From contig FOZF01000001.1 in assembly GCA_900113425.1 (NCBI GenBank), positions 166,884 to 230,883 of the forward strand: 64,000 nucleotides of DNA. The letters run 5' to 3'. The translations under genes and the position numbers were made by a program. Positions within the stretch are counted from its first letter, which is position 1; each line of letters opens with the position of its first letter. Of this stretch, positions 1 through 64,000 are shown piece after piece. The notes under the pieces were generated by a model. That model saw nothing but the letters and a program-made list of their open reading frames with translations, was not told the DNA's origin and searched no databases. The DNA is from Stenotrophomonas maltophilia. Its GTDB lineage: Bacteria; Pseudomonadota; Gammaproteobacteria; Xanthomonadales; Xanthomonadaceae.

Positions 1-473
1 CACCCTAAATGACGGGAGTTCAAGGTCGGAAGCAATCTTGACGGATGATCCAAATTGCATTTCTGCATACGCCATCGGACGGCAAGTCAAATCCACTACG
101 CGTACGATGAGCTTAAGTGTCCATTGAGAAATGGGCTTCCTCAGTATCTGGACTTCGTTGTGAGAATAGAGATCGAAGAGTGATAGCGCTAGTTGGCTTC
201 GGTGCGGCACGCAATGAAAGTGCGGTTCTGCTTGCTTTTCATGCCCGGTTTCTGGCGCGAAGACTCGGTTTGTGAATTCGCGCCCGTGGTGAACGTCCGC
301 TTCTGGCCGGCAGCGGAAATAGAGCACGACCGACATGCCGATGCGTTACCGGAGTACATCCCACCATTGGGCCGAATGCTGGGAAGCAGCTCTTTGGTTG
401 GCAGGCGCTCTATGAAATTAAGAATCAGGACGGCGTGATGGTGCTTTTCAGATCATAGGGGATAGGCCCCGAT
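1..473. other. Degenerate accessory stretch, no intact gene
   Basis: No convincing intact gene is visible, but several short coding-like segments are. The frame at 2-127 (+) is open from the window edge and could be the C-terminus of a gene starting upstream. At 180-458 (+) plausible protein sequence jumps between frames: one frame gives a charged segment near 301-370 (FWPAAEIEHD), and another continues at 384-458 (KQLFGWQALYEIKNQDG). This pattern suggests a gene broken by indels. Base composition is lower in GC than the rest of the window, which fits acquired DNA. The product cannot be named. Confidence 0.3.
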
Positions 474-555
474 ATGAAGCACGACTTGCAGCAGGCTGAG
501 GACTACTGGGATGTCCGGGAGAGCAAGAATAGGCTGGATAGGATTGTCTACTAGG

Positions 556-1014
556 ATGCTACGATTGTTGCGGGCTCCATACTCATATGCATTTCTCGTT
601 GCGAGCAACCTGGAGATGTGGGCTGAGTTCGACGCAGGTTGGCGTCGCTTCGGCGGTTCGGTTCTTGTTGCAATATTTATGGTCCTTCAGACGATCTTCA
701 TGATCGTGCTGCTGAGATACTTAGGAGCTGACTTCCTAGAGGGTCGGAGCATTCCGCCATTCTGGATCATGCTTGTCTCGGCGTTTACGCTGGCTTGGCT
801 CATCTCCGGATCAATCGCTAAGAATGGCGAATCTCTGGCTGTCGGACACGACGGAAAGTGGGCAACTATTCTTGCGATCTACCTGATCCCAGGTGTGGGC
901 TTTGGGCTGACTCTTCTCTGGAAACAGTACATACCGTTTGCAGTCGTGCACGCCGCCATTATCGGATTCCTCTATTTTTCGTATGGAAAGTACGTTGTAC
1001 GACGACTCGATTGA
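556..1014 (+). CDS. Small four-helix membrane protein of unknown function
   Basis: This 152-residue protein has four hydrophobic segments, at about residues 32-54, 66-88, 99-121 and 124-146, so it should be an inner-membrane protein. I prefer the ATG at 556. An in-frame ATG at 511 would add 15 residues, but that stretch overlaps a short reading frame at 474-554 that looks like the tail of a broken gene. I do not recognise the family. Its place among gene fragments and ahead of a recombinase relic suggests an accessory gene, and small membrane proteins in such places are sometimes immunity proteins. That role is only a guess here, as no toxin gene is intact. Confidence 0.5.
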   Translation: MLRLLRAPYSYAFLVASNLEMWAEFDAGWRRFGGSVLVAIFMVLQTIFMIVLLRYLGADFLEGRSIPPFWIMLVSAFTLAWLISGSIAKNGESLAVGHDGKWATILAIYLIPGVGFGLTLLWKQYIPFAVVHAAIIGFLYFSYGKYVVRRLD

Positions 1015-1685
1015 TGGTCGTCCTGCGCGAAATCGGGAGTTCGCCAGCTCACCACTGGGGGCTGGCCTTAGCAGCTTCTTGAACGTGCAAGCATGCCGGT
1101 AGAAGAATTGCTGCATGTGCGCCTCCATCTCGGTTGAGTTGGATTCAACGACATCCTGCACTTGCTAGGAACAAGAGCGGCCATTAAAGGTCATTCCAAT
1201 ATCCTCGCACGAGGAAAAGCTGAAGGCAGATTTCAAGATCATTTTCCCGGAGCTCAAGGTATTGAAGCTCACGTATGCGGATCATGGAAAAGCTGGCCAC
1301 CGATACGCACCCAGTGGCATGGCGCGCGGCGCTGTGGCAATTGGTGAGCGACAGTGCTGATGTCACTAAGATAGAGCGCTTCATCTCCGCTGCAGATAGC
1401 GACAGCCCGAGATCCAAAGCGAGCGCCACTTTGGCGATCATGGCCACCATTGCTCCGCAGCAGCCAACGGCGCAGCCGGAACGGATCGAGCAGAGTGGGG
1501 CGGTCATCAATGGGAACGCCATTGCGCGCGGGGATCGGGCGCTCGGTAGCTTCCCGGAGACGCCCTCGTTCCAGAGCAGCAGCCACATGACCACGCCGGC
1601 GATCCCCACAAGACTGTGACTCCGCCCGTACTCGCCAACCCGAAGGCGAAGGGGGTAAGCTTCGGCCCAGCTACAGGGGGAAGTC
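1015..1685. other. Gene remnants between accessory genes
   Basis: No intact gene is convincing. On the plus strand, 1169-1360 reads as good protein sequence without a start codon (EEKLKADFKIIFPELKVLKL, then YADHGKAGHRYAPSGMARG) and ends at a TGA. A second plausible frame runs 1275-1619 (KLATDTHPVAWRAALWQL). The two frames overlap and neither has a clear ribosome-binding site. The simplest reading is one or two accessory genes broken by deletions. A minus-strand frame at 1184-1693 is also open but looks like a shadow. No function can be assigned. Confidence 0.3.
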
Positions 1686-2123
1686 ATGGTCACAAGGATT
1701 GCGACAGCAGTGCTGCTGTGTGTGATGGCTGCGCCATTAGGCGCCCAGCAGATTTACAAGTGCGTCACCAAGGGCGGCGTCGAGTACCAGTCAATGCCAT
1801 GTGCCAACGGTGAAGCTGCCAAGACGTGGAATGTAGAGGTCGCGCCACGTTCCGCGGAATCCGTAGTCAATGAGCGGCGCTTGGATATGATCCGGCAGCA
1901 AAATTCGGCTTCCATTGCGCCTCAGCCAGCGCGGCGCCCAGCACCTGTTTACAGAAACGGCGGAGGTGGCGGGCAGTTGCACCATATCTCCCAGTACAGG
2001 GATGCCAACGCCTGCGAGGCCGCACGTGCGGAACGTGAGCGCGTTTTCAGGGCCTACGGCACCAACCGCCCGTTTGATGTTGGCAGGCGTATGGACGATA
2101 TGGTCTGGCGGGCTTGCAAGTGA
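1686..2123 (+). CDS. DUF4124-domain secreted protein
   Basis: This 145-residue protein starts with a signal peptide (VTRIATAVLLCVMAAPLGAQ) and continues with QIYKCVTKGGVEYQSMPC. That is the usual opening of DUF4124 proteins: a short beta-rich domain with two cysteines found just after the signal sequence in many gamma- and betaproteobacterial envelope proteins. The middle (residues about 75-105) is proline- and glycine-rich and probably flexible. The C-terminus contains further charged helix and a last cysteine (WRACK). The role of the family is unknown, and location is predicted to be the periplasm. A purine-rich stretch (AGGGGGAAGTC) before the ATG supports the start. Confidence 0.75.
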   Translation: MVTRIATAVLLCVMAAPLGAQQIYKCVTKGGVEYQSMPCANGEAAKTWNVEVAPRSAESVVNERRLDMIRQQNSASIAPQPARRPAPVYRNGGGGGQLHHISQYRDANACEAARAERERVFRAYGTNRPFDVGRRMDDMVWRACK

Positions 2124-2147
2124 TTACCGTGACGCATCACGCCGGGT

Positions 2148-2166
2148 GTAGGGGCAGCGCCCCTAC
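2148..2166 (+). terminator. GTAG-headed hairpin after the DUF4124 gene
   Basis: GTAGGGGC and GCCCCTAC form a perfect 8-bp stem around an AGC loop, 25 bases after the DUF4124 stop. There is no T-run, so it may act as a 3' stabilising hairpin. It also resembles the GTAG-headed REP-like hairpins scattered in Stenotrophomonas genomes, which one copy cannot prove. Confidence 0.4.
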
Positions 2167-2528
2167 GGAAGCACCTCACACGCGCTGGCGAGGTCTCGGC
2201 CCAAGTATAGGCAGGACCGCTGCTGCCGGCTCGGCGTCGGGCCCAGCCATCGCCCTGGGCGAACGCTGTTGGTTCTTGGCGAGAACGTCCCGATCGCCGG
2301 CACTCCACGGGTTTCCATCGGCCGCCGCCATTCCTGCGCTTGTGCAGGAGTGAGTGATAGCCGGGCCAGGTCCTGCGGCTCCAGCTCGCGGCGCTCGGGG
2401 GTGACCAGTCGGCCATCCTTAAACGAAAAACCGGCCCAGGGGCCGGTTAGATTCCGATCACGCACGATCAGACCCCATGCCAGAGTAGATGCCAGGGGCA
2501 GCGGCAAGAGACGTGCCAGCCATCCCAA
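2163..2528 (-). CDS. DUF3653-like phage protein, probably relic
   Basis: The reading frame contains WAGFSFKDGRLVTPERRELE followed by PQDLARLSLTPAQAQEWRR. This is the pattern of DUF3653, a family of small prophage proteins common in xanthomonads, where a tryptophan-glycine-rich strand precedes a 'dLxxLSL...A..WR' helix. No ATG lies in frame; a TTG at 2528 is the best start and has no ribosome-binding site, so the N-terminus may be lost. After about residue 70 the sequence becomes low in family character. With the recombinase relic on the other strand it points to a decayed prophage or integrative element. Confidence 0.35.
   Translation of the reverse strand: MGWLARLLPLPLASTLAWGLIVRDRNLTGPWAGFSFKDGRLVTPERRELEPQDLARLSLTPAQAQEWRRPMETRGVPAIGTFSPRTNSVRPGRWLGPTPSRQQRSCLYLGRDLASACEVLP
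2424..2448 (-). terminator. Rho-independent-terminator-like hairpin
   Basis: Read on the minus strand, AACCGGCCC and GGGCCGGTT form a perfect inverted repeat followed by a run of five T. It has the form of an intrinsic terminator, but it lies inside the DUF3653-like frame. It may be a chance of codon use, or evidence that this frame is no longer a gene. Confidence 0.35.
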
Positions 2529-2539
2529 GATGATGTGAA

Positions 2540-2555
2540 CATAATATACATTATG
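2540..2555. promoter_or_regulatory. AT-rich dyad between two relic frames
   Basis: CATAATATACATTATG is a near-perfect dyad in otherwise GC-rich DNA. It sits between the leftward DUF3653-like frame and the rightward recombinase relic. Such a site would suit a phage-type repressor or a divergent promoter. No regulator gene is left nearby. Confidence 0.3.
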
Positions 2556-2613
2556 CGCAATCGCGTATCCGCCGAATCTGGGCCTTCGTTGGCTCCGCAT
2601 GGAAATGGCTGGG

Positions 2614-3275
2614 CCTCTGGCTCGGCTCTTGCCTGCGCCCTCAGTCCCCGGCCAGGGATGAGATCGCGGCACGGCGTTCCGAAATCTGCCCGCTCCAATG
2701 GGGCTGGCTCGACTTAGAGAACCGGCGCGTAGTGTGGCCCGACAGCAAGGTCGGCGGCATTTCCAAGCCCATGAGCGCAGAAGCCTATCGGCTGCTTTCG
2801 ACGCCGCCGCGCCGGGACGGCTGCCCCCTATGTCCTGCCGTCGCCCAACGATCCGACCAAGCACCTGACCTTTGGCGAGCACTATGGCGGCTGGTGCCGG
2901 GTGCTCAAGGCCGCCGGCGTGCCGCATGTCGGCACGCGTGGCATCCGCCATCGCTCGACCACCGACATCGCCAATTCGGGCGTACCGACCAAGGTAGGCA
3001 TGAGGCTGACGGGGCACAAGACCGTGGCGATGTTCGTGCACTACGTCCACACCGAGGACAAGCCGGTGCGCGATGCGGCCGGGCTGATGGCCAGCCGACG
3101 GCTGGCGATCACTGGGGTATCGCGCACGGTGTTCGAGGCAAATCTCGCACTATTCCGGAGAATAGGGCACTGCCTGCGCGTCAGCAGACGAAGCCTATCA
3201 CGCACTGAAACATGCCATGATTTCAGCGAGTTCCGGCCGATTCTCAAAGTTCATTTTGTAGGCCATGGGAGCTGA
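2614..3275 (+). pseudogene. Tyrosine recombinase (phage-type integrase) remnant
   Basis: Only the catalytic half of a phage-type integrase remains, split over two frames. The first part (about 2640-2820) carries ARRSEICPLQWGWLDLENR, the region of the first catalytic arginine, then DSKVGGISKPMSAEAYRLL. Near 2820-2830, around a run of C, the frame shifts. The second part continues with PYVLPSPNDPTKHLTFGEHY, GIRHRSTTDIANSGVPTKVG, the LTGHKT histidine box and the FVHYVH tyrosine. The N-terminal DNA-binding domain is absent. The gene cannot make a working enzyme without frameshifting. It marks a former integration event at the edge of the metal-resistance island. Confidence 0.8.
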
Positions 3276-3320
3276 CGGGATCAACGTGGCCACCCAATAC
3301 GTCTTCATTGAGGAACGAGA

Positions 3321-3992
3321 ATGCCCTTTCAAACAGTGACACCTGACGCATGGAAGATGATCGTGGCTGACTTGGCCGCTGGCATGACCGATCGTGAAGT
3401 AGCTGATGTCCTGATGCGGCTCCAGCTGCTTCCAGCCGGCCCCTATGCCGATCAGGCCACCGCGACTGTGCATCGTGGCAGCCTGACGATCGACGGCGAC
3501 TTCCTTGCCCCCTCCCAAGTCGTCGTCATTCACGGCGATCTGACCGTCAGCGGCACCCTTCGCACAGGCGAGCGCGAGGGTGATGGGCAGGTGACGCTGG
3601 TCGTTTTCGGCAATATCCGAAGCGACCGTGTCGATCACGATTGGGGCAGCATCCTGTTTGTCACCGGCGACTTGATTGCCCGCGAATGGGTGTTCGCGGC
3701 GCGGGAGGATTCCGCTCTGGCGGTCGGCGGCGATTTCCGGACGCGGATCTTTGTGGGAGCCGATCTGTGGGCATCGGTTGGTGGGTCGATCGAGATGGAC
3801 TATGGCTATGGTTATGCCGTGCCACTCGCCTGGTTCGCGGATGCCTATGGCGCCCCGAGGACCGAACCCCGGTGTGGCTGGCGCGAGCTCGCGATCAAGC
3901 TCGGCATTGGACGAAACAGCGCCAGGGACGAAGAGAGTTTTCTCCGCTCAATCGAAGCTAGGCTGACCGGCAGAGGTGGACCGGACGGCTGA
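3321..3992 (+). CDS. Predicted beta-solenoid protein of unknown function
   Basis: This 223-residue protein has an N-terminal helical part (residues about 8-40). It then has repeated short strands of the type 'GSLTIDGDFLAPS', 'VVIHGDLTVSGTL', 'LVVFGNIRSDRV', 'LFVTGDLIAREW' and 'LAVGGDFRTRIF', spaced 18-25 residues apart. Such rungs predict a right-handed beta-helix, as in bactofilin-type polymer-forming domains. The C-terminal 50 residues are again helical. No signal peptide is present, so it is probably cytoplasmic. The ATG at 3321 follows GAGGAACGAGA, a good ribosome-binding site. Its place beside the integrase relic suggests an accessory gene; I cannot assign a role. Confidence 0.6.
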   Translation: MPFQTVTPDAWKMIVADLAAGMTDREVADVLMRLQLLPAGPYADQATATVHRGSLTIDGDFLAPSQVVVIHGDLTVSGTLRTGEREGDGQVTLVVFGNIRSDRVDHDWGSILFVTGDLIAREWVFAAREDSALAVGGDFRTRIFVGADLWASVGGSIEMDYGYGYAVPLAWFADAYGAPRTEPRCGWRELAIKLGIGRNSARDEESFLRSIEARLTGRGGPDG

Positions 3993-4321
3993 TACACCGT
4001 CAGAATTGCATCCCAGCCACGGGAAAGATGCGCGCAATTGCGGTTAACGATGCGCATGAACGATGCAGTTTTTAACGCGAAATTCGTAGGCTGCACAAGC
4101 CGTGGCGAGTGTTGAACGTGACGGTGAACGGGGTGCTGAAGACCATTGCAGTGCCCATCGACCCGAGCCCGGCTGGACATCCACCCTACCCTCGATAAAC
4201 ACCCCTAATTCTAGAACTGAACGGCAGAATCTTTGTCCGTTCGCTTGCCAATGAACCCTGTCGGCCAGAAGCAGATGTTCGGTTGCGCTGCCGAACCGGT
4301 GCTGACCGCCCAGCAGCGCTA
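3993..4321. other. Intergenic region with no clear gene
   Basis: No gene is supported. A short plus-strand frame ending at a TAA near 4200 reads as LNVTVNGVLKTIAVPIDPSP. This faintly recalls the N-terminus of [2Fe-2S] oxidoreductase subunits, but it is too short to call. The stretch separates the beta-solenoid gene from the 3' end of chrA. Confidence 0.3.
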
Positions 4322-5524
4322 CTACCACGCCATCACCCAGCCGGCTATGGCGGCCAACAGCACCACCACGATCGGCGGTGAGCGCGCGACGACCAGTAGC
4401 CCAAATGCAAGCAGCGCCATCGCGACATCCCATCGGTCGTGGATCGCACTCGTCCACATCGGGTCGTACAACGCCGCCAGCAGGATGCCGACCACCCCGG
4501 CATTGACGCCTGCAATCGCGGCTTGGAGATCCTTGCGGTGGCGCAGGGATTCCCAGAACGGCAGCACCCCCACGAGCACAAGAAGGGCCGGCAGGAAAAT
4601 GACGAACAACAGCATAAGGCCGCCTGCCCAGCCACGCAGCGGCCCCTCGGCGATAGCCCCCAGGTAAGCCGCAAAGGAGAAGAGAGGGCCCGGCACCGCC
4701 TGCGCCGCACCGTACCCGGCAAGCAGATCCTCGGTGCTCACCATGCCGCTTTGGGCAACCGCAGTCTGCAGCAACGGCAGCACCACATGGCCGCCGCCGA
4801 AGACCAGGGCGCCAGCGCGATACACACCCTCCAGCAGCACGGCCAAGGGGGTGCTACTAGCCATCGCCCACAAGGGCAGCAGAAAGAGCGGCAGCACCAG
4901 TAGCACCAGTGCCACCGTGCCGGTTCTTCGCGAGACGGGATAGCCGCCGGCTGATTGGCCGGACGCCGGCTCGATCTTCAGCATCCAGCGACCGAGCAGT
5001 CCGCTGACGATGATCACCACGACCTGGCCACCGACCGAGGGCATGGACAAGGTCAACACAGCCGCAAAAAACGCCATCCCAGCCCGGAGACGGTCCGGGC
5101 AGAGGGATCGGGCCATACCCCACACTGCTTGGGCCACCACGGCAACTGCCACGATCTTCAGGCCCTGCAGCCAGCCGGATTCAACGATGTCCTGGTATTT
5201 GGCAACGCCCAAAGCGAACAGGATCATCAGCACGGCCGACGGCAGCGTAAAGCCAGCCCAAGCGGCCAACAGGCCAGGCCAGCCAGCGCGGCGCAAGCCC
5301 AGCGCCATGCCTACCTGGCTGCTGGCCGGGCCCGGCAGTAGCTGGCACAGGGCCACCAGATCGGAGTAGCTACGGTCCGTCAGCCAACGGCGGCGTACGA
5401 CGAACTCGAGGCGGAAGTAGCTCAGGTGGGCGATCGGGCCGCCAAACGACGTCAGCCCCAGTCGCAGGAATACAAGGAAGACGCGCCACGCGCTGTCGCT
5501 TGTTGTGGGATCGCGCGTCGACAT
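4322..5524 (-). CDS. chrA: Chromate efflux transporter ChrA
   Basis: This 400-residue inner-membrane protein has the two homologous halves of long-chain CHR transporters. The N-terminal half carries LTSFGGPIAHL and LCQLLPGPASSQVG, and the C-terminal half carries the matching FGGGHVVLPLL and AVPGPLFSFAAYLG. ChrA exports chromate from the cytoplasm using the membrane potential. About ten hydrophobic segments are visible, and length is typical of the family. GGAGG lies about ten bases before the ATG. It follows arsH and arsC on the same strand with a 54-base gap and is probably co-transcribed from the arsH promoter. This would couple chromate and arsenic resistance. Confidence 0.93.
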   Translation of the reverse strand: MSTRDPTTSDSAWRVFLVFLRLGLTSFGGPIAHLSYFRLEFVVRRRWLTDRSYSDLVALCQLLPGPASSQVGMALGLRRAGWPGLLAAWAGFTLPSAVLMILFALGVAKYQDIVESGWLQGLKIVAVAVVAQAVWGMARSLCPDRLRAGMAFFAAVLTLSMPSVGGQVVVIIVSGLLGRWMLKIEPASGQSAGGYPVSRRTGTVALVLLVLPLFLLPLWAMASSTPLAVLLEGVYRAGALVFGGGHVVLPLLQTAVAQSGMVSTEDLLAGYGAAQAVPGPLFSFAAYLGAIAEGPLRGWAGGLMLLFVIFLPALLVLVGVLPFWESLRHRKDLQAAIAGVNAGVVGILLAALYDPMWTSAIHDRWDVAMALLAFGLLVVARSPPIVVVLLAAIAGWVMAW

Positions 5525-5578
5525 GGGGCATGACCTCCTCTGGCTCTCAACGGCGGCGCGCCCAGCCCGGCAATAAGA

Positions 5579-5998
5579 TCACGGCGTCGAGCTTTCGGCG
5601 CGCCCGATCACCAACTCTCCATCTTCCTTTCGGAACGGTCCGGGCAGCGGCGGCAGGATCTCTAACACCACTTCCGAAGGCCGGCACAGGCGAGTACCCC
5701 TGTCGGTTTGTACGAGAGGACGATTGATGAGTATCGGGTGCGCCAGAATCGCATCCAGCAGCGCTTCGTCGCTCAGGGCTGCGTCGCCTAGCCCGAGCTC
5801 GTCATATGGCGTTCCCTTCTGCCGGATGACATCGCGCACGCTCAACCCCGCCGTCGTAATGAGCTCGACTAGGCGCGCACGGCTGGGCGGGTGGCTCAGG
5901 TAGTCGATCACTTCAGGCTCGATACCGGCAAAGCGGATCAGCGCCAAGGTGTTGCGCGAGGTGCCGCACTTGGGGTTGTGATAGATGACGGCGTTCAC
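5579..5998 (-). CDS. arsC: Arsenate reductase, glutaredoxin-dependent type
   Basis: This 139-residue cytoplasmic enzyme reduces arsenate to arsenite with electrons from glutathione and glutaredoxin. The catalytic cysteine is Cys11 in [10 protein letters not shown]. Three arginines match the oxyanion-binding set of the plasmid R773 enzyme: Arg59 (VIRQKGTPY), Arg93 (INRPLV) and Arg106 (TRLCRPSE). The start is a GTG that overlaps the arsH stop codon as GTGA, so translation is probably coupled. With the thioredoxin-type arsC at 7116-7362 destroyed, this is the only intact arsenate reductase in the cluster. Its arsenite product would be exported by Acr3. Confidence 0.93.
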
Positions 5999-6753
5999 GC
6001 ACTTTCCTCTTGGTTCGAAACGGTCTCCACCACGCCTGCGGCAGCGGCCAGCGCCGCCGCCTCGACGACGCCCTTGCGCTCGCTGTAGCGGTCCAACAGG
6101 TAGTCACTACGCCCGCGCACCAGAAGGGTGAACTTGATCAGTTCCTCCATCACATCCACCACGCGATCATAGTACGCAGAAGGCTTCATTCGACCGTCGT
6201 CATCGAACTCCTGCCAGGCCTTGGCCACCGAGGATTGGTTCGGAATCGTGACCATCCGCATCCAACGACCGAGTACGCGCAGCGCGTTGACCACGTTGAA
6301 TGACTGCGAGCCGCCGCAGACCTGCATCACTGCCAGCGTGCGGCCCTGCGTGGGGCGAACGCTGCCCTCTTCGAGCGGCAGCCAGTCGATCTGATTCTTG
6401 AATACCGCAGTCAGGGTGCCGTGGCGTTCCGGGCTGACCCACACGTGCCCTTCCGACCACAGCGAAGCCTGGCGCAGCTCCTGGACCTTGGCGTGAGTGG
6501 CCGGCACCGAGTCAAGCATCGGCAGGTCATGTGGATCAAAGAGTCGGGTTTCCGCCCCCAGCCGCTCCAACAGCCGCTGCGCCTCGAGCGCCAGCTTGCG
6601 GCTGAACGACTGCGGCCGCAGCGATCCGTACAGGATCAGGATGCGTGGCCGGTGTGGCTGGGCGGCCGGATCGTTGAGCTTGGCGGCCGTGGGGATGTCC
6701 AAGGCACCCGGGACCACGTTGCGGATCTGCTGCACGGAGGGTTGTCCCGTCAT
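5995..6753 (-). CDS. arsH: ArsH NADPH-dependent FMN oxidoreductase
   Basis: This 252-residue flavoprotein is ArsH, which oxidises trivalent organoarsenicals and gives broader metal and oxidant resistance. Visible features are the flavodoxin-fold phosphate loop [11 protein letters not shown], the FMN-binding stretch [20 protein letters not shown], and the ArsH-specific [14 protein letters not shown] and [17 protein letters not shown]. It is the first gene of the minus-strand operon arsH-arsC-chrA and is divergent from arsR, whose start codon is only 23 bases away. ArsR should therefore repress it directly. Confidence 0.93.
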
Positions 6754-6776
6754 TTTTATTCTATTATTCTAGAATC
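6742..6776. promoter_or_regulatory. Divergent arsR/arsH promoter and ArsR operator
   Basis: For arsR, TTGTCC (6742-6747) and TATTCT (6765-6770) are separated by 17 bases. The start codon follows six bases after the -10 element, so the arsR mRNA is probably leaderless. For arsH on the other strand, TAGAAT forms a -10 element with TTGCGC 18 bases upstream, inside arsR. The palindrome ATTCTAGAAT (6766-6775) overlaps both -10 elements and is the obvious candidate for the ArsR operator. The assignment is by eye. Confidence 0.6.
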
Positions 6777-7091
6777 ATGGAACATAAAAGCGCAACCCAC
6801 GCCTTGGCAGCCTTGGGTCATGCCACTCGCCTGTCGATCTTCCGCCTTCTGGTTCAGGCTGGCAGCGCCGGCAAGCTGGCCGGCGACATCGCCCATGCCC
6901 TCTCATTGCCTGGCGCCACGCTCTCCTTCCACCTGAAGGAACTGCTGGCTGCGGGACTGATCAACGCCGAGCAGCGTGGCCGGACCATCTGCTACCGGGC
7001 CGAGTTCGTTGCGATGAACGAGCTGGTGGCCTACCTCACTGAAAACTGCTGCGCCGACGAACAGGCCTGTGAACGCCCCGCAGGCTGCTGA
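6777..7091 (+). CDS. arsR: Arsenite-responsive repressor ArsR
   Basis: This 104-residue winged-helix protein belongs to the ArsR/SmtB family. The recognition region is LPGATLSFHLKELLAAGLIN, followed by the wing GRTICYRAEF. The classical CVC arsenite site in helix 3 is absent. Instead, the C-terminus carries Cys91, Cys92 and Cys98 (NCCADEQAC), the C-C-x5-C spacing known for the Acidithiobacillus ferrooxidans type of ArsR, plus Cys104 as the last residue. It should bind the palindrome in its own promoter and release it on arsenite binding, so controlling both divergent operons. Confidence 0.93.
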   Translation: MEHKSATHALAALGHATRLSIFRLLVQAGSAGKLAGDIAHALSLPGATLSFHLKELLAAGLINAEQRGRTICYRAEFVAMNELVAYLTENCCADEQACERPAGC

Positions 7092-7115
7092 CCCCATATC
7101 GCACAGATCACCCAA

Positions 7116-7362
7116 ATGACCCGTCGTGTTCTGTTTCTTTGTACCGGGAATTCCGCGCGCAGCGTGTTGGCCGAATCGACCCTGAAAAAGTGGGGCGAAG
7201 GCCGGAGTGGAAGGCTCGGATGCACAGAAGACTGAAGCATTGGATCGAGCACATCAGATCATCAAGGCCCGCCTGAAGGCTTTCCTGGAGATTCCTGACG
7301 GGGCATGGGATGACCGTGAAACCCTCAAGGCCCAGCTTGATCCGATTGCGCAGATCAACTGA
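7116..7362 (+). pseudogene. Thioredoxin-type arsenate reductase with internal deletion
   Basis: The start encodes TRRVLFLCTGNSARSVLAES, the phosphate loop of low-molecular-weight-phosphatase-type ArsC. After LKKWGEGR the frame changes and the C-terminal tail of the same family appears: VEGSDAQKTEALDRAHQII, then AFLEIPDGAWDDRETL, ending at 7362. About 90 codons, which would carry the two other redox cysteines, are missing, and the two ends are out of frame. The deletion joins two places where the family has 'WG'. The gene is dead. It lies between arsR and acr3, where an intact arsC is usual. Confidence 0.88.
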
Positions 7363-7380
7363 CCATCCTCCCGGAACCCC

Positions 7381-8439
7381 ATGACTACCGATACCTCCCG
7401 CCTGTCCTTCCTGGACCGGTATCTCACGCTCTGGATCTTCGCCGCCATGGCGCTCGGCGTCGGCCTGGGCGCGCTGTTCGAGGGCGTGCCCAGCGCGTTG
7501 AACAGCCTTTCCGTAGGGTCGACCAACATTCCGATCGCGATCGGCTTGATCCTGATGATGTATCCGCCGCTGGCCAAGGTGAAGTACGAGGAACTGCCCA
7601 CGGTCTTTGCCGACAAGCGCGTCCTGATGCTCTCGCTGCTACTGAACTGGATCGTGGGCCCGTTCCTGATGTTCGGCCTGGCGGTGCTGTTCCTGCGCGA
7701 CTACCCCGAGTACATGACCGGCCTGATCCTGATCGGCTTGGCGCGCTGCATCGCCATGGTGCTGGTGTGGAACCAGCTCGCCCGCGGTGACGGCCAGTAC
7801 GTGGCCGGCTTGGTCGCATTCAACTCGATCTTCCAGATCGCGCTGTTCAGCGTCTACGCGTGGCTCTTCCTTTCTTGGTTGCCGCCGCTGTTCGGCCTGC
7901 AGGGCAGCGTCATCGATGTCAGTGTCTGGACCATCGCAGAGGCGGTTCTGATCTACCTCGGCATCCCGTTCTTGGCCGGCTTCCTCACCAGTCGGTGGCT
8001 GAAGGCGCGCAGGGGCGCGCAGTGGTATGAAGAGACGTTTCTGCCTGCCATCAGTCCGATAACGCTCGCCGCACTTCTGTTCACCATCGTGGCGATGTTC
8101 AGCCTCAAAGGCGGTGACGTGCTGCGGATTCCGATGGACGCGGTGCGCATCGCGATCCCGCTGACACTGTACTTCATCATCCAGTTCGTCATCAGCTTCT
8201 TCATGGGAAAGCTGATCGCCAAGGATTATCCGCGCATCACTGCGATCGCGTTCACCGCGGCAGGCAACAATTTCGAACTGGCCATCGCGGTGGCTATCGC
8301 GGCTTTCGGCCTGGCCTCGCCGGTCGCCTTCGCCGCCGTCATCGGCCCGCTGGTGGAAGTGCCGGTACTGATCCTGCTGGTGCATGTGGCCTTGCGGCTG
8401 GGCAAGCGTTACTTTCCTGCCGGTGCACGGAGCCGCTGA
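7381..8439 (+). CDS. acr3: Arsenite efflux permease Acr3
   Basis: This 352-residue inner-membrane protein with about ten membrane segments is an Acr3-family arsenite antiporter. The conserved cysteine is Cys123 in [20 protein letters not shown], and the conserved glutamate lies in [15 protein letters not shown]. It exports arsenite, the product of ArsC, from the cytoplasm. The gene follows the broken arsC by 18 bases and is probably transcribed from the arsR promoter. Length and motifs are typical, and nothing suggests damage. Confidence 0.95.
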
Positions 8440-8627
8440 GCCATGAGCACCACCCGACACATTCCATTGCTGATCCTACGCTCCGGCCCGGCCGGCTGGG
8501 CCGCGCCACCGACGCGCCTGGGTGTGGCGGCGCCAAAGAGCGTAGATGGACAGTGTCGACATGGCGGTGCGCGGGGGCCTCGTGCCTGCCGGTTCCAGCG
8601 TAGACCGGGTTTCGAGCCTCGCACCGT

Positions 8628-8649
8628 CCGCCACCTTTATCGGTGGCGG
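8628..8649 (+). promoter_or_regulatory. Perfect stem-loop in the leader of the next gene
   Basis: CCGCCACC and GGTGGCGG form a perfect 8-bp stem with a TTTATC loop, 28 bases before the ATG at 8678. There is no T-run. The position suggests a leader structure acting on translation or mRNA stability rather than a terminator. The surrounding 8440-8677 has no convincing gene, although a short frame starts at 8443 just after acr3. Confidence 0.4.
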
Positions 8650-8677
8650 CTTCCGTTTATCTGTTCGGAGCCCTGCC

Positions 8678-9085
8678 ATGACCAACGCCTACCCCCCTTC
8701 TCCGCAGCCGATCCGCCTGCATCCCGCCAACGAGCCCACACCGGATCCCAACGCCTTCGTTTCACTGCTGCACAGCATCGGCGCAGGTGCCGCGTCCAAC
8801 GGCCGGCCCTGGCCGGAGGGTCATCTGCCGCAAGGGCGACGCATGGCGCTGTCAGACGCCGACTGTTCTCTCAACGGCCTGCGCGTGGTGATGGAAATTC
8901 TGCTTGCCGCAGAGCGCCCCGGCGGCATGGAGAGCGTGACCAGTATGTCGGCAACCGTGTGCTGGAGCGGCCGCCCAGACCGGCAGGCGGCACCCATTAA
9001 TGTGACGCGTCACGCCCAACCACGCACCGTTAACAGCCGCGCACTATCCTCGAAGCCCCTGAACCTTCACGAGGCGAGTCCATGA
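8678..9085 (+). CDS. Hypothetical protein
   Basis: This 135-residue frame starts TNAYPPSPQPIRLHPANEP and includes ALSDADCSLNGLRVVMEILL, a plausible amphipathic helix. No signal peptide, membrane segment or known motif is visible. The last 30 residues are low in complexity and may not be conserved. The ATG lies 28 bases after a perfect leader hairpin. The stop overlaps the next start as ATGA, which could mean coupling or chance. I do not recognise the family. A longer frame in another phase covers the same DNA but has an arginine-rich, shadow-like composition. Confidence 0.4.
   Translation: MTNAYPPSPQPIRLHPANEPTPDPNAFVSLLHSIGAGAASNGRPWPEGHLPQGRRMALSDADCSLNGLRVVMEILLAAERPGGMESVTSMSATVCWSGRPDRQAAPINVTRHAQPRTVNSRALSSKPLNLHEASP
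9002..9013. promoter_or_regulatory. 12-bp palindrome upstream of a secreted protein gene
   Basis: GTGACGCGTCAC is a perfect palindrome 68 bases before the ATG at 9082. A close relative, GTGACGCATCAC, occurs at 2129-2140, and both are followed by GCC. It may be a protein-binding site, but two copies are weak evidence. Confidence 0.25.
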
Positions 9086-9360
9086 CCAAGCTCCACACCG
9101 TGCTGATTACCGGCTGCCTGCTGGCCCTGAGCCCGCTGGCCTCGGCCGAAACCGTGAACCTGACCAACAGCGCCGACGGCGCCAACCGCGATGCCGGCAT
9201 TGCTGCGGTCAAGAAGAAGCTGCAGGACGCCTGCACCGATCGCAAGGGCTCGCCGGATGCCGACTCGTTCGAGGTGGTCTTCGAGAAGACCAGCGACAAC
9301 CCCAGCGTACCCAAGCCGTACTACGTGGACGGCAAGATGAAGTGCGAGCTGCCGGGTTGA
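9082..9360 (+). CDS. Small periplasmic protein of unknown function
   Basis: This 92-residue protein has a clear signal peptide (TKLHTVLITGCLLALSPLAS, cleaved near ASA-ET). A short mature part of about 70 residues follows, rich in lysine and aspartate, with two cysteines (DACTDRKG and KMKCELPG) that could form a disulfide. It should be secreted to the periplasm. GAGGCGAG before the ATG supports the start. I do not recognise the family. It is convergent with the protease gene on the other strand. Confidence 0.7.
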   Translation: MTKLHTVLITGCLLALSPLASAETVNLTNSADGANRDAGIAAVKKKLQDACTDRKGSPDADSFEVVFEKTSDNPSVPKPYYVDGKMKCELPG

Positions 9361-9372
9361 ACCCGGCGGTCG

Positions 9373-10191
9373 CTATCGACCGGCGCCCTCCCCGGACATG
9401 ACGCGGTCGATCCAGCCGGCGTAGCGTGAGATGCGCACGTTGAACACCACTTGGCCATAGAAGCCGGCCTCAAGGGCGTGCTCGGGAACGGCGGTGATCC
9501 AGGAGCCCAGGCCGACCAGCTGCCAGTGGCCCTGCGCGTTGATGAGCAGCGGGCCACCGCTGTCGCCGTTGCCCAGAACGCCTTCAAGCGGCAGGGCGCG
9601 CGGCGGCGGATCGAACCGGTACCAGAGATAGCGGTCGTTGCCGCCGGTGATGGCGTTGTACGCCCGCCGCAGGGCGGTGCGATGCGACCCGCCGGGGATG
9701 AACCCCTCGGCGCCATTCCCGGTGGCGCCCTTCCCTATCAAGGTGGCCACCTGCGCAACCTCGCCCGCGCCCCGATAAAGCACGACGGGCTCGACATCGG
9801 CGACGGGCGTGGCCAGCCGGATCAACGCGATGTCATCCGACGCCGCCAGGAACGCGTGGATCTTCGCGGCACTGCCTGTTGCCAGGGCCTCTTCGCCCAG
9901 CGCGGCCGGCATCGGCCTGAAACCGGGGTGCAGATACACGCGCTCGACGGCGTAGTTGCGCCCACCGACGGCGACCTCGGCGCCCATGCCGTCCATCGGT
10001 GCGGCGTGCGCGGCGGTGACCACCCAGCGTGGGGCGATCAGTACGCCGTGCCCCTCTCCCGGCAGGTCGGCCAGTGCCGGGAAGGCAGACCCATCGATGC
10101 GGTACCGGGCATCATCCACGTCGTCACGGATGACGATGGCCCCGGCCGCAAATGGGACCGTCAAAAGCATCAGGAAGAGCCAACGTTTCAT
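9373..10191 (-). CDS. Trypsin-like serine protease, exported
   Basis: This protein belongs to the chymotrypsin/trypsin fold (peptidase family S1). The catalytic triad is visible: His62 in WVVTAAHAAP, Asp120 in SDDIALIRL and Ser211 in GNGDSGGPLL. A signal peptide (KRWLFLMLLTVPFAAGA) sends it out of the cytoplasm. I chose the ATG at 10191 because the hydrophobic signal core follows directly. A start at 10224 would add 11 residues. At 272 residues it is close to the size of a bare catalytic domain with a short tail. The substrate cannot be read from the sequence. Confidence 0.85.
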   Translation of the reverse strand: MKRWLFLMLLTVPFAAGAIVIRDDVDDARYRIDGSAFPALADLPGEGHGVLIAPRWVVTAAHAAPMDGMGAEVAVGGRNYAVERVYLHPGFRPMPAALGEEALATGSAAKIHAFLAASDDIALIRLATPVADVEPVVLYRGAGEVAQVATLIGKGATGNGAEGFIPGGSHRTALRRAYNAITGGNDRYLWYRFDPPPRALPLEGVLGNGDSGGPLLINAQGHWQLVGLGSWITAVPEHALEAGFYGQVVFNVRISRYAGWIDRVMSGEGAGR

Positions 10192-10341
10192 GTATTTCTG
10201 CATCCCCGTGTTCAAGTAGCCCACGCTAGCCGAAATGCACCTGCCTGGTGAGCGGCATGCGACCAGACCCCGCGCCGGCCGACAAAGGCCGGCAAACCGG
10301 GCGCGGAATCAGGGCTGCGCTGGCCTTCCCAGGGATTCGAT

Positions 10342-11991
10342 CTACGCCCCGCCCAGCTCAACCACGCGGTCGGCGTCGGTGACGACACTGCGCCGGTGGG
10401 TGATGGCCAGCACGGTCACCTCGCTGGCCAGCGCCCGGATATGCCCCATGATCTCGCGTTCGGTCGCCTCGTCCAGGGCGGAGCTCGCTTCGTCCAGCAA
10501 GAGGATCGCGGGCTCGCCATACAGTGCGCGTGCGATGGCGATGCGCTGCCGCTCACCGCCGGAGAGCTTCAGGCCACGCTCGCCAACCGTGGTCTCGAAG
10601 CGCTCGGGCAGTGCCTCGATCAAGGTAAGGATGGCAGCCTTGCGTGCGGCATGCCGCAGTCGCTCGTCATCGCGCGGGCGCCCCAGCAGGATGTTGTCGG
10701 CCAGGCTCTCGTTGAGCAGGATCACGTCCTGCGGAACGACGGCGACGGCCGCGTGCCACGTCGCGCGATCGATCCGGGCCAGGTCGGTACCGTCCACCCG
10801 TATCCGGCCGTGCTGGGGCTCGATGGATTTCAGCGCCAGCTTGAACAGTGTCGACTTGCCGGTACCGGTCTCTCCCATCAGGAAGGTGATGCCGCCGCGT
10901 CCGGCGTGGAAGGTCGCATCGGTTACACCGCGGCCGTTGTCGTAGCGGTGGCTCACTCCGTCGAACTGGAGCAGGCCACTGCGGGCGGAGAACCGTTCGG
11001 CATGGGCCACCTGCGGTTCCTCGGGCGCAGCCCACAGGGCAGAGAGCGGCGCCAGCATGCTCCACGAACGGGCGACATCATCGATGGAGCGCGCGATCAT
11101 CTCCAGCGGCAGATTGAGCTGGAGCAGCAGCAGATTGAACAGGACGATGTCGCCCACGCTCAGCTGCCCGTTCTGGTAGCGCGGCAGCAGCAGGGTGAAG
11201 GTGACGATGAACTCGATGGCCAGGCCGATGCCCAGCAGGGCAATGAAGCTTACGCGCTGCAGCACGTAGGCACGCCAGCTGTCGCGCACCCTCTGCGCCT
11301 TCTGCTCGAAGCGCTGCACCATCCAGCCGCTGCCGCCGAACTGCCTGAGCGTTTCCATGGCATTCATGGCATTGCCGACGAAGCGGGCGTTCTGCTGGCC
11401 GGCCTCGACGGCCGCTTCGCGGTGGATGCGTGCACGTCGGGTAGCGAGGGCGGAAAGCGCGACGGCCACCGTGCCGTAGCCCAGAACGATGGCCACGATC
11501 TGCAGGTTGATCAGCGCCCCCAGGGTGACCAGGGTCAACACGATCTGCAGGGCACTGGGAATGAAGGCCACCAGGCCCAACTGCACGACGATCTTGAGCG
11601 CCCCCCGCCCCTTTTCGCCGGCCACCTGCAGTTCCGCTGCGTTGTACTCCACGAAGAAACTGTTGGTCTTCTTCAGCAGGCGCGCGAAGTAGCGGGTACT
11701 GGTGATGAAGCCCAGATTCTCGCCGCTGAGGAATGACAGGTACTGCACCGTGTTCTGCAGCACGCTGCCCACCCCGAGCAGCACCGCGTAGAGAACGAAC
11801 CACCCGGCCAGGACCGCTGCGCCCTGCCCGGGAAGGCGGTCGATCAATCGCGAGAACAGATAGGGCGCGGCAACGGTGGCCAGGCTGGAGAGCAGCACGG
11901 TGGCGGCAATGAGCAGCAGCAGCGTGCGATCGGCTTTCCAGTAGGCCGTCAGTATCTCGCTGACAGGCGCGGGCACAGCGAACGGCTTCAT
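10342..11991 (-). CDS. ABC exporter of the lasso-peptide cluster (D-type)
   Basis: This 549-residue protein fuses a six-helix exporter domain (residues about 20-310) to an ATPase domain (about 335-549). The ATPase carries the Walker A motif GETGTGKST, the signature LSGGERQRIA, the Walker B AILLLDEASSALDE and the switch histidine in ITHRR. Its form fits the D proteins that export lasso peptides and give self-immunity. It is divergent from the TonB receptor gene, and their shared 117-base promoter region contains the same AT-rich dyad found beside the precursor gene. The general ABC exporter assignment is firm; the link to the lasso peptide is inferred from context. Confidence 0.85.
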   Translation of the reverse strand: MKPFAVPAPVSEILTAYWKADRTLLLLIAATVLLSSLATVAAPYLFSRLIDRLPGQGAAVLAGWFVLYAVLLGVGSVLQNTVQYLSFLSGENLGFITSTRYFARLLKKTNSFFVEYNAAELQVAGEKGRGALKIVVQLGLVAFIPSALQIVLTLVTLGALINLQIVAIVLGYGTVAVALSALATRRARIHREAAVEAGQQNARFVGNAMNAMETLRQFGGSGWMVQRFEQKAQRVRDSWRAYVLQRVSFIALLGIGLAIEFIVTFTLLLPRYQNGQLSVGDIVLFNLLLLQLNLPLEMIARSIDDVARSWSMLAPLSALWAAPEEPQVAHAERFSARSGLLQFDGVSHRYDNGRGVTDATFHAGRGGITFLMGETGTGKSTLFKLALKSIEPQHGRIRVDGTDLARIDRATWHAAVAVVPQDVILLNESLADNILLGRPRDDERLRHAARKAAILTLIEALPERFETTVGERGLKLSGGERQRIAIARALYGEPAILLLDEASSALDEATEREIMGHIRALASEVTVLAITHRRSVVTDADRVVELGGA

Positions 11992-12045
11992 CACTCTCGG
12001 TCCCCGGCGTCTCGGCGGTTCACAGGGCAAGGCAATCCCTGTGCG

Positions 12046-12067
12046 GCTAAATGATATGATATAACAT
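12046..12067. promoter_or_regulatory. Lasso-cluster regulatory dyad, copy 1
   Basis: ATGATA, five bases, then TAACAT form an imperfect dyad (5 of 6 arms match), preceded by GCTAA. It lies between the divergent exporter and TonB receptor genes. The same core, GATATAACAT preceded by GCTAAATG, recurs at 20936-20957 beside the precursor gene. TATAAC within it could be a -10 element for the TonB receptor, with no good -35, which would suit an activator-dependent promoter. Confidence 0.6.
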
Positions 12068-12108
12068 CGCCACCAGGCGCACGTGACCGTGCCGCAGGCC
12101 GATATCGG

Positions 12109-14493
12109 ATGAGAGTGATGGACCGGGGAATGGAACAGGTATTCATGGGCGGTAGGCGCGCGTTGCTGGCGGCGAGCATCGCTGCCGCGCTGCAGATCGG
12201 AGCGCAGGCCCAGGCGCAGAACGCGGGCACCGCCGATGACGCGCCCACGGCCACCCTGGACAAGGTGCTGGTCATTGGCAGCAACATCCGCGATGCCGTC
12301 GGCGGTGGTGCATCGCCGGTCATCGTGATCGACCGGGAGGCCATCGACCGCACCGGCGTGGCCTCCCTGCAGCAGCTGTTCGAGAAGCTGCCGCAGAATT
12401 TCGGTGGCGGCGCCAATGGTGCCAATGTGGCCAATCTCGGTGTTGACCGTGATACCGGCAACAACTTCGGCCTGGGCACCGCGATCAACCTGCGCGGGCT
12501 GGGTACGGGCACGACGTTGACCCTGGTCAACGGCCATCGCGTGACCTCATCGAACCGCTACCAGTATGTCGATGTATCGCTGATTCCTCTCAGCGCGGTC
12601 GAACGCGTGGAGATCCTCACCGATGGTGCCTCTGCCATCTACGGCACCGATGCAGTCGGTGGCGTCGTCAACATCATCCTGCGCCAGGACTTCACCGGCT
12701 ACGAGTCGTCGCTGCGGTACGGCACGGTCACCACCGGCAACATGGACGAGTACCAGGTGTCGCAGTCCGCGGGGTGGTCGTGGGACCGCGGCCGTGTGCT
12801 GGCAAGTTACGAGTTCCTGAAGCAGGGTAACCTGCCCGCCACCGACAAGGATTTCTCCCGGAACGTCACGGTCAGGCCCTACGATCTCTATCCGGGATCG
12901 AAGCGGCACAGCCTGTACGTCGATGGCGTGCAGGAGCTCAGCGATGTGCTGACGCTGAATCTCACCGGCTCGTTCGCCAAGCGCGAGATGGACACCACCA
13001 TCTCCGGCACGGCTGACGAAACCCGGTTGTTCCCGCACACGCAGCAGTTCGATGTGTTCGCAGGCCTGACCCTGGAGCTTCCGCGCCAGTGGCAGGCGCG
13101 CCTGGACGCTGGATTCGGCAGGAACGAGGTCTCCTACGAGCGCACGACCATCACCGGCAGCACGGTCAGCACGGCGCCGCCGACGGATACGAACTCCGAA
13201 TCGCGCTACCTGGACCTGGTGGCCGACGGCGAGGTGTTCAGCCTGCCCGCCGGCCCGGTACGCGCAGCGGTCGGCGCCGGCTACCGCCGCGATGGCTATG
13301 AGCTGCTCGATCACCGTGGGCTGGAAAAGCCGCTCGATCTGCAGCGCACGATCAGGTCCGCCTTTGCCGAGCTCAACATCCCGCTGCTCAAGGACATGCC
13401 CGGCGTTCGCAGCCTGTCGCTGACCACAGCGGCACGCTACGACGACTACAGCGACTTCGGCTCCACCCTGAATCCCAAGCTGGGGCTGCTGTGGGAGGCT
13501 GCCGAAGGACTCTCGTTCCGTACCAGCTATGGCCGCTCCTACCGCGCGCCGGTCTACCAGGACATGCAGCTGAACAACACCGTGGTCGTGGCGAACGTGC
13601 CAAACCCGAACGCGGCCAACGGCAGAACCGTCCTGATGATGCTCTCCAACGGCAATCCCGATCTCGGCCCTGAGCGTGCCAAAACCTGGACCGGCGGGTT
13701 CTCGTTCGCACCGCCCACCATTCCCGGCCTCACGGTCGATGCCAACTACTATCACATCGACTATGCGGACCGGATCGGCAGCGGCTTCGGCGGCAGCTTC
13801 CCGTCCCTGTTCCTGCAGTCCACGGCGCCCTACGCGGACATCCTGACCGTCGATCCATCGCAGCAGCAGATCCAGCAGGCGCGCCAGCTGGGCGTGTCGG
13901 GCCTGGGGCTGTTCGTCTCACGTGTGGGGCCGTATGCACTCCCTGCCGGCCTGGACGAGACCAGCAGCCAGGTGATCCTGGACAACCGCTTCCGCAACAA
14001 CGCCTTCACCTCGCAGCGCGGCGTCGATCTCAACGCGTCCTATCGCGTCGATGTGGGCCAGACGCGGATCGCGATGAACCTGGCCGGGCAATACATCCTC
14101 GAATCGACGCGGCGCGTGACCAGCACATCGCCCGAGCTGGACGCGGTCAACGCGGTGTACTACCCGGTCGATCTCAAGCTGCGCGGCGGCCTGACCCTGG
14201 ACCGGGGCCAGGCCGCAGGCGGCGTCTTCGTGAACTACGTGGACAGCTACCGCGATCCGGCCAACATCGCCCACCCGCACGTCAGCTCCTGGACGACCGT
14301 CGACCTGAACCTCAAGTACCACTTCGGCGCCCCGGCCGGCGACCACGAAGGCACGTCGCTCGCCTTCAACGTGCAGAATCTTCTCGACCGGGATCCGCCC
14401 TTCATCATCAACAGCATCAACACCGGCTACGACCCCACCAATGCGACCGCGCTGGGGCGCTTCCTGTCGGTGACCCTCACGCATCGCTGGTAA
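12109..14493 (+). CDS. TonB-dependent outer-membrane receptor
   Basis: This 794-residue outer-membrane protein has a signal peptide (RRALLAASIAAALQIGAQAQ), a TonB-box-like segment (TLDKVLVIGSNI), a plug domain (about residues 65-190, with INLRGLGTGTTLTLVNGHR and DGASAIYGTDAVGGVVNIIL) and a C-terminal beta-barrel. It ends in an aromatic outer-membrane signature (TLTHRW). It takes up a ligand with energy from TonB. The ATG at 12145, just before the signal core, has a better ribosome-binding site than that at 12109. Five bases separate it from the ABC-2 permease gene, so the four genes 12109-18037 form an operon. The ligand may be the lasso peptide, or a compound the peptide mimics. Confidence 0.9.
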   Translation: MRVMDRGMEQVFMGGRRALLAASIAAALQIGAQAQAQNAGTADDAPTATLDKVLVIGSNIRDAVGGGASPVIVIDREAIDRTGVASLQQLFEKLPQNFGGGANGANVANLGVDRDTGNNFGLGTAINLRGLGTGTTLTLVNGHRVTSSNRYQYVDVSLIPLSAVERVEILTDGASAIYGTDAVGGVVNIILRQDFTGYESSLRYGTVTTGNMDEYQVSQSAGWSWDRGRVLASYEFLKQGNLPATDKDFSRNVTVRPYDLYPGSKRHSLYVDGVQELSDVLTLNLTGSFAKREMDTTISGTADETRLFPHTQQFDVFAGLTLELPRQWQARLDAGFGRNEVSYERTTITGSTVSTAPPTDTNSESRYLDLVADGEVFSLPAGPVRAAVGAGYRRDGYELLDHRGLEKPLDLQRTIRSAFAELNIPLLKDMPGVRSLSLTTAARYDDYSDFGSTLNPKLGLLWEAAEGLSFRTSYGRSYRAPVYQDMQLNNTVVVANVPNPNAANGRTVLMMLSNGNPDLGPERAKTWTGGFSFAPPTIPGLTVDANYYHIDYADRIGSGFGGSFPSLFLQSTAPYADILTVDPSQQQIQQARQLGVSGLGLFVSRVGPYALPAGLDETSSQVILDNRFRNNAFTSQRGVDLNASYRVDVGQTRIAMNLAGQYILESTRRVTSTSPELDAVNAVYYPVDLKLRGGLTLDRGQAAGGVFVNYVDSYRDPANIAHPHVSSWTTVDLNLKYHFGAPAGDHEGTSLAFNVQNLLDRDPPFIINSINTGYDPTNATALGRFLSVTLTHRW

Positions 14494-14498
14494 GCCGG

Positions 14499-15962
14499 AT
14501 GAGCGCGCCCTCCCCCGCCCGCGTCCGGCCTGCGTCGACGCTTCGGCAAGCTGCCGGTGTCGCGGCAACCCAGCTGACCCTGATGTGGCGCGAGCGGCGC
14601 CTGCCGTGGCTCGCCCTGGTCCTGCTGCTGCTTGCGGGCGCATCCGTTGCCACGGGTGCCGCGCGCCTGTCCCTGCAGGCGCAGGAGCGCCAGGCCGTAG
14701 CGGCGGAGGAAGCGCGGCTGTGGGACAGCCAGGGCGTGATCGATCCCCATGCCGCGGCGCATGTGGGGCGCGCCATTCCCGCGCCGGTGCGGCCCCTGGC
14801 TGCACTCGATCCGGGACTGACGGATGTGCTGGGCACCTCGGTGTTCATCGAGGGCCACGCACAGAACCCGGCCAGGCATCGCGCGATGGACGCGGGTACC
14901 GCCCTCAGCCGGTTCGATGGCTTCTCCGCCGCCTGGGCCCTGCAGGTGGTAGCGCCGCTGCTCATCATCCTTGCCGGCTTCGCCACGCTGTCCGGTGACG
15001 TCGCCCGCGAAACCCTCCGCCAGGAACTCGGCACCGGGGCTTCGCCGGCGGTGCTGATCATCGGCCGATTGATCGCCCTGGCAAGCGCTTCCCTGCTGCT
15101 GGTGCTTGCCATGCTGGCGGCGACGATTCCCGCTGTGGCGGGACAGAACGCCGGCTGGATGGACATCGCCGCGCTGCTGGCCATGTGCGCGGCCTACGGA
15201 CTCTATCTGCTGGTGTTCTGTGCCCTCACGGTCGGTGTGTCGGCGTTGTCCAGCTCGGCGCGGACCTCGCTGGTGGTGCTGCTGGGGTTCTGGGTGGTAG
15301 CCACCGTGCTGGTGCCACGAATGGCGCCGGCGGTGGCGGAATCGCTGGATCCCACGCCCACTGCGCCGGCGTTCAGGGCTGCCGTGACCGAAGAGGCGGA
15401 GAACGGCGTGGATGGCCATGACCCTGCGGACAAGCGGTTGGATGCCCTGCGACACGCGCTGATGGCGCGCTACCAGGTCGACACGGTGGAAGACCTTCCC
15501 GTCAACTTCCGGGGCGTGGCCCTGGAGTTTGCGGAGAAGAATTCGACGGACACCTACAACCGCCATTTCGAGCGGATCCATGCGACCTACCGGCAGCAGG
15601 AAGCAACACAGCGCGCATTCGCCTTTGTTTCTCCGGCCATCGCGCTGCAGTCATGGTCACGCGCATTCGCCCGCACCGATTTCGCGGCGCACCTGGCCTT
15701 CCTGCGGAGCGTGGAAGACTACCGCTACCGCTTGATCCAGGCACTCAACGCGGAAGTGAAGCAGCACAAGGCGCCGCAGGGGGAAAAACATCGTGCCGAC
15801 ATCGCGACCCTCACCCGGTCCGTAGCGTACACGCCGGGGCAGCAGCACCTGGCCGGCATTGCCGCGGCGCAGGCGGTGAACCTGGCCATCCTGCTGGCCT
15901 GGGTGCTGCTGGCGCTTGGACTGGTGCTTTTCTCGGCCCGGCGCCTGGGGACGACCCCATGA
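14499..15962 (+). CDS. ABC-2 permease with DUF3526, first subunit
   Basis: This 487-residue inner-membrane protein has an N-terminal helix (LPWLALVLLLLAGASVATG), a large periplasmic segment (about residues 60-145), a cluster of membrane helices (145-275), a second soluble segment (280-440) and a last helix. This layout is typical of DUF3526 ABC-2 permeases. It overlaps the next permease gene by ATGA. With that protein and the ATPase it should form one exporter. It lies in the operon headed by the TonB receptor and may export the lasso peptide or protect the producer. Function is inferred from context. Confidence 0.8.
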   Translation: MSAPSPARVRPASTLRQAAGVAATQLTLMWRERRLPWLALVLLLLAGASVATGAARLSLQAQERQAVAAEEARLWDSQGVIDPHAAAHVGRAIPAPVRPLAALDPGLTDVLGTSVFIEGHAQNPARHRAMDAGTALSRFDGFSAAWALQVVAPLLIILAGFATLSGDVARETLRQELGTGASPAVLIIGRLIALASASLLLVLAMLAATIPAVAGQNAGWMDIAALLAMCAAYGLYLLVFCALTVGVSALSSSARTSLVVLLGFWVVATVLVPRMAPAVAESLDPTPTAPAFRAAVTEEAENGVDGHDPADKRLDALRHALMARYQVDTVEDLPVNFRGVALEFAEKNSTDTYNRHFERIHATYRQQEATQRAFAFVSPAIALQSWSRAFARTDFAAHLAFLRSVEDYRYRLIQALNAEVKQHKAPQGEKHRADIATLTRSVAYTPGQQHLAGIAAAQAVNLAILLAWVLLALGLVLFSARRLGTTP

Positions 15963-17317
15963 GCAGTCTTTCGGTTGCCGGCCATGAGGTGCGCAGGCTG
16001 CTGCGCGATCGGGCGCTGCCCACCCTGCTGGCGCTGCTGCTGGCGCTGGCCGCCTACGCCGCATGGAATGGCAGGGCCTGGGTCGAACAGCGTGACGCCG
16101 CCATCAGCGTGATCCAGCTCGAAGAGCAGCACACCCATGACCGCAGCCGGGTGTTTGTCGGCAAGGCGCCATCGGTATTGCCGCGCGTCCAACCCGTACT
16201 GCCGCCCGCTGCGATGGCGTCGGTGTCGATCGGGCAGGCGGAGGCCTATCCCTATACCGCCGATGTGGTGGCGCTGGGCGATCGCACCCAGCTTTTCAGG
16301 AACGTGTGGGCCGACATCGGCAATCCGGCAGCGCGGGCCGCAGGCCGGTTCGACCTGGCGTTCGTCATTGTCTTTCTGCTGCCCTTGGTCATCCTCGCAG
16401 CCAGCTATGACCTCTGGTCCCGCGAGCGCGAGCGTGGCATCGCTGCGCTGGTGCTGTCGCAGCCGGTCGCGGTGGGACGGCTGATCGCAGTGAAAGCGCT
16501 GGCCCGGGGCGGCGTGGTACTGCTGCCTGCGGGAGTGATCCTGGTCGGCGCGGCGGCGTGGTCCGGTGCGGAGAGCCTTGCCGGCCTCGGCCTGCTGTCG
16601 CTGGTCATCCTCGCCTATGGCGGCTTCTGGCTGGCGGTGGCGGTACTGATCGGCTGTTTCGCCCGGCGCACCACGGAGGCGGCCATTGCGGCCGGCGGAG
16701 TGTGGTTGCTGATCGTGGTGATGGCCCCGTCATTGACCCTCGCCGCAGTGAATCTGGCCGTTCCGCCGCCGTCACAGATGCAGCTCGCGACCGACGTGAA
16801 GGCGCGGCTGGCCGCAACGGCCGCGCAACAGGCACTCCATCGCCGCAGTGCTTCAACGGCGGTGCGTTCGCCGCCACCGGTGATTCCGGACCACGTGCGC
16901 GACGCCTATGCCGACCTGCTGGCGACCGACCTCGACCTTGCGCCGCTGGTCGAATCGCATGAGCGGGCGCAGGATGCACGCCGTCGGGTGCTGGACAAGG
17001 TGCGGTTGCTGCTGCCCGCGGTCGCAGTGCAGGACGCGCTGGATCGCATCGCCGGCACGGACGCGGATCGCGCGCTCGCCTTCCAGCACCAGGTCCATGC
17101 GTTCTGGCAGGCCCGTCGATTGCTGCACAAGGCGTACCTGGATCGCGACGCGCCGCAGACACTCGCGGAATATGAAGCCCTGCCCCGCTTCCGCTTCGTG
17201 GAGACGGCGGGCGTTGGCCCGCGCGGAGTGCCTGCCGATATCGCGGCGTTGCTCGCCGCCACCCTGATTTTGCTGATCGCCGCCGGATCGATGCGTCACC
17301 GGCTGGCGGCCCCCTGA
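15959..17317 (+). CDS. ABC-2 permease with DUF3526, second subunit
   Basis: This 452-residue protein repeats the layout of its upstream neighbour: an N-terminal helix, a periplasmic loop, a block of membrane helices (residues about 130-275, including VIVFLLPLVILAASYDLWSR and the soluble motif ERERGIAALVLSQP), a soluble segment and a C-terminal helix. The motif 'DLWSRERERG' is the cytoplasmic coupling helix seen in ABC-2 permeases. The start overlaps the upstream stop (ATGA), so translation is coupled. Two similar permeases and one ATPase probably make a heterodimeric ABC-2 transporter. Confidence 0.8.
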   Translation: MSSLSVAGHEVRRLLRDRALPTLLALLLALAAYAAWNGRAWVEQRDAAISVIQLEEQHTHDRSRVFVGKAPSVLPRVQPVLPPAAMASVSIGQAEAYPYTADVVALGDRTQLFRNVWADIGNPAARAAGRFDLAFVIVFLLPLVILAASYDLWSRERERGIAALVLSQPVAVGRLIAVKALARGGVVLLPAGVILVGAAAWSGAESLAGLGLLSLVILAYGGFWLAVAVLIGCFARRTTEAAIAAGGVWLLIVVMAPSLTLAAVNLAVPPPSQMQLATDVKARLAATAAQQALHRRSASTAVRSPPPVIPDHVRDAYADLLATDLDLAPLVESHERAQDARRRVLDKVRLLLPAVAVQDALDRIAGTDADRALAFQHQVHAFWQARRLLHKAYLDRDAPQTLAEYEALPRFRFVETAGVGPRGVPADIAALLAATLILLIAAGSMRHRLAAP

Positions 17318-17326
17318 GGACTCCAC

Positions 17327-18037
17327 ATGCTTTCTGCAAAGAACCTCGTCAAGGAACACGGCACCCACCGGGCACTCGACGACGTCAGCTTCGAGGTAGG
17401 GCCGGGCGAGATCTTCTGCCTGCTCGGGGCCAACGGTGCGGGAAAGTCGACCACGATCAAGCTCTTTCTGGGCTTCCTCACCCCCACCTCCGGATCCGCG
17501 GAGGTCGATGGACTCAGCGCGCACCGGCAGCCGCAGGAGGTGCGACGCAGGCTGCTGTACATCCCCGAGACCGTGGCGTTGTACGACGAACTGTCCGGTC
17601 TTGAGAACCTGGACTACTTCGCGCGCCTGGCCGGTGTGGACGACCGCTCACCCGCCCGGCTGCGGGATGCACTGAGTACAGCGGGCTTGGCGCCGGACGT
17701 CTTCGGACGACGCGTGGGCCTGTACTCCAAGGGCATGCGGCAGAAGGTCGGCATTGCCCTGGCCATCGTCAAGGACGCCAAGGCGCTGCTGCTTGACGAG
17801 CCGACGTCCGGCCTCGATCCCACCGCGTCGGCCGAGTTCCATGACCTGATCGTGCGACAGCGTGATCGTGGCACCGCCATTCTGATGGCCACGCACGATC
17901 TGTTCCGCGCCCGCGAGGTCGCCACCACGATCGGCCTCATGCAGGCCGGGCGGTTGCGCAGGACGTTGGATGCCACCACCATCACCGCCAACGACCTTGA
18001 GAGCCTGTACCTCGAGGAGATGAGCCGGAGCGCCTAG
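17327..18037 (+). CDS. ABC transporter ATPase subunit (ABC-2 type)
   Basis: This 236-residue cytoplasmic ATPase has Walker A GANGAGKST, the Q-loop region YIPETVALYDELSG, the signature YSKGMRQKVGIA, Walker B ALLLDEPTSGLD and the switch histidine in MATHDLF. It lies nine bases after the second permease gene and must energise that transporter. It is the last gene of the TonB-receptor operon. It is convergent with the lasso cyclase gene: the two stop codons share the palindrome CTAG and overlap by four bases, so no room is left for a terminator between the operons. Confidence 0.9.
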   Translation: MLSAKNLVKEHGTHRALDDVSFEVGPGEIFCLLGANGAGKSTTIKLFLGFLTPTSGSAEVDGLSAHRQPQEVRRRLLYIPETVALYDELSGLENLDYFARLAGVDDRSPARLRDALSTAGLAPDVFGRRVGLYSKGMRQKVGIALAIVKDAKALLLDEPTSGLDPTASAEFHDLIVRQRDRGTAILMATHDLFRAREVATTIGLMQAGRLRRTLDATTITANDLESLYLEEMSRSA

Positions 18038-19875
18038 GCGACTCCGGCCCCCTGCGCTGCTGGCCGCCCTTCCCAGCGCCTGAGCCACGCTTCGATGTTG
18101 ACCTGCGGGCCGAAGATGCCGAGCACCTGCGATGAATGATCCGGGCTGACCCGACGGATGCCGGCGTCGGCCGAGGCACTGTCGATGTACCCACGCCGGG
18201 CCAGCAGGCCATCGACAAGCAGGCTGCGGATGAACGCCTGATGGCCCTGGGTGACCGCGACCGAATGATCGTCGAGGTAGGACTTCACTTTCCGCGACAG
18301 CAGCGCATCCGGCAGCAGCCCCTGCAAGGCACGCCGTGCAATCGTCCGGTCCTCCGCATCCGCCATGAGCAGGCGCAGCGGCATGCGCGCGAACAGTTCG
18401 ACGAGCGGTTGTGCGCTGATCGGAGAGACACCGTGCCAGCCACCCGCGCCCTCGAACGGGTCAAGAACGCTGGTCGGAAACACCATCCGGCTGATGTGGG
18501 CCAGTTTGTACGGTGACACCTCGTGCCCTTCGTTGCGCGCATGGCGCAGCCAGGCCGGTGGCGTGACGTCCTGCTCGGACACGTCAACCTTCACCCATTC
18601 GCAGGGGTTGCCCCAGCGACCGTTGATGCTGGCGGGCCGCCTGAGCAGCCCATGGATCACAGCATCCTTGAGGACGCCATAAAGCGAATCGCCCGCCTGC
18701 GCGGTTTCAAAGGCGACCCGGAAGAAGTGGCGGTCGATGCCGCGCCGCCAGGCATGGTCGATCGCCGCAGCGTTGCCCTTGAAGCGCAGGAAGACCGCGT
18801 CGCCGCCGACACCGGTGAACTGCACGGTGTCGCCATCAAAGGCGACATCACGGCGATGCAGGAGGTAGCCCGAGCAATGTGCGGGCCGCGCCGTCCGCGG
18901 GAAGGTCATGATCTCTTCCAGCGCGCAGTGGGGCTGCCGCCGGTACTCGACGAACCCGCAGCGCCGGCCCGACGACTCACGTGCACCGGCCACCGCCATG
19001 CGGGCAAACATCCGCTCATCGGCACCGATGCCGTCGTCATAGTGGTGGACACAGTCCACTTCCGGCATGGAGGGCGCGTGCAGCAGGCCGGCGAGGATGA
19101 TGGAGGAATCCAGCCCGCCCGACAGCTGCAGCTGGATACGCCGGTGCCGGCTGGCCAGGGCGCCGATGCAGCCCAGCAGCGTGGAGCGCGCAAGCTGCAC
19201 CGCCTCCTGCAGGTCTTCGATCGGTTCGTCGCGGGCCAGGCGCACGATGTCCCACTGGCACTGCCGGCTGACCGGCTCGCCATCGCGGATGGAAACGGCC
19301 TCCCCGGCCTCGATGGCGGTGACCTCCCTGAAGCCGGTCTGCAACCCGTCACGGAACGGGAACAGCAGCGAGTACGACAGGAAGGACCAGTCGATGCTGA
19401 AGTCGCGCAGGCGCAGTGCAAGGCAGTCTTCCATGCTGGAGAAGACCACCGTCAGTTGATCCGCCGTCGTGATGTAGCAGGGAATTTCGGCCGTGGGATC
19501 ACGCAGGACGAACCAGCTCGATGACTGTGGCTGGTAGCCGAACGCGACATAGCGGCCCCAGCAGTGCTGCACGAGGGTCTTCCCCTGCGTGCGGCAGGCC
19601 GCATCGGCGGCGGCCGCATCCAGTGTCGCGCGCCCGGGCACGGTGTCCCTGCCGAAATTCCTGTCGAACAGAGCGCCGAGCACGACCAGCGAGCCGCAGC
19701 GGCTGCAGTCCAGATAGCCAGGGTTGTCACTCTGGACATAGATCGCAGCGCCGTGGTCATTCATCACGCAGGTGATGCCGGCGTGCATGGCCTCGATGCG
19801 TTGCATGGCGTGCCGGGCCTGCGTGGATGCGGAGTCGCAGGAGGCGTTCCAGAGCACGGCGATGTATCGATACAT
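18034..19875 (-). CDS. Lasso-peptide macrolactam synthetase (C protein)
   Basis: This 613-residue protein is an asparagine-synthetase-B homologue. A glutamine-amidotransferase-like domain fills residues about 1-200, but the catalytic Cys2 is replaced by Tyr (MYRYIAV). Then comes the ATP-pyrophosphatase domain with the PP-loop LQLSGGLDSSIIL (SGGLDSS at 252-258). Lasso cyclases activate the side chain of an Asp or Glu of the core as an adenylate and close it on the N-terminal amine. It starts 13 bases after the B gene and is the last gene of the A-B-C operon. The D and K residues around DRTIARRALQGLLPD and SRKVKSYLDDHS are family-like. Its neighbours make the lasso assignment strong. Confidence 0.9.
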   Translation of the reverse strand: MYRYIAVLWNASCDSASTQARHAMQRIEAMHAGITCVMNDHGAAIYVQSDNPGYLDCSRCGSLVVLGALFDRNFGRDTVPGRATLDAAAADAACRTQGKTLVQHCWGRYVAFGYQPQSSSWFVLRDPTAEIPCYITTADQLTVVFSSMEDCLALRLRDFSIDWSFLSYSLLFPFRDGLQTGFREVTAIEAGEAVSIRDGEPVSRQCQWDIVRLARDEPIEDLQEAVQLARSTLLGCIGALASRHRRIQLQLSGGLDSSIILAGLLHAPSMPEVDCVHHYDDGIGADERMFARMAVAGARESSGRRCGFVEYRRQPHCALEEIMTFPRTARPAHCSGYLLHRRDVAFDGDTVQFTGVGGDAVFLRFKGNAAAIDHAWRRGIDRHFFRVAFETAQAGDSLYGVLKDAVIHGLLRRPASINGRWGNPCEWVKVDVSEQDVTPPAWLRHARNEGHEVSPYKLAHISRMVFPTSVLDPFEGAGGWHGVSPISAQPLVELFARMPLRLLMADAEDRTIARRALQGLLPDALLSRKVKSYLDDHSVAVTQGHQAFIRSLLVDGLLARRGYIDSASADAGIRRVSPDHSSQVLGIFGPQVNIEAWLRRWEGRPAAQGAGVA

Positions 19876-19888
19876 GCGTGAGGCGTCT

Positions 19889-20590
19889 CTACAGCACCAG
19901 GATGGGAACCATCCGGCGCAGGTTGAAGGGGATGTCGGTCAGGACCTGATCGCCGTGCTGCAGCCAGCAGTGCGCCGCAAAGGGCCGCGTCCTGACCGCG
20001 AACACCCAGTCCGCGACGATTCCATGCCTGGACAGGAATTCGCGCATCGCCAGGCAGTACAGGAAGCACTCGTCCGTCTTCCTGAAGGCCAACGGCCGCA
20101 GCCAGTCGAACACCCGGACGCGCATGGCCAGTTCCTGCACGCTTGCGTCCCTGCGCTGTGATGCCTGCGCACGCCTGCGCGCCGAGGACACCGTGTAGCT
20201 GAAAGGAAGGAGCGTCCTGCTGCATCCTGCACGCATGCACGCGGCCATGAATCTGCGGACGTCACGTGCGGTGATGCGGGGACAACCGCGGGATTCACCT
20301 TCGCGTATCCAGTGGCGCGGCAGTGCGATCGACGCGCTGGCCGCGGCTTTGCCTCGCCGCGGATCATCGGTGATCAGCCCGCGCTGCAGCAGCGACCGCA
20401 GCAGATCCGGCGTCTGCCGGCCGTCTGCCGGCAACGGCCAGTCCAGTACCAGCCCGCCCAGGCCGGCTGCATGATCGCGGTCGAGGGCCAGGTATTTTCC
20501 CGTCGCCTGGTCCAGGATCACCATGGCATCACCGGTGACACAGACATGTGCCTGCTTGGACAGGAAATAGCGCGCCGCAGGCTGTCCCAT
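19889..20590 (-). CDS. Lasso-peptide leader peptidase fused to RRE (B protein)
   Basis: This 233-residue protein joins two domains. Residues about 1-85 form a PqqD-like RiPP recognition element (HVCVTGDAMVILDQATGKYL), which binds the leader. Residues about 105-233 form a transglutaminase-like cysteine peptidase that cuts the leader off. The triad is visible: Cys175 in DECFLYCLAMREFL, His207 in FAAHCWLQ and Asp219 in LTDIPFNLR. A fused B protein is the rule in proteobacterial lasso clusters, while Firmicutes and actinobacteria usually split it. It lies between the precursor and cyclase genes, after a strong intergenic hairpin. Confidence 0.92.
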   Translation of the reverse strand: MGQPAARYFLSKQAHVCVTGDAMVILDQATGKYLALDRDHAAGLGGLVLDWPLPADGRQTPDLLRSLLQRGLITDDPRRGKAAASASIALPRHWIREGESRGCPRITARDVRRFMAACMRAGCSRTLLPFSYTVSSARRRAQASQRRDASVQELAMRVRVFDWLRPLAFRKTDECFLYCLAMREFLSRHGIVADWVFAVRTRPFAAHCWLQHGDQVLTDIPFNLRRMVPILVL

Positions 20591-20619
20591 TAGGTGATCT
20601 CTTCAGTCCAGGCGGAGAA

Positions 20620-20646
20620 GCGGTGCATGCGCAGGGCATGCACCGC
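20620..20646 (-). promoter_or_regulatory. Strong hairpin between lasso precursor and B gene
   Basis: GCGGTGCATGC and GCATGCACCGC form a perfect 11-bp stem with a five-base loop in the 78-base gap after the precursor gene. No T-run follows on the minus strand, so it is unlikely to be a full terminator. Hairpins in this place in other lasso clusters allow more precursor mRNA than enzyme mRNA, by stabilising or partly ending the transcript; the same role is inferred here. Confidence 0.65.
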
Positions 20647-20668
20647 AGGTCATGCATGACGCAGTGGA

Positions 20669-20830
20669 TCAGGGCGAGGTGGTCGGGAACACGCCATCCC
20701 ACAAGGTGCCGTGGTTGTGCGCCTTGGTTTCCGAGACCACCGAGCCCAGCTCGATCAGATCACCGCCCACACCCTGGTCTTCAGGGTTCTGCTGTCCTGC
20801 CACTACACCCAGCTCAATCAGCTCGTTCAT
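20669..20830 (-). CDS. Lasso-peptide precursor (A peptide)
   Basis: This 53-residue peptide has a good ribosome-binding site (AGGAG, eight bases before ATG) and lies directly upstream of the B and C genes. The leader ends GDLIELGSVVSETK, with threonine at position -2 (Thr35), as B peptidases require and as in astexin-type leaders (LxxLGxxxxET). The predicted core is AHNHGTLWDGVFPTTSP (17 residues, Ala37-Pro53). Asp9 of the core is the only acidic residue, so the ring should be a nine-residue macrolactam from Ala1 to Asp9. The tail GVFPTTSP would thread through it, with Phe12 or Pro13 as possible plugs. Ala1 cores are known from caulonodin-type peptides. The motif LIELG occurs twice in the leader (residues 4-8 and 25-29). 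Confidence 0.88.
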   Translation of the reverse strand: MNELIELGVVAGQQNPEDQGVGGDLIELGSVVSETKAHNHGTLWDGVFPTTSP

Positions 20831-20935
20831 GAACATCTCCTCTTGTCAGTGGATGTATCCGGGCGTCGTGCCACGGATACGGAGCAGCCAAGCCACCATC
20901 GCTGCGCGTGTTGCAGAGCGATTGCCGTCAAGGCA

Positions 20936-20957
20936 GCTAAATGTTACGATATAACAT
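20936..20957. promoter_or_regulatory. Lasso-cluster regulatory dyad, copy 2
   Basis: ATGTTACGATATAACAT (20941-20957) is a perfect dyad of six-base arms around five bases, preceded by GCTAA. It lies in the divergent region between the precursor gene (minus) and the ParB-like gene (plus). Copy 1 at 12046-12067 differs in only two positions of this core. A dedicated regulator is not encoded in the cluster. Confidence 0.65.
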
Positions 20958-21022
20958 ATTATTTCAGTGTGACGACTGTCGCTGTCCGGCAACGTCGACA
21001 TGCTTTCTCACAGGGAAAATGG

Positions 21023-21949
21023 ATGAGCGACCCGATCAGTGACGATGGCCTTGATCCCACCCTTCTGCTCAAAGGACCCTTCCCGCTGCCGAGGTTCATC
21101 CGCTTCATCAGGGAGCGATGCCCACCAGGACACTTCGATGAGGCGGTGCTGGTGGAGGAATGGAAGAGCGCCCGCGCCGACGCGCTGCGCCAGCTGAAGG
21201 AAGAGGCCAACGACGCCGACGCCGTCGAGGTGCAGGCGCTTCCCGCGGAGATGGCGGCGCTGGCCGACCACGCGCCCCGCCAGCCTTCGATGCACCGCAT
21301 GACCAACAACGTGCCGCGCGCATGGCAGATGGTCGAGATCGACCGGCTGGTGGTCTTCCAGGAGTGCATCAATCTGCGCCATGTCGACCAGCTTGCCGCC
21401 GCCTTCCCCGCCTCACCCACGGCACAGGACATCATGGAGCTGGTTGCACGCAGCGGGCGCCACGCTCACCCGCCGGTCCGCGCTTCCCGGTCCGAGGGCA
21501 GCTACACCTTCGCGTCCAGCTCCAACGACCTGCGCTTCCTGGACGTGGCGACGATCGACCCGGCCGCCATCTCCGGCTACGAACCCTTCGGTGCAGCCAG
21601 CCACGCACTGGTCATCTATCTGGGTTTCAGCGACAACCTCGTCAGTGCCACCCGGATCGGCAACCGCCTCATCCTGACCAACGGCTCCCATCGCCTGTAC
21701 CTGCTGCGCAGGCTTGGACTCCGCCATGTGCCGTGCCTGCTGACCGACGCCTCCGACGGCGACTTCAGTGACGTGCTGCTGCCAGCGGCCGTCAAGCAGG
21801 ACCGTGCGTTCTATCTGGCCTCGGCACGGCCGCCGTTGTTCAGGGACTACTTCGATCCACGCCTGACCCGCATCGTGCCGGTGACCCGCAAGAACTACGC
21901 GCTGCGGGCCACGCTGGATCTGCAACGGATCACGGTACCGGCGGTGTAA
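21023..21949 (+). CDS. ParB-like-domain protein of the lasso cluster, unknown role
   Basis: This 308-residue cytoplasmic protein has no signal peptide. Residues about 200-250 contain ATRIGNRLILTNGSHRLYLL, then RRLGLRHVPCLL. This resembles the phosphate-binding 'GxHRxxAxxxxGxxxVP' box of the ParB/sulfiredoxin fold. The N-terminus (DPTLLLKGPFPLPRFIRFI) and the middle are unfamiliar. I chose the ATG at 21023, which follows GGGAAAATGG. It is divergent from the precursor gene across the shared regulatory dyad, so it is probably co-expressed with the lasso genes. It could be a regulator, a tailoring enzyme or an immunity factor. Classical B, C and D functions are already present elsewhere. Confidence 0.6.
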   Translation: MSDPISDDGLDPTLLLKGPFPLPRFIRFIRERCPPGHFDEAVLVEEWKSARADALRQLKEEANDADAVEVQALPAEMAALADHAPRQPSMHRMTNNVPRAWQMVEIDRLVVFQECINLRHVDQLAAAFPASPTAQDIMELVARSGRHAHPPVRASRSEGSYTFASSSNDLRFLDVATIDPAAISGYEPFGAASHALVIYLGFSDNLVSATRIGNRLILTNGSHRLYLLRRLGLRHVPCLLTDASDGDFSDVLLPAAVKQDRAFYLASARPPLFRDYFDPRLTRIVPVTRKNYALRATLDLQRITVPAV

Positions 21950-22013
21950 CCCCTCCGGGCCAGACCCGGGGCGGACTGCCCGTCCGGCGTCAGCGTTCGT
22001 CAGATAGGACTAT

Positions 22014-22032
22014 GTCGGCAATTTCTGCCGAC
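22014..22032 (+). promoter_or_regulatory. Stem-loop upstream of pirin gene
   Basis: GTCGGCA and TGCCGAC form a perfect 7-bp stem with an ATTTC loop in the 159-base gap before the pirin gene. GATAGGACTAT just before it could be part of a promoter. No T-run follows, so it is more likely a leader structure or an operator than a terminator. Confidence 0.35.
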
Positions 22033-22108
22033 TACCGGGGCCATTGTCACGGCGATATCGTCTTCGCAACGAAGAACAGCGGCCGGCACCCCCGGCCAGG
22101 AGATCGCC

Positions 22109-22975
22109 ATGAAGCGTGTCACCGGTACCTACAGCGCCCCTCGCCCGCATTGGGTCGGCGACGGATTTCCCGCCCGCTCGATGTTCTCTTACAACACCCA
22201 CGGCCAGCACCTGAGTCCCTTCCTGTTGCTGGACTATGCCGGTCCCTACAGCTTCGCCCCCAGCGACACGCCCCGCGGTGTCGGCCAGCACCCGCACCGC
22301 GGCTTCGAGACCGTCACCATCGTCTACGAGGGTGAAGTCGCCCACCGCGACTCCACCGGCGCTGGCGGCACCATCGGCCCCGGTGACGTGCAGTGGATGA
22401 CCGCCGCGTCCGGCATCCTCCACGAGGAATTCCATACCCCGGAGTTCAGCCGGCGCGGCGGCACGCTGGACATGGTGCAGCTGTGGGTGAACCTGCCGGC
22501 ACGCGACAAGATGGGCGCGCCGGGCTACCAGACGCTGCTGGATACGCAGATACCCTCGGTGGATCTGCCCGAACGTGGCGGCCGCGTCCGCGTCATCGCC
22601 GGCCACTTCGATGGCCATGCCGGACCCGCCCACACGCACACGCCGATGGATGTCTGGGACATCCGCCTGCGGCAGGGCCATCACGCCGAACTGCCGGTGG
22701 CCGACGGCCGCACGCTGGCGCTGGTGGTGCTGAAGGGCACGGTGCGCATCAACGGCGGCTCGCCGGTCGGCGAGGCGCAGCTGGTCACCTTTGACCGCAG
22801 TGGCGAGGACGTGTTCGTCGACGCCGACAGCGATGCCACCGTGCTGCTGCTCAGCGGTGAGCCGATCGATGAGCCGGTGGTGGGTTACGGCCCGTTCGTG
22901 ATGAACACCCAGGCCGAGATCGCGCAGGCCGTCAACGATTTCAACAGCGGCCGCTTCGGCCAGATCGCGCACTGA
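22109..22975 (+). CDS. Pirin family protein
   Basis: This 288-residue protein has the bicupin pirin fold. The N-terminal cupin carries the metal-binding histidines in GVGQHPHRGFETVTIVYEGE and the glutamate in SGILHEEFHTP. The C-terminal cupin spans residues about 170-270. Bacterial pirins bind iron and some act as quercetinases or metabolic regulators. The protein has no signal peptide and should be cytoplasmic. CCAGGAGATCGCC before the ATG is a good ribosome-binding site. It lies 71 bases before an isochorismatase-like hydrolase, and the two are probably one operon. Confidence 0.92.
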   Translation: MKRVTGTYSAPRPHWVGDGFPARSMFSYNTHGQHLSPFLLLDYAGPYSFAPSDTPRGVGQHPHRGFETVTIVYEGEVAHRDSTGAGGTIGPGDVQWMTAASGILHEEFHTPEFSRRGGTLDMVQLWVNLPARDKMGAPGYQTLLDTQIPSVDLPERGGRVRVIAGHFDGHAGPAHTHTPMDVWDIRLRQGHHAELPVADGRTLALVVLKGTVRINGGSPVGEAQLVTFDRSGEDVFVDADSDATVLLLSGEPIDEPVVGYGPFVMNTQAEIAQAVNDFNSGRFGQIAH

Positions 22976-23046
22976 GCGCTTCCCCGCGGCGGGCAATGGC
23001 CCGCCGCATCTTCCGGGCCCCTGCCCGGCCATCCAGGAGACTGACC

Positions 23047-23727
23047 ATGAGTACCCCCGCCAATTTCAATGGTGCCCGCCCGGTGATCGACCCGGACAAC
23101 GCGGCAATGCTGCTGATCGACCACCAGAGCGGCCTGTTCCAGACCATCGGTGACATGCCCTTCACTGCCGTGCGTGCCCACGCGATCGCGCTGGCGAAGA
23201 TGGCGACCCTGGCGAAGATTCCGGTGATCACCACCGCCTCTGTTCCGCAGGGCCCGAACGGGCCGCTGATTCCGGAAATCCACGAGGCCGCGCCGCACGC
23301 GCAGTACGTGGCACGCAAGGGTGAGATCAACGCCTGGGACAACCCGGAGTTCGTCGCGGCGGTGAAGGCTACCGGTCGCAGCCAGCTGATCATCGCCGGC
23401 ACCATCACGAGTGTCTGCATGGCCTTCCCATCCATTGCCGCAGTGGCCGAGGGCTACCAGGTGTTCGCGGTGATCGACGCCTCGGGTACGTATTCGAAGA
23501 TGGCCGAGGAGATCACCCTCGCACGCGTCAGCCAGGCCGGTGTCGTGCCGATGGATACCGCAGCGGTGGCCTCCGAGATCCAGCGCACCTGGAACCGCGA
23601 CGACGCCCAGCAGTGGGCCGAGATCTACACCAAGATCTTCCCGAACTACCAGTTGCTGATCGAAAGCTACATGAAGGCGCAGGACGTGCAGAAGAACCAC
23701 GAGCAGCTCGATTCCCAGCGCAGCTGA
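23047..23727 (+). CDS. Isochorismatase-family cysteine hydrolase (YcaC-like)
   Basis: This 226-residue cytoplasmic protein has the isochorismatase-like hydrolase fold with its three catalytic residues: Asp in MLLIDHQSGLF, Lys in VARKGEINAWDN and Cys in GTITSVCMAFPS. The sequence is closest in style to YcaC-type hydrolases, whose natural substrate is unknown. I chose the ATG at 23047 because CAGGAGA lies eight bases upstream. An in-frame start at 22996 would add an unlikely arginine-rich segment. Together with pirin it forms a pair that is often induced by electrophilic or oxidative stress, though nothing here shows the inducer. Confidence 0.9.
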   Translation: MSTPANFNGARPVIDPDNAAMLLIDHQSGLFQTIGDMPFTAVRAHAIALAKMATLAKIPVITTASVPQGPNGPLIPEIHEAAPHAQYVARKGEINAWDNPEFVAAVKATGRSQLIIAGTITSVCMAFPSIAAVAEGYQVFAVIDASGTYSKMAEEITLARVSQAGVVPMDTAAVASEIQRTWNRDDAQQWAEIYTKIFPNYQLLIESYMKAQDVQKNHEQLDSQRS

Positions 23728-23797
23728 CGCCACGCGGGGGCGGCGTGCCCTGAGCCCGTCGCCCCCGATCCGCCCCCGTTCCACTACGGAGTCCATC

Positions 23798-25219
23798 ATG
23801 CGTTGGCCAGGATCCGTTGCCGCTGGCATCGCGGCCCGTTCAATGGGCGGACTTGCCGCACTGTGCGCCGCCACGGCGGCGGCGCAGGAGCCATTGCCGG
23901 CGCCGCCGACCATCGATCCATGGCGCTACAGCGAAGACTATCGCTACCTGCAGGACCCGAAGCTGCGCACCGGCGCCTGGTGGGAGAAGGGCAAGTGGAT
24001 ACCGTGGAGAAGCGACGGCGGCCTCACGCTCGGCGCGGAGCTGCGTGCACGCTACGAACACTTCACCAGCAACGAATTCGGACAGTCTCCACTCAGGCGC
24101 GACGGTTATGCGCTCTACCGCGCACTGCCCTACGCCGATCTGAAGGTCAATGAACATGCCAGGGTGTTCGCTCAGGCCAACCTGACCCATGCCCGTCGCG
24201 ACCACGCCACGGCGGGCCCGGTTGATGATACCGGCGCGGAACTGCTGCAGGGCTTCATCGACCTGTCGCTGCCCTCGGGTGACGCTGGCGCGACCGCGCG
24301 CGTAGGCAGGCAGGTGCTGGCCTATGGCAGCGAGCGCTTGGTATCCGTGCGTTATGGACCGAACGTGCTGCGCACGTTCGACGGCGGTCTGCTGGCATGG
24401 CAGACCCCACGCACACGGACGGAGGCATTCCTGCTTCGTCCGGTACGCAATGCCATCGGCTCCTTCAATGATCATGCCGACACGCAGCGGCAGTTCTGGG
24501 GCGTCTACGGCACTGTCCAGGAGCCCGGCGGACGCCGCGATACCGGCCTGGACCTGTACTACCTGGGACTGTCCAGCGATCACGCCCGCTACGACCAGGG
24601 TGACGGTTCGGAAACGCGCAGCACCGTGGGCAGCCGCTGGTTCGGCACACGTGAGGGCTGGAGCTGGGATCTCGAAGGCTTCTACCAGTTCGGCCGCTTC
24701 GCCGGCGCACCGGTACAGGCGTGGTCGCTGGCCAGCGACGTGCGTTATCGCTTCGCCGCACATGCACTGAAGCCCCGCCTGGGCCTGAAAGCCAACATCA
24801 TCAGTGGCGACCGCGATCCGGACGATGCATCACTGCAGACCTTCAACGTGATGTTTCCGAAAGGAAAGTATTTCGGCGAATCCGGCCAGATCGGTCCCAC
24901 CAATCTGATCAACGTGCATCCGTCACTCGAGCTGCAGCTCGGCAATGGCTGGTCGCTGTCCACTGCCGTCGTCCTATATTGGCGGCAGAGCCTCCGCGAC
25001 GGCGTCTACGGCGTTGCCGGCAACCTGCTGCGGCCATCCGGCAGCAGTCGCGCCCGCCATATCGGCACGCAGGCCGACCTGGTGCTGGGGCGCGAGATAT
25101 CCCGCCAGCTCAGCATCGAGGCCGCCTATTCGCTGTTCAGGCCCGGCCGATTCATCCGCGAGACCGGACGCGCGGAGACGGTCCACTTCGTCGGCATCGA
25201 AGCACTCTGGCGCTACTGA
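23798..25219 (+). CDS. Alginate-export-type outer-membrane porin
   Basis: This 473-residue protein has a signal peptide ending near TAAAQE. Its beta-barrel fits the alginate-export (AlgE-like) porin family: GLTLGAELRARYEHFTSNEF, ANLTHARRDHATAGPVDDTG and VGRQVLAYGSERLVSVRYGP. The C-terminus (HFVGIEALWRY) ends in an aromatic outer-membrane signature. Proteins of this family in xanthomonads are uncoupled from alginate synthesis and probably pass small organic molecules. It is followed 39 bases later by an exported amidohydrolase, so the two may act together on one substrate. Confidence 0.85.
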   Translation: MRWPGSVAAGIAARSMGGLAALCAATAAAQEPLPAPPTIDPWRYSEDYRYLQDPKLRTGAWWEKGKWIPWRSDGGLTLGAELRARYEHFTSNEFGQSPLRRDGYALYRALPYADLKVNEHARVFAQANLTHARRDHATAGPVDDTGAELLQGFIDLSLPSGDAGATARVGRQVLAYGSERLVSVRYGPNVLRTFDGGLLAWQTPRTRTEAFLLRPVRNAIGSFNDHADTQRQFWGVYGTVQEPGGRRDTGLDLYYLGLSSDHARYDQGDGSETRSTVGSRWFGTREGWSWDLEGFYQFGRFAGAPVQAWSLASDVRYRFAAHALKPRLGLKANIISGDRDPDDASLQTFNVMFPKGKYFGESGQIGPTNLINVHPSLELQLGNGWSLSTAVVLYWRQSLRDGVYGVAGNLLRPSGSSRARHIGTQADLVLGREISRQLSIEAAYSLFRPGRFIRETGRAETVHFVGIEALWRY

Positions 25220-25258
25220 CCCCGTTGTCGAGCCCTTCCCCCGAGCGAGACCCCACAT

Positions 25259-27043
25259 ATGCGAACGTTGCTGATTTCCCTGTTCATCCTCCTGTTGCCA
25301 CTGACTGCGGCGGCCGCATCGGCCGAACCTGCCGATCTGATCCTGCACAACGGCGTGCTGCTGACGCAGGACCCGCAATCACCGCGTGCCAGCGCCGTGG
25401 CTGTCAGGGGCGAGCGCATCCTCGCAGTGGGCAGCGACCGCAGCATCCGGAGCCACATCGGACCGCGCACGCGTGTCATCGATCTGCAACGGCGCACGGT
25501 TGTTCCGGGCCTGATCGACACGCACATCCACGCCATCCGCGGTGGCCAGACCTACACGTTCGAAACGTCCTGGCTGGATGCTTCCAGCCTGGCGGTCGCG
25601 CTGCAGCGCCTCCAGCACGACGCACAGCACAGGCCCGCCGGTCACTGGGTGGCGGTGGTTGGGGCGTGGCACCCTGGGCAGTTCGCCGAAGGCCGTGCGC
25701 CAACCCGTGCTGAACTTGATGCCGCAGTGCCCGACAGGCCGGTGTACGTCCAGCACCTCTACGACTACGCACTGCTCAATGCCGCGGCCGTCGAGGCACT
25801 CGACCTGAATGGAGCAGAGCCGCGGCTGCCCTCGGGCATCACCGTCGAGCGCGATGCGGAAGGCCGGGCAACCGGGCGCCTACTGAGAGGCGTTGCACCG
25901 CTCAATGCGCTGTTCGCCCGGATCAGCGCCACGGCCGATCACGAAAACAGCCTGAAGGCCTTCTTCGCCGAACTCAACGCGCGCGGGGTGACCGGTTTCA
26001 TCGACCCCTCCGCAGGGCCGCCCGACGCCTATGAGCCTCTGTTCCGCCTGCGTGATCGCGGAGCGCTGACCCTGCGCGCGGGGTATCGCGTCCCTGCGAC
26101 CGTCCAGCAGGATGAAGCAGCCTGGTTCCGCACAGTAATGGCATTCCGTCCGAACCGGCATGATGACGGTGAGATCGCGTTTCTCGGCCTGGGCGAGAAC
26201 CTGGTGACCGCGATGAACGACGGCGTCCTGATGGGACCCGGCTTCGACCCTCCCGCCGAAGCCCGCCAGGAGTTGATCGAAGTGGCGCGGCTGGCGGCGG
26301 AACGACGCATCCCGCTGGAGGTCCATGCCTACACCGATGATGCGGCCAGCGCCATCCTGGATGCGTTCGAGACCGTAGGCCGCGACCACGACCTGCGTCC
26401 GCTGCGCTGGGCAATCGCGCACCTCAATACCGGGTCGCAGCGCACGTTGCAGCGCATGGCACGCCTGGGCCTGGCCTACAGCGTGCAGATGGGCCCCTAC
26501 TTTGAAACGACGGCGATCCATGCTGCCAATGACGCACAGACGGCGGTTTCCACTGCCCCTGTCCGGGCAGCGCTGGCGCTTGGCATTCCGGTGGCCGGCG
26601 GCACCGACTCCACCCGCATCGGTGTGGCCGGTGTCTGGCGGGCCATCCAGTACCACGTCGACGGGCGACCCCTGGCGGGCGTGCGCCGCAGCGAGGACAA
26701 CCTCATCACCCGCGAAGCGGCACTGCGCCTGTTCACCCGCAATGCGGCCTGGCTGTCCTTTGCCGAGGATGAGCGTGGCTCGCTTGCCGCAGGCAAGCTG
26801 GCCGACCTCGCTGTACTTGATCAGCCGTACCTCACGATGCCCGCCCGCCAGATCCATACCCTGCGTTCGCTGCTGACGCTGGTCGGCGGCCGGGCCGTGC
26901 ATGACAGCGGCGTCCTGAAGTCGGAACAGCGGCGGGCGCCCGCCGCAACGGCCGCCGACAGGCGATCGACCGATGTGCCCGAGATGGGCCTTACCCGCGG
27001 CTCTGCCGCCAACCCGAAGGAGATCCACCACCCTATCCAGTGA
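25259..27043 (+). CDS. Exported YtcJ-like amidohydrolase
   Basis: This 594-residue protein has a signal peptide (RTLLISLFILLLPLTAAAAS) and an amidohydrolase-3 domain. The metal-binding box VVPGLIDTHIHAIRGGQTYT is visible, along with RIPLEVHAYTDDAASAILDA, ALRWAIAHLNTGSQRTLQRM and the DST segment VAGGTDSTRIGVAG. The family hydrolyses amides or cyclic amides; the substrate is not evident. The C-terminal 35 residues are variable and end shortly before the next short gene. The upstream porin gene suggests that a compound is brought into the periplasm and hydrolysed there. Confidence 0.87.
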   Translation: MRTLLISLFILLLPLTAAAASAEPADLILHNGVLLTQDPQSPRASAVAVRGERILAVGSDRSIRSHIGPRTRVIDLQRRTVVPGLIDTHIHAIRGGQTYTFETSWLDASSLAVALQRLQHDAQHRPAGHWVAVVGAWHPGQFAEGRAPTRAELDAAVPDRPVYVQHLYDYALLNAAAVEALDLNGAEPRLPSGITVERDAEGRATGRLLRGVAPLNALFARISATADHENSLKAFFAELNARGVTGFIDPSAGPPDAYEPLFRLRDRGALTLRAGYRVPATVQQDEAAWFRTVMAFRPNRHDDGEIAFLGLGENLVTAMNDGVLMGPGFDPPAEARQELIEVARLAAERRIPLEVHAYTDDAASAILDAFETVGRDHDLRPLRWAIAHLNTGSQRTLQRMARLGLAYSVQMGPYFETTAIHAANDAQTAVSTAPVRAALALGIPVAGGTDSTRIGVAGVWRAIQYHVDGRPLAGVRRSEDNLITREAALRLFTRNAAWLSFAEDERGSLAAGKLADLAVLDQPYLTMPARQIHTLRSLLTLVGGRAVHDSGVLKSEQRRAPAATAADRRSTDVPEMGLTRGSAANPKEIHHPIQ

Positions 27044-27183
27044 ACCGATCCGCAACTCGGTGTGCATAGTGCCGGACGTCATCCGGCACTTCATTGAAAC
27101 CGGCGGCACGGCGGGCATCCAGTTCTCCTACGATCAGGCCGAGTAAGGCGCCCTTCCTCTCTCTCACAACGGACATCAGAATC

Positions 27184-27507
27184 ATGAAATCGTCCGCCAT
27201 TGCTGTGTTGAGCGCAGTCCTCCTGCTGCCTGTGCTCGGCAAGGCAGAACAACCCCGCTACGGTACGCAATGCCTCGGCTACGCCAAGGCCACGTTCAAG
27301 GAAAACGACGCTGTGTACACCGCGCTGTCCCAGGCGCGCCTTGCCGAGCGGGACATCGAGGTAAATCGATACGACGCACCGGTCGGCACGCAGCACATAT
27401 CGACCGAGGTGACCCTGTCGATCCACAGCAGGCAGGAGAGGCTGGGAACGCTGCTGTGCCTGTTTGACGGCGACCGGCCTCTCTACGCCAGGTACCTTCC
27501 CGATTGA
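27184..27507 (+). CDS. Small exported protein of unknown function
   Basis: This 107-residue protein has a signal peptide (KSSAIAVLSAVLLLPVLGKA) and a mature part of about 85 residues with two cysteines (TQCLGYAKATF and TLLCLFDGDRPL) that could pair. It should be periplasmic. The ATG at 27184 is preferred to an upstream in-frame start because the signal core follows directly. I do not recognise the family. It is convergent with the LysR gene that ends at 27579. Confidence 0.6.
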   Translation: MKSSAIAVLSAVLLLPVLGKAEQPRYGTQCLGYAKATFKENDAVYTALSQARLAERDIEVNRYDAPVGTQHISTEVTLSIHSRQERLGTLLCLFDGDRPLYARYLPD

Positions 27508-27578
27508 TGCGGGTGTGGGTGCGACGCCACGCTCCAGGACCGGTGCCTCGCCGGCCAGGGTACGCAACAGAGCACCCC

Positions 27579-28538
27579 TTACTCTTCCACCGCAGAGCCC
27601 CGGGCATCCTCCAGAAGTTCAACGGGCTCATCCCGCTCGACTTCCCCAAAGCTCACCGCAAGGAAATCGATGAACGCCCGTACCGAGGGCAGCAAGCCGC
27701 GACGGGTCGGGAACACCGCGTGGATGACCTCGGTACGTGGCAGCCACTGTGGCACGAGCTGGACCAGCTCGCCCCGTTGCAGGTGTTCGTGAACCAGCTT
27801 CCTCGGCATCTGCACCACGCCGATACCGGCCAGAGCGGCCGACCTCAGCATCGGCATGCCGTGCGTGACCAGTCGCGGCTGATGAGCCACCTCCACCCGT
27901 TGCCCGTCCGGACCGAACAGCGTCCACGCGTACTCCTGCTGCGGGCCGCCGTGATGCAGGCTCGGAAGGCTGCCCAGCTCCACCGGCTGCTGGGGAACCT
28001 GCCGGTGCTGCAGCAGTGCCGGGCTTGCGACCAGGCATTGCGAGCGGCGTGACAACACGCGGACCGCCAGATCCGAGTCCTGCAGCCGTACCGGCCGCAC
28101 GCGCAGCGCGACATCGATGCCCTCGCCCACCACATCGACACGTCGATTGGTGGATTCCAGATGCACCTCGATCAATGGATGCTGCGCCATGAAGCGGGTC
28201 ACCATGTCGCCGACCCGCTCCTCCAGCAGGGTCACCGGACAGGTGACCCTGACAAGACCGCGCGGCTCTGCGCGGATCAGTTCGATGGCCTCTTCCGCGG
28301 CCTCTGCCTCGACCAGCATGGCCCGGCAGTGGCCGTAGTAGGTCTGGCCGATATCCGTGACGCGGAAGTGGCGGGTGTTGCGAACGATCAGCCTCACGCC
28401 AAGGCGCTGCTCCAGCAGCGCGATCCTTCTGCTCAGGTTGGACTTGGGAATGCCCAGTGCGCGCCCGGCTGGAGAAAACCCACCATGGTCGACCACGAGG
28501 ACAAAATACTGGAGGTCATTCAGGTCCAGGATCATCAT
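27579..28538 (-). CDS. LysR-type transcriptional regulator
   Basis: This 319-residue protein has the LysR winged-helix domain at residues 5-65 (LQYFVLVVDHGGFSPAGRAL, then KSNLSRRIALLEQRLGVRL). A substrate-binding domain starts near residue 90 (GLVRVTCPVTLLEERVGDMV). It is divergent from the remnant of a GMC oxidoreductase and from the doxX-FAD oxidase genes, which are the likely targets. The C-terminal 25 residues are acidic and beyond the usual family end. The effector is unknown. Confidence 0.88.
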   Translation of the reverse strand: MMILDLNDLQYFVLVVDHGGFSPAGRALGIPKSNLSRRIALLEQRLGVRLIVRNTRHFRVTDIGQTYYGHCRAMLVEAEAAEEAIELIRAEPRGLVRVTCPVTLLEERVGDMVTRFMAQHPLIEVHLESTNRRVDVVGEGIDVALRVRPVRLQDSDLAVRVLSRRSQCLVASPALLQHRQVPQQPVELGSLPSLHHGGPQQEYAWTLFGPDGQRVEVAHQPRLVTHGMPMLRSAALAGIGVVQMPRKLVHEHLQRGELVQLVPQWLPRTEVIHAVFPTRRGLLPSVRAFIDFLAVSFGEVERDEPVELLEDARGSAVEE

Positions 28539-28645
28539 CGTTCAATGAGTGGGAAGCTGCCGCCAATTCTAGCGGGCTAGTCGCAACGACGATACCGCCA
28601 TAGCGTGTCTGCACACGAATGCAGCACACCGAAAGAGAGGTCCTC

Positions 28646-28905
28646 ATGCAGGCGGACGAGACGCAACCCACGGCCCCGCACCGTACGCGGCACGGAAGTG
28701 GCCGCGAGCTCAACGGACGCCACCTCCACGACTACGTGATCGTCGTCGGCGGCTCGGCCTGCATGTGGTCGATGCATCGATCTTCCCGGTGATCCCGTCC
28801 ATCAATCTGAATCCGACCGTGATCATGCTGGCCGAAAAAATCGCTGCCCGCATGCGCAGCGGCAGAGCGTTCTCCCCCTCCTCCTCTTCCATCAGGAACC
28901 CATGA
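28646..28905 (+). pseudogene. GMC oxidoreductase remnant
   Basis: Only the two ends of a GMC-family flavin oxidoreductase remain. The first part encodes HLHDYVIVVGGSA, the start of the FAD-binding Rossmann motif. Directly after it, in another frame, GLHVVDASIFPVIPSINLNP and TVIMLAEKIAARM form the C-terminal signature of the family. Some 450-500 codons are missing. A TGA at 28903-28905 ends the tail frame and overlaps the start of the DoxX gene (ATGATGA), as an intact upstream gene would have done. The lost enzyme probably belonged to the same operon as doxX and the FAD oxidase. Confidence 0.85.
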
Positions 28906-29318
28906 TGCATCCCTCTCCCTCGCCGTTCTCTTCGTTCATCGCCCTGTTCGGACGCATTCTCCTTGCCGCGATCTTCCTGGTCAGTGGCATCGGCAAAGTA
29001 TCAGACGTCTCCGGCACGATCGGCTACATCGCATCGAGCGGCCTGCCGTTGCCCGAAATGGCCTACGGCCTTGCCCTGGGCCTCGAACTGGGCGGCGCTG
29101 TGCTGCTCCTGCTCGGCTATCAGGCGCGGGGGACGGCGCTGCTGATGGCGCTGTTCTCGGTGGCCACCGCCGTGGGCTTCCATGCCGATTTCAATGACCA
29201 GAACCAGCTGTTCCACTTTCTCAAGAATCTCGCCGTCGCCGGCGGGCTGCTGCAGGTCTGCGCGTTCGGCGCTGGCGCGTGGAGCGTGGATGCCATGCGC
29301 AGCGGAAAGGACGCCTGA
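28902..29318 (+). CDS. DoxX family membrane protein
   Basis: This 138-residue protein has four hydrophobic segments and the DoxX-family pattern: FGRILLAAIFLVSGIGKVSD, a mid-helix glutamate in ALGLELGGAVLLLLG, and HFLKNLAVAGGLLQV. Members are inner-membrane proteins linked with redox enzymes and stress. It lies between the GMC remnant and an FAD-dependent oxidase, in the same direction and closely spaced, so the three formed one operon. AGGAACCC precedes the two adjacent start codons. Confidence 0.88.
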   Translation: MMHPSPSPFSSFIALFGRILLAAIFLVSGIGKVSDVSGTIGYIASSGLPLPEMAYGLALGLELGGAVLLLLGYQARGTALLMALFSVATAVGFHADFNDQNQLFHFLKNLAVAGGLLQVCAFGAGAWSVDAMRSGKDA

Positions 29319-29345
29319 AGACCATCCTGCTGGAGGAACCATGCC

Positions 29346-30836
29346 ATGACTCACATCAATGAAGATTCAACCGGACCCGACGACACGCTGCGTCGCGAAC
29401 TGGTCAAAGGCGGCCTTTATGCCGTGGCGGCAGCAGCCTCCGGACTGACCCTGCCCCTGCCGGCCGCTGCCCTGGACGTCTCGCAGAGCGACGCGCTGAG
29501 GGCACTGTCCAGGCGCCTGCCCGGCGCGGTGTTCGCGCGTGGCAGCGAAGCGTACCATCGCAGCCGCAGCACCTGGAATGGAACGATCGACCAGTTCCCG
29601 TTCCTTGTGGTCCAGGCCCGCACGCAGCAGGACATCGTCGTCGCGGTGACGTTCGCCAGCGAGCACAACCTGGGCATCGCCATCAAGGCCACCGGCCACG
29701 GCGCATTGAAGGCGGCCGGACAGGACGCGATCCTGATCGACACTTCGCGCATGAAGGGCCTGACCGTCGATCCCGAGCAGCGCACGGCCACGTTCGAGCC
29801 CGGCGTGATCGCCATCGACTTCCTGCGCGCCGCGCAGGCCCATGGCCTGGCGGCCCCCACGGCGGTGTCGCCATTCGTAGGAATGACCGGCTACGCGCTC
29901 TCCGGCGGCTATGGCGACCTCCCGCGGGTGTTTGGACTGGGATCGGACAACCTGATCTGCGCCGATGTGGTGCGGGTCGATGGCCGCACGGAACGCGTCA
30001 GCGAAACCGAGAATCCCGATCTGTTCTGGGCCCTGCGCGGCGGCGGCGGCAACTTCGCCGTGGTCACGTCGATGACCGTTCGCCTGCATCCCGTCAAGGA
30101 CGTCCTGTCCGGCGTGCTCACCTATGACATCGACGACGCCAAGGCGCTGGTGGCGAGCCTGCGCAGGTGGGATGACACCATCCCGGATACCATGACGATG
30201 GCATTGAGCTTCTTCGCGCGCTCAGTCACCCATACCCCCCGGCCCGTGGTGACCCTGGCCCTGGTCCACTTTGGTGATCTGGACGAAGGCCAGGCGCTGG
30301 TGGACGCGCTGGTCGCGGACGTGAAGCCGCTCGGCAACACCATCAAGGCGCAGCGCTACCTGTCCTACTTCGAGAATGACGTCAAGGATCCAGGCTACGG
30401 CTTCAAGAACTACTGGCACGGCGTGCTGATCGACGAGCTGACCGATCCTGTGGTTGATGTGCTGTGCCGCACGGTCGAACCTGAGGACTCGATGATGATG
30501 CTGCTGTTCAGCTACTACCGTGGCGGTGCATGGAGCCGCCTCGCTGAAGATCGCAGCGCCGTTTCGCACCGGAATGCCAGCTGGCTGCTCAACGGACGCG
30601 CCTTCTTCAAGGGCGATGATGCGGTGGTCGCCCGGGCAAAGCGCCAGGTTTCGGACCTGGCGACGCGGCTGTCGCCGTACAACAGCGGTGTGCCTCTCAC
30701 CTATGTGGAGTATGAAGGCCCTTCCCGGCTTCCCGATGTCTATGGCGAAACGAAACTGGCGCGGCTGCGGGCAATCAAGCGCAGGTACGATCCTGCCAAT
30801 CTGCTGCGATTCAACGCCAACATCGCTCCGGCGTGA
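29346..30836 (+). CDS. FAD-linked oxidase (berberine-bridge-enzyme-like), exported
   Basis: This 496-residue protein has an N-terminal export signal with paired arginines (TLRRELVKGGLYAVAAAASG), which looks like a Tat signal. The FAD-binding domain (residues about 75-250) carries AIKATGHGALKAAGQDAILI, PFVGMTGYALSGGYGDLPRV and FWALRGGGGNFAVVTS. The C-terminal berberine-bridge-like motif is YDPANLLRFNANI. Such enzymes oxidise sugars or aromatic alcohols with bicovalently or singly bound FAD. It is the last gene of the GMC remnant-doxX operon and may be controlled by the divergent LysR regulator. Confidence 0.88.
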   Translation: MTHINEDSTGPDDTLRRELVKGGLYAVAAAASGLTLPLPAAALDVSQSDALRALSRRLPGAVFARGSEAYHRSRSTWNGTIDQFPFLVVQARTQQDIVVAVTFASEHNLGIAIKATGHGALKAAGQDAILIDTSRMKGLTVDPEQRTATFEPGVIAIDFLRAAQAHGLAAPTAVSPFVGMTGYALSGGYGDLPRVFGLGSDNLICADVVRVDGRTERVSETENPDLFWALRGGGGNFAVVTSMTVRLHPVKDVLSGVLTYDIDDAKALVASLRRWDDTIPDTMTMALSFFARSVTHTPRPVVTLALVHFGDLDEGQALVDALVADVKPLGNTIKAQRYLSYFENDVKDPGYGFKNYWHGVLIDELTDPVVDVLCRTVEPEDSMMMLLFSYYRGGAWSRLAEDRSAVSHRNASWLLNGRAFFKGDDAVVARAKRQVSDLATRLSPYNSGVPLTYVEYEGPSRLPDVYGETKLARLRAIKRRYDPANLLRFNANIAPA

Positions 30837-30904
30837 TCCATCCGGCTGCGGCAGTGGCGGCAGCGGGCTTCTTCTTCCCGTCCGCCACGCTGCCACCGGC
30901 GCCC

Positions 30905-31678
30905 TCAGTTGCGTCCGGCCATGACGCCACCGTCGACGTCCCAGATCGCGCCCGTCACCCACGACGCCCTTCCCGACAGCAGGAACGCAACCACCTCGGC
31001 CACATCGTCAGCCGTGCCTGTACGGCCAAGCGGGTGGAAGTGGTTGAAGCCCTGCAGCACGTTCTGCACCTCCTCCGGGGGAATGAAGCCTTCGTAGATC
31101 GGGGTCTGCACGACAGCCGGGGACACGGCGTTGACGCGGATTCCGTTGCCGGCCAGCTCCATGGCCAGATGCTGGGTGAGCGAATGCAGGCCGGCCTTGG
31201 CCATGGAATAGGCCGACGAGGGGGTGGCCGCAATGGCCTGTCGCGCCCACATCGAACCGATATTGACGATGGCGCCGATACGATCGCTGCCGATCACGGT
31301 TGTGACAACGTGTTGGGTGATGAAGAAGAACGCCTTGTTCAGCGCCATGTACTGCTGGTAGTCGGCATCGGTGTGTTGCAGGAAGGGCTTGGGAAAGAAC
31401 ACGCCGGCTGCATTGACCAGCAGATCGACATCGGCGTGGTCGCTGCCGAGGGTCGAGATGAGGTCCGCCAGGCCGGCGTCCGTAGTCAGATCCGCTGCCA
31501 GTGCGCTGACCGGCCCGATCTCCGCCAGTTGCTCCTGTGCGCCTAGTGTCTTCTGCGCGCTGCGCCCCACGATCACTGCGCTCCCCCCACCCTGCAGCAC
31601 CTTGCGTGCCGATGCCAGGCCGATGCCGCTGGTGCCACCAACGACCAGTACCTTGTTGCCGCTGAAAACCGTGTTCAT
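30905..31678 (-). CDS. Short-chain dehydrogenase/reductase
   Basis: This 257-residue protein is a classical SDR. Visible motifs are the cofactor-binding [17 protein letters not shown], the NAAG stretch [10 protein letters not shown], the catalytic serine in [10 protein letters not shown], YxxxK in [10 protein letters not shown] and the C-terminal [11 protein letters not shown]. The lack of an acidic residue after the second strand (VIVGRSAQK) suggests NADPH. It is divergent from a LysR gene whose start lies 130 bases away, so it is probably under its control. The substrate is unknown. Confidence 0.92.
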
Positions 31679-31808
31679 GTCTGGGATTCCTGTCGTTCGC
31701 CTGCTGCGGGCAGGCCGTTGAAGTGCCGGAGCGCAGAGCCTGCGCTGACAGGCCGACAGCCTCAAATGCTTTATTCTTTGCCGGGCCAAAAGAAAAACTA
31801 TCCCGCCC

Positions 31809-32726
31809 ATGAAGGCTCATCTGAACTTCACCGCGCTGCGTGCGCTCGAAGCTGCGTCTCGCCACCGCAGTTTCAGTGGCGCGGCAGCCGAGCTCCACGT
31901 CACCCCGGCCGCGATAGGACAGCTTGTCCGTTCGCTGGAGGACACACTTGGCGTAGCGCTGTTCTCGCGCGCCAAGGGCGGTGCACACAGGCTGGCCCCG
32001 ACTGAAGCGACCGAGCGTGCGCTGCCGGACATCCGCGCCGGTCTGGATCGCCTTACCCATGCCCTGACGCGACTGCAGGAGGGCAGCCACGGTGGCCGGT
32101 TGACCGTGACGACCAGCCCTGCGTTCGCCTCGAAATGGTTGCTGCCGCGCCTGGAGACGTTCCAGCACGACTGGCCGGACACGGACGTACGACTGCACAC
32201 CGGCTTGAATCTGGTGGATTTCCAGCAGGACGGCATCGATATCGGCGTGCGCTACGGGCAGGGTCAGTGGCCCGGGCTGATCGCGGACAAGCTGATGGAC
32301 GAAGAGGTGTTCCCGGTCTGCTCGGCGGCCTGGCTGGCAGCGCATGGACCGTTCGATCGACCGGCGCAGCTGGCCACGCAGCCGCTGATCCACGATCTCT
32401 CGGTGGACGCCCGCAGTGGCTTCATGACCTGGGGCGACTGGTTGCGCCGCGCCGGTGCTGACACCGTGGATGCCACGCGCGGGATGCAGGTCAACAGCTC
32501 CGCAGCGGTGTTGCAGGCGGCGATCGAAGGCCGCGGCGTGGCCCTGGCGCGCAGCGTGATGGCGCAGGACGACCTCGCCAGCGGGCGGCTGGTGCGGCTG
32601 TTTCCGCAGATCTCGTCAGCGGCCGCCTTGGCGTACTACATCGTCTACCGGCCGGAGTGCGCCGCGTTACCCAAGGTCGCACGCTTCCGGCAATGGCTGC
32701 ACGAAACGGTGGACGGAGTGCACTGA
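31809..32726 (+). CDS. LysR-type regulator, GcvA-like
   Basis: This 305-residue regulator has the LysR DNA-binding domain at residues 6-66 ([20 protein letters not shown], then [20 protein letters not shown]). Its effector domain resembles GcvA and AmpR-type proteins ([20 protein letters not shown], then [14 protein letters not shown]). It is divergent from the SDR gene across a 130-base gap containing the AT-rich CTTTATTCTTTG. It probably regulates that gene and itself. The effector is not evident. Confidence 0.9.
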
Positions 32727-32770
32727 GCCGCGGGCATGTGCGCCGCCTGCGCGTGCCGGCCCCGCGCCCT

Positions 32771-33772
32771 CTACTCCACCCGCACACCGCGCCCGGACGG
32801 CGCATCCAGCAGCGGCATGCCGTCCTGGCTCCAATGCACCGGCTGGATGCGCGGCGAGCGCTTGGCGGTGCAGCCCATGTCCGGCCCCGGATTGGCGTGG
32901 TAGATGATCCACGGCGCGCCATCGGCCATCTGGAAGAAGCCGTTGTGCCCCGGCGCGTACACGTTGCCTGCAGGATGCTTGGCAAGGATCGGCTGCTTCG
33001 CCTTGTGCCACGCGTGCGCATCCAGCGGATCGGCGCCGGCCTTGGCGTGCAGCAGTCCAATCGCGTAATCGTCCGACCAGCACGCACTGCCCGAATAGGT
33101 CAGGAAGAGATCGCCGCGTGGGCCCTGCAGGAACTCCGGGCCCTCCAGGATCTGCCGCCCGCCCTGTCGCTCCCACGCCTGGTCCGGCCGCGCGATGATG
33201 GTTTCGCTGCCCCGCAGGGTCCAGGGGTTGGCCATGGCCACGATGGCCAGCACGCTGTCCGGTCCCACATAGGGTGAGTACACGAAGTAGCGCTTGCCGC
33301 CGGCCGCGAAGGTGGTGCCGTCGATGCCGGGGTGTGCAGTAGCCAACCGTCCGCGATCGGTCCATGTGCCCTGCGTCGGATCGGCATTGCCGTTCTCCAG
33401 CACGAACACACCCCGATGGGCGTCTTCCTGGCCTTCGGGCGCATCACCCGCTGCCGCCGTGTAGTAGATGTACCAGCGCCCATCAATGCGATGCAGTTCC
33501 GGCGCCCAGATCGACTTCGCATTCGCCCCCGTTGCCGGCGGACGCCACACCGTGACTTCGCGCGCGTCCGCCAGGCGCGCAAGGTCACGGGTGGCGCGGA
33601 TGGCGAGGCGATCACCGTGCGTGCCCATGTAATAGAACACGTCCCCATCGCGGGTGATCCAGGGGTCCGGCCCGGAGTCCAGCAGCGGATTGTCCACCGC
33701 CGGCGTCGCGGCGGACGCGTTGGTCGATACCTGAAGCAGCGCTGCAAGCGCCATGGAAAGCGTGCCGTTCAT
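32771..33772 (-). CDS. GH43-family glycoside hydrolase, exported
   Basis: This 333-residue protein has a short signal peptide and the five-bladed propeller signature of GH43 enzymes: NPLLDSGPDPWITRDGDVFY (catalytic base Asp in DPW), KSIWAPELHRIDGRWYIYY (WAPE) and ILEGPEFLQG (catalytic acid Glu). GH43 members are mainly arabinofuranosidases, xylosidases and exo-galactanases. I chose the ATG at 33772, which follows GGGGAACGCA. It is divergent from dgoK, and the two promoters share a TTGTCTGATTATA site. Together with the galactose genes downstream, an arabinogalactan-side-chain activity is likely but not proven. Confidence 0.88.
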   Translation of the reverse strand: MNGTLSMALAALLQVSTNASAATPAVDNPLLDSGPDPWITRDGDVFYYMGTHGDRLAIRATRDLARLADAREVTVWRPPATGANAKSIWAPELHRIDGRWYIYYTAAAGDAPEGQEDAHRGVFVLENGNADPTQGTWTDRGRLATAHPGIDGTTFAAGGKRYFVYSPYVGPDSVLAIVAMANPWTLRGSETIIARPDQAWERQGGRQILEGPEFLQGPRGDLFLTYSGSACWSDDYAIGLLHAKAGADPLDAHAWHKAKQPILAKHPAGNVYAPGHNGFFQMADGAPWIIYHANPGPDMGCTAKRSPRIQPVHWSQDGMPLLDAPSGRGVRVE

Positions 33773-33831
33773 TGCGTTCCCCTCCCGACTGGAACTGCGC
33801 CGGCAGGCTTGCCAGCGAGCGGCAACCAAAC

Positions 33832-33848
33832 CATATAATCAGACAATA
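33832..33848. promoter_or_regulatory. Galactonate-locus operator, copy 1
   Basis: CATATAATCAGACAATA lies between GH43 and dgoK. It is the exact reverse complement (17 of 17) of the site before galM at 34856-34872, and 13 of 17 positions match the site before the GntR gene. It is the candidate operator of the FadR-type regulator encoded at 40200. Confidence 0.7.
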
Positions 33849-33877
33849 GGCAACACCATCGCCGCCAAGGAACCGCC

Positions 33878-34807
33878 ATGCAGCAGGACCACCCCGACAG
33901 CATCATCGGCATCAACTGGGGCAGCAGCAATCTGCGCGCCTATCTGATCGGACCCAATGGTGAGCGGCTTGATGCCCATGAAATGCCCGCAGGCGTAGCC
34001 ACGCTGGACCGTGACGACATGGTGGCGGCCGCCAACGCGATCCGTGCGCGCTGGCCCGCTGCACGCCACGCCTATGCGGCCGGCATGATCGGGTCGAATG
34101 TCGGCTGGATCGATGCCGGCTACGTGGAGTGCCCTGCAGGTGTTGCCTCGATCGCGCAGCAGCTGGTGCCGACCCGGATCGGCGAGCTGTCCGTGAGCAT
34201 CGTGCCCGGCATGGCCTGCGTGCGCCCCGTGGATGGCATGCCGGACGTGCTGCGCGGGGAGGAAACCGAGCTGCTGGGGCTGCTGCGCGGCGGCGATGTC
34301 GGCCCCGATGCCATCGTGGCGCTGCCCGGTACGCATACCAAGTGGATCCAGCTGGTCGACGGACAGGTGCAGAGCTTCATGACCTCGATGTCCGGCGAAC
34401 TGTTCGATCGACTGGCCAGTGGCGGCCTGCTTGCCTCGGTGCTGGACGGACCGGGTGAGCCAGGACCGGCCTTCGCCGAGGGCGTGCATGCAGGCGCCGA
34501 CCGCCGACTGGGCCTGGGTGCGCTGCTCTTCGGTGTGCGGGCACGGAGGATCCGCGGCACCCTGCCGCGCACGGCGACCAGTGCTTACCTGCGCGGGCTG
34601 CTGGCTGGTGCGGAGATTGCGGATGCATTGACGCTGTTCCCCGGACTGAGGTCGGTGTCGGTGCCACTGGTGGGCTCCGGTCCGGTCACCCGCCTGTATC
34701 AAGCGGCGCTGTCGGAAATCGGCATCGCCTCGCACGCGGTGGCGTCCGCCGACGCCGTGGTGCGCGGCTTCTCCGCACTGCACGCGATGACCGCGGCTGC
34801 GCGCTGA
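33878..34807 (+). CDS. dgoK: 2-dehydro-3-deoxygalactonokinase DgoK
   Basis: This 309-residue cytoplasmic kinase phosphorylates 2-dehydro-3-deoxygalactonate (KDGal) to KDPGal. The sequence shows the family pattern: an N-terminal phosphate loop IGINWGSSNLRAYLI, MIGSNVGWIDAGYVECPAGV, LRGEETELLGLL and ALPGTHTKWIQL. Length is close to the E. coli enzyme (292 residues). AAGGAACCGCC precedes the ATG. It is separated from the rest of the galactonate genes but carries the same operator, so it belongs to the same regulon. Confidence 0.94.
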   Translation: MQQDHPDSIIGINWGSSNLRAYLIGPNGERLDAHEMPAGVATLDRDDMVAAANAIRARWPAARHAYAAGMIGSNVGWIDAGYVECPAGVASIAQQLVPTRIGELSVSIVPGMACVRPVDGMPDVLRGEETELLGLLRGGDVGPDAIVALPGTHTKWIQLVDGQVQSFMTSMSGELFDRLASGGLLASVLDGPGEPGPAFAEGVHAGADRRLGLGALLFGVRARRIRGTLPRTATSAYLRGLLAGAEIADALTLFPGLRSVSVPLVGSGPVTRLYQAALSEIGIASHAVASADAVVRGFSALHAMTAAAR

Positions 34808-34855
34808 CCACGGCCGAACGCGGCGGGCCGAGCACGTGTTGCGTCGCAACGTGCG

Positions 34856-34872
34856 TATTGTCTGATTATATG
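34856..34872. promoter_or_regulatory. Galactonate-locus operator, copy 2
   Basis: TATTGTCTGATTATATG lies 40 bases before the galM start. It is identical, in reverse, to the site between GH43 and dgoK. TTATAT within it could be a -10 element, so a bound repressor would block RNA polymerase directly. Confidence 0.7.
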
Positions 34873-34911
34873 TTTTTGTACGCATCACGACATCGAGAGG
34901 GGTCTTGAGCA

Positions 34912-36054
34912 ATGCGTGCTGGCAAGGGGAAGACGGCAGGGCTGATCGGCGTACTGGCACTGTCTGCAGTGGGCGCAGGTCAGGCACAGGAACGCGCTGT
35001 GGTAGGCCGGACAGCCGATGGCACCGTGGTGGAGTCGATCCTGCTGCGCGACGGCACCGGCATGCAGGCGACGGTGCTGACGCTGGGCGCTGCACTGCAC
35101 TCACTGGAAGTGCCGGACCGTGACGGCGCGTACGCCGATGTACTGCTCGGCGACGCGACGCTCAAGGCGACGCTCGACAATCCGCAGTACTTCGGCACCA
35201 TCGTCGGCCGCTTCGCCAACCGCATCGCCAAGGGTCGCTTCACCCTGGATGGCAGGACCTATCAGGTACCGGTCAACAATGGGCCGAACAGCCTGCACGG
35301 CGGGACGCGCGGCTTCGACAAGGTGGTGTGGAAGATCGTTGACGCCGCCGCCGATCACGCCACCCTGCAGCATGTCAGCCCTGACGGCGACCAGGGTTAT
35401 CCGGGCACGCTCACCGTCACCGCAACCTACGCATTGAAGGGCAATGGCCGGCTGGAGGTGGAGTACCGCGCCACGACCGATGCACCGACCATCGTCAACC
35501 TCAGCAACCACGCATACTGGAATCTGTCCGGCGAGGGCTCCGGTTCGGCGATGGATCACGAATTGACCATCCCGGCCAGCGCCTATACGCCGGTGGATGC
35601 CAGCCTGATTCCCACGGGCGTGCTGCAGCCGGTGCAAGGCACTGCCTTCGACTTCCGCACGGCCAAGCCGATCGGGCGCGACCTGCGCCAGGGCAATGAG
35701 CCGCAGCTGCTGCGTGGCCGCGGCTACGACCACAACTGGGTCATCAGCAGATCGCCCACGCGCGAGCCGCGTGAAGTCGCCCGCGTGCACGACCCGCGCT
35801 CGGGCCGCGTGATGACCGTGCTGTCCACGCAGCCTGGCCTGCAGTTCTATTCGGGCAACTTCCTCGACGGCAGCACCGTGGGCAAGAGTGGCCGTGTCTA
35901 TCGCCAGGGCGATGCCATCGCGCTGGAACCGCAGCTGTTCCCGGACACACCGAACCAACCGTCGTTCGGCTCGGCGCGGCTGGCCCCGGGCGAGACCTAT
36001 GTGAACCGCATCGTCTACGACTTCTCGACCGATCGCACGCCGCCCGGCCGCTGA
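34912..36054 (+). CDS. galM: Aldose 1-epimerase, exported
   Basis: This 380-residue protein is a galactose mutarotase with a signal peptide (KTAGLIGVLALSAVGAGQAQ). The catalytic region is visible: GRFANRIAKGRF, NNGPNSLHGGTRGFDKVVWK (His), NLSNHAYWNLSG (His) and IALEPQLFPDTPNQPSF (Glu). It interconverts alpha and beta anomers of galactose in the periplasm, which speeds uptake or oxidation. GAGAGGGG lies ten bases before the ATG. It starts a plus-strand group with the GH5-like and TonB receptor genes and has its own operator copy. Confidence 0.94.
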   Translation: MRAGKGKTAGLIGVLALSAVGAGQAQERAVVGRTADGTVVESILLRDGTGMQATVLTLGAALHSLEVPDRDGAYADVLLGDATLKATLDNPQYFGTIVGRFANRIAKGRFTLDGRTYQVPVNNGPNSLHGGTRGFDKVVWKIVDAAADHATLQHVSPDGDQGYPGTLTVTATYALKGNGRLEVEYRATTDAPTIVNLSNHAYWNLSGEGSGSAMDHELTIPASAYTPVDASLIPTGVLQPVQGTAFDFRTAKPIGRDLRQGNEPQLLRGRGYDHNWVISRSPTREPREVARVHDPRSGRVMTVLSTQPGLQFYSGNFLDGSTVGKSGRVYRQGDAIALEPQLFPDTPNQPSFGSARLAPGETYVNRIVYDFSTDRTPPGR

Positions 36055-36161
36055 TTCCCCGCAGCTGGCACGCCGGTCGCCGACGGCACCGGCAATCCAA
36101 CGCAGTACGCACCGCCCGCCTCCCGGCTCACGCCAGGACGGGCAGCTCATGAATCAAGGAG

Positions 36162-37319
36162 ATGCATCTCATGCGAAAGTGGCTTTCCCCCTTGCTGGCA
36201 ACGCTGCTCGCCTTCGCGCCGATGGCGCATGCGACCGACGCCGCACGCTGGACCCCGGCCGAAGCCGACGCGTGGTATTCCAGACAGCAGTGGCTGGTGG
36301 GCGCGAACTACACCACGTCCAACGCCATCAACCAGCTGGAGATGTTCCAGGCCGAGACCTTCGATCCGGCAGCCATCGACCGCGAGCTCCGCTGGGCGCA
36401 CGAGCAGTTCGGCATGAACACCATGCGCGTCTACCTGCATGACCTGCTGTGGCAGCAGGACCCGCAGGGCCTGCTGAAGCGCATCGACACCTTCCTGTCC
36501 ATCGCCGAGAAGAACGGCATCCGCCCGATGCTCGTGCTGTTCGACAGCTGCTGGGACCCGGATCCGGTGCTCGGCCCGCAGCGCCGCCCGATTCCCGGCG
36601 TGCACAACTCAGGCTGGGTGCAGAGCCCGAGCCGCCACATGCTGGTGGACCGCGCCAATGACGCGCACTTCCAGGCCTATGTGGAGGGCGTGATCGGTCA
36701 CTTCGCCAACGACACGCGCGTGCTGGCCTGGGACCTGTGGAATGAGCCGGACAACCCCGGCGGTGGCAACTATATGGACAAGCAGCTGCCGGGCGAGCAG
36801 GAACGCATCGCCGAACTGCTGCCGAAGATCTTCGACTGGGCACGCGCGAAGAAGCCGGTGCAGCCGCTCACCAGCGGCGTGTGGATCGGCGATGACTGGT
36901 CGCCGGGCGCCGCATCGCTCACCGCGATCCAGCGCACGCAGCTGGAGCAGTCGGATGTGATCACCTTCCACAACTACGAGCAGCCGGAGGCATTCGTTGC
37001 CCGCATTGCACAGCTGCGCAAGTACGGACGCCCGCTGATCTGCACCGAATGGCTGGCACGCGGCGCAGGCTCGAACGTGGACACGATCCTGCCGATCGCC
37101 CGCCGCGAGAACATCGGCATGATCAACTGGGGGTTCGTGGACGGCGCGATCCAGACCCGCTTCCCCTGGGACAGCTGGCAGCGCCCCTACACGATGGAAG
37201 CCCCCACCGTGTGGTTCCACGATCTGCTGAAGGCCGACGGCACGCCCTACCGGGCACGCGAAGCCGAGCTGTTCCGCAGGCTGGCCAAGACCCCGCGCAC
37301 GTCCGTGCCCGCTTTCTGA
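36162..37319 (+). CDS. GH5-like glycoside hydrolase, exported
   Basis: This 385-residue protein has a signal peptide (RKWLSPLLATLLAFAPMAHA) and a TIM-barrel of the cellulase (GH5) type. The two catalytic glutamates are probably Glu195 (AWDLWNEPDNPGG, acid/base) and Glu296 (LICTEWLARGAG, nucleophile). SNAINQLEMFQ and YLHDLLWQQDP are typical of the subgroup found next to galactose-catabolic genes in xanthomonads. The linkage it cuts is not evident; beta-galactan or beta-galactoside bonds would fit. An ATG at 36171 is an equal start candidate. Confidence 0.82.
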   Translation: MHLMRKWLSPLLATLLAFAPMAHATDAARWTPAEADAWYSRQQWLVGANYTTSNAINQLEMFQAETFDPAAIDRELRWAHEQFGMNTMRVYLHDLLWQQDPQGLLKRIDTFLSIAEKNGIRPMLVLFDSCWDPDPVLGPQRRPIPGVHNSGWVQSPSRHMLVDRANDAHFQAYVEGVIGHFANDTRVLAWDLWNEPDNPGGGNYMDKQLPGEQERIAELLPKIFDWARAKKPVQPLTSGVWIGDDWSPGAASLTAIQRTQLEQSDVITFHNYEQPEAFVARIAQLRKYGRPLICTEWLARGAGSNVDTILPIARRENIGMINWGFVDGAIQTRFPWDSWQRPYTMEAPTVWFHDLLKADGTPYRAREAELFRRLAKTPRTSVPAF

Positions 37320-37394
37320 CCTTACTGGCGCCCGCCTTCGCATGACGGCGGGCCACTCAACCGCGACTGCTTTCCGGAATCCGGAGATACCGCC

Positions 37395-40106
37395 ATGACC
37401 GCTCGTTCTTCCCGCACCGTGCTTTCCCTGGCCATCCTTTCGGCCCTGGCCCTGCCCTCTCTGGTGCAGGCGCAGGAGGCCGGCTCGCAGGAGGCCGTCA
37501 ACCTGGACACGGTCACCGTGACCGCGCTGCGCCAAAGCCTTCAGACCGCCCAGTCGATCAAGCAGGAGGCGGAGATGGTCGTTGATTCGATCGTTGCCGA
37601 AGACATCGGCAAGCTGCCCGACAACAGCGTGGCCGACGCCCTGCAGCGCGTTACCGGCGTGCAGGTGGCGCAGGGCAACCAGGGCGAGACCACCGGGGTG
37701 GTGATCCGCGGCCTGCCGAACGTGATCAGCACCCTCAACGGCCGCGAGATCTTCAGCAGCTCCGGCCGCGGCTACGCCTTCCAGAACCTGCCGGCCACCG
37801 CCATCAAGAGCCTGAACGTCTACAAGAGCAGCGAGGCGAGCCTGCCACTGGGCGGCATCGCGGGCCTGGTGGACATCCAGCTGCGCCGCCCGCTGGACTT
37901 CGACGGTGCCGAGATCGCCGGCACCGTGACCGGTACGCACAGCAAGTACGGCGGCGACATCGATCCCTCCGCCAGCCTGCTGCTGAGCAACCGCTGGGAC
38001 ACCGATGCCGGCGAAATCGGCGCCATGGTCAACTTCGGCTATGTCGGCAAGCGCTACGCCTACGATGCGGTGTGGGGTGACTTCCCGAAGGTGCTGGAGA
38101 ATCCGGATGGCACGCCGACGCGTACCGATGACGGCAACCTGATCGCCGCCCCCAACGGCTGGGGCACCAACTACAACCATGGCGACCGCAAGCGCAGTGC
38201 GTTCAACTATGCCCTGCAGTGGAAGCCGAGCGAACGCACCGAGGTCTATGTCGAGGGCCTCTATGATTTCGTGCGCGACGACTATGACCAGGCGTTCCTG
38301 TTCACTTTCCCGGTCGGGGTGGTGCCGCCGACGGGGCTGCAGGTCGGCGACAACTGCTATGCCAACCGCCTGGATGGGTCGCTGTCCGGCCAGACCATCT
38401 GCGACGCCACCGCCGGCACGTGGACCGGCGACAGCTATGCCGCCAGCAGCACCCAGGCGCACAAGCAGCGCGGCCAGGACATCCAGAACGCGCTGGGCTT
38501 CAAGTGGCGCGGCGACCAGCTGCGGCTGTCCACCGAGGTGGCCCGTACGTCCGGGTACTACCGTGATGAGAACTTCATCATAGACACCTTCCTGTCCGGG
38601 CCGATCACCACCGTCTGGGACGGCACCTCGGGCAAGCACCAGAACTGGCATCTGGCCGGCAACCCGGCCATGGACCCGTCGCGCTTCTACCTCAATGGCC
38701 TGTTCCAGACCTGGGGCGAATCGCGCGGCGAGGAAAACAGCTGGCGCGGCGACGGAACGTTCGAGTTCCTCGACGGCCCGATCGCCAACCTCCAGTTCGG
38801 CCTGCGCTATGCCGACCGTACGGCCAGTGCCAAGGGCAGCGTGGAAATCAGTACGCCGCCACCGGGCGGTGCGGGTACCGGCAACATCACCGCCTCGCCC
38901 AACCCCGCCAACCAGGTGGTGGGACTGTTCCCGGCCAGCAGCTTCTTCTGCAGCAAGCGCGGCAACTCCGCACTGAACCAGTCGTTCCTCACGCCCTGCT
39001 ACGACTACCTGATCGACAACGCCGACGCGCTGCGCCGCTACTACGGCCTGCCGGACGGGCTGGCCGCGGAGAATCCCGGCCGCTTCTTCGATATCGAAGA
39101 ACGCAAGAGCGCCGGCTACCTGCAGGCGAAGTACGACTTTGATCTGGGCGGCCTGCGCGTGGATGGCCTGGTTGGCGTGCGTGCGGAGAAGATCAAGCGT
39201 GAACTCAACGCCTTCTCGTTCGACGCGGGCACGGGGGTCTACAGTGCCATCACCCGCAGCACGCAGGACACCAATGCCCTGCCCAATGCGAGCCTGAACC
39301 TGCACTTCAACGATGCCTGGCAGCTGCGCGTGCTGGCGGCCAAGACACTGAGCTATCCGGACTTCGGTGCCTTGAACCCGTCGATCTCGCTGAACCCCGG
39401 CACCGTCAACCGGGCGGGCGTGGCCAGCAGTGGCAACCCCGACCTGAGCCCGATCAAGTCGACCAACTACGACATGTCGCTGGAGTGGTACTTCTCCCCG
39501 GTGGGCTACGTCAGTGCGGGCGTGTTCTATCGTGACATCGATGGCTACATCCAGAACTACATCACCAATGTGGTCATCGCCGGGGAGGACTACGAGCTGT
39601 CATCCCCGCAGAGCGCCGGCAGCGGCCATCTGCAGGGTGTCGAGCTGGCCTACCAGCAGACCTTCGACTTCCTGCCCGGCGCCTGGAGCGGCCTGGGTGC
39701 GCAGTTCAACTACACCTACATCGAAGGCGATACCAAGTCTCCAGAGTTCCTTGGCGGGCCCGTGATCTCGCGGCCTCTGCAGAACGTCTCGAAGAACAAC
39801 TACAACGCCGTGCTGTTCTACGAGAACTTCGGCCTGAGTGCGCGCCTGGCCTACGGCTACCGCAGCCGCTACATCGATTTCTTCACCCAGCCCACCGTCG
39901 CCGGAACGGAAGACCAGGTCGAGCCGGCCAGCTCGCTGGACTTCTCGATCAGCTACGACGTGACCCCGCGCGCCACGGTGGTGTTCTCGGCCACCAACCT
40001 GCTGGGCAACAACCTGCACCAGTACTGGGGCAGCGGCAACACCCGGCCGCGCGACATCCGTTACCAGGACAAGACCCTGGGCATGGGCTTCCGGTTCAAG
40101 CTCTGA
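37395..40106 (+). CDS. TonB-dependent receptor for oligosaccharides
   Basis: This 903-residue outer-membrane receptor has a signal peptide, a TonB-box-like segment (NLDTVTVTALRQSLQTAQSI), a plug (residues about 50-165, with DNSVADALQRVTGVQV and GGIAGLVDIQLRRPLDFDG) and a large barrel ending in GMGFRFKL. The 'RQSLxxAxxIKQ...IVDSIVAEDIGKLPD' style is that of the Caulobacter-type receptors for complex carbohydrates in Xanthomonadales. It should import galactose-containing oligosaccharides released by the GH proteins. It lies directly upstream of the regulator gene. Confidence 0.92.
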   Translation: MTARSSRTVLSLAILSALALPSLVQAQEAGSQEAVNLDTVTVTALRQSLQTAQSIKQEAEMVVDSIVAEDIGKLPDNSVADALQRVTGVQVAQGNQGETTGVVIRGLPNVISTLNGREIFSSSGRGYAFQNLPATAIKSLNVYKSSEASLPLGGIAGLVDIQLRRPLDFDGAEIAGTVTGTHSKYGGDIDPSASLLLSNRWDTDAGEIGAMVNFGYVGKRYAYDAVWGDFPKVLENPDGTPTRTDDGNLIAAPNGWGTNYNHGDRKRSAFNYALQWKPSERTEVYVEGLYDFVRDDYDQAFLFTFPVGVVPPTGLQVGDNCYANRLDGSLSGQTICDATAGTWTGDSYAASSTQAHKQRGQDIQNALGFKWRGDQLRLSTEVARTSGYYRDENFIIDTFLSGPITTVWDGTSGKHQNWHLAGNPAMDPSRFYLNGLFQTWGESRGEENSWRGDGTFEFLDGPIANLQFGLRYADRTASAKGSVEISTPPPGGAGTGNITASPNPANQVVGLFPASSFFCSKRGNSALNQSFLTPCYDYLIDNADALRRYYGLPDGLAAENPGRFFDIEERKSAGYLQAKYDFDLGGLRVDGLVGVRAEKIKRELNAFSFDAGTGVYSAITRSTQDTNALPNASLNLHFNDAWQLRVLAAKTLSYPDFGALNPSISLNPGTVNRAGVASSGNPDLSPIKSTNYDMSLEWYFSPVGYVSAGVFYRDIDGYIQNYITNVVIAGEDYELSSPQSAGSGHLQGVELAYQQTFDFLPGAWSGLGAQFNYTYIEGDTKSPEFLGGPVISRPLQNVSKNNYNAVLFYENFGLSARLAYGYRSRYIDFFTQPTVAGTEDQVEPASSLDFSISYDVTPRATVVFSATNLLGNNLHQYWGSGNTRPRDIRYQDKTLGMGFRFKL

Positions 40107-40147
40107 TGAGAACTCTCCCCCACATGCCTCACACCCCGCACCCGTCC

Positions 40148-40164
40148 TTTTGTCGGATAATAGG
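40148..40164. promoter_or_regulatory. Galactonate-locus operator, copy 3
   Basis: TTTTGTCGGATAATAGG lies 35-51 bases before the GntR start and matches copies 1 and 2 at 13 of 17 positions (shared core TTGTC.GAT.ATA). It would give autoregulation and control of the dgoA-dgoD operon downstream. Confidence 0.6.
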
Positions 40165-40199
40165 AGTGACCGCAGCCTGCGGTGCACCAAGCCAAAGGG

Positions 40200-40922
40200 A
40201 TGCCTGTGAAACCGATCGAGGTACGCAACCTCTACGACCAAGTTGCCCAGGAGATCGGGCAGCGGATCATCAGCGGCGCACTTCAGCCGGGCGAATTCCT
40301 GCCCAGGGAAGAGCTGCTGTCACAGACCTTGTCCGTCAGCCGCTCCGCCCTGCGCGAGGGCCTGAAGGTGCTGGGCTCCAAAGGCCTGATCGAAACCAGG
40401 CAGAAGACCGGTTCGCGGGTGCGCGACCCGCGCCACTGGAAGCAGCTGGACAGCGACATCCTGGCGTGGCGCTGCGCGCTGATGCCCACCCAGGACTTCG
40501 TGGAAAAGCTGGTGGAGATGCGCGAGGTGATCGAACCGGCGGCCGCGGCCTCCGCAGCCGAGCGGCGTTCGCCCGCGCAGCTGGCCAGGATCAAGAGCGC
40601 GTACCAGGCCATGGCCGATGCGCCGGACCAGGATGCCTGGGCCAAGGCCGACCTGATGTTCCACGAGAGCGTGCTGGAAGCCACCAACAACGAACTGCTG
40701 GCGTCCCTGTTCTCGGTCATCGACGCGGCACTGGGCACCTTCTTCCTGCTCTCGGCGCAGACCGCGCAGGACTTCAAGTACTCGCTGCCGCGCCACTTCG
40801 ACGTGTACGACGCCATCCGGCAGAAGCAGCCGGACGCGGCGCGCGCCGCCATGCTGGACATGATTGCCGACTCACGCGCCAATCTGAAGGGCGCGCGGCT
40901 GTCCAGAAAACCTCCACGCTGA
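40200..40922 (+). CDS. FadR-type GntR regulator, DgoR-like
   Basis: This 240-residue protein has a GntR winged helix (residues about 5-75, with ELLSQTLSVSRSALREGLKV and LIETRQKTGSRVRDP). An FCD ligand-binding domain follows (about 95-225, with [17 protein letters not shown] and FHESVLEATNNELL). FCD domains bind a metal and small carboxylates; galactonate or a derivative is the probable ligand. It is first in the operon with dgoA and dgoD and should repress the locus through the three TTGTC.GAT.ATA sites. A GTG at 40206 is equally good as a start because AAAGGGA lies at better distance from it. Confidence 0.85.
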   Translation: MPVKPIEVRNLYDQVAQEIGQRIISGALQPGEFLPREELLSQTLSVSRSALREGLKVLGSKGLIETRQKTGSRVRDPRHWKQLDSDILAWRCALMPTQDFVEKLVEMREVIEPAAAASAAERRSPAQLARIKSAYQAMADAPDQDAWAKADLMFHESVLEATNNELLASLFSVIDAALGTFFLLSAQTAQDFKYSLPRHFDVYDAIRQKQPDAARAAMLDMIADSRANLKGARLSRKPPR

Positions 40923-40932
40923 GGGAATCACC

Positions 40933-41568
40933 ATGAGCACCGCCTGGATGCAACCCCTCCCCTTGGTTGCCATCCTGCGCGGGCTCACCCCGCAGGAAGC
41001 GCCCGCCATCGGCGCGGCGCTGGCCGAGGCCGGCTTCCACATCCTGGAAGTCCCGCTCAACTCGCCGCAGCCGCTGCAGAGCATCGAGCTGCTCGCAAAG
41101 CAGCTCGGCGATCGCTGCCTGGTCGGTGCCGGCACCGTCCTGTCCACCGCTCAGGTGCAGGACGTGAAGAATGCCGGTGGCCGGCTGGTGGTGATGCCCC
41201 ATGCGGACGTGGAGGTCATCGCCGCCGCCCACGCCAGCGGCATGGTCTGTACGCCCGGCGTGGCGACGCCCACGGAAGCATTCGCCGCCCTGCGGGCCGG
41301 TGCGGATGCGTTGAAACTGTTCCCCGCCGAACAACTGCCACCCCCGGTGCTGAAGGCGTGGTCCAGCGTGCTTCCCCCCGGTACGCGATTGCTGCCCGTC
41401 GGCGGCATCACCCCGGAGCGCATGGCCGCCTATCGCCAGGCAGGAGCCGCCGGCTTCGGCATCGGCTCCGCCCTGTATGCCCCCAAGACCCTCGCGGACG
41501 ACGTCGCACGCCGCGCGCGTGCGTTCAGCGACGCCTGGAACAGAACGAACACGGACTCCCCCGCATGA
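40933..41568 (+). CDS. dgoA: 2-dehydro-3-deoxy-6-phosphogalactonate aldolase
   Basis: This 211-residue class I aldolase splits KDPGal into pyruvate and glyceraldehyde-3-phosphate. It has the KDPG/KDPGal aldolase pattern: LVAILRGLTPQEAPAIGAAL, with ILEVPLNSPQ, VGAGTVLS and the Schiff-base lysine in ADALKLFPAEQL. PVGGITPERMAAYRQAGAAG binds phosphate. It starts ten bases after the regulator gene and overlaps dgoD by ATGA. The product could act on KDPG as well, but the neighbours favour the galacto form. Confidence 0.93.
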   Translation: MSTAWMQPLPLVAILRGLTPQEAPAIGAALAEAGFHILEVPLNSPQPLQSIELLAKQLGDRCLVGAGTVLSTAQVQDVKNAGGRLVVMPHADVEVIAAAHASGMVCTPGVATPTEAFAALRAGADALKLFPAEQLPPPVLKAWSSVLPPGTRLLPVGGITPERMAAYRQAGAAGFGIGSALYAPKTLADDVARRARAFSDAWNRTNTDSPA

Positions 41569-42713
41569 AGATCACTGCCATCACGACCTACCTGGTGCCC
41601 CCGCGCTGGCTGTTCGTCCGCATCGATACGGACGCCGGCATCTGCGGCTGGGGCGAGCCCATCGTCGAAGGACGCGCGCATACCGTGGCGGCGGCCGTGC
41701 AAGAGCTGTCCGACTATCTGGTCGGCAAGGACCCCCGGCACATCGAAGACCACTGGAACGTGCTCTACCGTGGCGGCTTCTACCGTGGCGGCCCGATCCT
41801 GATGAGCGCACTGGCGGGCATCGACCAGGCGCTGTGGGACATCCACGGCAAGGCATTGGGCGTGCCGGTGCATGCCCTGCTGGGCGGGCCCGTGCGCGAC
41901 CGCATCCGCGTGTACTCGTGGATCGGCGGCGATCGGCCGGCCGACACCGCCCGTGCCGCGCGCGACGCCGTGGCACGCGGTTTCACTGCGGTGAAGATGA
42001 ATGCCACCGAGGAAGTGCAGTTCGTCGACACCCATGACAAGGTCACGCGGGTGCTGGAGAACGTACAGGCCGTTCGCGATGCCGTGGGCCGCGACGTGGG
42101 AGTAGCCGTGGACTTCCATGGCCGCGTGCACAAGCCGATGGCCAAGGTGCTGATGCGCGAGCTGGCGCCCTTCGGGCTGATGTTCATCGAAGAGCCGGTG
42201 CTTTCCGAGCACCTGGAAGCCATCCCGGAACTGGCCGCCCTTTCGCCTGCGCCGATCGCGCTGGGCGAACGCCTGTACTCCCGGTTCGACTTCAAGCGCG
42301 TGCTGCAGACCGGTGGCGTGGACATCCTGCAACCGGATCCATCGCACTCGGGCGGCATCACGGAAACCCGCAAGATCGCGGCCATGGCCGAAGCCTACGA
42401 CGTAGCCATCGCCCTGCACTGCCCGCTGGGTCCGATCGCGCTGGCGGCCAACCTGCAGCTGGATGCGGTCTGCTACAACGCCTTCATCCAGGAACAGAGC
42501 CTGGGTATCCACTACAACGCCAGCAACGATCTGCTGGACTACCTGGTGGACCGCGCGCCCTTCGAGTACAGGGAAGGCTTCGTCAGGATTCCCGACGGCC
42601 CGGGGCTGGGCATCGAGATCAACCAGGCCTACGTTGACGAGCGTGCCGCCGAAGGCCACCGCTGGCGCAATCCCATCTGGCGTCATGCCGATGGCAGCGT
42701 GGCCGAGTGGTGA
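41565..42713 (+). CDS. dgoD: D-galactonate dehydratase DgoD
   Basis: This 382-residue enolase-superfamily enzyme has exactly the length of E. coli DgoD, and its key residues fall on the same numbers: metal ligands Asp183 (VAVDFHGRVH), Glu209 (FIEEPVL) and Glu235 (LGERLYSR), and catalytic His185 and His285 (ALHCPLGPIA), with Glu310. It removes water from D-galactonate to give KDGal, the substrate of DgoK. The start overlaps the aldolase stop, so translation is coupled. Assignment is among the firmest in the window. Confidence 0.96.
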   Translation: MKITAITTYLVPPRWLFVRIDTDAGICGWGEPIVEGRAHTVAAAVQELSDYLVGKDPRHIEDHWNVLYRGGFYRGGPILMSALAGIDQALWDIHGKALGVPVHALLGGPVRDRIRVYSWIGGDRPADTARAARDAVARGFTAVKMNATEEVQFVDTHDKVTRVLENVQAVRDAVGRDVGVAVDFHGRVHKPMAKVLMRELAPFGLMFIEEPVLSEHLEAIPELAALSPAPIALGERLYSRFDFKRVLQTGGVDILQPDPSHSGGITETRKIAAMAEAYDVAIALHCPLGPIALAANLQLDAVCYNAFIQEQSLGIHYNASNDLLDYLVDRAPFEYREGFVRIPDGPGLGIEINQAYVDERAAEGHRWRNPIWRHADGSVAEW

Positions 42714-42718
42714 GCGCC

Positions 42719-43483
42719 ATGACCGATCAGGCACGTTATCCCAGCCTTGAGAACCGCGCGGTGCTGATCACCGGTGGCGCCACCGGCATCGGCGCCGCCT
42801 TCGTCGAGCACTTCGCCCGGCAGGGTGCGAGGGTCGTCTTTCTCGACATCGACGACAGCGGCGCCCAGGCGCTGCTGCAGAACCTGCGCGACGTTGCGAC
42901 TGCCCCGCGCTACCTGCATTGCGACATCACCGATATCGAGGCACTCCGATCCGCCATCGCCGAGGCACGCACCCTGGCTGGCCCCTTCTCGGTGCTGGTC
43001 AACAATGCCGCCAACGATGCCCGTCATGCCCTGGCCGATACCGGCGTTGCGGACTTTGAACGCAGCATGGCGGTGAACCTGCGCCACCAGTACTTCGCCA
43101 TCCAGACGCTGGTGCCGGACATGCGCGCCCTGGGCGGCGGCTCGATCATCTGCCTGGGTTCGACGGGCTGGATGATCAAGAACAGCGGGTACCCGCTGTA
43201 CGCGGTGGCCAAATCCGCGGTCCACGGCCTGGTCAACGGCCTGGCCCGGGAACTGGGGCAGGACCGCATCCGCATCAATGCGCTGGTACCGGGCTGGGTG
43301 ATCACCGAGAAGCAGCAGCGGCTGTGGCTGGATGCGGAGGGCGAAGCGCAGCTGCGTCGTGCGCAGTGCCTGCCGGGCTATCTGCGCGCGGATGACCTGG
43401 CGCGCGCCGCCCTGTTCCTGGCCGCCGATGACAGCCGCATGTGTACCGGCCAGGACTTCATCATCGACGGAGGCTGGGTGTGA
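42719..43483 (+). CDS. SDR, probable D-galactose 1-dehydrogenase
   Basis: This 254-residue SDR has the cofactor motif LITGGATGIGAAFVEHFA, an aspartate after strand 2 (VVFLDIDDSG) that favours NAD, NNAAND, the serine in ICLGSTGW, YAVAK and the C-terminal FIIDGGWV. Its place between dgoD and a sugar lactonase suggests the first step of the De Ley-Doudoroff route: oxidation of galactose to galactonolactone. L-arabinose or L-fucose cannot be excluded as a substrate. The ATG at 42719 is preferred; two GTG codons at 42707 and 42710 lie within the end of dgoD. Confidence 0.85.
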   Translation: MTDQARYPSLENRAVLITGGATGIGAAFVEHFARQGARVVFLDIDDSGAQALLQNLRDVATAPRYLHCDITDIEALRSAIAEARTLAGPFSVLVNNAANDARHALADTGVADFERSMAVNLRHQYFAIQTLVPDMRALGGGSIICLGSTGWMIKNSGYPLYAVAKSAVHGLVNGLARELGQDRIRINALVPGWVITEKQQRLWLDAEGEAQLRRAQCLPGYLRADDLARAALFLAADDSRMCTGQDFIIDGGWV

Positions 43484-44415
43484 GCGGGGCCGCCACTGTC
43501 GCGGTCCCGGCCGCAAACACTTTGGGCGAAGGCGTGCTGTGGTGTGATCGCGAATCGGTGGTGTACTGGACAGACATCGCGCAGGCGCAGCTGTGGCGCT
43601 ATCGCCCCGGTGACGGCGCGCTCACCCGCTGGCCGATGCCGGAGCGGTTGGCTGCGCTGGCCCTGTGCGAGGCCGAAGGCTGGCTGCTGCTGGCGTTGGC
43701 GTCACGGCTGGCATTCTTCCATCCGGCGCGCGGCGAGCTGCGTGACGTGCTTGCGCTGCCCGATACAGGGGCGCGCCTGCGCGCCAATGATGGCGCCTGT
43801 GACCGCCAGGGCCGCTTCGTGTTCGGCATGCTGCATGAGCCCACGAACGGCCCGAAGCAGGCCGTCGCGCCCTTCTACAGACTCACCGCCGAACTTGTGC
43901 TCGAGACGCTTCCGCTACCGACCGTGGCGATTGCCAACAGCGTAGCGTTCAGTCCGGACGGCCGCACGATGTACTTCTGTGACTCGCTGCAGAAGCAGAT
44001 CCTGCGTTGCGATTACGGCGACAGCCCGGGTGCGGTAACGGTATTCGCCGATCTGCGGGCCGAGGATGGCGAGCCCGATGGCAGTGTGGTCGATGCCGAA
44101 GGCGGACTCTGGAACGCCCGCTGGGGCGGCTCGCGCGTGGTGCGCTACCGGCCCGACGGCCGGCAGGACCGCACGCTTTCCGTCCCGGTTGCGCAGCCCA
44201 CCCGCCCGGTCTTTGGAGGCAGCACGCTGCAAACCCTGTTCATCACCAGCGCACACGACGGCCTGGACGCGGCCGCGCGTGCGCGCGACCCCTTCGCCGG
44301 CCATCTGTTCGCCACCGACGCCGGCATCGCCGGCGTTCCCGAACCCCGGTTCGCCGGCAACCCCAATGACGTGCCGCCGTGCCCACAGCGCGGACCCATC
44401 GCGGAGCTTCCATGA
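43480..44415 (+). CDS. SMP-30/gluconolactonase-family sugar lactonase
   Basis: This 311-residue cytoplasmic beta-propeller has the SMP-30 pattern. NTLGEGVLWCDRESVVYWTD carries the metal-binding Glu, RANDGACDRQGRFVFGMLHE the substrate-binding Asn and Asp, VAIANSVAFSPDGRTMYFCD the second Asn, and DGSVVDAEGGLWNARWGGSR the last Asp. It should hydrolyse galactonolactone to galactonate between the SDR and DgoD steps. The GTG start overlaps the SDR stop (GTGTGA context), and its own stop overlaps the symporter start, so the genes are translated together. Confidence 0.92.
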   Translation: MSGAATVAVPAANTLGEGVLWCDRESVVYWTDIAQAQLWRYRPGDGALTRWPMPERLAALALCEAEGWLLLALASRLAFFHPARGELRDVLALPDTGARLRANDGACDRQGRFVFGMLHEPTNGPKQAVAPFYRLTAELVLETLPLPTVAIANSVAFSPDGRTMYFCDSLQKQILRCDYGDSPGAVTVFADLRAEDGEPDGSVVDAEGGLWNARWGGSRVVRYRPDGRQDRTLSVPVAQPTRPVFGGSTLQTLFITSAHDGLDAAARARDPFAGHLFATDAGIAGVPEPRFAGNPNDVPPCPQRGPIAELP

Positions 44416-45971
44416 GCCTTTCCACCCTGGATATCAGCATCGTGCTGGCCTATCTGGCCGGCATCTTCGTCCTCGCGCAGTGGGTTTCCCGCGAGAAGGC
44501 CGGCAGGCAGAAGTCGGCCCAGGACTACTTCCTGGCCAGCCGCAGCCTGCCGTGGTGGGCGATCGGTGCCTCGCTCATCGCGGCCAACATCTCGGCCGAA
44601 CAGATCATCGGCATGTCCGGCTCCGGCTATGCCATCGGCCTGGCCATCGCGTCCTATGAGTGGATGGCGGCACTCACCCTGCTGATCGTCGGCAAATGGT
44701 TCCTGCCCATCTTCCTGCGCAACGGCATCACCACCATGCCGCAGTTCCTGCAGGAGCGCTACGGCAACCGCATCCGTACGCTGATGGCCGTGTTCTGGCT
44801 GGGCCTGTACGTATTCGTCAATCTCACCTCGATCCTGTGGCTGGGCTCGATCGCCATTGCCGGCGTGGCAGGTCTCAACCAGGACGTGGCGCTGGTGCTG
44901 CTGGGCGCCTTCGCATTGGCCTATCAGCTGTATGGCGGCCTGAAGGCGGTTGCGCTGACCGACATCGTGCAGGTCTCGCTGCTGGTTCTGGGTGGCCTGC
45001 TGGTCACCTTCATCACGCTGGGCCAGATCGGCAACGGCAGCGTCACCGACGGCTTCATGCAGCTGTGGCAGCAGCATCCAGAACGCTTTGAAATGATCCT
45101 CAGCAAGGACAACCCGTTCTACAAGGATCTGCCCGGGCTGTCGGTGCTGCTGGGCGGCATGTGGATCGCCAATCTCAGCTACTGGGGCTTCAACCAGTAC
45201 ATCATCCAGCGCGCACTGGCCGCCAAGGATCTGCGTGAGGCGCAGAAGGGCGTGGTATTCGCTGCGTTCCTGAAGCTGCTCATTCCGGCCATCGTGGTGC
45301 TCCCCGGCATCGCCGCGGTCATGCTCGCCCCCGGTCTGGAACGCCCGGACGCGGCCTACCCGACGATGCTGGCGCTGCTTCCCAGCGGCATCCTGGGTCT
45401 GGTGTTCGCCGCCCTGGTGGCCGCCATCGTTGCGTCGCTGGCATCGAAGATCAATTCGGTCGCCACCATCTTCACGCTCGATTTCTATGCCAAGCGCGCG
45501 CCTGATGCCTCGGAAGCCAGACTGGTGCGTGTCGGCCGGTTCGCGGCGTCCGTCTCGATCATCGTGGCGGTGCTGACCGCACGCCCGCTGCTGGGCGGGT
45601 TCGACCAGGGCTTCCAGTACATCCAGGAGTTCACCGGGTTCTTCACTCCGGGCATCGTGGTGATCTTCCTGCTGGGCCTGTTCTGGAAGCGTGCGAACGA
45701 AGCCGGTGCGCTCGCCGCGGCTGTCGGTTCCTTCGTACTGTCGCTGGCCCTGAAGCTGCTGTGGCCCTCGCTGCCGTTCATGGACCGCATGGGCGTGGTG
45801 TTCCTGGTCACGCTGCTGCTGGGCGTGGGCGTCGCGCTGGGTACCCGCGCCAGTGGCGATCGCGACCGGATCCGCACCGACGATGTGAGCTATGCCACCG
45901 CCCCATCGTTCAATGTCGCTTCGCTGGCGGTGCTGGCGATCCTGGTGGCCCTCTACGCAACCTACTGGTGA
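44412..45971 (+). CDS. SSS-family sodium/sugar symporter
   Basis: This 519-residue inner-membrane protein of the solute:sodium symporter family has about 14 membrane helices. SAQDYFLASRSLPWWAIGAS, ANISAEQIIGMSGSGYAIG and ALVAAIVASLASKINSVATI form the sodium- and sugar-binding core typical of SglT-like galactose transporters (GMSGSGY and the S-S pair in helix 8). It should bring galactose from the periplasm into the cytoplasm for the oxidative pathway encoded upstream. It overlaps the lactonase gene by ATGA. Galactose as substrate is inferred from the operon. Confidence 0.92.
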   Translation: MSLSTLDISIVLAYLAGIFVLAQWVSREKAGRQKSAQDYFLASRSLPWWAIGASLIAANISAEQIIGMSGSGYAIGLAIASYEWMAALTLLIVGKWFLPIFLRNGITTMPQFLQERYGNRIRTLMAVFWLGLYVFVNLTSILWLGSIAIAGVAGLNQDVALVLLGAFALAYQLYGGLKAVALTDIVQVSLLVLGGLLVTFITLGQIGNGSVTDGFMQLWQQHPERFEMILSKDNPFYKDLPGLSVLLGGMWIANLSYWGFNQYIIQRALAAKDLREAQKGVVFAAFLKLLIPAIVVLPGIAAVMLAPGLERPDAAYPTMLALLPSGILGLVFAALVAAIVASLASKINSVATIFTLDFYAKRAPDASEARLVRVGRFAASVSIIVAVLTARPLLGGFDQGFQYIQEFTGFFTPGIVVIFLLGLFWKRANEAGALAAAVGSFVLSLALKLLWPSLPFMDRMGVVFLVTLLLGVGVALGTRASGDRDRIRTDDVSYATAPSFNVASLAVLAILVALYATYW

Positions 45972-45976
45972 CCTCG

Positions 45977-47029
45977 ATGCGCCTGACTGTCCGACACGCA
46001 TCCGTGCTGCGCAGTGGCATGCGCTGCCTGGCCCTGCTGGCCCTGACCGGGTTCGCCTCTGTGCTGCACGCAGCGGAGATCACATGGACCGGCACCGCCA
46101 CCGTGGCCGCCCGCAACGCGGGCTGGGGGCGATTGGCGCAGCTGCCGGATGGCCGCTGGCTGGCCGTGACCACACGCTTCAATGAAGGGCAACCGACCAC
46201 CCTGCAGCTCTCGATCAGCAGTGACCGGGCCCGCAGCTGGGCGCCATGGTCCGACGTGGCCGAGCCCGGCCGGATGATCGACAACGGCGAACTGCTGGTG
46301 CTGCCGGAGGGGCGTGTACTGCTGGCAATGCGTTCGCTGGTCGAAGGCACCTCCTACCGGCTGCATCTCTATGCCAGCGACGACCTTGGAGCACACTGGA
46401 CCTTCCTGAGCACCCTCGCCGGCAACGAGGCGCCGAACGGGCGCAAGGACCGCGGCGTGTGGGAGCCGGTGTTGACGCGCCTGGACGACGGCACGCTTTC
46501 GGTGGTGTATGCCGATGAAACCCGTGCCGACGAGCATCCGTCCTACAACCAGGTTGTTTCGCAGCGCCTGTCCAACGATGGCGGGCGCACCTGGGGACCT
46601 GCGATGACGATTGCCGAACAGCCCGGCGGTGGGCAGCTCCGGCCCGGCATGCCGGTGATGGCACGCCGCCCCGCCGGTGGCTACCTGATGGTGTTCGAGA
46701 CCTGCGGCGACGACCCGCAATGCCCGGTGTCGTACAAGGTCTCGACCGACGGGCGGACCTGGCCGGCCGGCCTCGGCACACCGCTCGCCGACCAGCGCTG
46801 CGGCCCCCACGTCATGACCAGTACGCGCGGGGTGATGTTCGTGACCTCGTGCCTGAACGAAGTCAGCTGGAGCGAGGACAGCGGGTCGAGCTGGCGCACG
46901 GTGAAGCCTCCGGCATGGCCACTGGGCTTCCGCCATTCCTGGCCCGCCGTGGTCGAGATCGGCCCGGCGGAGATCGGCGTCGTGAACGTGGTGGACGGCG
47001 CAGTGCAGATCCGTTTCGGGAGCTACTAG
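45977..47029 (+). CDS. Exported BNR-repeat (sialidase-fold) protein
   Basis: This 350-residue protein has a signal peptide (CLALLALTGFASVLHA) and at least four Asp-box repeats: SSDRARSW, SNDGGRTW, STDGRTW and SEDSGSSW. These build a six-bladed sialidase-like propeller. Members near sugar-catabolic genes include GH33 sialidases and GH93 exo-arabinanases. The clearest catalytic candidates are Asp in MIDNGELLVL and Glu in RGVWEPVLTRLDDG. No neighbour suggests sialic acid metabolism, so removal of arabinose from arabinogalactan fits better. A GTG at 45968 overlaps the symporter stop and is an alternative start. Confidence 0.72.
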   Translation: MRLTVRHASVLRSGMRCLALLALTGFASVLHAAEITWTGTATVAARNAGWGRLAQLPDGRWLAVTTRFNEGQPTTLQLSISSDRARSWAPWSDVAEPGRMIDNGELLVLPEGRVLLAMRSLVEGTSYRLHLYASDDLGAHWTFLSTLAGNEAPNGRKDRGVWEPVLTRLDDGTLSVVYADETRADEHPSYNQVVSQRLSNDGGRTWGPAMTIAEQPGGGQLRPGMPVMARRPAGGYLMVFETCGDDPQCPVSYKVSTDGRTWPAGLGTPLADQRCGPHVMTSTRGVMFVTSCLNEVSWSEDSGSSWRTVKPPAWPLGFRHSWPAVVEIGPAEIGVVNVVDGAVQIRFGSY

Positions 47030-47039
47030 GGGGCGCCCA

Positions 47040-47462
47040 TCACTTCTGCTTGAACACGCTCCTGCGCCCGATGACCACATCCTTGCCCGTCGTCGGCCTT
47101 GCCAGGCCCGGAATCAGGAAATCGGTCGCGCTGCGACCGTGCCGGGTCTTGTCCGCAAGCCAGCGCGGCATGCGCCCGCGACCGGTCCAGGTGTTCCGTC
47201 GGTTCTCGGGGTCGCGATATTTGGGTGCGACCTTGCCTGTCTTCCGGCGCCTGCGGGAAGCGCCACCCGCAGGCACGGGCACCGCCCTGGTGCCTGCGAA
47301 CAGTTCCTCGATTGAATAACCGCATTCTGCGGCAGCGGCGACCAGCTCACGCCTGACGACGGCCGCGGAACGTCGCTGTGCGAGAAGTTGCAGCCGCCGC
47401 TCGGCGGCCGCGATGAGTGCCTTCAACTGCCGCTCGTCCAGCGCCTTGATATCGATATGCAT
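47040..47462 (-). CDS. H-NS family DNA-binding protein
   Basis: This 140-residue protein has a helical N-terminus for oligomerisation (DERQLKALIAAAERRLQLLA) and a C-terminal H-NS domain. The DNA-binding loop is KYRDPENRRNTWTGRGRMP, followed by PRWLADKTRHGRSATDFLIP. Between them is a basic linker (ASRRRRKTGK). H-NS-type proteins silence AT-rich, often foreign DNA. It is transcribed alone, convergent with the BNR-protein gene. It may act on AT-rich control regions such as those of the lasso cluster, though nothing here shows it. Confidence 0.9.
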   Translation of the reverse strand: MHIDIKALDERQLKALIAAAERRLQLLAQRRSAAVVRRELVAAAAECGYSIEELFAGTRAVPVPAGGASRRRRKTGKVAPKYRDPENRRNTWTGRGRMPRWLADKTRHGRSATDFLIPGLARPTTGKDVVIGRRSVFKQK

Positions 47463-47539
47463 GGCACGCAGCGTGGTGGGGGCGCCCTGACCTGTCAAGG
47501 GATGCCCCGCGGGCGCCGCACCCGGATCGCCGGCCGGGC

Positions 47540-49021
47540 TCAGAACGAGACCTGCGCCCGTACGCCGACAGTATTGCCGGAATCCGGCCCCTGGGCATTG
47601 CCCACCTTGTTGTCGGTCTTCCAGTGAACGTAGTTCAGCATCAGGCGGGACCAGTTGTTGAGGTACCAGTTCAGCCCGAGCGTCCATGCCGTACCCTCGC
47701 CGCCGCGGGCAGCATCGAGAAAGTCGTAGCGGTCATAGCGGGCCGCCAGCTCGAAGGCACCGATGCCGCCTTCCTGCACCGGGCGAAGTACGCGCGTGGT
47801 GCCCCAGACGCCGGATCGGCTGCTGAATCCGGGACGCTCGCCGGTGATCAGCCAACCTGCGTAGACCGACGTGGCCTGCTGGTCGACCGGGTCGACCGTG
47901 CGTGACTCGATGGTGCGCGTGGTGTGTTCGGCAAAGGCCCACACCGGGCCGTACACCCCGCCCAGTTCCAGCCCCCAGGCGCGGTTGTCGGTGACGTTGG
48001 CGATGGAACTGGCCGATACGCGTACGTTGCCGTTCCAGCCCAGTGCGATCGGCGAGGTCTTGTTGATGCTGCCGACGTCCTGGCCGAGATCCTCGTACCA
48101 GTACCAGCCGCCCAGGTGCACGAAGCCGGCCGGGCCGCGCAGCGGGTTCCAGTGCGCGCGCAGCAGATACGCAATGGTGTCGCTGGCGGTGCTGTCATTG
48201 CCGATATCGTCGCCGGTCACCGCGACGCTGGCATGCCAGCCATCGCCGATCACCTTGGTGGTGATGCCCAGTCCGTAGTAGCCGCTCTGCTGGGCGCCGA
48301 CCGATGCCACGGCATTGCGCTGCATGAAGGGCGTGTTGACGCCGCTGGTGCCACCGTCGAGGCCACGGTCCTTGAGCTTGTTGCCCACGTAGATCTCCGT
48401 TGGCAGCCCTCCCATCCGCGTGTCCCAGGACAGATAGGTGTCTTTCAACGAGACCTCGTTGCCGGCAAAGTCCGCATCGATCTTGTAACCCAGCGGTCCC
48501 ATCTGACCTTCAGCGCCGAGGCGGCCGCTGGCCAGATCGGTGCCGGTGATGTTGCGCGCGTCGAATCCGGAACCATGGGTGGTGCTGAAATCCACCAGCA
48601 CACGGCCACGGGGGTGGAAGGTGAACCGGCCATCACTGCTGCGCAGCTCGGGACCACCCTTGCGCCAGCGCACATTGCCATCGCCTCCCCCACCGGTCGC
48701 GGCAAGCTGGGCCACCTGTGCCTGCAGAATGGCCATGTCGTCCTGCCGGGTGTCGGCGATTGCTGCCGCTACCTGTGCGTCGACGTTGGCGTCGCTGCCG
48801 GGTACGGCGGCAGCGCCCTGCGATCCACCCTCCAGCGCAGCCAGGCGTGCGCTCAGCTGCTGCAGCAGGGTTGCCTGTTCGCGCAGCTGCCTGGCCTGCT
48901 CCTGCACCTGTGCACGCAATCCGGCCTCGGTGTCGCTGGCCGCGGCCAGCACGGAGGGTGAAGCCAGCAACAGGCCGCCGCCGGCAGCCGCGGCGAGCGC
49001 GGCACGCTTCAGTGAATTCAT
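47540..49021 (-). CDS. OprO/OprP-type outer-membrane porin
   Basis: This 493-residue protein has a signal peptide (ALAAAAGGGLLLASPSVLA). A coiled coil follows at residues about 30-110 (RAQVQEQARQLREQATLLQQ), probably for trimer formation. The barrel shows the OprP family pattern: RFTFHPRGRVLVDFSTTHGS, with YKIDADFAGNEVSLKDTYL and ELAARYDRYDFLD. It ends in RAQVSF, with the aromatic C-terminal residue needed for assembly. Family members pass phosphate or polyphosphate. An esterase gene lies 32 bases upstream on the same strand, and the two may be co-transcribed. Confidence 0.88.
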   Translation of the reverse strand: MNSLKRAALAAAAGGGLLLASPSVLAAASDTEAGLRAQVQEQARQLREQATLLQQLSARLAALEGGSQGAAAVPGSDANVDAQVAAAIADTRQDDMAILQAQVAQLAATGGGGDGNVRWRKGGPELRSSDGRFTFHPRGRVLVDFSTTHGSGFDARNITGTDLASGRLGAEGQMGPLGYKIDADFAGNEVSLKDTYLSWDTRMGGLPTEIYVGNKLKDRGLDGGTSGVNTPFMQRNAVASVGAQQSGYYGLGITTKVIGDGWHASVAVTGDDIGNDSTASDTIAYLLRAHWNPLRGPAGFVHLGGWYWYEDLGQDVGSINKTSPIALGWNGNVRVSASSIANVTDNRAWGLELGGVYGPVWAFAEHTTRTIESRTVDPVDQQATSVYAGWLITGERPGFSSRSGVWGTTRVLRPVQEGGIGAFELAARYDRYDFLDAARGGEGTAWTLGLNWYLNNWSRLMLNYVHWKTDNKVGNAQGPDSGNTVGVRAQVSF

Positions 49022-49053
49022 GGAGTTCTCCCGAATGAAGTACGGTGCGCGGC

Positions 49054-50091
49054 TCAGTCGCCCGCGCCATCGTCGTCCAGCGAAGGCTGGGGCGGAGGTG
49101 CAGCGGCCGGCGTCGCCTGGCCGCTCTCGGGCAGCCGTGCAGGCACTGGCCCGAGATAACCGTGGCTGCGTGCCCAGTTGGCGAAAAGCCGCGGCCACTG
49201 CGCCACCAGCGTGCCGGGCCGGCCCAGCCCCCAGCTGTGGCCTCCGGCCTCGAACAGATGCAGCTCCACCGGAATGCCTGCTGCATGTGCAGCCTGGTAC
49301 ATTGCCACGCTGTGGCCCACGTCCACGATGCGATCATCCACGGCTTGGGCCAGGAACACCGGTGGCATGTCCCTGCGGATGTGTTCTTCGACCGAATACG
49401 CCTGCTGTGCGTCGTCCTGGCTCGCCAGCTCCCGCTTCGACCGGGTCTGGTCCAACGGCGCACGCATTGAGACGACCGGATAGATCATGCCAAGGAAATC
49501 CGGCCGCGCTGACAGCTGGTCGGCCGCATCCACCGGCGCATACAACGGGGCATCGAAACGCGTGGCGACGATCCCGGCCAGATTGCCACCCGCGGAAAAG
49601 CCCAACGCGCCGATGCGCTCCGGATCGACCCCCAGGCTGGGCGCCTGCGCGCGCAGCAGCCGCATGGCGCGCTGGCCATCCTGGAAGGGCGAGACAGGTG
49701 CCCATCCATCGGCAGGCAGCCGGTAGTAGACGACCGCAGCAGTGACCCCCAGCGACTGCAGCCACTGTGCCGTCGGCTTGGCGGCGCTGCCGATCTGGAT
49801 CCGGAAGTAACCGCCACCGCCGAAGATCACCACCGCGGAGCCATTCGGTTTCAGCGGCCGGTAGATCTCCATGCGCGCATCGCTGATGCCCGAGACCGCG
49901 CCCTTCGCGCTGCCTTCGATCCCGATCCGTTCCGGGCCACGCGCGCGTTGCTGCCAGTGGCCCTGCGGCCACAGCGGAACCACCTCAGGTGCAGGCACCG
50001 GTGATGCCGCCGGCGCCGCACCCGCGAGCAGAGGATTCAGCAGCACCACAAGCACTGCCAGCCCGCGCAGTCTCCCCATGTACAGACTCAT
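49054..50091 (-). CDS. Exported alpha/beta-hydrolase (acetyl-esterase-like)
   Basis: This 345-residue protein has a signal peptide (RGLAVLVVLLNPLLAGAAPA) and an alpha/beta-hydrolase domain. The oxyanion loop is IFGGGGYFRIQI, the nucleophile Ser166 lies in GALGFSAGGNLAG, the acid is in QAVDDRIVDV and the histidine in AGGHSWGLGR. This fits the acetyl-xylan-esterase and BD-FAE type enzymes that deacetylate plant polysaccharides. The last 35 residues are proline-rich and disordered. GGAGG lies eight bases before the ATG. Its position near the sugar-utilisation genes supports a role in processing esterified polysaccharide. Confidence 0.86.
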   Translation of the reverse strand: MSLYMGRLRGLAVLVVLLNPLLAGAAPAASPVPAPEVVPLWPQGHWQQRARGPERIGIEGSAKGAVSGISDARMEIYRPLKPNGSAVVIFGGGGYFRIQIGSAAKPTAQWLQSLGVTAAVVYYRLPADGWAPVSPFQDGQRAMRLLRAQAPSLGVDPERIGALGFSAGGNLAGIVATRFDAPLYAPVDAADQLSARPDFLGMIYPVVSMRAPLDQTRSKRELASQDDAQQAYSVEEHIRRDMPPVFLAQAVDDRIVDVGHSVAMYQAAHAAGIPVELHLFEAGGHSWGLGRPGTLVAQWPRLFANWARSHGYLGPVPARLPESGQATPAAAPPPQPSLDDDGAGD

Positions 50092-50271
50092 CTCACGCCC
50101 CTCCCGTCGGCCTTCACGGGACGAAGTGTGCGTCGAGTCGCGCGGGGGGCCTATAGCCGGATGGGACTAGCTGTACCGTCTATTTCTGTGTGCACTGCAA
50201 CATCATGCTGTGCCCCACCGATGCCTGCTGCGGCCGCAGACGGTACCGGCGTCGGCAATCCTCTTCCGTGC

Positions 50272-50382
50272 TTACCGCGCAGCGGCATCCAGGGCCCGCA
50301 TGTGCACCACATTGCCCTGTGCATCGAGGAACTCGATCGCACCACGGCCTTCGGTGCCGAAGCCACCGCGGGTGTGGTTCAT
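50272..50382 (-). CDS. 36-residue ORF coupled to the FMN reductase gene
   Basis: The ATG overlaps the stop of the FMN reductase gene (ATGA), and the frame encodes NHTRGGFGTEGRGAIEFLD followed by AQGNVVHMRALDAAAR. The composition is protein-like: a glycine-rich turn, a strand and a short helix. The coupling makes it a plausible small protein translated with the reductase. No family is known to me. The other side, 50092-50271, holds no gene, only the divergent promoter area of the esterase. Confidence 0.45.
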   Translation of the reverse strand: MNHTRGGFGTEGRGAIEFLDAQGNVVHMRALDAAAR

Positions 50383-50975
50383 GGCGTGCGCTCCCCGCGC
50401 AACTGCTCGATCCAGCTCTGGAACCCCTCCAGGAAGCGATGCAACCGCTTGCGGGTGGCGTCATCGAAGTCATTCGTCGCGGTATCGAGTGCCGACGCCG
50501 CCTCGGCAATGTACAGCTGCGGCGAGGTCATGACGAGTGCCCCCATCGAGGCCAGCGCGTGGCGCAGCTGCGATTGTGCCAATCGTGTTCCCCACCGGCC
50601 CGGGGTGGCGCCCATGATGGCGACCGGCTTGCCGGACAGCACCTCACCCAGTTCGGCATCGTTGCGCGACAGCCAGTCCAGGGTGTTCTTCAGCACGCCC
50701 GGCAGGGACTGGTTGTACTCGGGCGTGGCGATCAGCACACCGTCGGCCGCCGCAACCGCAGCACGCAGGCGCATCACGCCGTCCGGGCCGCCAGCGGGGT
50801 CCGCTTCCAGGTCTTCATTGAACAACGGCACGTCGGCGATGCTGTCATGGGCCGTCAACACCAGGCCGGCGGGCGCCGAGGTCAGGGCAGCGTCGATCAG
50901 GCGCCGGTTGTAACTGTTCCGGCGCAGGCTGCCGGCAATAGCGAGTACGCGCAGGGGGGCGGAGTTGTCAGACAT
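50379..50975 (-). CDS. NAD(P)H-dependent FMN reductase
   Basis: This 198-residue flavodoxin-like enzyme has the FMN phosphate loop AIAGSLRRNSYNRRLIDAA and the family signature ATPEYNQSLPGVLKNTLDWL, followed by GKPVAIMGATPGRWGTRLAQ. It is closest to chromate- and quinone-reducing FMN reductases (ChrR/YieF and azoreductase relatives). It should be a cytoplasmic dimer that reduces quinones or metals with NAD(P)H. A 36-residue frame overlaps its stop. A separate ArsH in the window belongs to a related but distinct family. Confidence 0.92.
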   Translation of the reverse strand: MSDNSAPLRVLAIAGSLRRNSYNRRLIDAALTSAPAGLVLTAHDSIADVPLFNEDLEADPAGGPDGVMRLRAAVAAADGVLIATPEYNQSLPGVLKNTLDWLSRNDAELGEVLSGKPVAIMGATPGRWGTRLAQSQLRHALASMGALVMTSPQLYIAEAASALDTATNDFDDATRKRLHRFLEGFQSWIEQLRGERTP

Positions 50976-51058
50976 CAGGGAATTCCCAGGAAGGACCGGA
51001 TGGAGAGCACTCGTTCGAATGCTCTGCAGATCATGCCAGACACCCGCGCATCGCAGTG

Positions 51059-52282
51059 CTATGGATCTGCGTCGAACACCACGGTGACGCTGCCCTGATA
51101 CGTGGTTCCCGGATGGTCCAGCATCTTCCGTACCGGCTCGCCGTTGACGGCGAACCGAAGCGTCGACGAACGCGCGATGATGACGGCATCTGCGGTGAAT
51201 ACGGGCGGAGGCTGATTCACCCGCAGCGGCAGATCCACCACCTGGCGGCCGCTCGCGCGATCACGGAAGCCCGGCAGTGTCAGGCTGACGTCCAACGGAA
51301 CGTCATCGGTATCAACGCTCGTATTGCGGATCCCGCAGCGCCCGTCCGCCTGCAGATGCTCGCACTGCATCGAGACACTGAACTGGCCGGAACTGCTGAT
51401 GTGGAACGGAACCTCCTGCTGCAGCCGTGCAGGCACGATGCCATGGTCGCTCCACTGGCTCCATCCACCCTTGGGGGCCAGCACCGCGTGGTCCATGCCC
51501 GGGGCAACATCCAGCCGGAATGCATGGCGCACCTCCAGCCGGAAATGGACGTTCACCTGGCTGTCGGACAGGGCCACGCGGTGACCAAGATCGAAGTCAC
51601 TGCCCTGCCCGGTCCCGCCGAAGGAGAAGCGCGTCGAGCCGGTGTAGATGCCACTGCGCATCTCCAGCGGCGTGGGCGTCTCCAGTGCATAGACAAAGTC
51701 GAGCGCAGGGATGGCGTAATTGTTGGTATCCATCCAGTGCAGCCCGCAGGCAACGCTGCCCTGGCCGCCATCGCGACGCAGGAACATGCGCATGACCGTG
51801 TACGGATTGGAGCCGGAGATCCCCTGCGCACAGTTGTTCGGACCGCTGCTGGAGTAGAACCCGTTCGATCGCCCGTCCTGATCCTGGTCGGTGAAGCGCA
51901 TGGCCGCACCGATCACCTTCAGGGTCAGATCGAAGCTGCTGGCACCATCCTCCGAGGTGACCGTAACAGTACGGGGGGCCGGCATGGCGATGTAGAAGCC
52001 GTCCGGACCATAGTCTGCATTGCGGATCACATCCTTGGTGCCGCGGATCGTCGTATCGATGCTCCACCAGTTGTTGGCCAGGCATGCGGCCAGATGGGCA
52101 TTGGCGCAGACCCCGCTCCAGGGCGTCGTGTTGACGAATTCGCGCTGGTTCGGGTTGCTCAGATCGGGTCTGAACTCGGCCGTGATGTACACGTCGGCGG
52201 CGTGCGCCGCCAGCGCGGGCAGCAGCATCAGCATGCCGAGGGCCAGCCGGCGAAGAAGGCGGCGCGGTGCACGGAACATCAT
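51059..52282 (-). CDS. CS1/CblD-type pilus tip protein
   Basis: This 407-residue protein has a signal peptide (RLALGMLMLLPALAAHAADV) and matches the size and context of CblD/CooD initiator-adhesins of CS1-type pili. Motifs visible include VYITAEFRPDLSNPNQREFV, the cysteine pairs CANAHLAACLANNWW and NNCAQGIS/VACGLHW, and a long all-beta C-terminal half (QVNVHFRLEVRHAFRLDVAP). It would sit at the tip and start assembly. The start overlaps the usher stop (ATGA), so it is the last gene of the four-gene pilus operon. Sequence divergence is highest here, as expected for a tip adhesin. Confidence 0.85.
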   Translation of the reverse strand: MMFRAPRRLLRRLALGMLMLLPALAAHAADVYITAEFRPDLSNPNQREFVNTTPWSGVCANAHLAACLANNWWSIDTTIRGTKDVIRNADYGPDGFYIAMPAPRTVTVTSEDGASSFDLTLKVIGAAMRFTDQDQDGRSNGFYSSSGPNNCAQGISGSNPYTVMRMFLRRDGGQGSVACGLHWMDTNNYAIPALDFVYALETPTPLEMRSGIYTGSTRFSFGGTGQGSDFDLGHRVALSDSQVNVHFRLEVRHAFRLDVAPGMDHAVLAPKGGWSQWSDHGIVPARLQQEVPFHISSSGQFSVSMQCEHLQADGRCGIRNTSVDTDDVPLDVSLTLPGFRDRASGRQVVDLPLRVNQPPPVFTADAVIIARSSTLRFAVNGEPVRKMLDHPGTTYQGSVTVVFDADP

Positions 52283-54810
52283 GGCGCTTCTCCAGCATGG
52301 CCGGCCGCAGTCTGCGCGGCGACGGCCGAAGGGGGACATTTCAGAATGCCGGCCATCCACATCTCCCCGCGCGGGCGGGTGGCCTTGCCATCGAGCTCGA
52401 AGCTGCACGTGCTGATGTCGGGATGACGCACGACCAGCGTCGGCATCCGGCTGTTCATCTCCAGGGCGAAGAATCCATCGGCCTCGGCGACGCTGCGCCC
52501 GGCATGATTGATCACGTGCGCGCCCGCCAGCGGCCGCCCATGGGCGTCCTGCAGATGGCCCAGCACCGTGATGGTCCGGATGACATCGACCTGGTTGTAG
52601 GAGACGCCCCCCTTGTTGAGGTGATAGGGCAGCACCGAAGGCTGGATCGCGGCGGCAGGCACGCTGTGATCGTCGAAGTCGAGCTGGATTGAACCGGGCC
52701 GGTAGGCGGACACCGGCACCAGATTGCGGCCCGGGCGCAGGACATGCGAGCCACCACGGCTGTCATGCGCGCGGATCGTGGTATCGGCCAGGTCCGAGCG
52801 CACATCGATGATCATGCCGGTGTCGAGCATGCTGGCCTGACCGTCGCCCGCGATCGCCGCGGAGCCACCGCCCATGGCAAGCGTGCTCTCCAGATTGACG
52901 CCCCCGCTCACACCGCCGTCCAGCGAAGAGCGCTGCAGATGCAGATCACCTCGCAGTGCAGCCGCCTCGAAGTGGGTGTTGCCGCCCAGGCCGATGCCCG
53001 TGCTGTCCACGGTCGCCTGCCCGGCGACGCTGCGCACGATGCTGTCTGCGAAGGTCTGCTGCACGCCCGCGCTGGCGTAGACGTCACGACCGCCCTGGGC
53101 CCCGGTACGCGAGCCAAGGCTGCCGCTGTAGCGCCGCCCGTCCCGGCCGAGGGCGATGTTCAGGGTGAAATCCACGCCACGATTGCGGCGCAGGCCCGAA
53201 CTGATGCTGCCCGGGCGATCGAAGACCGAGGCGCGCCAGTTGGCGTCACTGCCGAACAGCGTCTGCCGGCGGCTGAAGGAAAGGTCGAAGCCGGTACCGC
53301 GGCTGATGCCCTGGCTGTGTGAGATCCGGGCCGAGAACTGGCCATAACGTCCGAACCCGTGATTGAGGCCGACGGCCGAGGTACGCAGCCAACCCTCGCG
53401 CACGGGCGTGGTCGTGTGCCCGGGAAACGGCGGAGGCTCGATCAGGTCGCCCTGCGCCTGCCAGCTCCGCGTATGCGAGGCGATCACGCTGCCATTGCGG
53501 TAGCGCAGCAGGCCCTGCAGGTCCACGCCCTTGCCGGTCCGGTTGGAGGTATAGGCATTCGTGTAGACATTGGCCCATTCATTGACCTGCCAGTCGACTG
53601 AACCGGCAAGCGTGCGCTCGTCCCCGATCGATTGCACGGCGACGCCAAGCACCGCACGCGGATGGGCAAGGTAGTTGACCACGCCACCCACGGCGGGCCG
53701 GCCCGCACCGGGATCATCGAAACTGTCCAGCAGGCTGTCCTGCACGCCGGCAAAAGCACTGTAGCGCCAACGCCGGCTGGGATCGCGCCATTGCGCGGGT
53801 TTGTGGATGATGGAGGTGCTCCGCGAGGTCTCGCGGCCGTCCTCGATCACGCGCAGCTCCACTTCATAGATACCGCCGGGCAGACGCCGCGTCTCCACCT
53901 CCTGCAGCCCAGGACGGAGCGCCTGGGTCAGGATCAGGCTGCCGTCGCGGTAGACCTCGACGCTGCCCTCGCGGTTTGCGGTCACATACACCGGATACAG
54001 GCTGGGCGAACGACTGTCGACCAGCAGCGTATCGGACGAACCGGCCATCACTCCGAACGTGGTGAAGCGGCTGCGCCCGGCGCCACGGGGCTGCCGCGTG
54101 ACACCGTCGAAATTTGGAAGAAACCATCCTGCACGCAGGAAATGATCCTTGAACTCACGTTGCGCATGCAGTGACTGCAGGGCGTGTCGGATGCCGGCAT
54201 CGTCCTCGCCGCTGCGGTCTGCCTGGTAGCTGGCGTCCAGTGTCCAGTTGCCGACACTGCCCTGCGCGCTGAGCGCGTAGCGACCGGCCACGTGTTGGCC
54301 TTCGCCGGCATGGGCGTTCAGCTGGTGGCGCACGATCAAGCCACGGCTGCCACTCTCGGGCAGCGCCAGGTGGCGTTGTACCGTCAACGTCTGGCCGGCC
54401 GCTTCGGAGGCGATGGACAGCAGGGAGCTCTCGAGGCTGTAGTGCAGGCCGGCGAGCCCATCGCGGCACGACTTCGTGCACGGGCCGAGGGCATGAGGGG
54501 AGCCCAGCACGGCCAGCCAACGCTCGCGCTCGCTCTCGGGGTGCGTGCTGCCGTGCGCGTCGGTGAACTCCAGCAACGACACCGCGTTGTCGCGGGTAAG
54601 CACCGCGCGTGCGTCACCGAGGTACTCGCCATCCCGTTCTACCCTGACCACCAGCGGCACATCGAAGAAGTGATCGCGGAAGTCATCCGGCAGGGCATCG
54701 GACTGCTCCAGCAGATTCAGTGTGTCCAGCGCGCCCTCGGCAGCCAGCACGGCAGGCGCGGTGCAGAACAGCGCGAGGGTAATGGCGAGAGGGAGGGTAC
54801 GCGGATACAT
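52279..54810 (-). CDS. CS1/CblC-type pilus usher
   Basis: This 843-residue outer-membrane protein is the usher of an alternate chaperone-usher (alpha) fimbria. It has a signal peptide, an N-terminal domain with a disulfide (GPCTKSCRDGL), a central barrel (residues about 150-650, with GVTRQPRGAGRSRFTTFGVM and YRDGSLILTQALRPGLQEVE) and C-terminal domains (ITVLGHLQDAHGRPLAGAHV and STCSFELDG). Classical FimD-type PapC_N and PapC_C signatures are absent, and the order of neighbours is that of cblBACD. It transports pilin subunits across the outer membrane. ATG at 54810 is preceded by AAGAAG. Confidence 0.88.
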   Translation of the reverse strand: MYPRTLPLAITLALFCTAPAVLAAEGALDTLNLLEQSDALPDDFRDHFFDVPLVVRVERDGEYLGDARAVLTRDNAVSLLEFTDAHGSTHPESERERWLAVLGSPHALGPCTKSCRDGLAGLHYSLESSLLSIASEAAGQTLTVQRHLALPESGSRGLIVRHQLNAHAGEGQHVAGRYALSAQGSVGNWTLDASYQADRSGEDDAGIRHALQSLHAQREFKDHFLRAGWFLPNFDGVTRQPRGAGRSRFTTFGVMAGSSDTLLVDSRSPSLYPVYVTANREGSVEVYRDGSLILTQALRPGLQEVETRRLPGGIYEVELRVIEDGRETSRSTSIIHKPAQWRDPSRRWRYSAFAGVQDSLLDSFDDPGAGRPAVGGVVNYLAHPRAVLGVAVQSIGDERTLAGSVDWQVNEWANVYTNAYTSNRTGKGVDLQGLLRYRNGSVIASHTRSWQAQGDLIEPPPFPGHTTTPVREGWLRTSAVGLNHGFGRYGQFSARISHSQGISRGTGFDLSFSRRQTLFGSDANWRASVFDRPGSISSGLRRNRGVDFTLNIALGRDGRRYSGSLGSRTGAQGGRDVYASAGVQQTFADSIVRSVAGQATVDSTGIGLGGNTHFEAAALRGDLHLQRSSLDGGVSGGVNLESTLAMGGGSAAIAGDGQASMLDTGMIIDVRSDLADTTIRAHDSRGGSHVLRPGRNLVPVSAYRPGSIQLDFDDHSVPAAAIQPSVLPYHLNKGGVSYNQVDVIRTITVLGHLQDAHGRPLAGAHVINHAGRSVAEADGFFALEMNSRMPTLVVRHPDISTCSFELDGKATRPRGEMWMAGILKCPPSAVAAQTAAGHAGEAP

Positions 54811-54894
54811 GATGGCTTCTTCTTTAACAAGACTGAGGGGCGCGCCCGCCCTCCCGGAGGGGAGCGGGCGCACCCGGTCCGCACAGGTCTGTGC

Positions 54895-55392
54895 TTACGG
54901 CGAACGGCTTTCGAACATCATCGAAACGGTGCCGCTGTAGTTGCCCTGCACGTAGTCGCCTCCGACCGGCGCTGCTGCGATGGACACGAAGGCACGCTTG
55001 CCAGCCGCGGCCTCGACTTCAGTCGCGACTTCAACGGCGGCCGCCGGGCCCACGGCCAGGGTCTTGCCAGCCACGGAAACCGTCATCGGCATTTCGCCGG
55101 CGTCCGCCGCCAGCTTGGCGTCGTAGGCAAGGTGCGCAGTGATCGCGCCCAGGCCGCTCTTCATGTCGATCTGCTTCTGCACCGGCTCCAGACGCTGCGT
55201 GGTCATGTTCCACGGCAGGTCCTGGGTTTCGCCGGCCCAGTCACCCACCGGGGAAATCTGCAGGCCGGTCGGCGACGGCACGGTGGCCGTGACGTTGATC
55301 TGCAACGGGAACTGCTCCGGATCGGCGAAGGCGACGGCCGGCGACAGGGTAAGGGTGGCCAGGGCGGCCACGGTGATGGACTTCAGGTTCAT
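54895..55392 (-). CDS. CS1/CblA-type major pilin
   Basis: This 165-residue protein has a signal peptide (SITVAALATLTLSPAVAFAD) and a mature part of about 142 residues, without cysteine. PEQFPLQINVTATVPSPTGL, LPWNMTTQRLEPVQKQIDMK and VQGNYSGTVSMMFESRSP fit the CS1 major pilin family (CooA, CblA). In these the N-terminal strand completes the fold of the next subunit. It lies between the chaperone and usher genes, as in the cable pilus operon. The 84-base gap to the usher may hold a stem-loop that raises pilin expression. It would form the shaft of the pilus. Confidence 0.9.
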   Translation of the reverse strand: MNLKSITVAALATLTLSPAVAFADPEQFPLQINVTATVPSPTGLQISPVGDWAGETQDLPWNMTTQRLEPVQKQIDMKSGLGAITAHLAYDAKLAADAGEMPMTVSVAGKTLAVGPAAAVEVATEVEAAAGKRAFVSIAAAPVGGDYVQGNYSGTVSMMFESRSP

Positions 55393-55460
55393 TGCAATAT
55401 TGCTCCAGGGTTGGAAAATGCCGACGTGTGCGGCGGTGGATGCAGCTTCAGAGGAAGCTG

Positions 55461-56204
55461 CTAGTCGAGCAGGACGGATTTGCGGGATTTCCCCTCGACG
55501 ATTTCAAAGCGATGGTCTTGGCCAGGCAGATGCGCGAATGCTTCGCTGCGCCCGGGCAACAGGTGCACCCGGCGCGACGCACCGCATTGCCCCGGCTGCT
55601 TGCCGGTGCTGCACTGGCGCACGTTGTCGAGCACCACGGTGCTGTTGCCCGCATTGCTAACCACGGTGCCGTCGGCCTGGCGATCGGTGCGTAGATCGGA
55701 CGACGGCTTTTCCGGATGCACGATCACGAAGACGCCATAGCCGGTCAGCACGTTGACCCCGGCAGCGATGGAACGGCGATAGTCCTCGGACTCTGCCTCG
55801 GTCAGCGCGAACTCGTCTTCCTTCTTCGGCAGCACAGGCACGAAGCGGACCCGGTAATAGCGCTCTTTGTCGCGATTGCCCTGATAAAGCAGCCGTGTGG
55901 CCTGCTGCCCCTGGCGTGGAACGATGAGGCGCGAGGGGCTGGCGATCAGCGCGTTGCCACCAGCACCCGGCACGCCCGGCGTCACATCGACTTCGTAGGG
56001 CGCGTTGTCCTCCGTGTAACGCACCTCGGTGATCTGCACACGCACGAACGCCGTAGCGTCACCGCTGTTGCGGACACGCTTCAGCAATGCGCCCTGATCG
56101 GGCAGCAGGTACTCGTACATGGCGCCAACGTGGATCGACGGCATTTCGGCGCTGGCGAGCGCGGGCAACAGCAGTGCTGCGCCCAGCAGAATGAGGCGTT
56201 TCAT
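55461..56204 (-). CDS. CS1/CblB-type pilus chaperone
   Basis: This 247-residue periplasmic protein has a signal peptide (KRLILLGAALLLPALASAEM) and two immunoglobulin-like domains (about residues 25-140 and 155-245). The first has VTPGVPGAGGNALIASPSRL and IVPRQGQQATRLLYQGNRDK, the edge strand that holds pilin subunits. The conserved RYYRVRFVPV follows. A cysteine pair (RQCSTGKQPGQC) is present in domain 2. It is the first gene of the pilus operon; I chose ATG 56204 with GGAAGCTCCG upstream. It folds the pilin and tip proteins and hands them to the usher. Confidence 0.88.
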   Translation of the reverse strand: MKRLILLGAALLLPALASAEMPSIHVGAMYEYLLPDQGALLKRVRNSGDATAFVRVQITEVRYTEDNAPYEVDVTPGVPGAGGNALIASPSRLIVPRQGQQATRLLYQGNRDKERYYRVRFVPVLPKKEDEFALTEAESEDYRRSIAAGVNVLTGYGVFVIVHPEKPSSDLRTDRQADGTVVSNAGNSTVVLDNVRQCSTGKQPGQCGASRRVHLLPGRSEAFAHLPGQDHRFEIVEGKSRKSVLLD

Positions 56205-56375
56205 CGGAGCTTCCTTGAGGTCGAGGTGCGGCGCTGCCGACACCCCTTTATCGAAGGGCGCTACGATAGGGAGGGATACTCCGCCTGGGTATGCAACTAT
56301 TCCGAATAATTCGAAATTCCGGGCCGAGCGGATGAACGGCTCAGGTTCGTGTAATTCGCACGTTGTAACAGGGAA

Positions 56376-56864
56376 TCAGCGGATCGCGCCGCAGCTGGAA
56401 CAGAGGTGCGACAGGCCCATCAGAGCCAGCACATGCTGGCGGACCGCATCGTCGGCGCACAGGATCAGCACACCCTCGCCATCGGGCACCGAACGGAACA
56501 TGCCGTGCAGGGTGATCGGAGCAGCGGTGCGTGTGGATATGGCGACGGTGTGGATGCGGCCGCGACCGCACGCGCTGCGCAATGCACGCAGCTCTGCCGC
56601 AGTGGGCGGTCTTCCCGCGTGACCGACGCCACGGGGCTCCAGCCCGATGCTTACCGTCAGTGACCGGCCCATGAAGCAGCTGGTGATCACCGGCACATCG
56701 CGATCGGGGAATCGGCACAGGAAGGCGATATGGCTGCGAACGCCTGCCTCTTCCGATGCAGATGACGGCTCCAGGATGACACCTTCATCATGGGGCGTCG
56801 TTACGGCGCCCCGGCACAGGCAGTGACGCAGATCCGACAGTACTCCGGCTCCCGCTGCAAACAT
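56376..56864 (-). CDS. Hypothetical protein upstream of the pilus operon
   Basis: This 162-residue protein has no signal peptide or membrane segment. Residues 35-160 look like a compact mixed fold: SHIAFLCRFPDRDVPVITSC, MGRSLTVSIGLEPRGVGHAG, ELRALRSACGRG and a C-terminal HLCSSCG cysteine pair. GAGGGG nine bases before the ATG at 56864 supports this start; longer frames up to 56963 lack one. It is transcribed toward the pilus genes with a 171-base gap that probably holds the pilus promoter. I do not recognise the family. A cytoplasmic regulator of the pilus is possible but unproven. Confidence 0.5.
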   Translation of the reverse strand: MFAAGAGVLSDLRHCLCRGAVTTPHDEGVILEPSSASEEAGVRSHIAFLCRFPDRDVPVITSCFMGRSLTVSIGLEPRGVGHAGRPPTAAELRALRSACGRGRIHTVAISTRTAAPITLHGMFRSVPDGEGVLILCADDAVRQHVLALMGLSHLCSSCGAIR

Positions 56865-57155
56865 CGTCTTGACCCCTCGACATGGTCCATGTAGGTAACA
56901 GCTCCTCGCCGCTTCCTGCGCCGGCGCGCCGTCCATGCTATGTCCGCCGGTCCGGGCACTCAATCGAACAATTTCGAGGTTCAGCGCGGATCATCGCGCC
57001 GGGCCAGCTCGGCAGCGAATGATTGATAAAAGTTCTATGGAAAGAGCGCCGACTTGATTGCACTGTTGCCATATTGCACTGCAGCGAAACCTGCTGGAGC
57101 TGCACTGTCGGCGCGATGGCGCGCCGTTTGACCAGGCCGGAGATGCGGTGTTCGG

Positions 57156-57479
57156 ATGCGTGTGTGCTTTCTGATGAAGTTCGACCTGCGGCGTGATCGC
57201 CATGACCTCGCGCCCCCGCTCTACGCCTATGTCTGTGCCCATGCAACATCGCGGGAGATCGCGTTGCGCAAAGCGTCGCGCGTGCTGTCGAGAATCGTGA
57301 TGGACGACAGCCAGACGAAGTGGATGATGATGGAATGCAAGGACGTGGTGCAGGCATGCCGCTCCGGGCTTCTGCCCGTGGAAGAGACACTGCTCGAGCA
57401 GGCAAGCGCGGCGAGGTCCGGCGTTGCTGCACTGTATCGGGAATCGGTGCAGATCGTGGGCGTCACGGAACAGCGATGA
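57156..57479 (+). CDS. Hypothetical small protein
   Basis: This 107-residue frame reads as a helical cytoplasmic protein: FDLRRDRHDLAPPLYAYVCA, SREIALRKASRVLSRIVMDD and EETLLEQASAARSGVAALYR. Charged and hydrophobic residues alternate in a helix-like way and codon use fits the neighbours. An internal ATG at 57174 could be the true start. No motif is recognised. It is convergent with the 67-residue gene at 57515. The 290 bases upstream (56865-57155) contain no gene that I can support. Confidence 0.45.
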   Translation: MRVCFLMKFDLRRDRHDLAPPLYAYVCAHATSREIALRKASRVLSRIVMDDSQTKWMMMECKDVVQACRSGLLPVEETLLEQASAARSGVAALYRESVQIVGVTEQR

Positions 57480-57514
57480 CGTGTGCGGGCGCCCCACTCC
57501 ACCCGCGCTGCCGC

Positions 57515-57718
57515 CTAGGCCTGCCGCGGCACGGCGCTGCGACCGCCCAGCTCGTCGTGACGATGGTTCTCCCACGTGCTGCGCAGCTGCCTGCGTTGCG
57601 GCGCGGACGCATACATGTAGCCGTTCAATGAATCAAGGAACCACCGCTGCTGCTCGACATCCAGTGCAGCGAACCGTGCGAGGACTCCGGCTACGCAGGC
57701 ATCCAGTTCAATGGTCAT
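57515..57718 (-). CDS. Small helical protein of unknown function
   Basis: This 67-residue protein reads TIELDACVAGVLARFAALDV, then EQQRWFLDSLNGYMYASAPQ and RRQLRSTWENH. It is strongly helical and should be cytoplasmic. GGGGGAG seven bases before the ATG is a good ribosome-binding site. The last 15 residues look less ordered. I do not know its family. It follows a response-regulator gene on the same strand at a distance of 90 bases and could be co-transcribed with it. Confidence 0.6.
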   Translation of the reverse strand: MTIELDACVAGVLARFAALDVEQQRWFLDSLNGYMYASAPQRRQLRSTWENHRHDELGGRSAVPRQA

Positions 57719-57808
57719 TCCGCTCCCCCGGACTACGAGTTAAGTTGCAGTCACTGTATGGATGGCAGTTCACTTCCACAATCGAACTAGTTTGCAAAAA
57801 CCGCAGGC

Positions 57809-58453
57809 CTATCCGCCATCGGCACAGGTCACCCAGCCGTTGGCAGCAGCATAGCGATGGACGTCGATGGTGCTGTTGAGGCCGAGCTTCTTCATCGCCG
57901 AGCGCTTCTGTGCACTGATGGTCTGTACGCTGCGGCACAGCTGGCGGGCGACCTCGCGCTGGCTGTAACCTTCGACCAGAAGGCGCAGGACCTCCAGCTC
58001 GCGGCCCGACAGCACCACGCTCGGCGACCTCTCATGCAGCGAAGCGAGTTCGAGCATCCGTGGCGAGAGGTGCGGCTTGCCCGCCGCCGCGGCGAGGATG
58101 GCTGGTGGCAGGTATTCCAGCGGATCGGACTTGGCAACGATGCATTTCACGCCGGCCCGCTGCGCATGCTCGATGATGTGGCTGCTGTCGTTTCCGGTGA
58201 GCAGTACGAGCGTCGTATGAGGAAAGCGCCGCAGGAGGAAGCGGATCAATGACAGACCGTCTCCATACTCGCCACCGGGCATCGAGTAGTCGATCACCGC
58301 GACCTGCACGCTGGTGGTGGCCAGCAGGTTGACGAGCTCGCTCGAATTCCTGGCGCACCCCCGCAGGGACAGGTCCGGGTGTGCGGCGATCAGCCGGGCA
58401 ACGCCGATGGTGACCACGGGGTGATCATCGGCGATGATGAATTCGACAGGCAT
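57809..58453 (-). CDS. NarL/FixJ-type response regulator
   Basis: This 214-residue response regulator has a receiver domain (residues 1-120) with the phosphate-accepting Asp55 (VAVIDYSMPGG), acidic residues Asp9-Asp10 and Lys108 (IVAKSD). A LuxR-type helix-turn-helix follows at about 145-205 (LSGRELEVLRLLVEGYSQRE, then QTISAQKRSAMKKLGL). The form is that of RcsB/BvgA-like regulators. It is divergent from a second similar regulator, 82 bases away, and near a BvgS-like hybrid kinase. It may control the pilus operon, as CblR does in Burkholderia. I chose the ATG at 58453, next to GGAGG. Confidence 0.92.
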   Translation of the reverse strand: MPVEFIIADDHPVVTIGVARLIAAHPDLSLRGCARNSSELVNLLATTSVQVAVIDYSMPGGEYGDGLSLIRFLLRRFPHTTLVLLTGNDSSHIIEHAQRAGVKCIVAKSDPLEYLPPAILAAAAGKPHLSPRMLELASLHERSPSVVLSGRELEVLRLLVEGYSQREVARQLCRSVQTISAQKRSAMKKLGLNSTIDVHRYAAANGWVTCADGG

Positions 58454-58535
58454 GTTTCGCGCCTCCTTCTGTTGACGCTTGTCAGGTTGGCCGTGAAGTT
58501 TCCTGTTCGCGAAACGCAATGCGAAGGAAAACACT

Positions 58536-59174
58536 ATGAAAGACCGAGTCGAGGATGTTGTCATTGCCGACGATCACCCGATCACACGCTTTGCGGTTGA
58601 GGCGATCATCGATGAGCAGGCCGGATTCCAATGCCTGGCCAGCGTTGCAAATGGCGTCGAACTGCTGGACCTCCTCGCTGTCCAGCCCGTCGATGTCGCC
58701 GTGGTGGACTACTCCATGCCCGCTGGCGACGGCTGCGATGGCCTGGCGTTGGTGGATACGTTGTGCAGCAGGCACCCTGCACTGCGCATCGTGGTTCTCA
58801 CCGCGCTGGACCAGTGGCCGATCATCCAGGTGCTGCTCACGCGCGGCGTTGCCGCGGTGGTCAGCAAGTCGGATGACCTGCGGCATGTCGCCAGAGCGCT
58901 GCTGGCCGCATCACAGGGGCGCCGGTATTTCTCACCTGCCATCCTGGCCAGCCGCGATGTGAACGGATTCGACTCCGCCGGCGAACTGCTCTCGCCCCGC
59001 GAAGCACAGGTGGTACATCTGCTCCTGGCGGGCAAGGGTGTGAATGAGATTGCGCTTGAGCTGGCGGTCACCAAGCAGACGGTCAGCACCCAGAAGCGTG
59101 CGGCGATGCGCAAGCTCGGCGTGAGCAGCAATGCCGAACTTTTCAGGTTCGCATCGGAGTTGGGACTGGAATGA
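58536..59174 (+). CDS. Second NarL/FixJ-type response regulator
   Basis: This 212-residue protein is a close relative of its divergent neighbour. The receiver domain has Asp12-Asp13, the phosphate-accepting Asp58 (VAVVDYSMPAGDGCDG) and Lys111 (VVSKSDDL). The LuxR-type DNA-binding domain is at about 145-205 (LSPREAQVVHLLLAGKGVNE, then QTVSTQKRAAMRKLGVSSNA). The shared 'DYSMP' and '(T/S)QKR(A/S)AM(R/K)KLG' stretches point to an old duplication. It lies 292 bases before the BvgS-like kinase gene in the same direction and is the likely partner. The intergenic stretch 59175-59466 has no gene. Confidence 0.92.
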   Translation: MKDRVEDVVIADDHPITRFAVEAIIDEQAGFQCLASVANGVELLDLLAVQPVDVAVVDYSMPAGDGCDGLALVDTLCSRHPALRIVVLTALDQWPIIQVLLTRGVAAVVSKSDDLRHVARALLAASQGRRYFSPAILASRDVNGFDSAGELLSPREAQVVHLLLAGKGVNEIALELAVTKQTVSTQKRAAMRKLGVSSNAELFRFASELGLE

Positions 59175-59466
59175 GCGCGTCTGCCGATGGGGCGTGCCCA
59201 GGGTCGCGTTGGCACCTCGTGTAGTGGGGAAGGCGGCAGCGGGCCGGGGCACGAATGATGTACGGGTCGTTCAGGGTCTCCAATACAATTAGTTGCAAAG
59301 ACGCATCGAGCACTCTCTGCTAGCCTTCCAGCACTGAAATGAATGGAGCGCCGCCGGGCGAATGCACCGGAGCGCGCTTCCGCAGGCGAATGACCGTCGC
59401 CGCGGATCCTTCAGCACCACGTCCCGTGACATCCGCTCACGTGCTTTGCCCGCCTCTGGAAGGCCG

Positions 59467-61899
59467 ATGAAACGATCAACAGGAATGGCCGGGCTGCTGG
59501 CTGCAGTCGCGCTTGTGCTCTGTGCGCTTGCCACGGCAGTGCATCACTCCTCCCGCCACGATGACGTCACGCAGGCGCGCGTGATCCGAGTGGCCGCGGA
59601 TCCGCAGCTGGATGGAGGGCGTGCAGTCGGCTTCGCCACCGGAAAAGGCGCCTCCGCCTATCGCTACATGACCCACATCGCCAGGCTGGCGGGCGTCCGC
59701 TTCGAGTTCGTGCCTACCGGATCGCCTGCGGACGCCTATCGGCACCTTCAGGCCGGCACGGTGGATCTGGTGCCTTCAGTCATGGATCTGGATCTTCCCC
59801 AGGATGACCGCTTCCTGGTGTCGCCGCCCTACTTCGAGGGCAGGACGCTGCTGTTCTCGCGGGCGGCGGGGCCCGATTTCGCCACGCTCGGCGCCTTGGC
59901 CGGCCAGGTGGTCGCCGTGCGCGAGGGCAGCCAGTACGTCGACTGGATCCGGCGCCATCATCCGGACATCAAGGTGCTCGAATTCAGTGGCGTCCCGCAG
60001 ATCCTGGGTGCGGTCGAATCAGGCGCGGCCGACGCGGCGCTGGGGACCGATGCACTCTACAACCCAGTGATCCGTCGCTACTTCCAGCACACCCTGGTCG
60101 CCTCCGGTGCGGTCGCGGAGCTGCCGATCGTGGTGCGCGCCGTGGTCAGGCGCGAGGACGAGGCGCTGCTGCACGCCATCGACGGCGGACTCCGCGCGCT
60201 TTCAGTCGCGCACTACCGGGATGTGATCGACGGCTGGCTGGAAACGGTGTACCGCACGCCGCCCTCGATCGGTGCAATCCTGCGGTACTACCGGACGGAA
60301 GCGATCTTCGCCGCCCTCGCCCTGCTGGCGCTGGCGTTCGCGGCGTACCAGATGAAGCGATCACGGGACCTGGCCAAACGCGCTGCACGGGAGAAGGCAA
60401 GAATGCTGGCCGTGGTCAGCCATGAAATCCGCAACTCGGCCAATGCGCTGCTTTCGGCAACCGACCTGCTCGGCAAGGGGCGCGTGCTTCCGGAGCAGGC
60501 AGAGGCCCTCGATGCAGCCCTGGCCAGTGCCTCCAGCCTCAGCCTTCTGCTGAACAACGCACTGGAGTATTCACGGTTCGAAGCCGGCAGCCGCGCGCCC
60601 GAGCCAATGCGGGTCGCGCTGCGGCCCCTGATCGAGGAATCGGTGCGCGCATTCCGCCCGCAGGCGCGCGAGCGCAACGTGACCTGCCATGTGGAACTAC
60701 CCGGTGGCGAGCCGGGCGATCTCTGCATCAACCCCATCGTGGTGCGGCAGGTCGTCGTCAACCTGTTGTCCAACGCGATCAAGTTCACGTGCAACGGTGA
60801 CGTTCGTGTGCGCCTGTGGGTAGAGGCCGGCACGTCCGGGCACTGCGCGCTGAACATCGAGGTCATCGACAGCGGTATCGGCATGAGTGGCGAGGAGCGC
60901 GACGCCTTGTTCTCCGACTACTGGCAGAGCCGGCAAGGACGCGCCCTGGGCGGCGCTGGCCTGGGCCTGTCCATCTGCTCGCGCATCACGCAGCGGCTGG
61001 GAGGATCCATCCAGGTGGAGAGCAGCCCCGGACAAGGCAGTCGTTTCCACGTCGTGCTTCCCGCGCGTCACGCGCGAGCCTGCGAACCTTCTTCTCCGAC
61101 CCCCGCACTCCAACCGCAGGCGACCGCCACGCACGGGAATCCATCGGTCCTGATCGTGGAGGACCATATCTACAGTGCACGGATGTTCAAGGCGCAGATC
61201 GAGGCCATGGGGCTGTCGGTGACCTTGGCGACAGACGCCGCGCATGCCCTTCGCGTGATCGAGACCGATTCCCCGTTCGGCTCGATCCTGCTGGACTGCA
61301 ACCTGCCCGACATGGATGGCTACGCACTGTGCCGGCGGATCCGCGCCATTGAACACTCTCGGCAGCAAGGACATGCCAGCATCCTGGCGATCTCAGCGAC
61401 GGAGGGCGTTGAACATGCCAGGGAGTGCGCCGAGGCCGGGTTCGATCACGTCGTGACCAAACCTCTCTCCACTTTCCAGCTCAGGGCCTGGCTGGGCCGC
61501 GGGCCGGGAGACGAGATCGCACGCGGAATGCTGGAGATCTTCTGGGAATCGTATGACAGCGACCTGCAGGATATCCAGGTCGCGGTCGAGGCGGGCGTCT
61601 GGGGCAAGGCCGGCGACTTGGCCCATCGCATCTGCGGCAGCGCGGCCATCGCTGGCGAGCGTGGCATCGAAGCCATCGCGCGGGCCCTGATTCCGGCACT
61701 GCGCCAACGCACGGCAGACCCGGCGTTGGCCAGCGACATCGCGCGCCTCATCGCAGACCTGCGGTGGTATGCCGCGCATGGCACGAGGACGCAGCAGGCG
61801 CCGCTGGCAGCGGCGCCGTGCGCTTCCTCCGCCGCACGCGGCCGCGTCCCCGTCGAGGAACACGGCATCGCCTCAGTGCAGGGGCACCCGCAGGACTGA
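59467..61899 (+). CDS. BvgS-like hybrid sensor histidine kinase
   Basis: This 810-residue inner-membrane protein has, in order: a signal anchor (MAGLLAAVALVLCALATAVH), one periplasmic venus-flytrap domain (about 40-270, SBP_bac_3 type), a membrane helix (about 278-300), a histidine-kinase core with His319 (VVSHEIRNSANAL), and an ATPase domain (VVVNLLSNAIKFT, DSGIGM, GGAGLGLSICSRI). A receiver domain with Asp610 (LLDCNLPDMDGYA) and an Hpt domain with His720 (DLAHRICGSAAIAG) follow. This is the BvgS/EvgS architecture with one flytrap. The phosphorelay should end on one or both adjacent response regulators. Gene context recalls cblS/cblT. GGAAGG before ATG 59467 sets the start. Confidence 0.93.
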   Translation: MKRSTGMAGLLAAVALVLCALATAVHHSSRHDDVTQARVIRVAADPQLDGGRAVGFATGKGASAYRYMTHIARLAGVRFEFVPTGSPADAYRHLQAGTVDLVPSVMDLDLPQDDRFLVSPPYFEGRTLLFSRAAGPDFATLGALAGQVVAVREGSQYVDWIRRHHPDIKVLEFSGVPQILGAVESGAADAALGTDALYNPVIRRYFQHTLVASGAVAELPIVVRAVVRREDEALLHAIDGGLRALSVAHYRDVIDGWLETVYRTPPSIGAILRYYRTEAIFAALALLALAFAAYQMKRSRDLAKRAAREKARMLAVVSHEIRNSANALLSATDLLGKGRVLPEQAEALDAALASASSLSLLLNNALEYSRFEAGSRAPEPMRVALRPLIEESVRAFRPQARERNVTCHVELPGGEPGDLCINPIVVRQVVVNLLSNAIKFTCNGDVRVRLWVEAGTSGHCALNIEVIDSGIGMSGEERDALFSDYWQSRQGRALGGAGLGLSICSRITQRLGGSIQVESSPGQGSRFHVVLPARHARACEPSSPTPALQPQATATHGNPSVLIVEDHIYSARMFKAQIEAMGLSVTLATDAAHALRVIETDSPFGSILLDCNLPDMDGYALCRRIRAIEHSRQQGHASILAISATEGVEHARECAEAGFDHVVTKPLSTFQLRAWLGRGPGDEIARGMLEIFWESYDSDLQDIQVAVEAGVWGKAGDLAHRICGSAAIAGERGIEAIARALIPALRQRTADPALASDIARLIADLRWYAAHGTRTQQAPLAAAPCASSAARGRVPVEEHGIASVQGHPQD

Positions 61900-63447
61900 A
61901 GGTGCACTGGCCGGGGAGCTGAAGGTGACCGTTCCGCCCAGCTGGCTGATGCCGGCATAGCGCAGGTCCACGGTGTCGATCACCAGGGTCAGCCGGCTTC
62001 CGGCCGGGATGTTCCAGCTGCTCGCTTCAAGACGCAGATCTAGCGTTCTGGCCTGCCCTGGGGTCGCGCCGCGCAGGGTGTACGGCTTGTGGCTGATCAG
62101 CTGCCCGTTGCCGAGTACGTCCTCGACGAACAGGTACGCGTAGAGCGTGGTGTCGGCCCGGCTCGGGGTGACGGTGACGCGCACTTCCGGCATGCCGTCC
62201 AGGCGACGGGCGCTCCAGTACACCGGGCTCTGCCAGACGCCGGCCGCATTGCGGCCGATGAAGGGCACGTAGGCGCCAGGCGCGACGTTGATCATCTGCA
62301 GGGAGCCGGACACCATCGCGACACCGGAGTTGGCGGCGGTCGGCAGGCCACTGCCGATGCGGTAGCTCCAGCCGCTGCTGCGCCCGTTCTCGACCAGGCC
62401 GCCCGTGGGAAGCAGCAGTCCGCCCGGCGCGGTCAGCGCGTACTGGGCCGCCCCGGCACGGGTCGCCTGCCAGTCTGCATAGGTGTTCCAGCTGCCCTTC
62501 TGCGACTTCAGCTGCACGGCAGGCGCACGGTCGATGCCGTTCGCCACGCCCTTGAGGTAGTGATCGAACCAGTCCCCTACCGAGGCGTAGACCTCATTCG
62601 GCACGCCCAGCGCACCCAGCGCCTCGTTGAGGGCATGATCGCCGTGACGCAGCTGCAGCTGCTTGGGGCCGGTCAACGCGTTGAAGAAGTCCACCAGCTG
62701 GCCGGGCGGGAACAGGCTGTCGTTGAAGGCATTGGCCAGGAAAATGGCGGGGCGGTTGGCGTTGATCTCCGCCACGCTGGCGGACGGGCTGCGCAGCGCC
62801 GCAACCGGCAGCAGCGATTCCACCGCGCCCTGGAAGTTGCCGGTCACCACCTTGCGGTTGATCGTGTCCAGCTCCTCACCGGGACGTCCGGTGGCCAGGC
62901 CGGCGGCCACCAGCAGGGCAATGCCCTGCGCGCTGGGGGTGTCATTGCTGTACAGCGCCGCCTGCAGGTCGGCCCAGCCGCTCAGTGCGGCCACTGCCTT
63001 GATGCGCGGATCACGCGCCGCCGCCAGCAGACTGGTGCCGGCGCCGTAGGAGATGCCGGACACACCGATGCGGGCGGGATCGGCCCGGGTGTTGTCCAGC
63101 GCCCAGTCGATCAGCGCGCTGACATCCTCCACGGTGGCAGGTCCGGCGATGTCGATCGCCCCACCCGACTCCCAGAATCCGCGCGAACTGTAGCTGAGCA
63201 CGATATAGCCACGCTGGGCGAGCGCCTGCGCGACGCCGACATATTCCACGCTGGGAACCGCCCAGCTGCTGGGCATGACCAGCAGCGGAAGGCGTCCCTC
63301 GCCCTGCCCCTGCGGCTGGATGACGAATACCCCGAGCGGGGTTCCGTCCCAGCTGGGTATCGTCTGATGGGTGGTGGTGACGGTCACCGCCCAGGCCGCG
63401 GGTGACAGGCCGGTCAACAGGATCAACAGCAGCAGCATCTTGCGCAT
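61873..63447 (-). CDS. S15/CocE-type alpha/beta hydrolase, exported
   Basis: This 524-residue protein has a signal peptide (KMLLLLILLTGLSPAAWAVT). The N-terminal X-Pro dipeptidyl-peptidase S15 domain carries the nucleophile Ser133 in IGVSGISYGAGTSL, an acid in FLANAFNDSLFPPG and a histidine in LRHGDHALNEAL. A C-terminal jelly-roll domain follows (about residues 400-524, PAGSRLTLVIDTVDLRYAGI). Such enzymes cleave acyl-prolyl bonds or esters. The start at ATG 63447 has GGGAGAAACG upstream. Its 3' end overlaps the end of the kinase gene by 27 bases on the opposite strand. Confidence 0.88.
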   Translation of the reverse strand: MRKMLLLLILLTGLSPAAWAVTVTTTHQTIPSWDGTPLGVFVIQPQGQGEGRLPLLVMPSSWAVPSVEYVGVAQALAQRGYIVLSYSSRGFWESGGAIDIAGPATVEDVSALIDWALDNTRADPARIGVSGISYGAGTSLLAAARDPRIKAVAALSGWADLQAALYSNDTPSAQGIALLVAAGLATGRPGEELDTINRKVVTGNFQGAVESLLPVAALRSPSASVAEINANRPAIFLANAFNDSLFPPGQLVDFFNALTGPKQLQLRHGDHALNEALGALGVPNEVYASVGDWFDHYLKGVANGIDRAPAVQLKSQKGSWNTYADWQATRAGAAQYALTAPGGLLLPTGGLVENGRSSGWSYRIGSGLPTAANSGVAMVSGSLQMINVAPGAYVPFIGRNAAGVWQSPVYWSARRLDGMPEVRVTVTPSRADTTLYAYLFVEDVLGNGQLISHKPYTLRGATPGQARTLDLRLEASSWNIPAGSRLTLVIDTVDLRYAGISQLGGTVTFSSPASAPSVLRVPLH

Positions 63448-63652
63448 CGTCGTTTCTCCCCGTCGCTGCAGTGCGACGAGCCGGACCGTACCAGTGCGAA
63501 TGGTGGGAGACACCTTGCGACGCAACATGGCGGGAACGCCCGACCGGCCGGCCTCGAACATGAATACGGCGTGCTAGGCTCGAGCGTGCCGACGCAGGCA
63601 TACAGACAGCTCCCTGCCCGTACCGGTGGATCCGGTTGCCAAGAAGAGGTCG

Positions 63653-64000
63653 ATGGTGAAGTTCCCGTTCCGGATGGCCGCGTGCGTGGCCGCCCTGCTG
63701 GTCCTCCTGGCGATGACGCTTGTCGTCGCCTCGCGGCGGTCTGCGGACAGCACGCAATCACCCACGGCCAGTACCGAGGCTGCACTGCACGGTGCGCCGG
63801 CGTCGGCGGCTGCCGCGGGTACCGGACAGGCCAGGCCCGTGCTTTCACCCATGGCGCGCTACCGCGAGGCGGCCCGCCTGGATCTGCTCATCGCCGACCT
63901 GGCGCAGCGCTCGCGCAGCGGCGACGCCGACGCCAGCCTGGCCCTGAGCCGGATCTACGACGAGTGCACGATGTTCCTCGGCCCTGCGGCAATCGCGACG
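63653..64000 (+). CDS. Exported or membrane-anchored protein, cut by window edge
   Basis: The first 116 residues are present and the frame is open at the right edge. It starts with a positively charged, hydrophobic segment (KFPFRMAACVAALLVLLAMT) that is a signal peptide or membrane anchor. An alanine-rich linker follows (residues about 35-65), then helical sequence (YREAARLDLLIADLAQRS and DADASLALSRIYDECTMF) that resembles Sel1/TPR-type repeats. AAGAAGAGGTCG precedes the ATG. It is divergent from the S15-type hydrolase. The family cannot be decided from this part. Confidence 0.7.
   Translation, partial: MVKFPFRMAACVAALLVLLAMTLVVASRRSADSTQSPTASTEAALHGAPASAAAAGTGQARPVLSPMARYREAARLDLLIADLAQRSRSGDADASLALSRIYDECTMFLGPAAIAT

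Follow-up and report, generated by a model that had tools for sequence, protein, structure and literature searches.

A conserved, predicted lasso-peptide gene cluster of Stenotrophomonas with predicted Zur boxes, read as a candidate zincophore system

Described lasso-peptide and zinc-regulon systems compared with the locus

Most lasso peptides of Proteobacteria have, to our knowledge, no known natural job. Among the described families, those of benenodin and subterisin offer the closest comparison with the locus presented here, and their clusters usually have a TonB receptor close by. The locus lies in the window, i.e. the whole stretch of 64,000 nucleotides that was analysed; its precursor resembles those of benenodin and subterisin in the leader motif beside the cut, in the threonine at position -2 and in the neighbouring B and C genes, while its core, with Ala1 and a His-X-His ring, and its predicted zinc control are unlike theirs. 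Also unlike in the benenodin/subterisin clusters, an isopeptidase-like hydrolase was not named in the scans of its nine genes. StcA of S. acidaminiphila, likewise a predicted lasso precursor of this genus, has a similar leader end, but differs in its described core (GILQGNEPMGGEPVPGISEE), which holds no His and has a predicted seven-residue ring as in xanthomonins (PMC4675943). Membership of the window's precursor in the benenodin/subterisin families was considered and rejected: it scores 17.4 bits against NF033522 (cut-off 33 bits) and 17.5 bits against PF24178 (cut-off 27 bits).

Pseudopaline, coelibactin and ethylenediamine-disuccinate are not lasso peptides and are made by other chemistry. 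Their clusters are described as being under Zur control, as is predicted here, and pseudopaline also has a Zur-controlled TonB receptor (PMC6103462). The thiooxazole metallophores of MNIO enzymes, described from Pseudomonadota, are likewise ribosomal peptides predicted as metallophores, but other enzymes and another chemistry are involved, and no lasso (PMC13097082); a further account presents a lasso peptide and an opine zincophore as separate clusters (PMC11196684).

In C. crescentus, gel shifts and reporter assays have been used to test Zur sites (GATGTTATATCATAACAAT, AATGTTACTTTATAACACG); the strongest derepression in the zur mutant is described for the TonB receptor znuK and for an ABC-2 ATPase with two permeases, znuGHI (PMC4176598). 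The boxes of the window have the form of these Caulobacter operators, and the lasso cluster likewise has a TonB receptor, an ABC-2 ATPase and two permeases, this being a likeness of architecture by description; the Caulobacter account of znuK/znuGHI mentions no genes for peptide biosynthesis, and "lasso" is absent from its main text (PMC4176598).

Three things appear to be new here: the link to the zinc regulon, the conserved system of nine genes and the repeat within the leader. A literature search, which was not exhaustive and leaves absence from print unproven, returned no Zur-regulated or zinc-binding lasso peptide among the matches listed, and the core AHNHGTLWDGVFPTTSP, which the first-pass annotation did not recognise among known lasso peptides, was also absent from a literature text search. 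Automatic annotation already names several relatives of the B protein and one relative of the precursor ("Benenodin family"), and the cluster is therefore detectable by standard mining. The first-pass annotation missed the wider cluster of nine conserved genes, with its boxes of the zinc-regulon type, its DUF3526/TonB transport genes and its partner of predicted ParB/sulfiredoxin fold, as well as the repeat in the leader.

The precursor, its leader and the biosynthetic proteins

Gene A, the putative lasso precursor gene, is located on the minus strand at 20669..20830 and has 53 codons before the stop; with a start at the in-frame ATG at 20836, it would have 55. The product (53 aa) reads as the leader MNELIELGVVAGQQNPEDQGVGGDLIELGSVVSETK, followed by the likely core (codons 20672-20722), the sole acidic residue of which is Asp9, with two histidines and a single tryptophan within the predicted ring. 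The first-pass annotation had proposed this very frame, with a leader that ends in SETK, with Thr at -2 and with a core that starts at Ala1 and has Asp9 as its lone acidic residue: the frame is present, the leader and the core are as described, and the neighbouring genes, B (RRE/cysteine protease) and C (Asn-synthetase-like), pass the NCBIfam and Pfam cut-offs.

A database search has returned 24 homologous proteins, every one at E <= 5.1e-6; the two with disrupted cores (P0016 and P0020) were left out, and the conservation counts refer to the remaining 22, which are intact. All 22 have an invariant Thr at -2, Ala1, His2, His4, Gly5 and TTSP tail, and core position 9 is always acidic (Asp in 21, Glu in 1), which backs the predicted cut after SETK and makes the predicted nine-residue ring, closed between Ala1 and Asp9, well supported by conservation. 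Across 14 Stenotrophomonas genomes, the 17 core codons have no amino-acid change and five of them vary by synonymous changes only, and the middle of the leader occurs in 7 forms; as read from the codons, these comparisons show the core to be under more constraint than the mid-leader. Since the gene has 24 homologues and a core with synonymous changes only, it is not a chance frame. The first-pass annotation had tied its claim to conservation of the frame wherever B and C are kept, and the frame is kept in 18 of 18 loci, these having been chosen by a strong B match. The features by which the lasso family is recognised are found together, i.e. a small gene A beside B and C, Thr at -2, a small residue at position 1 and an acidic residue within positions 7-9. 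Gene A is likely a lasso-peptide precursor, and from the family rules we infer a lasso product; the calculated [M+H]+ of the dehydrated core product is 1818.856.

The B protein (19889..20590, minus strand) consists of an RRE-like N-terminal domain and a transglutaminase-like cysteine protease (Cys175, His207, Asp219), as assigned by NCBIfam, alignment and predicted structure: it scores 66.7 bits against lasso_biosyn_B2 of NCBIfam (cut-off 33), Cys175 and His207 are invariant and Asp219 is nearly invariant in 38 aligned sequences, and the predicted structure (pLDDT 91) has the RRE protein TbiB1 as its best match (Foldseek probability 0.99, E 0.05). By sequence, the only match of B among solved structures is TfuB1 (E 0.82), and the closest named relatives of the protein are from Stenotrophomonas, the genus to which the genome is assigned on this basis. 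The C protein (18034..19875, minus strand), an Asn-synthetase-like cyclase with SGGLDSS, scores 59.5 bits against Asn_synthase of Pfam (cut-off 21) and has no match among solved structures by sequence at E 0.001. The D protein (10342..11991, minus strand), an ABC exporter with a fused ATPase domain, matches ABC exporters in general and no lasso-specific model.

The leader is composed of two units. The first unit (residues 1-23; 20762..20830, minus strand) appears in self-alignment as a decayed copy of the adjoining leader-plus-ring unit downstream, with a score of 34 against a shuffled mean of 15.1, and with 0 of 2000 shuffles as good; the second unit, DLIELGSVVSETK (20723..20761, minus strand), adjoins the core and is, by its conservation, the likely RRE-binding motif, with an amino-acid change in only 1 of its 13 codons across the 14 genomes. 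The repeat was tested by self-alignment in 23 of the 24 homologues (P0024, which could not be split, stands outside the test), with P <= 0.0015 in 14 and P of 0.006-0.039 in 5, and it is not significant in P0012, P0014, P0015 and P0023. In P0018 and P0021, the self-alignment scores are 62 and 61, against shuffled means of about 17, and the first unit is still legible as leader plus ring (KAHNHGDLRGD in P0018; KAPDCGALQD in P0021).

Two leader-plus-ring units per precursor, the first with a ring-like stretch, are seen in P0018, P0021 and P0022, which are possibly two-core lasso precursors, and single-unit precursors are P0024 (32 aa) and P0023. The simple view of the single-unit forms as ancestral was not upheld: the B protein that is tentatively paired with P0023 nests among the two-unit forms in a FastTree tree of 35 B proteins, a tree that has several nodes with low support and is compatible with either order of the two states.

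The nine-gene cluster and its predicted Zur boxes

The five other genes of the cluster are all located on the plus strand. They encode a TonB-dependent outer-membrane receptor (12109..14493) and the ATPase of an ABC-2 (znuG-type) module (17327..18037), both assigned by domain match and conserved cluster, two DUF3526 ABC-2 permeases (permease 1, 14499..15962, 90.4 bits against PF12040; permease 2, 15956..17317, 59.9 bits; cut-off 25) and an uncharacterised protein of 308 aa with a predicted ParB/sulfiredoxin fold, which is conserved with the cluster (21023..21949). The latter has no convincing relative among solved structures by sequence (best E 0.22), and SbnI, a protein of the ParB/sulfiredoxin fold, is among its fold matches. 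The nine genes, i.e. those of exporter D, the TonB receptor, the two DUF3526 permeases, the ATPase, C, B, A and the protein of ParB/sulfiredoxin fold, occur together in 18 of the 18 loci compared, which were picked by a strong B match and comprise 14 Stenotrophomonas loci and 4 outer loci (L045, L046, L047 and L026), with D having moved in the outer four; biosynthesis, exporter and TonB receptor, as looked for in a zincophore system, are thus found in one conserved cluster.

Among 91 genomes of the genus, B has a match in 18, of which 14 are of this type (at least 73% identity) and 4 are weak. At E <= 1e-20, B is rare in the wider samples (9 of 297 genomes at the family level, 2 of 369 at the class level); four Xanthomonas-side genomes have B, and the cluster context was looked at in the two other than G740 and G749. 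The weak matches (L015, L016, L017 and L018, in genomes G001, G002, G050 and G047) are probably other lasso clusters. In genome G009, where the cluster is absent, locus L149 holds part of the ParB-like gene at about 9832-10002, on one stretch with a homologue of the window gene at 9373-10224; this looks like the remnant of a cluster since lost. A plasmid origin was also considered and rejected, with no match to window positions 19889-20836 among 72,556 plasmid records.

Both divergent promoter regions of the cluster hold an inverted repeat, which we predict to be a Zur box: ATGTTACGATATAACAT is located between A and the ParB-like gene (20941..20957), and ATGATATGATATAACAT is located between D and the TonB-receptor gene (12051..12067), neither being assigned to a strand. 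The A/ParB-like box is exact to the palindrome TGTTAYNNNRTAACA in 18 of 18 loci, the surrounding DNA having diverged and the inner bases varying by lineage, and the D/TonB box has one mismatch to the palindrome in 13 and two mismatches in 1 of the 14 Stenotrophomonas genomes. At the TonB promoter of the outer loci, an exact box is found in L045, and an exact box together with another of 1 or 2 mismatches, 21 bp off, is found in L046, L047 and L026. Neither of the distant lasso loci, L027 and L028, has a box even when 2 mismatches are allowed, and an exact box is missing from the four short loci around the weak B matches in Stenotrophomonas. Three places in the window are within 3 mismatches of ATGTTAYRATATAACAT, against a mean of 0.02 matches in shuffles, and the third of them (39522) is probably a chance match. 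Promoter scans around both boxes have found no sigma-70-type promoter at either, which we count against the zincophore reading set out below.

In the genome of the window (G000, 4.14 Mb, with the window on its contig C8), the exact palindrome has 5 sites, and in five genomes it has 24, against 0 for the reversed control. Seven of the 24 sites are located in the lasso cluster, five in the region that separates the gene of a ZigA-like COG0523 GTPase from a MerC gene, four before one type of TonB receptor, one before another apparent TonB receptor (judged by eye) and three before ZrgA; outside the cluster, 13 of 17 exact sites therefore adjoin ZigA-like (5), ZrgA-like (3) or TonB-receptor (5) genes. 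An evident zinc gene is not found near 4 of the 24 exact sites, nor near L026:571, which counts against the zincophore reading; the sites in question are G000:C8:592998 (L136), G033:C147:24592 (L147), G226:C2:164517 (L138), G226:C31:262262 (L140) and L026:571. The genes of a ZnuD-like receptor and of a second MerC protein flank a copy of the box with two mismatches, and the weaker of the two FUR-family proteins that the genome encodes is Zur-like, its gene being located about 4 kb from the ZnuD-like gene. ZrgA (126.1 against 27.4), MerC and CobW pass their Pfam cut-offs; the best NCBIfam matches fall below theirs for ZigA (581.8 bits; cut-off 600), ZnuD (453.6; 950) and Zur (125.2; 167), and these scores, too, are counted against the zincophore reading. 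A Zur-type operator is common to the cluster and to likely zinc-regulon genes of the genome, some of these neighbours being named below NCBIfam cut-offs. Repression of the cluster by Zur is predicted because the boxes also adjoin the ZigA-like and ZrgA-like zinc genes, and it is from this shared operator that we strongly infer Zur control.

A MerC-family gene is located beside ZigA in five of five genomes, and the MerC-family genes L065:3948-4466 and L066:4079-4456 (contigs C6 and C5 of G000) share box-bearing promoters with ZnuD-like and ZigA-like genes; the two MerC-family proteins may be Zur-controlled zinc transporters.

The DUF3526 family (PF12040) is found in Caulobacter vibrioides alone among 14 control genomes, and in 21 of the 398 genomes of a phylum sample, three of them Stenotrophomonas. 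None of the other 18 DUF3526 loci matches B or C of the window at E <= 1e-4. Four of these 18 have an exact box (L100, L103, L110 and L111), and at the module promoter a box with at most 1 mismatch is present in five (the same four and L102), which speaks for the zincophore reading; the 13 modules with no box within 1 mismatch are counted against the zincophore reading, as is the fact that ABC-2 transporters usually export. One of the outside loci, L111 (genome G1194, 8437-18051), combines a DUF3526 module with a TonB receptor, a Zur-like FUR gene, a COG0523 GTPase and several boxes, and has no lasso genes.

Readings of the cluster

Given that all nine genes stay in one cluster, that the boxes, which also adjoin zinc genes, are conserved, that His2 and His4 are invariant and that the transport genes resemble znuK/znuGHI, we favour, with somewhat better than even confidence, a Zur-repressed nine-gene cluster that makes a secreted zinc-binding lasso peptide, i.e. 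a zincophore. Upon zinc depletion, Zur would leave the boxes; the RRE of B would bind the LIELG motif of the leader and the protease domain of B would cut after SETK, and C would link Ala1 to Asp9 with the tail trapped, so that the ring of the lasso would display His2 and His4. D would export the lasso peptide, the TonB receptor would recover it once it is loaded with zinc, and the znuGHI-type module of ATPase and DUF3526 permeases would serve the inner-membrane step. On our best reading, the His-X-His ring would bind zinc. Two His are an incomplete zinc site, a point that counts against the zincophore reading, and a further contribution would be needed, whether from a dimer, from the C-terminus or from a modified tail. 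The least certain part is the role of the protein of ParB/sulfiredoxin fold, for which we propose phosphorylation of the invariant Thr-Thr-Ser tail, because of the invariant TTSP tail and the predicted fold of this partner; paeninodin is reportedly a phosphorylated lasso peptide. The fullest form of the claim, in which this would be the first lasso-peptide metallophore, with a complete Zur-controlled system to make, export and recover it, possibly with an enzyme of ParB/sulfiredoxin fold that phosphorylates the tail and completes the zinc site, and with a leader that is the fossil of a second leader-plus-ring unit, falls a little short of even in our judgement.

Zinc control fits an antibiotic or a signal equally well, which is a further point against the zincophore reading. 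The main rival, which we consider unlikely, is an antibiotic induced by zinc starvation that would enter competitors via zinc-type TonB receptors, with the transporters of the cluster protecting the producer: the Zur boxes would suit competition for zinc just as well, microcin J25, a Gram-negative lasso antibiotic, is said to enter by a TonB-dependent receptor, and iron-regulated microcins use siderophore receptors. The core, however, is nearly invariant across genera, whereas antibiotics tend to diversify; a separate immunity gene was not recognised among the nine genes, and the cluster's own receptor and znuGHI-type module look like parts for uptake. The strong conservation of the core would also suit a signal of zinc status, sent to neighbours via the TonB receptor and with the protein of ParB/sulfiredoxin fold as its regulator, as would the fold match to SbnI, reportedly a regulator of a siderophore locus; this we hold to be improbable, given a cluster that is dominated by transport parts and a receptor in which the Pfam and NCBIfam scans named no signalling domain.

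The least probable of the readings is an ordinary lasso peptide with an incidental likeness to the zinc regulon; the boxes would then serve a different regulator, or would concern the TonB/ABC genes only. The leader does weakly resemble benenodin/subterisin leaders, and UniProt calls one homologue a "Benenodin family lasso peptide", but the leader scores under both curated cut-offs, and an exact box of its own is present at the A/ParB-like promoter in all 18 loci, such boxes being rare genome-wide.

For the favoured zincophore reading, the wider meaning is that a link to the zinc regulon would give one lasso family a specific role that is open to test. The metallophores would gain a ribosomal class that is mechanically locked, and a cargo would be suggested for the znuGHI-type DUF3526 transporters of zinc-starved bacteria. 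The cluster also places an uncharacterised protein of predicted ParB/sulfiredoxin fold within a biosynthetic setting, and its precursor suggests how a leader may arise from a duplicated leader-plus-ring unit.
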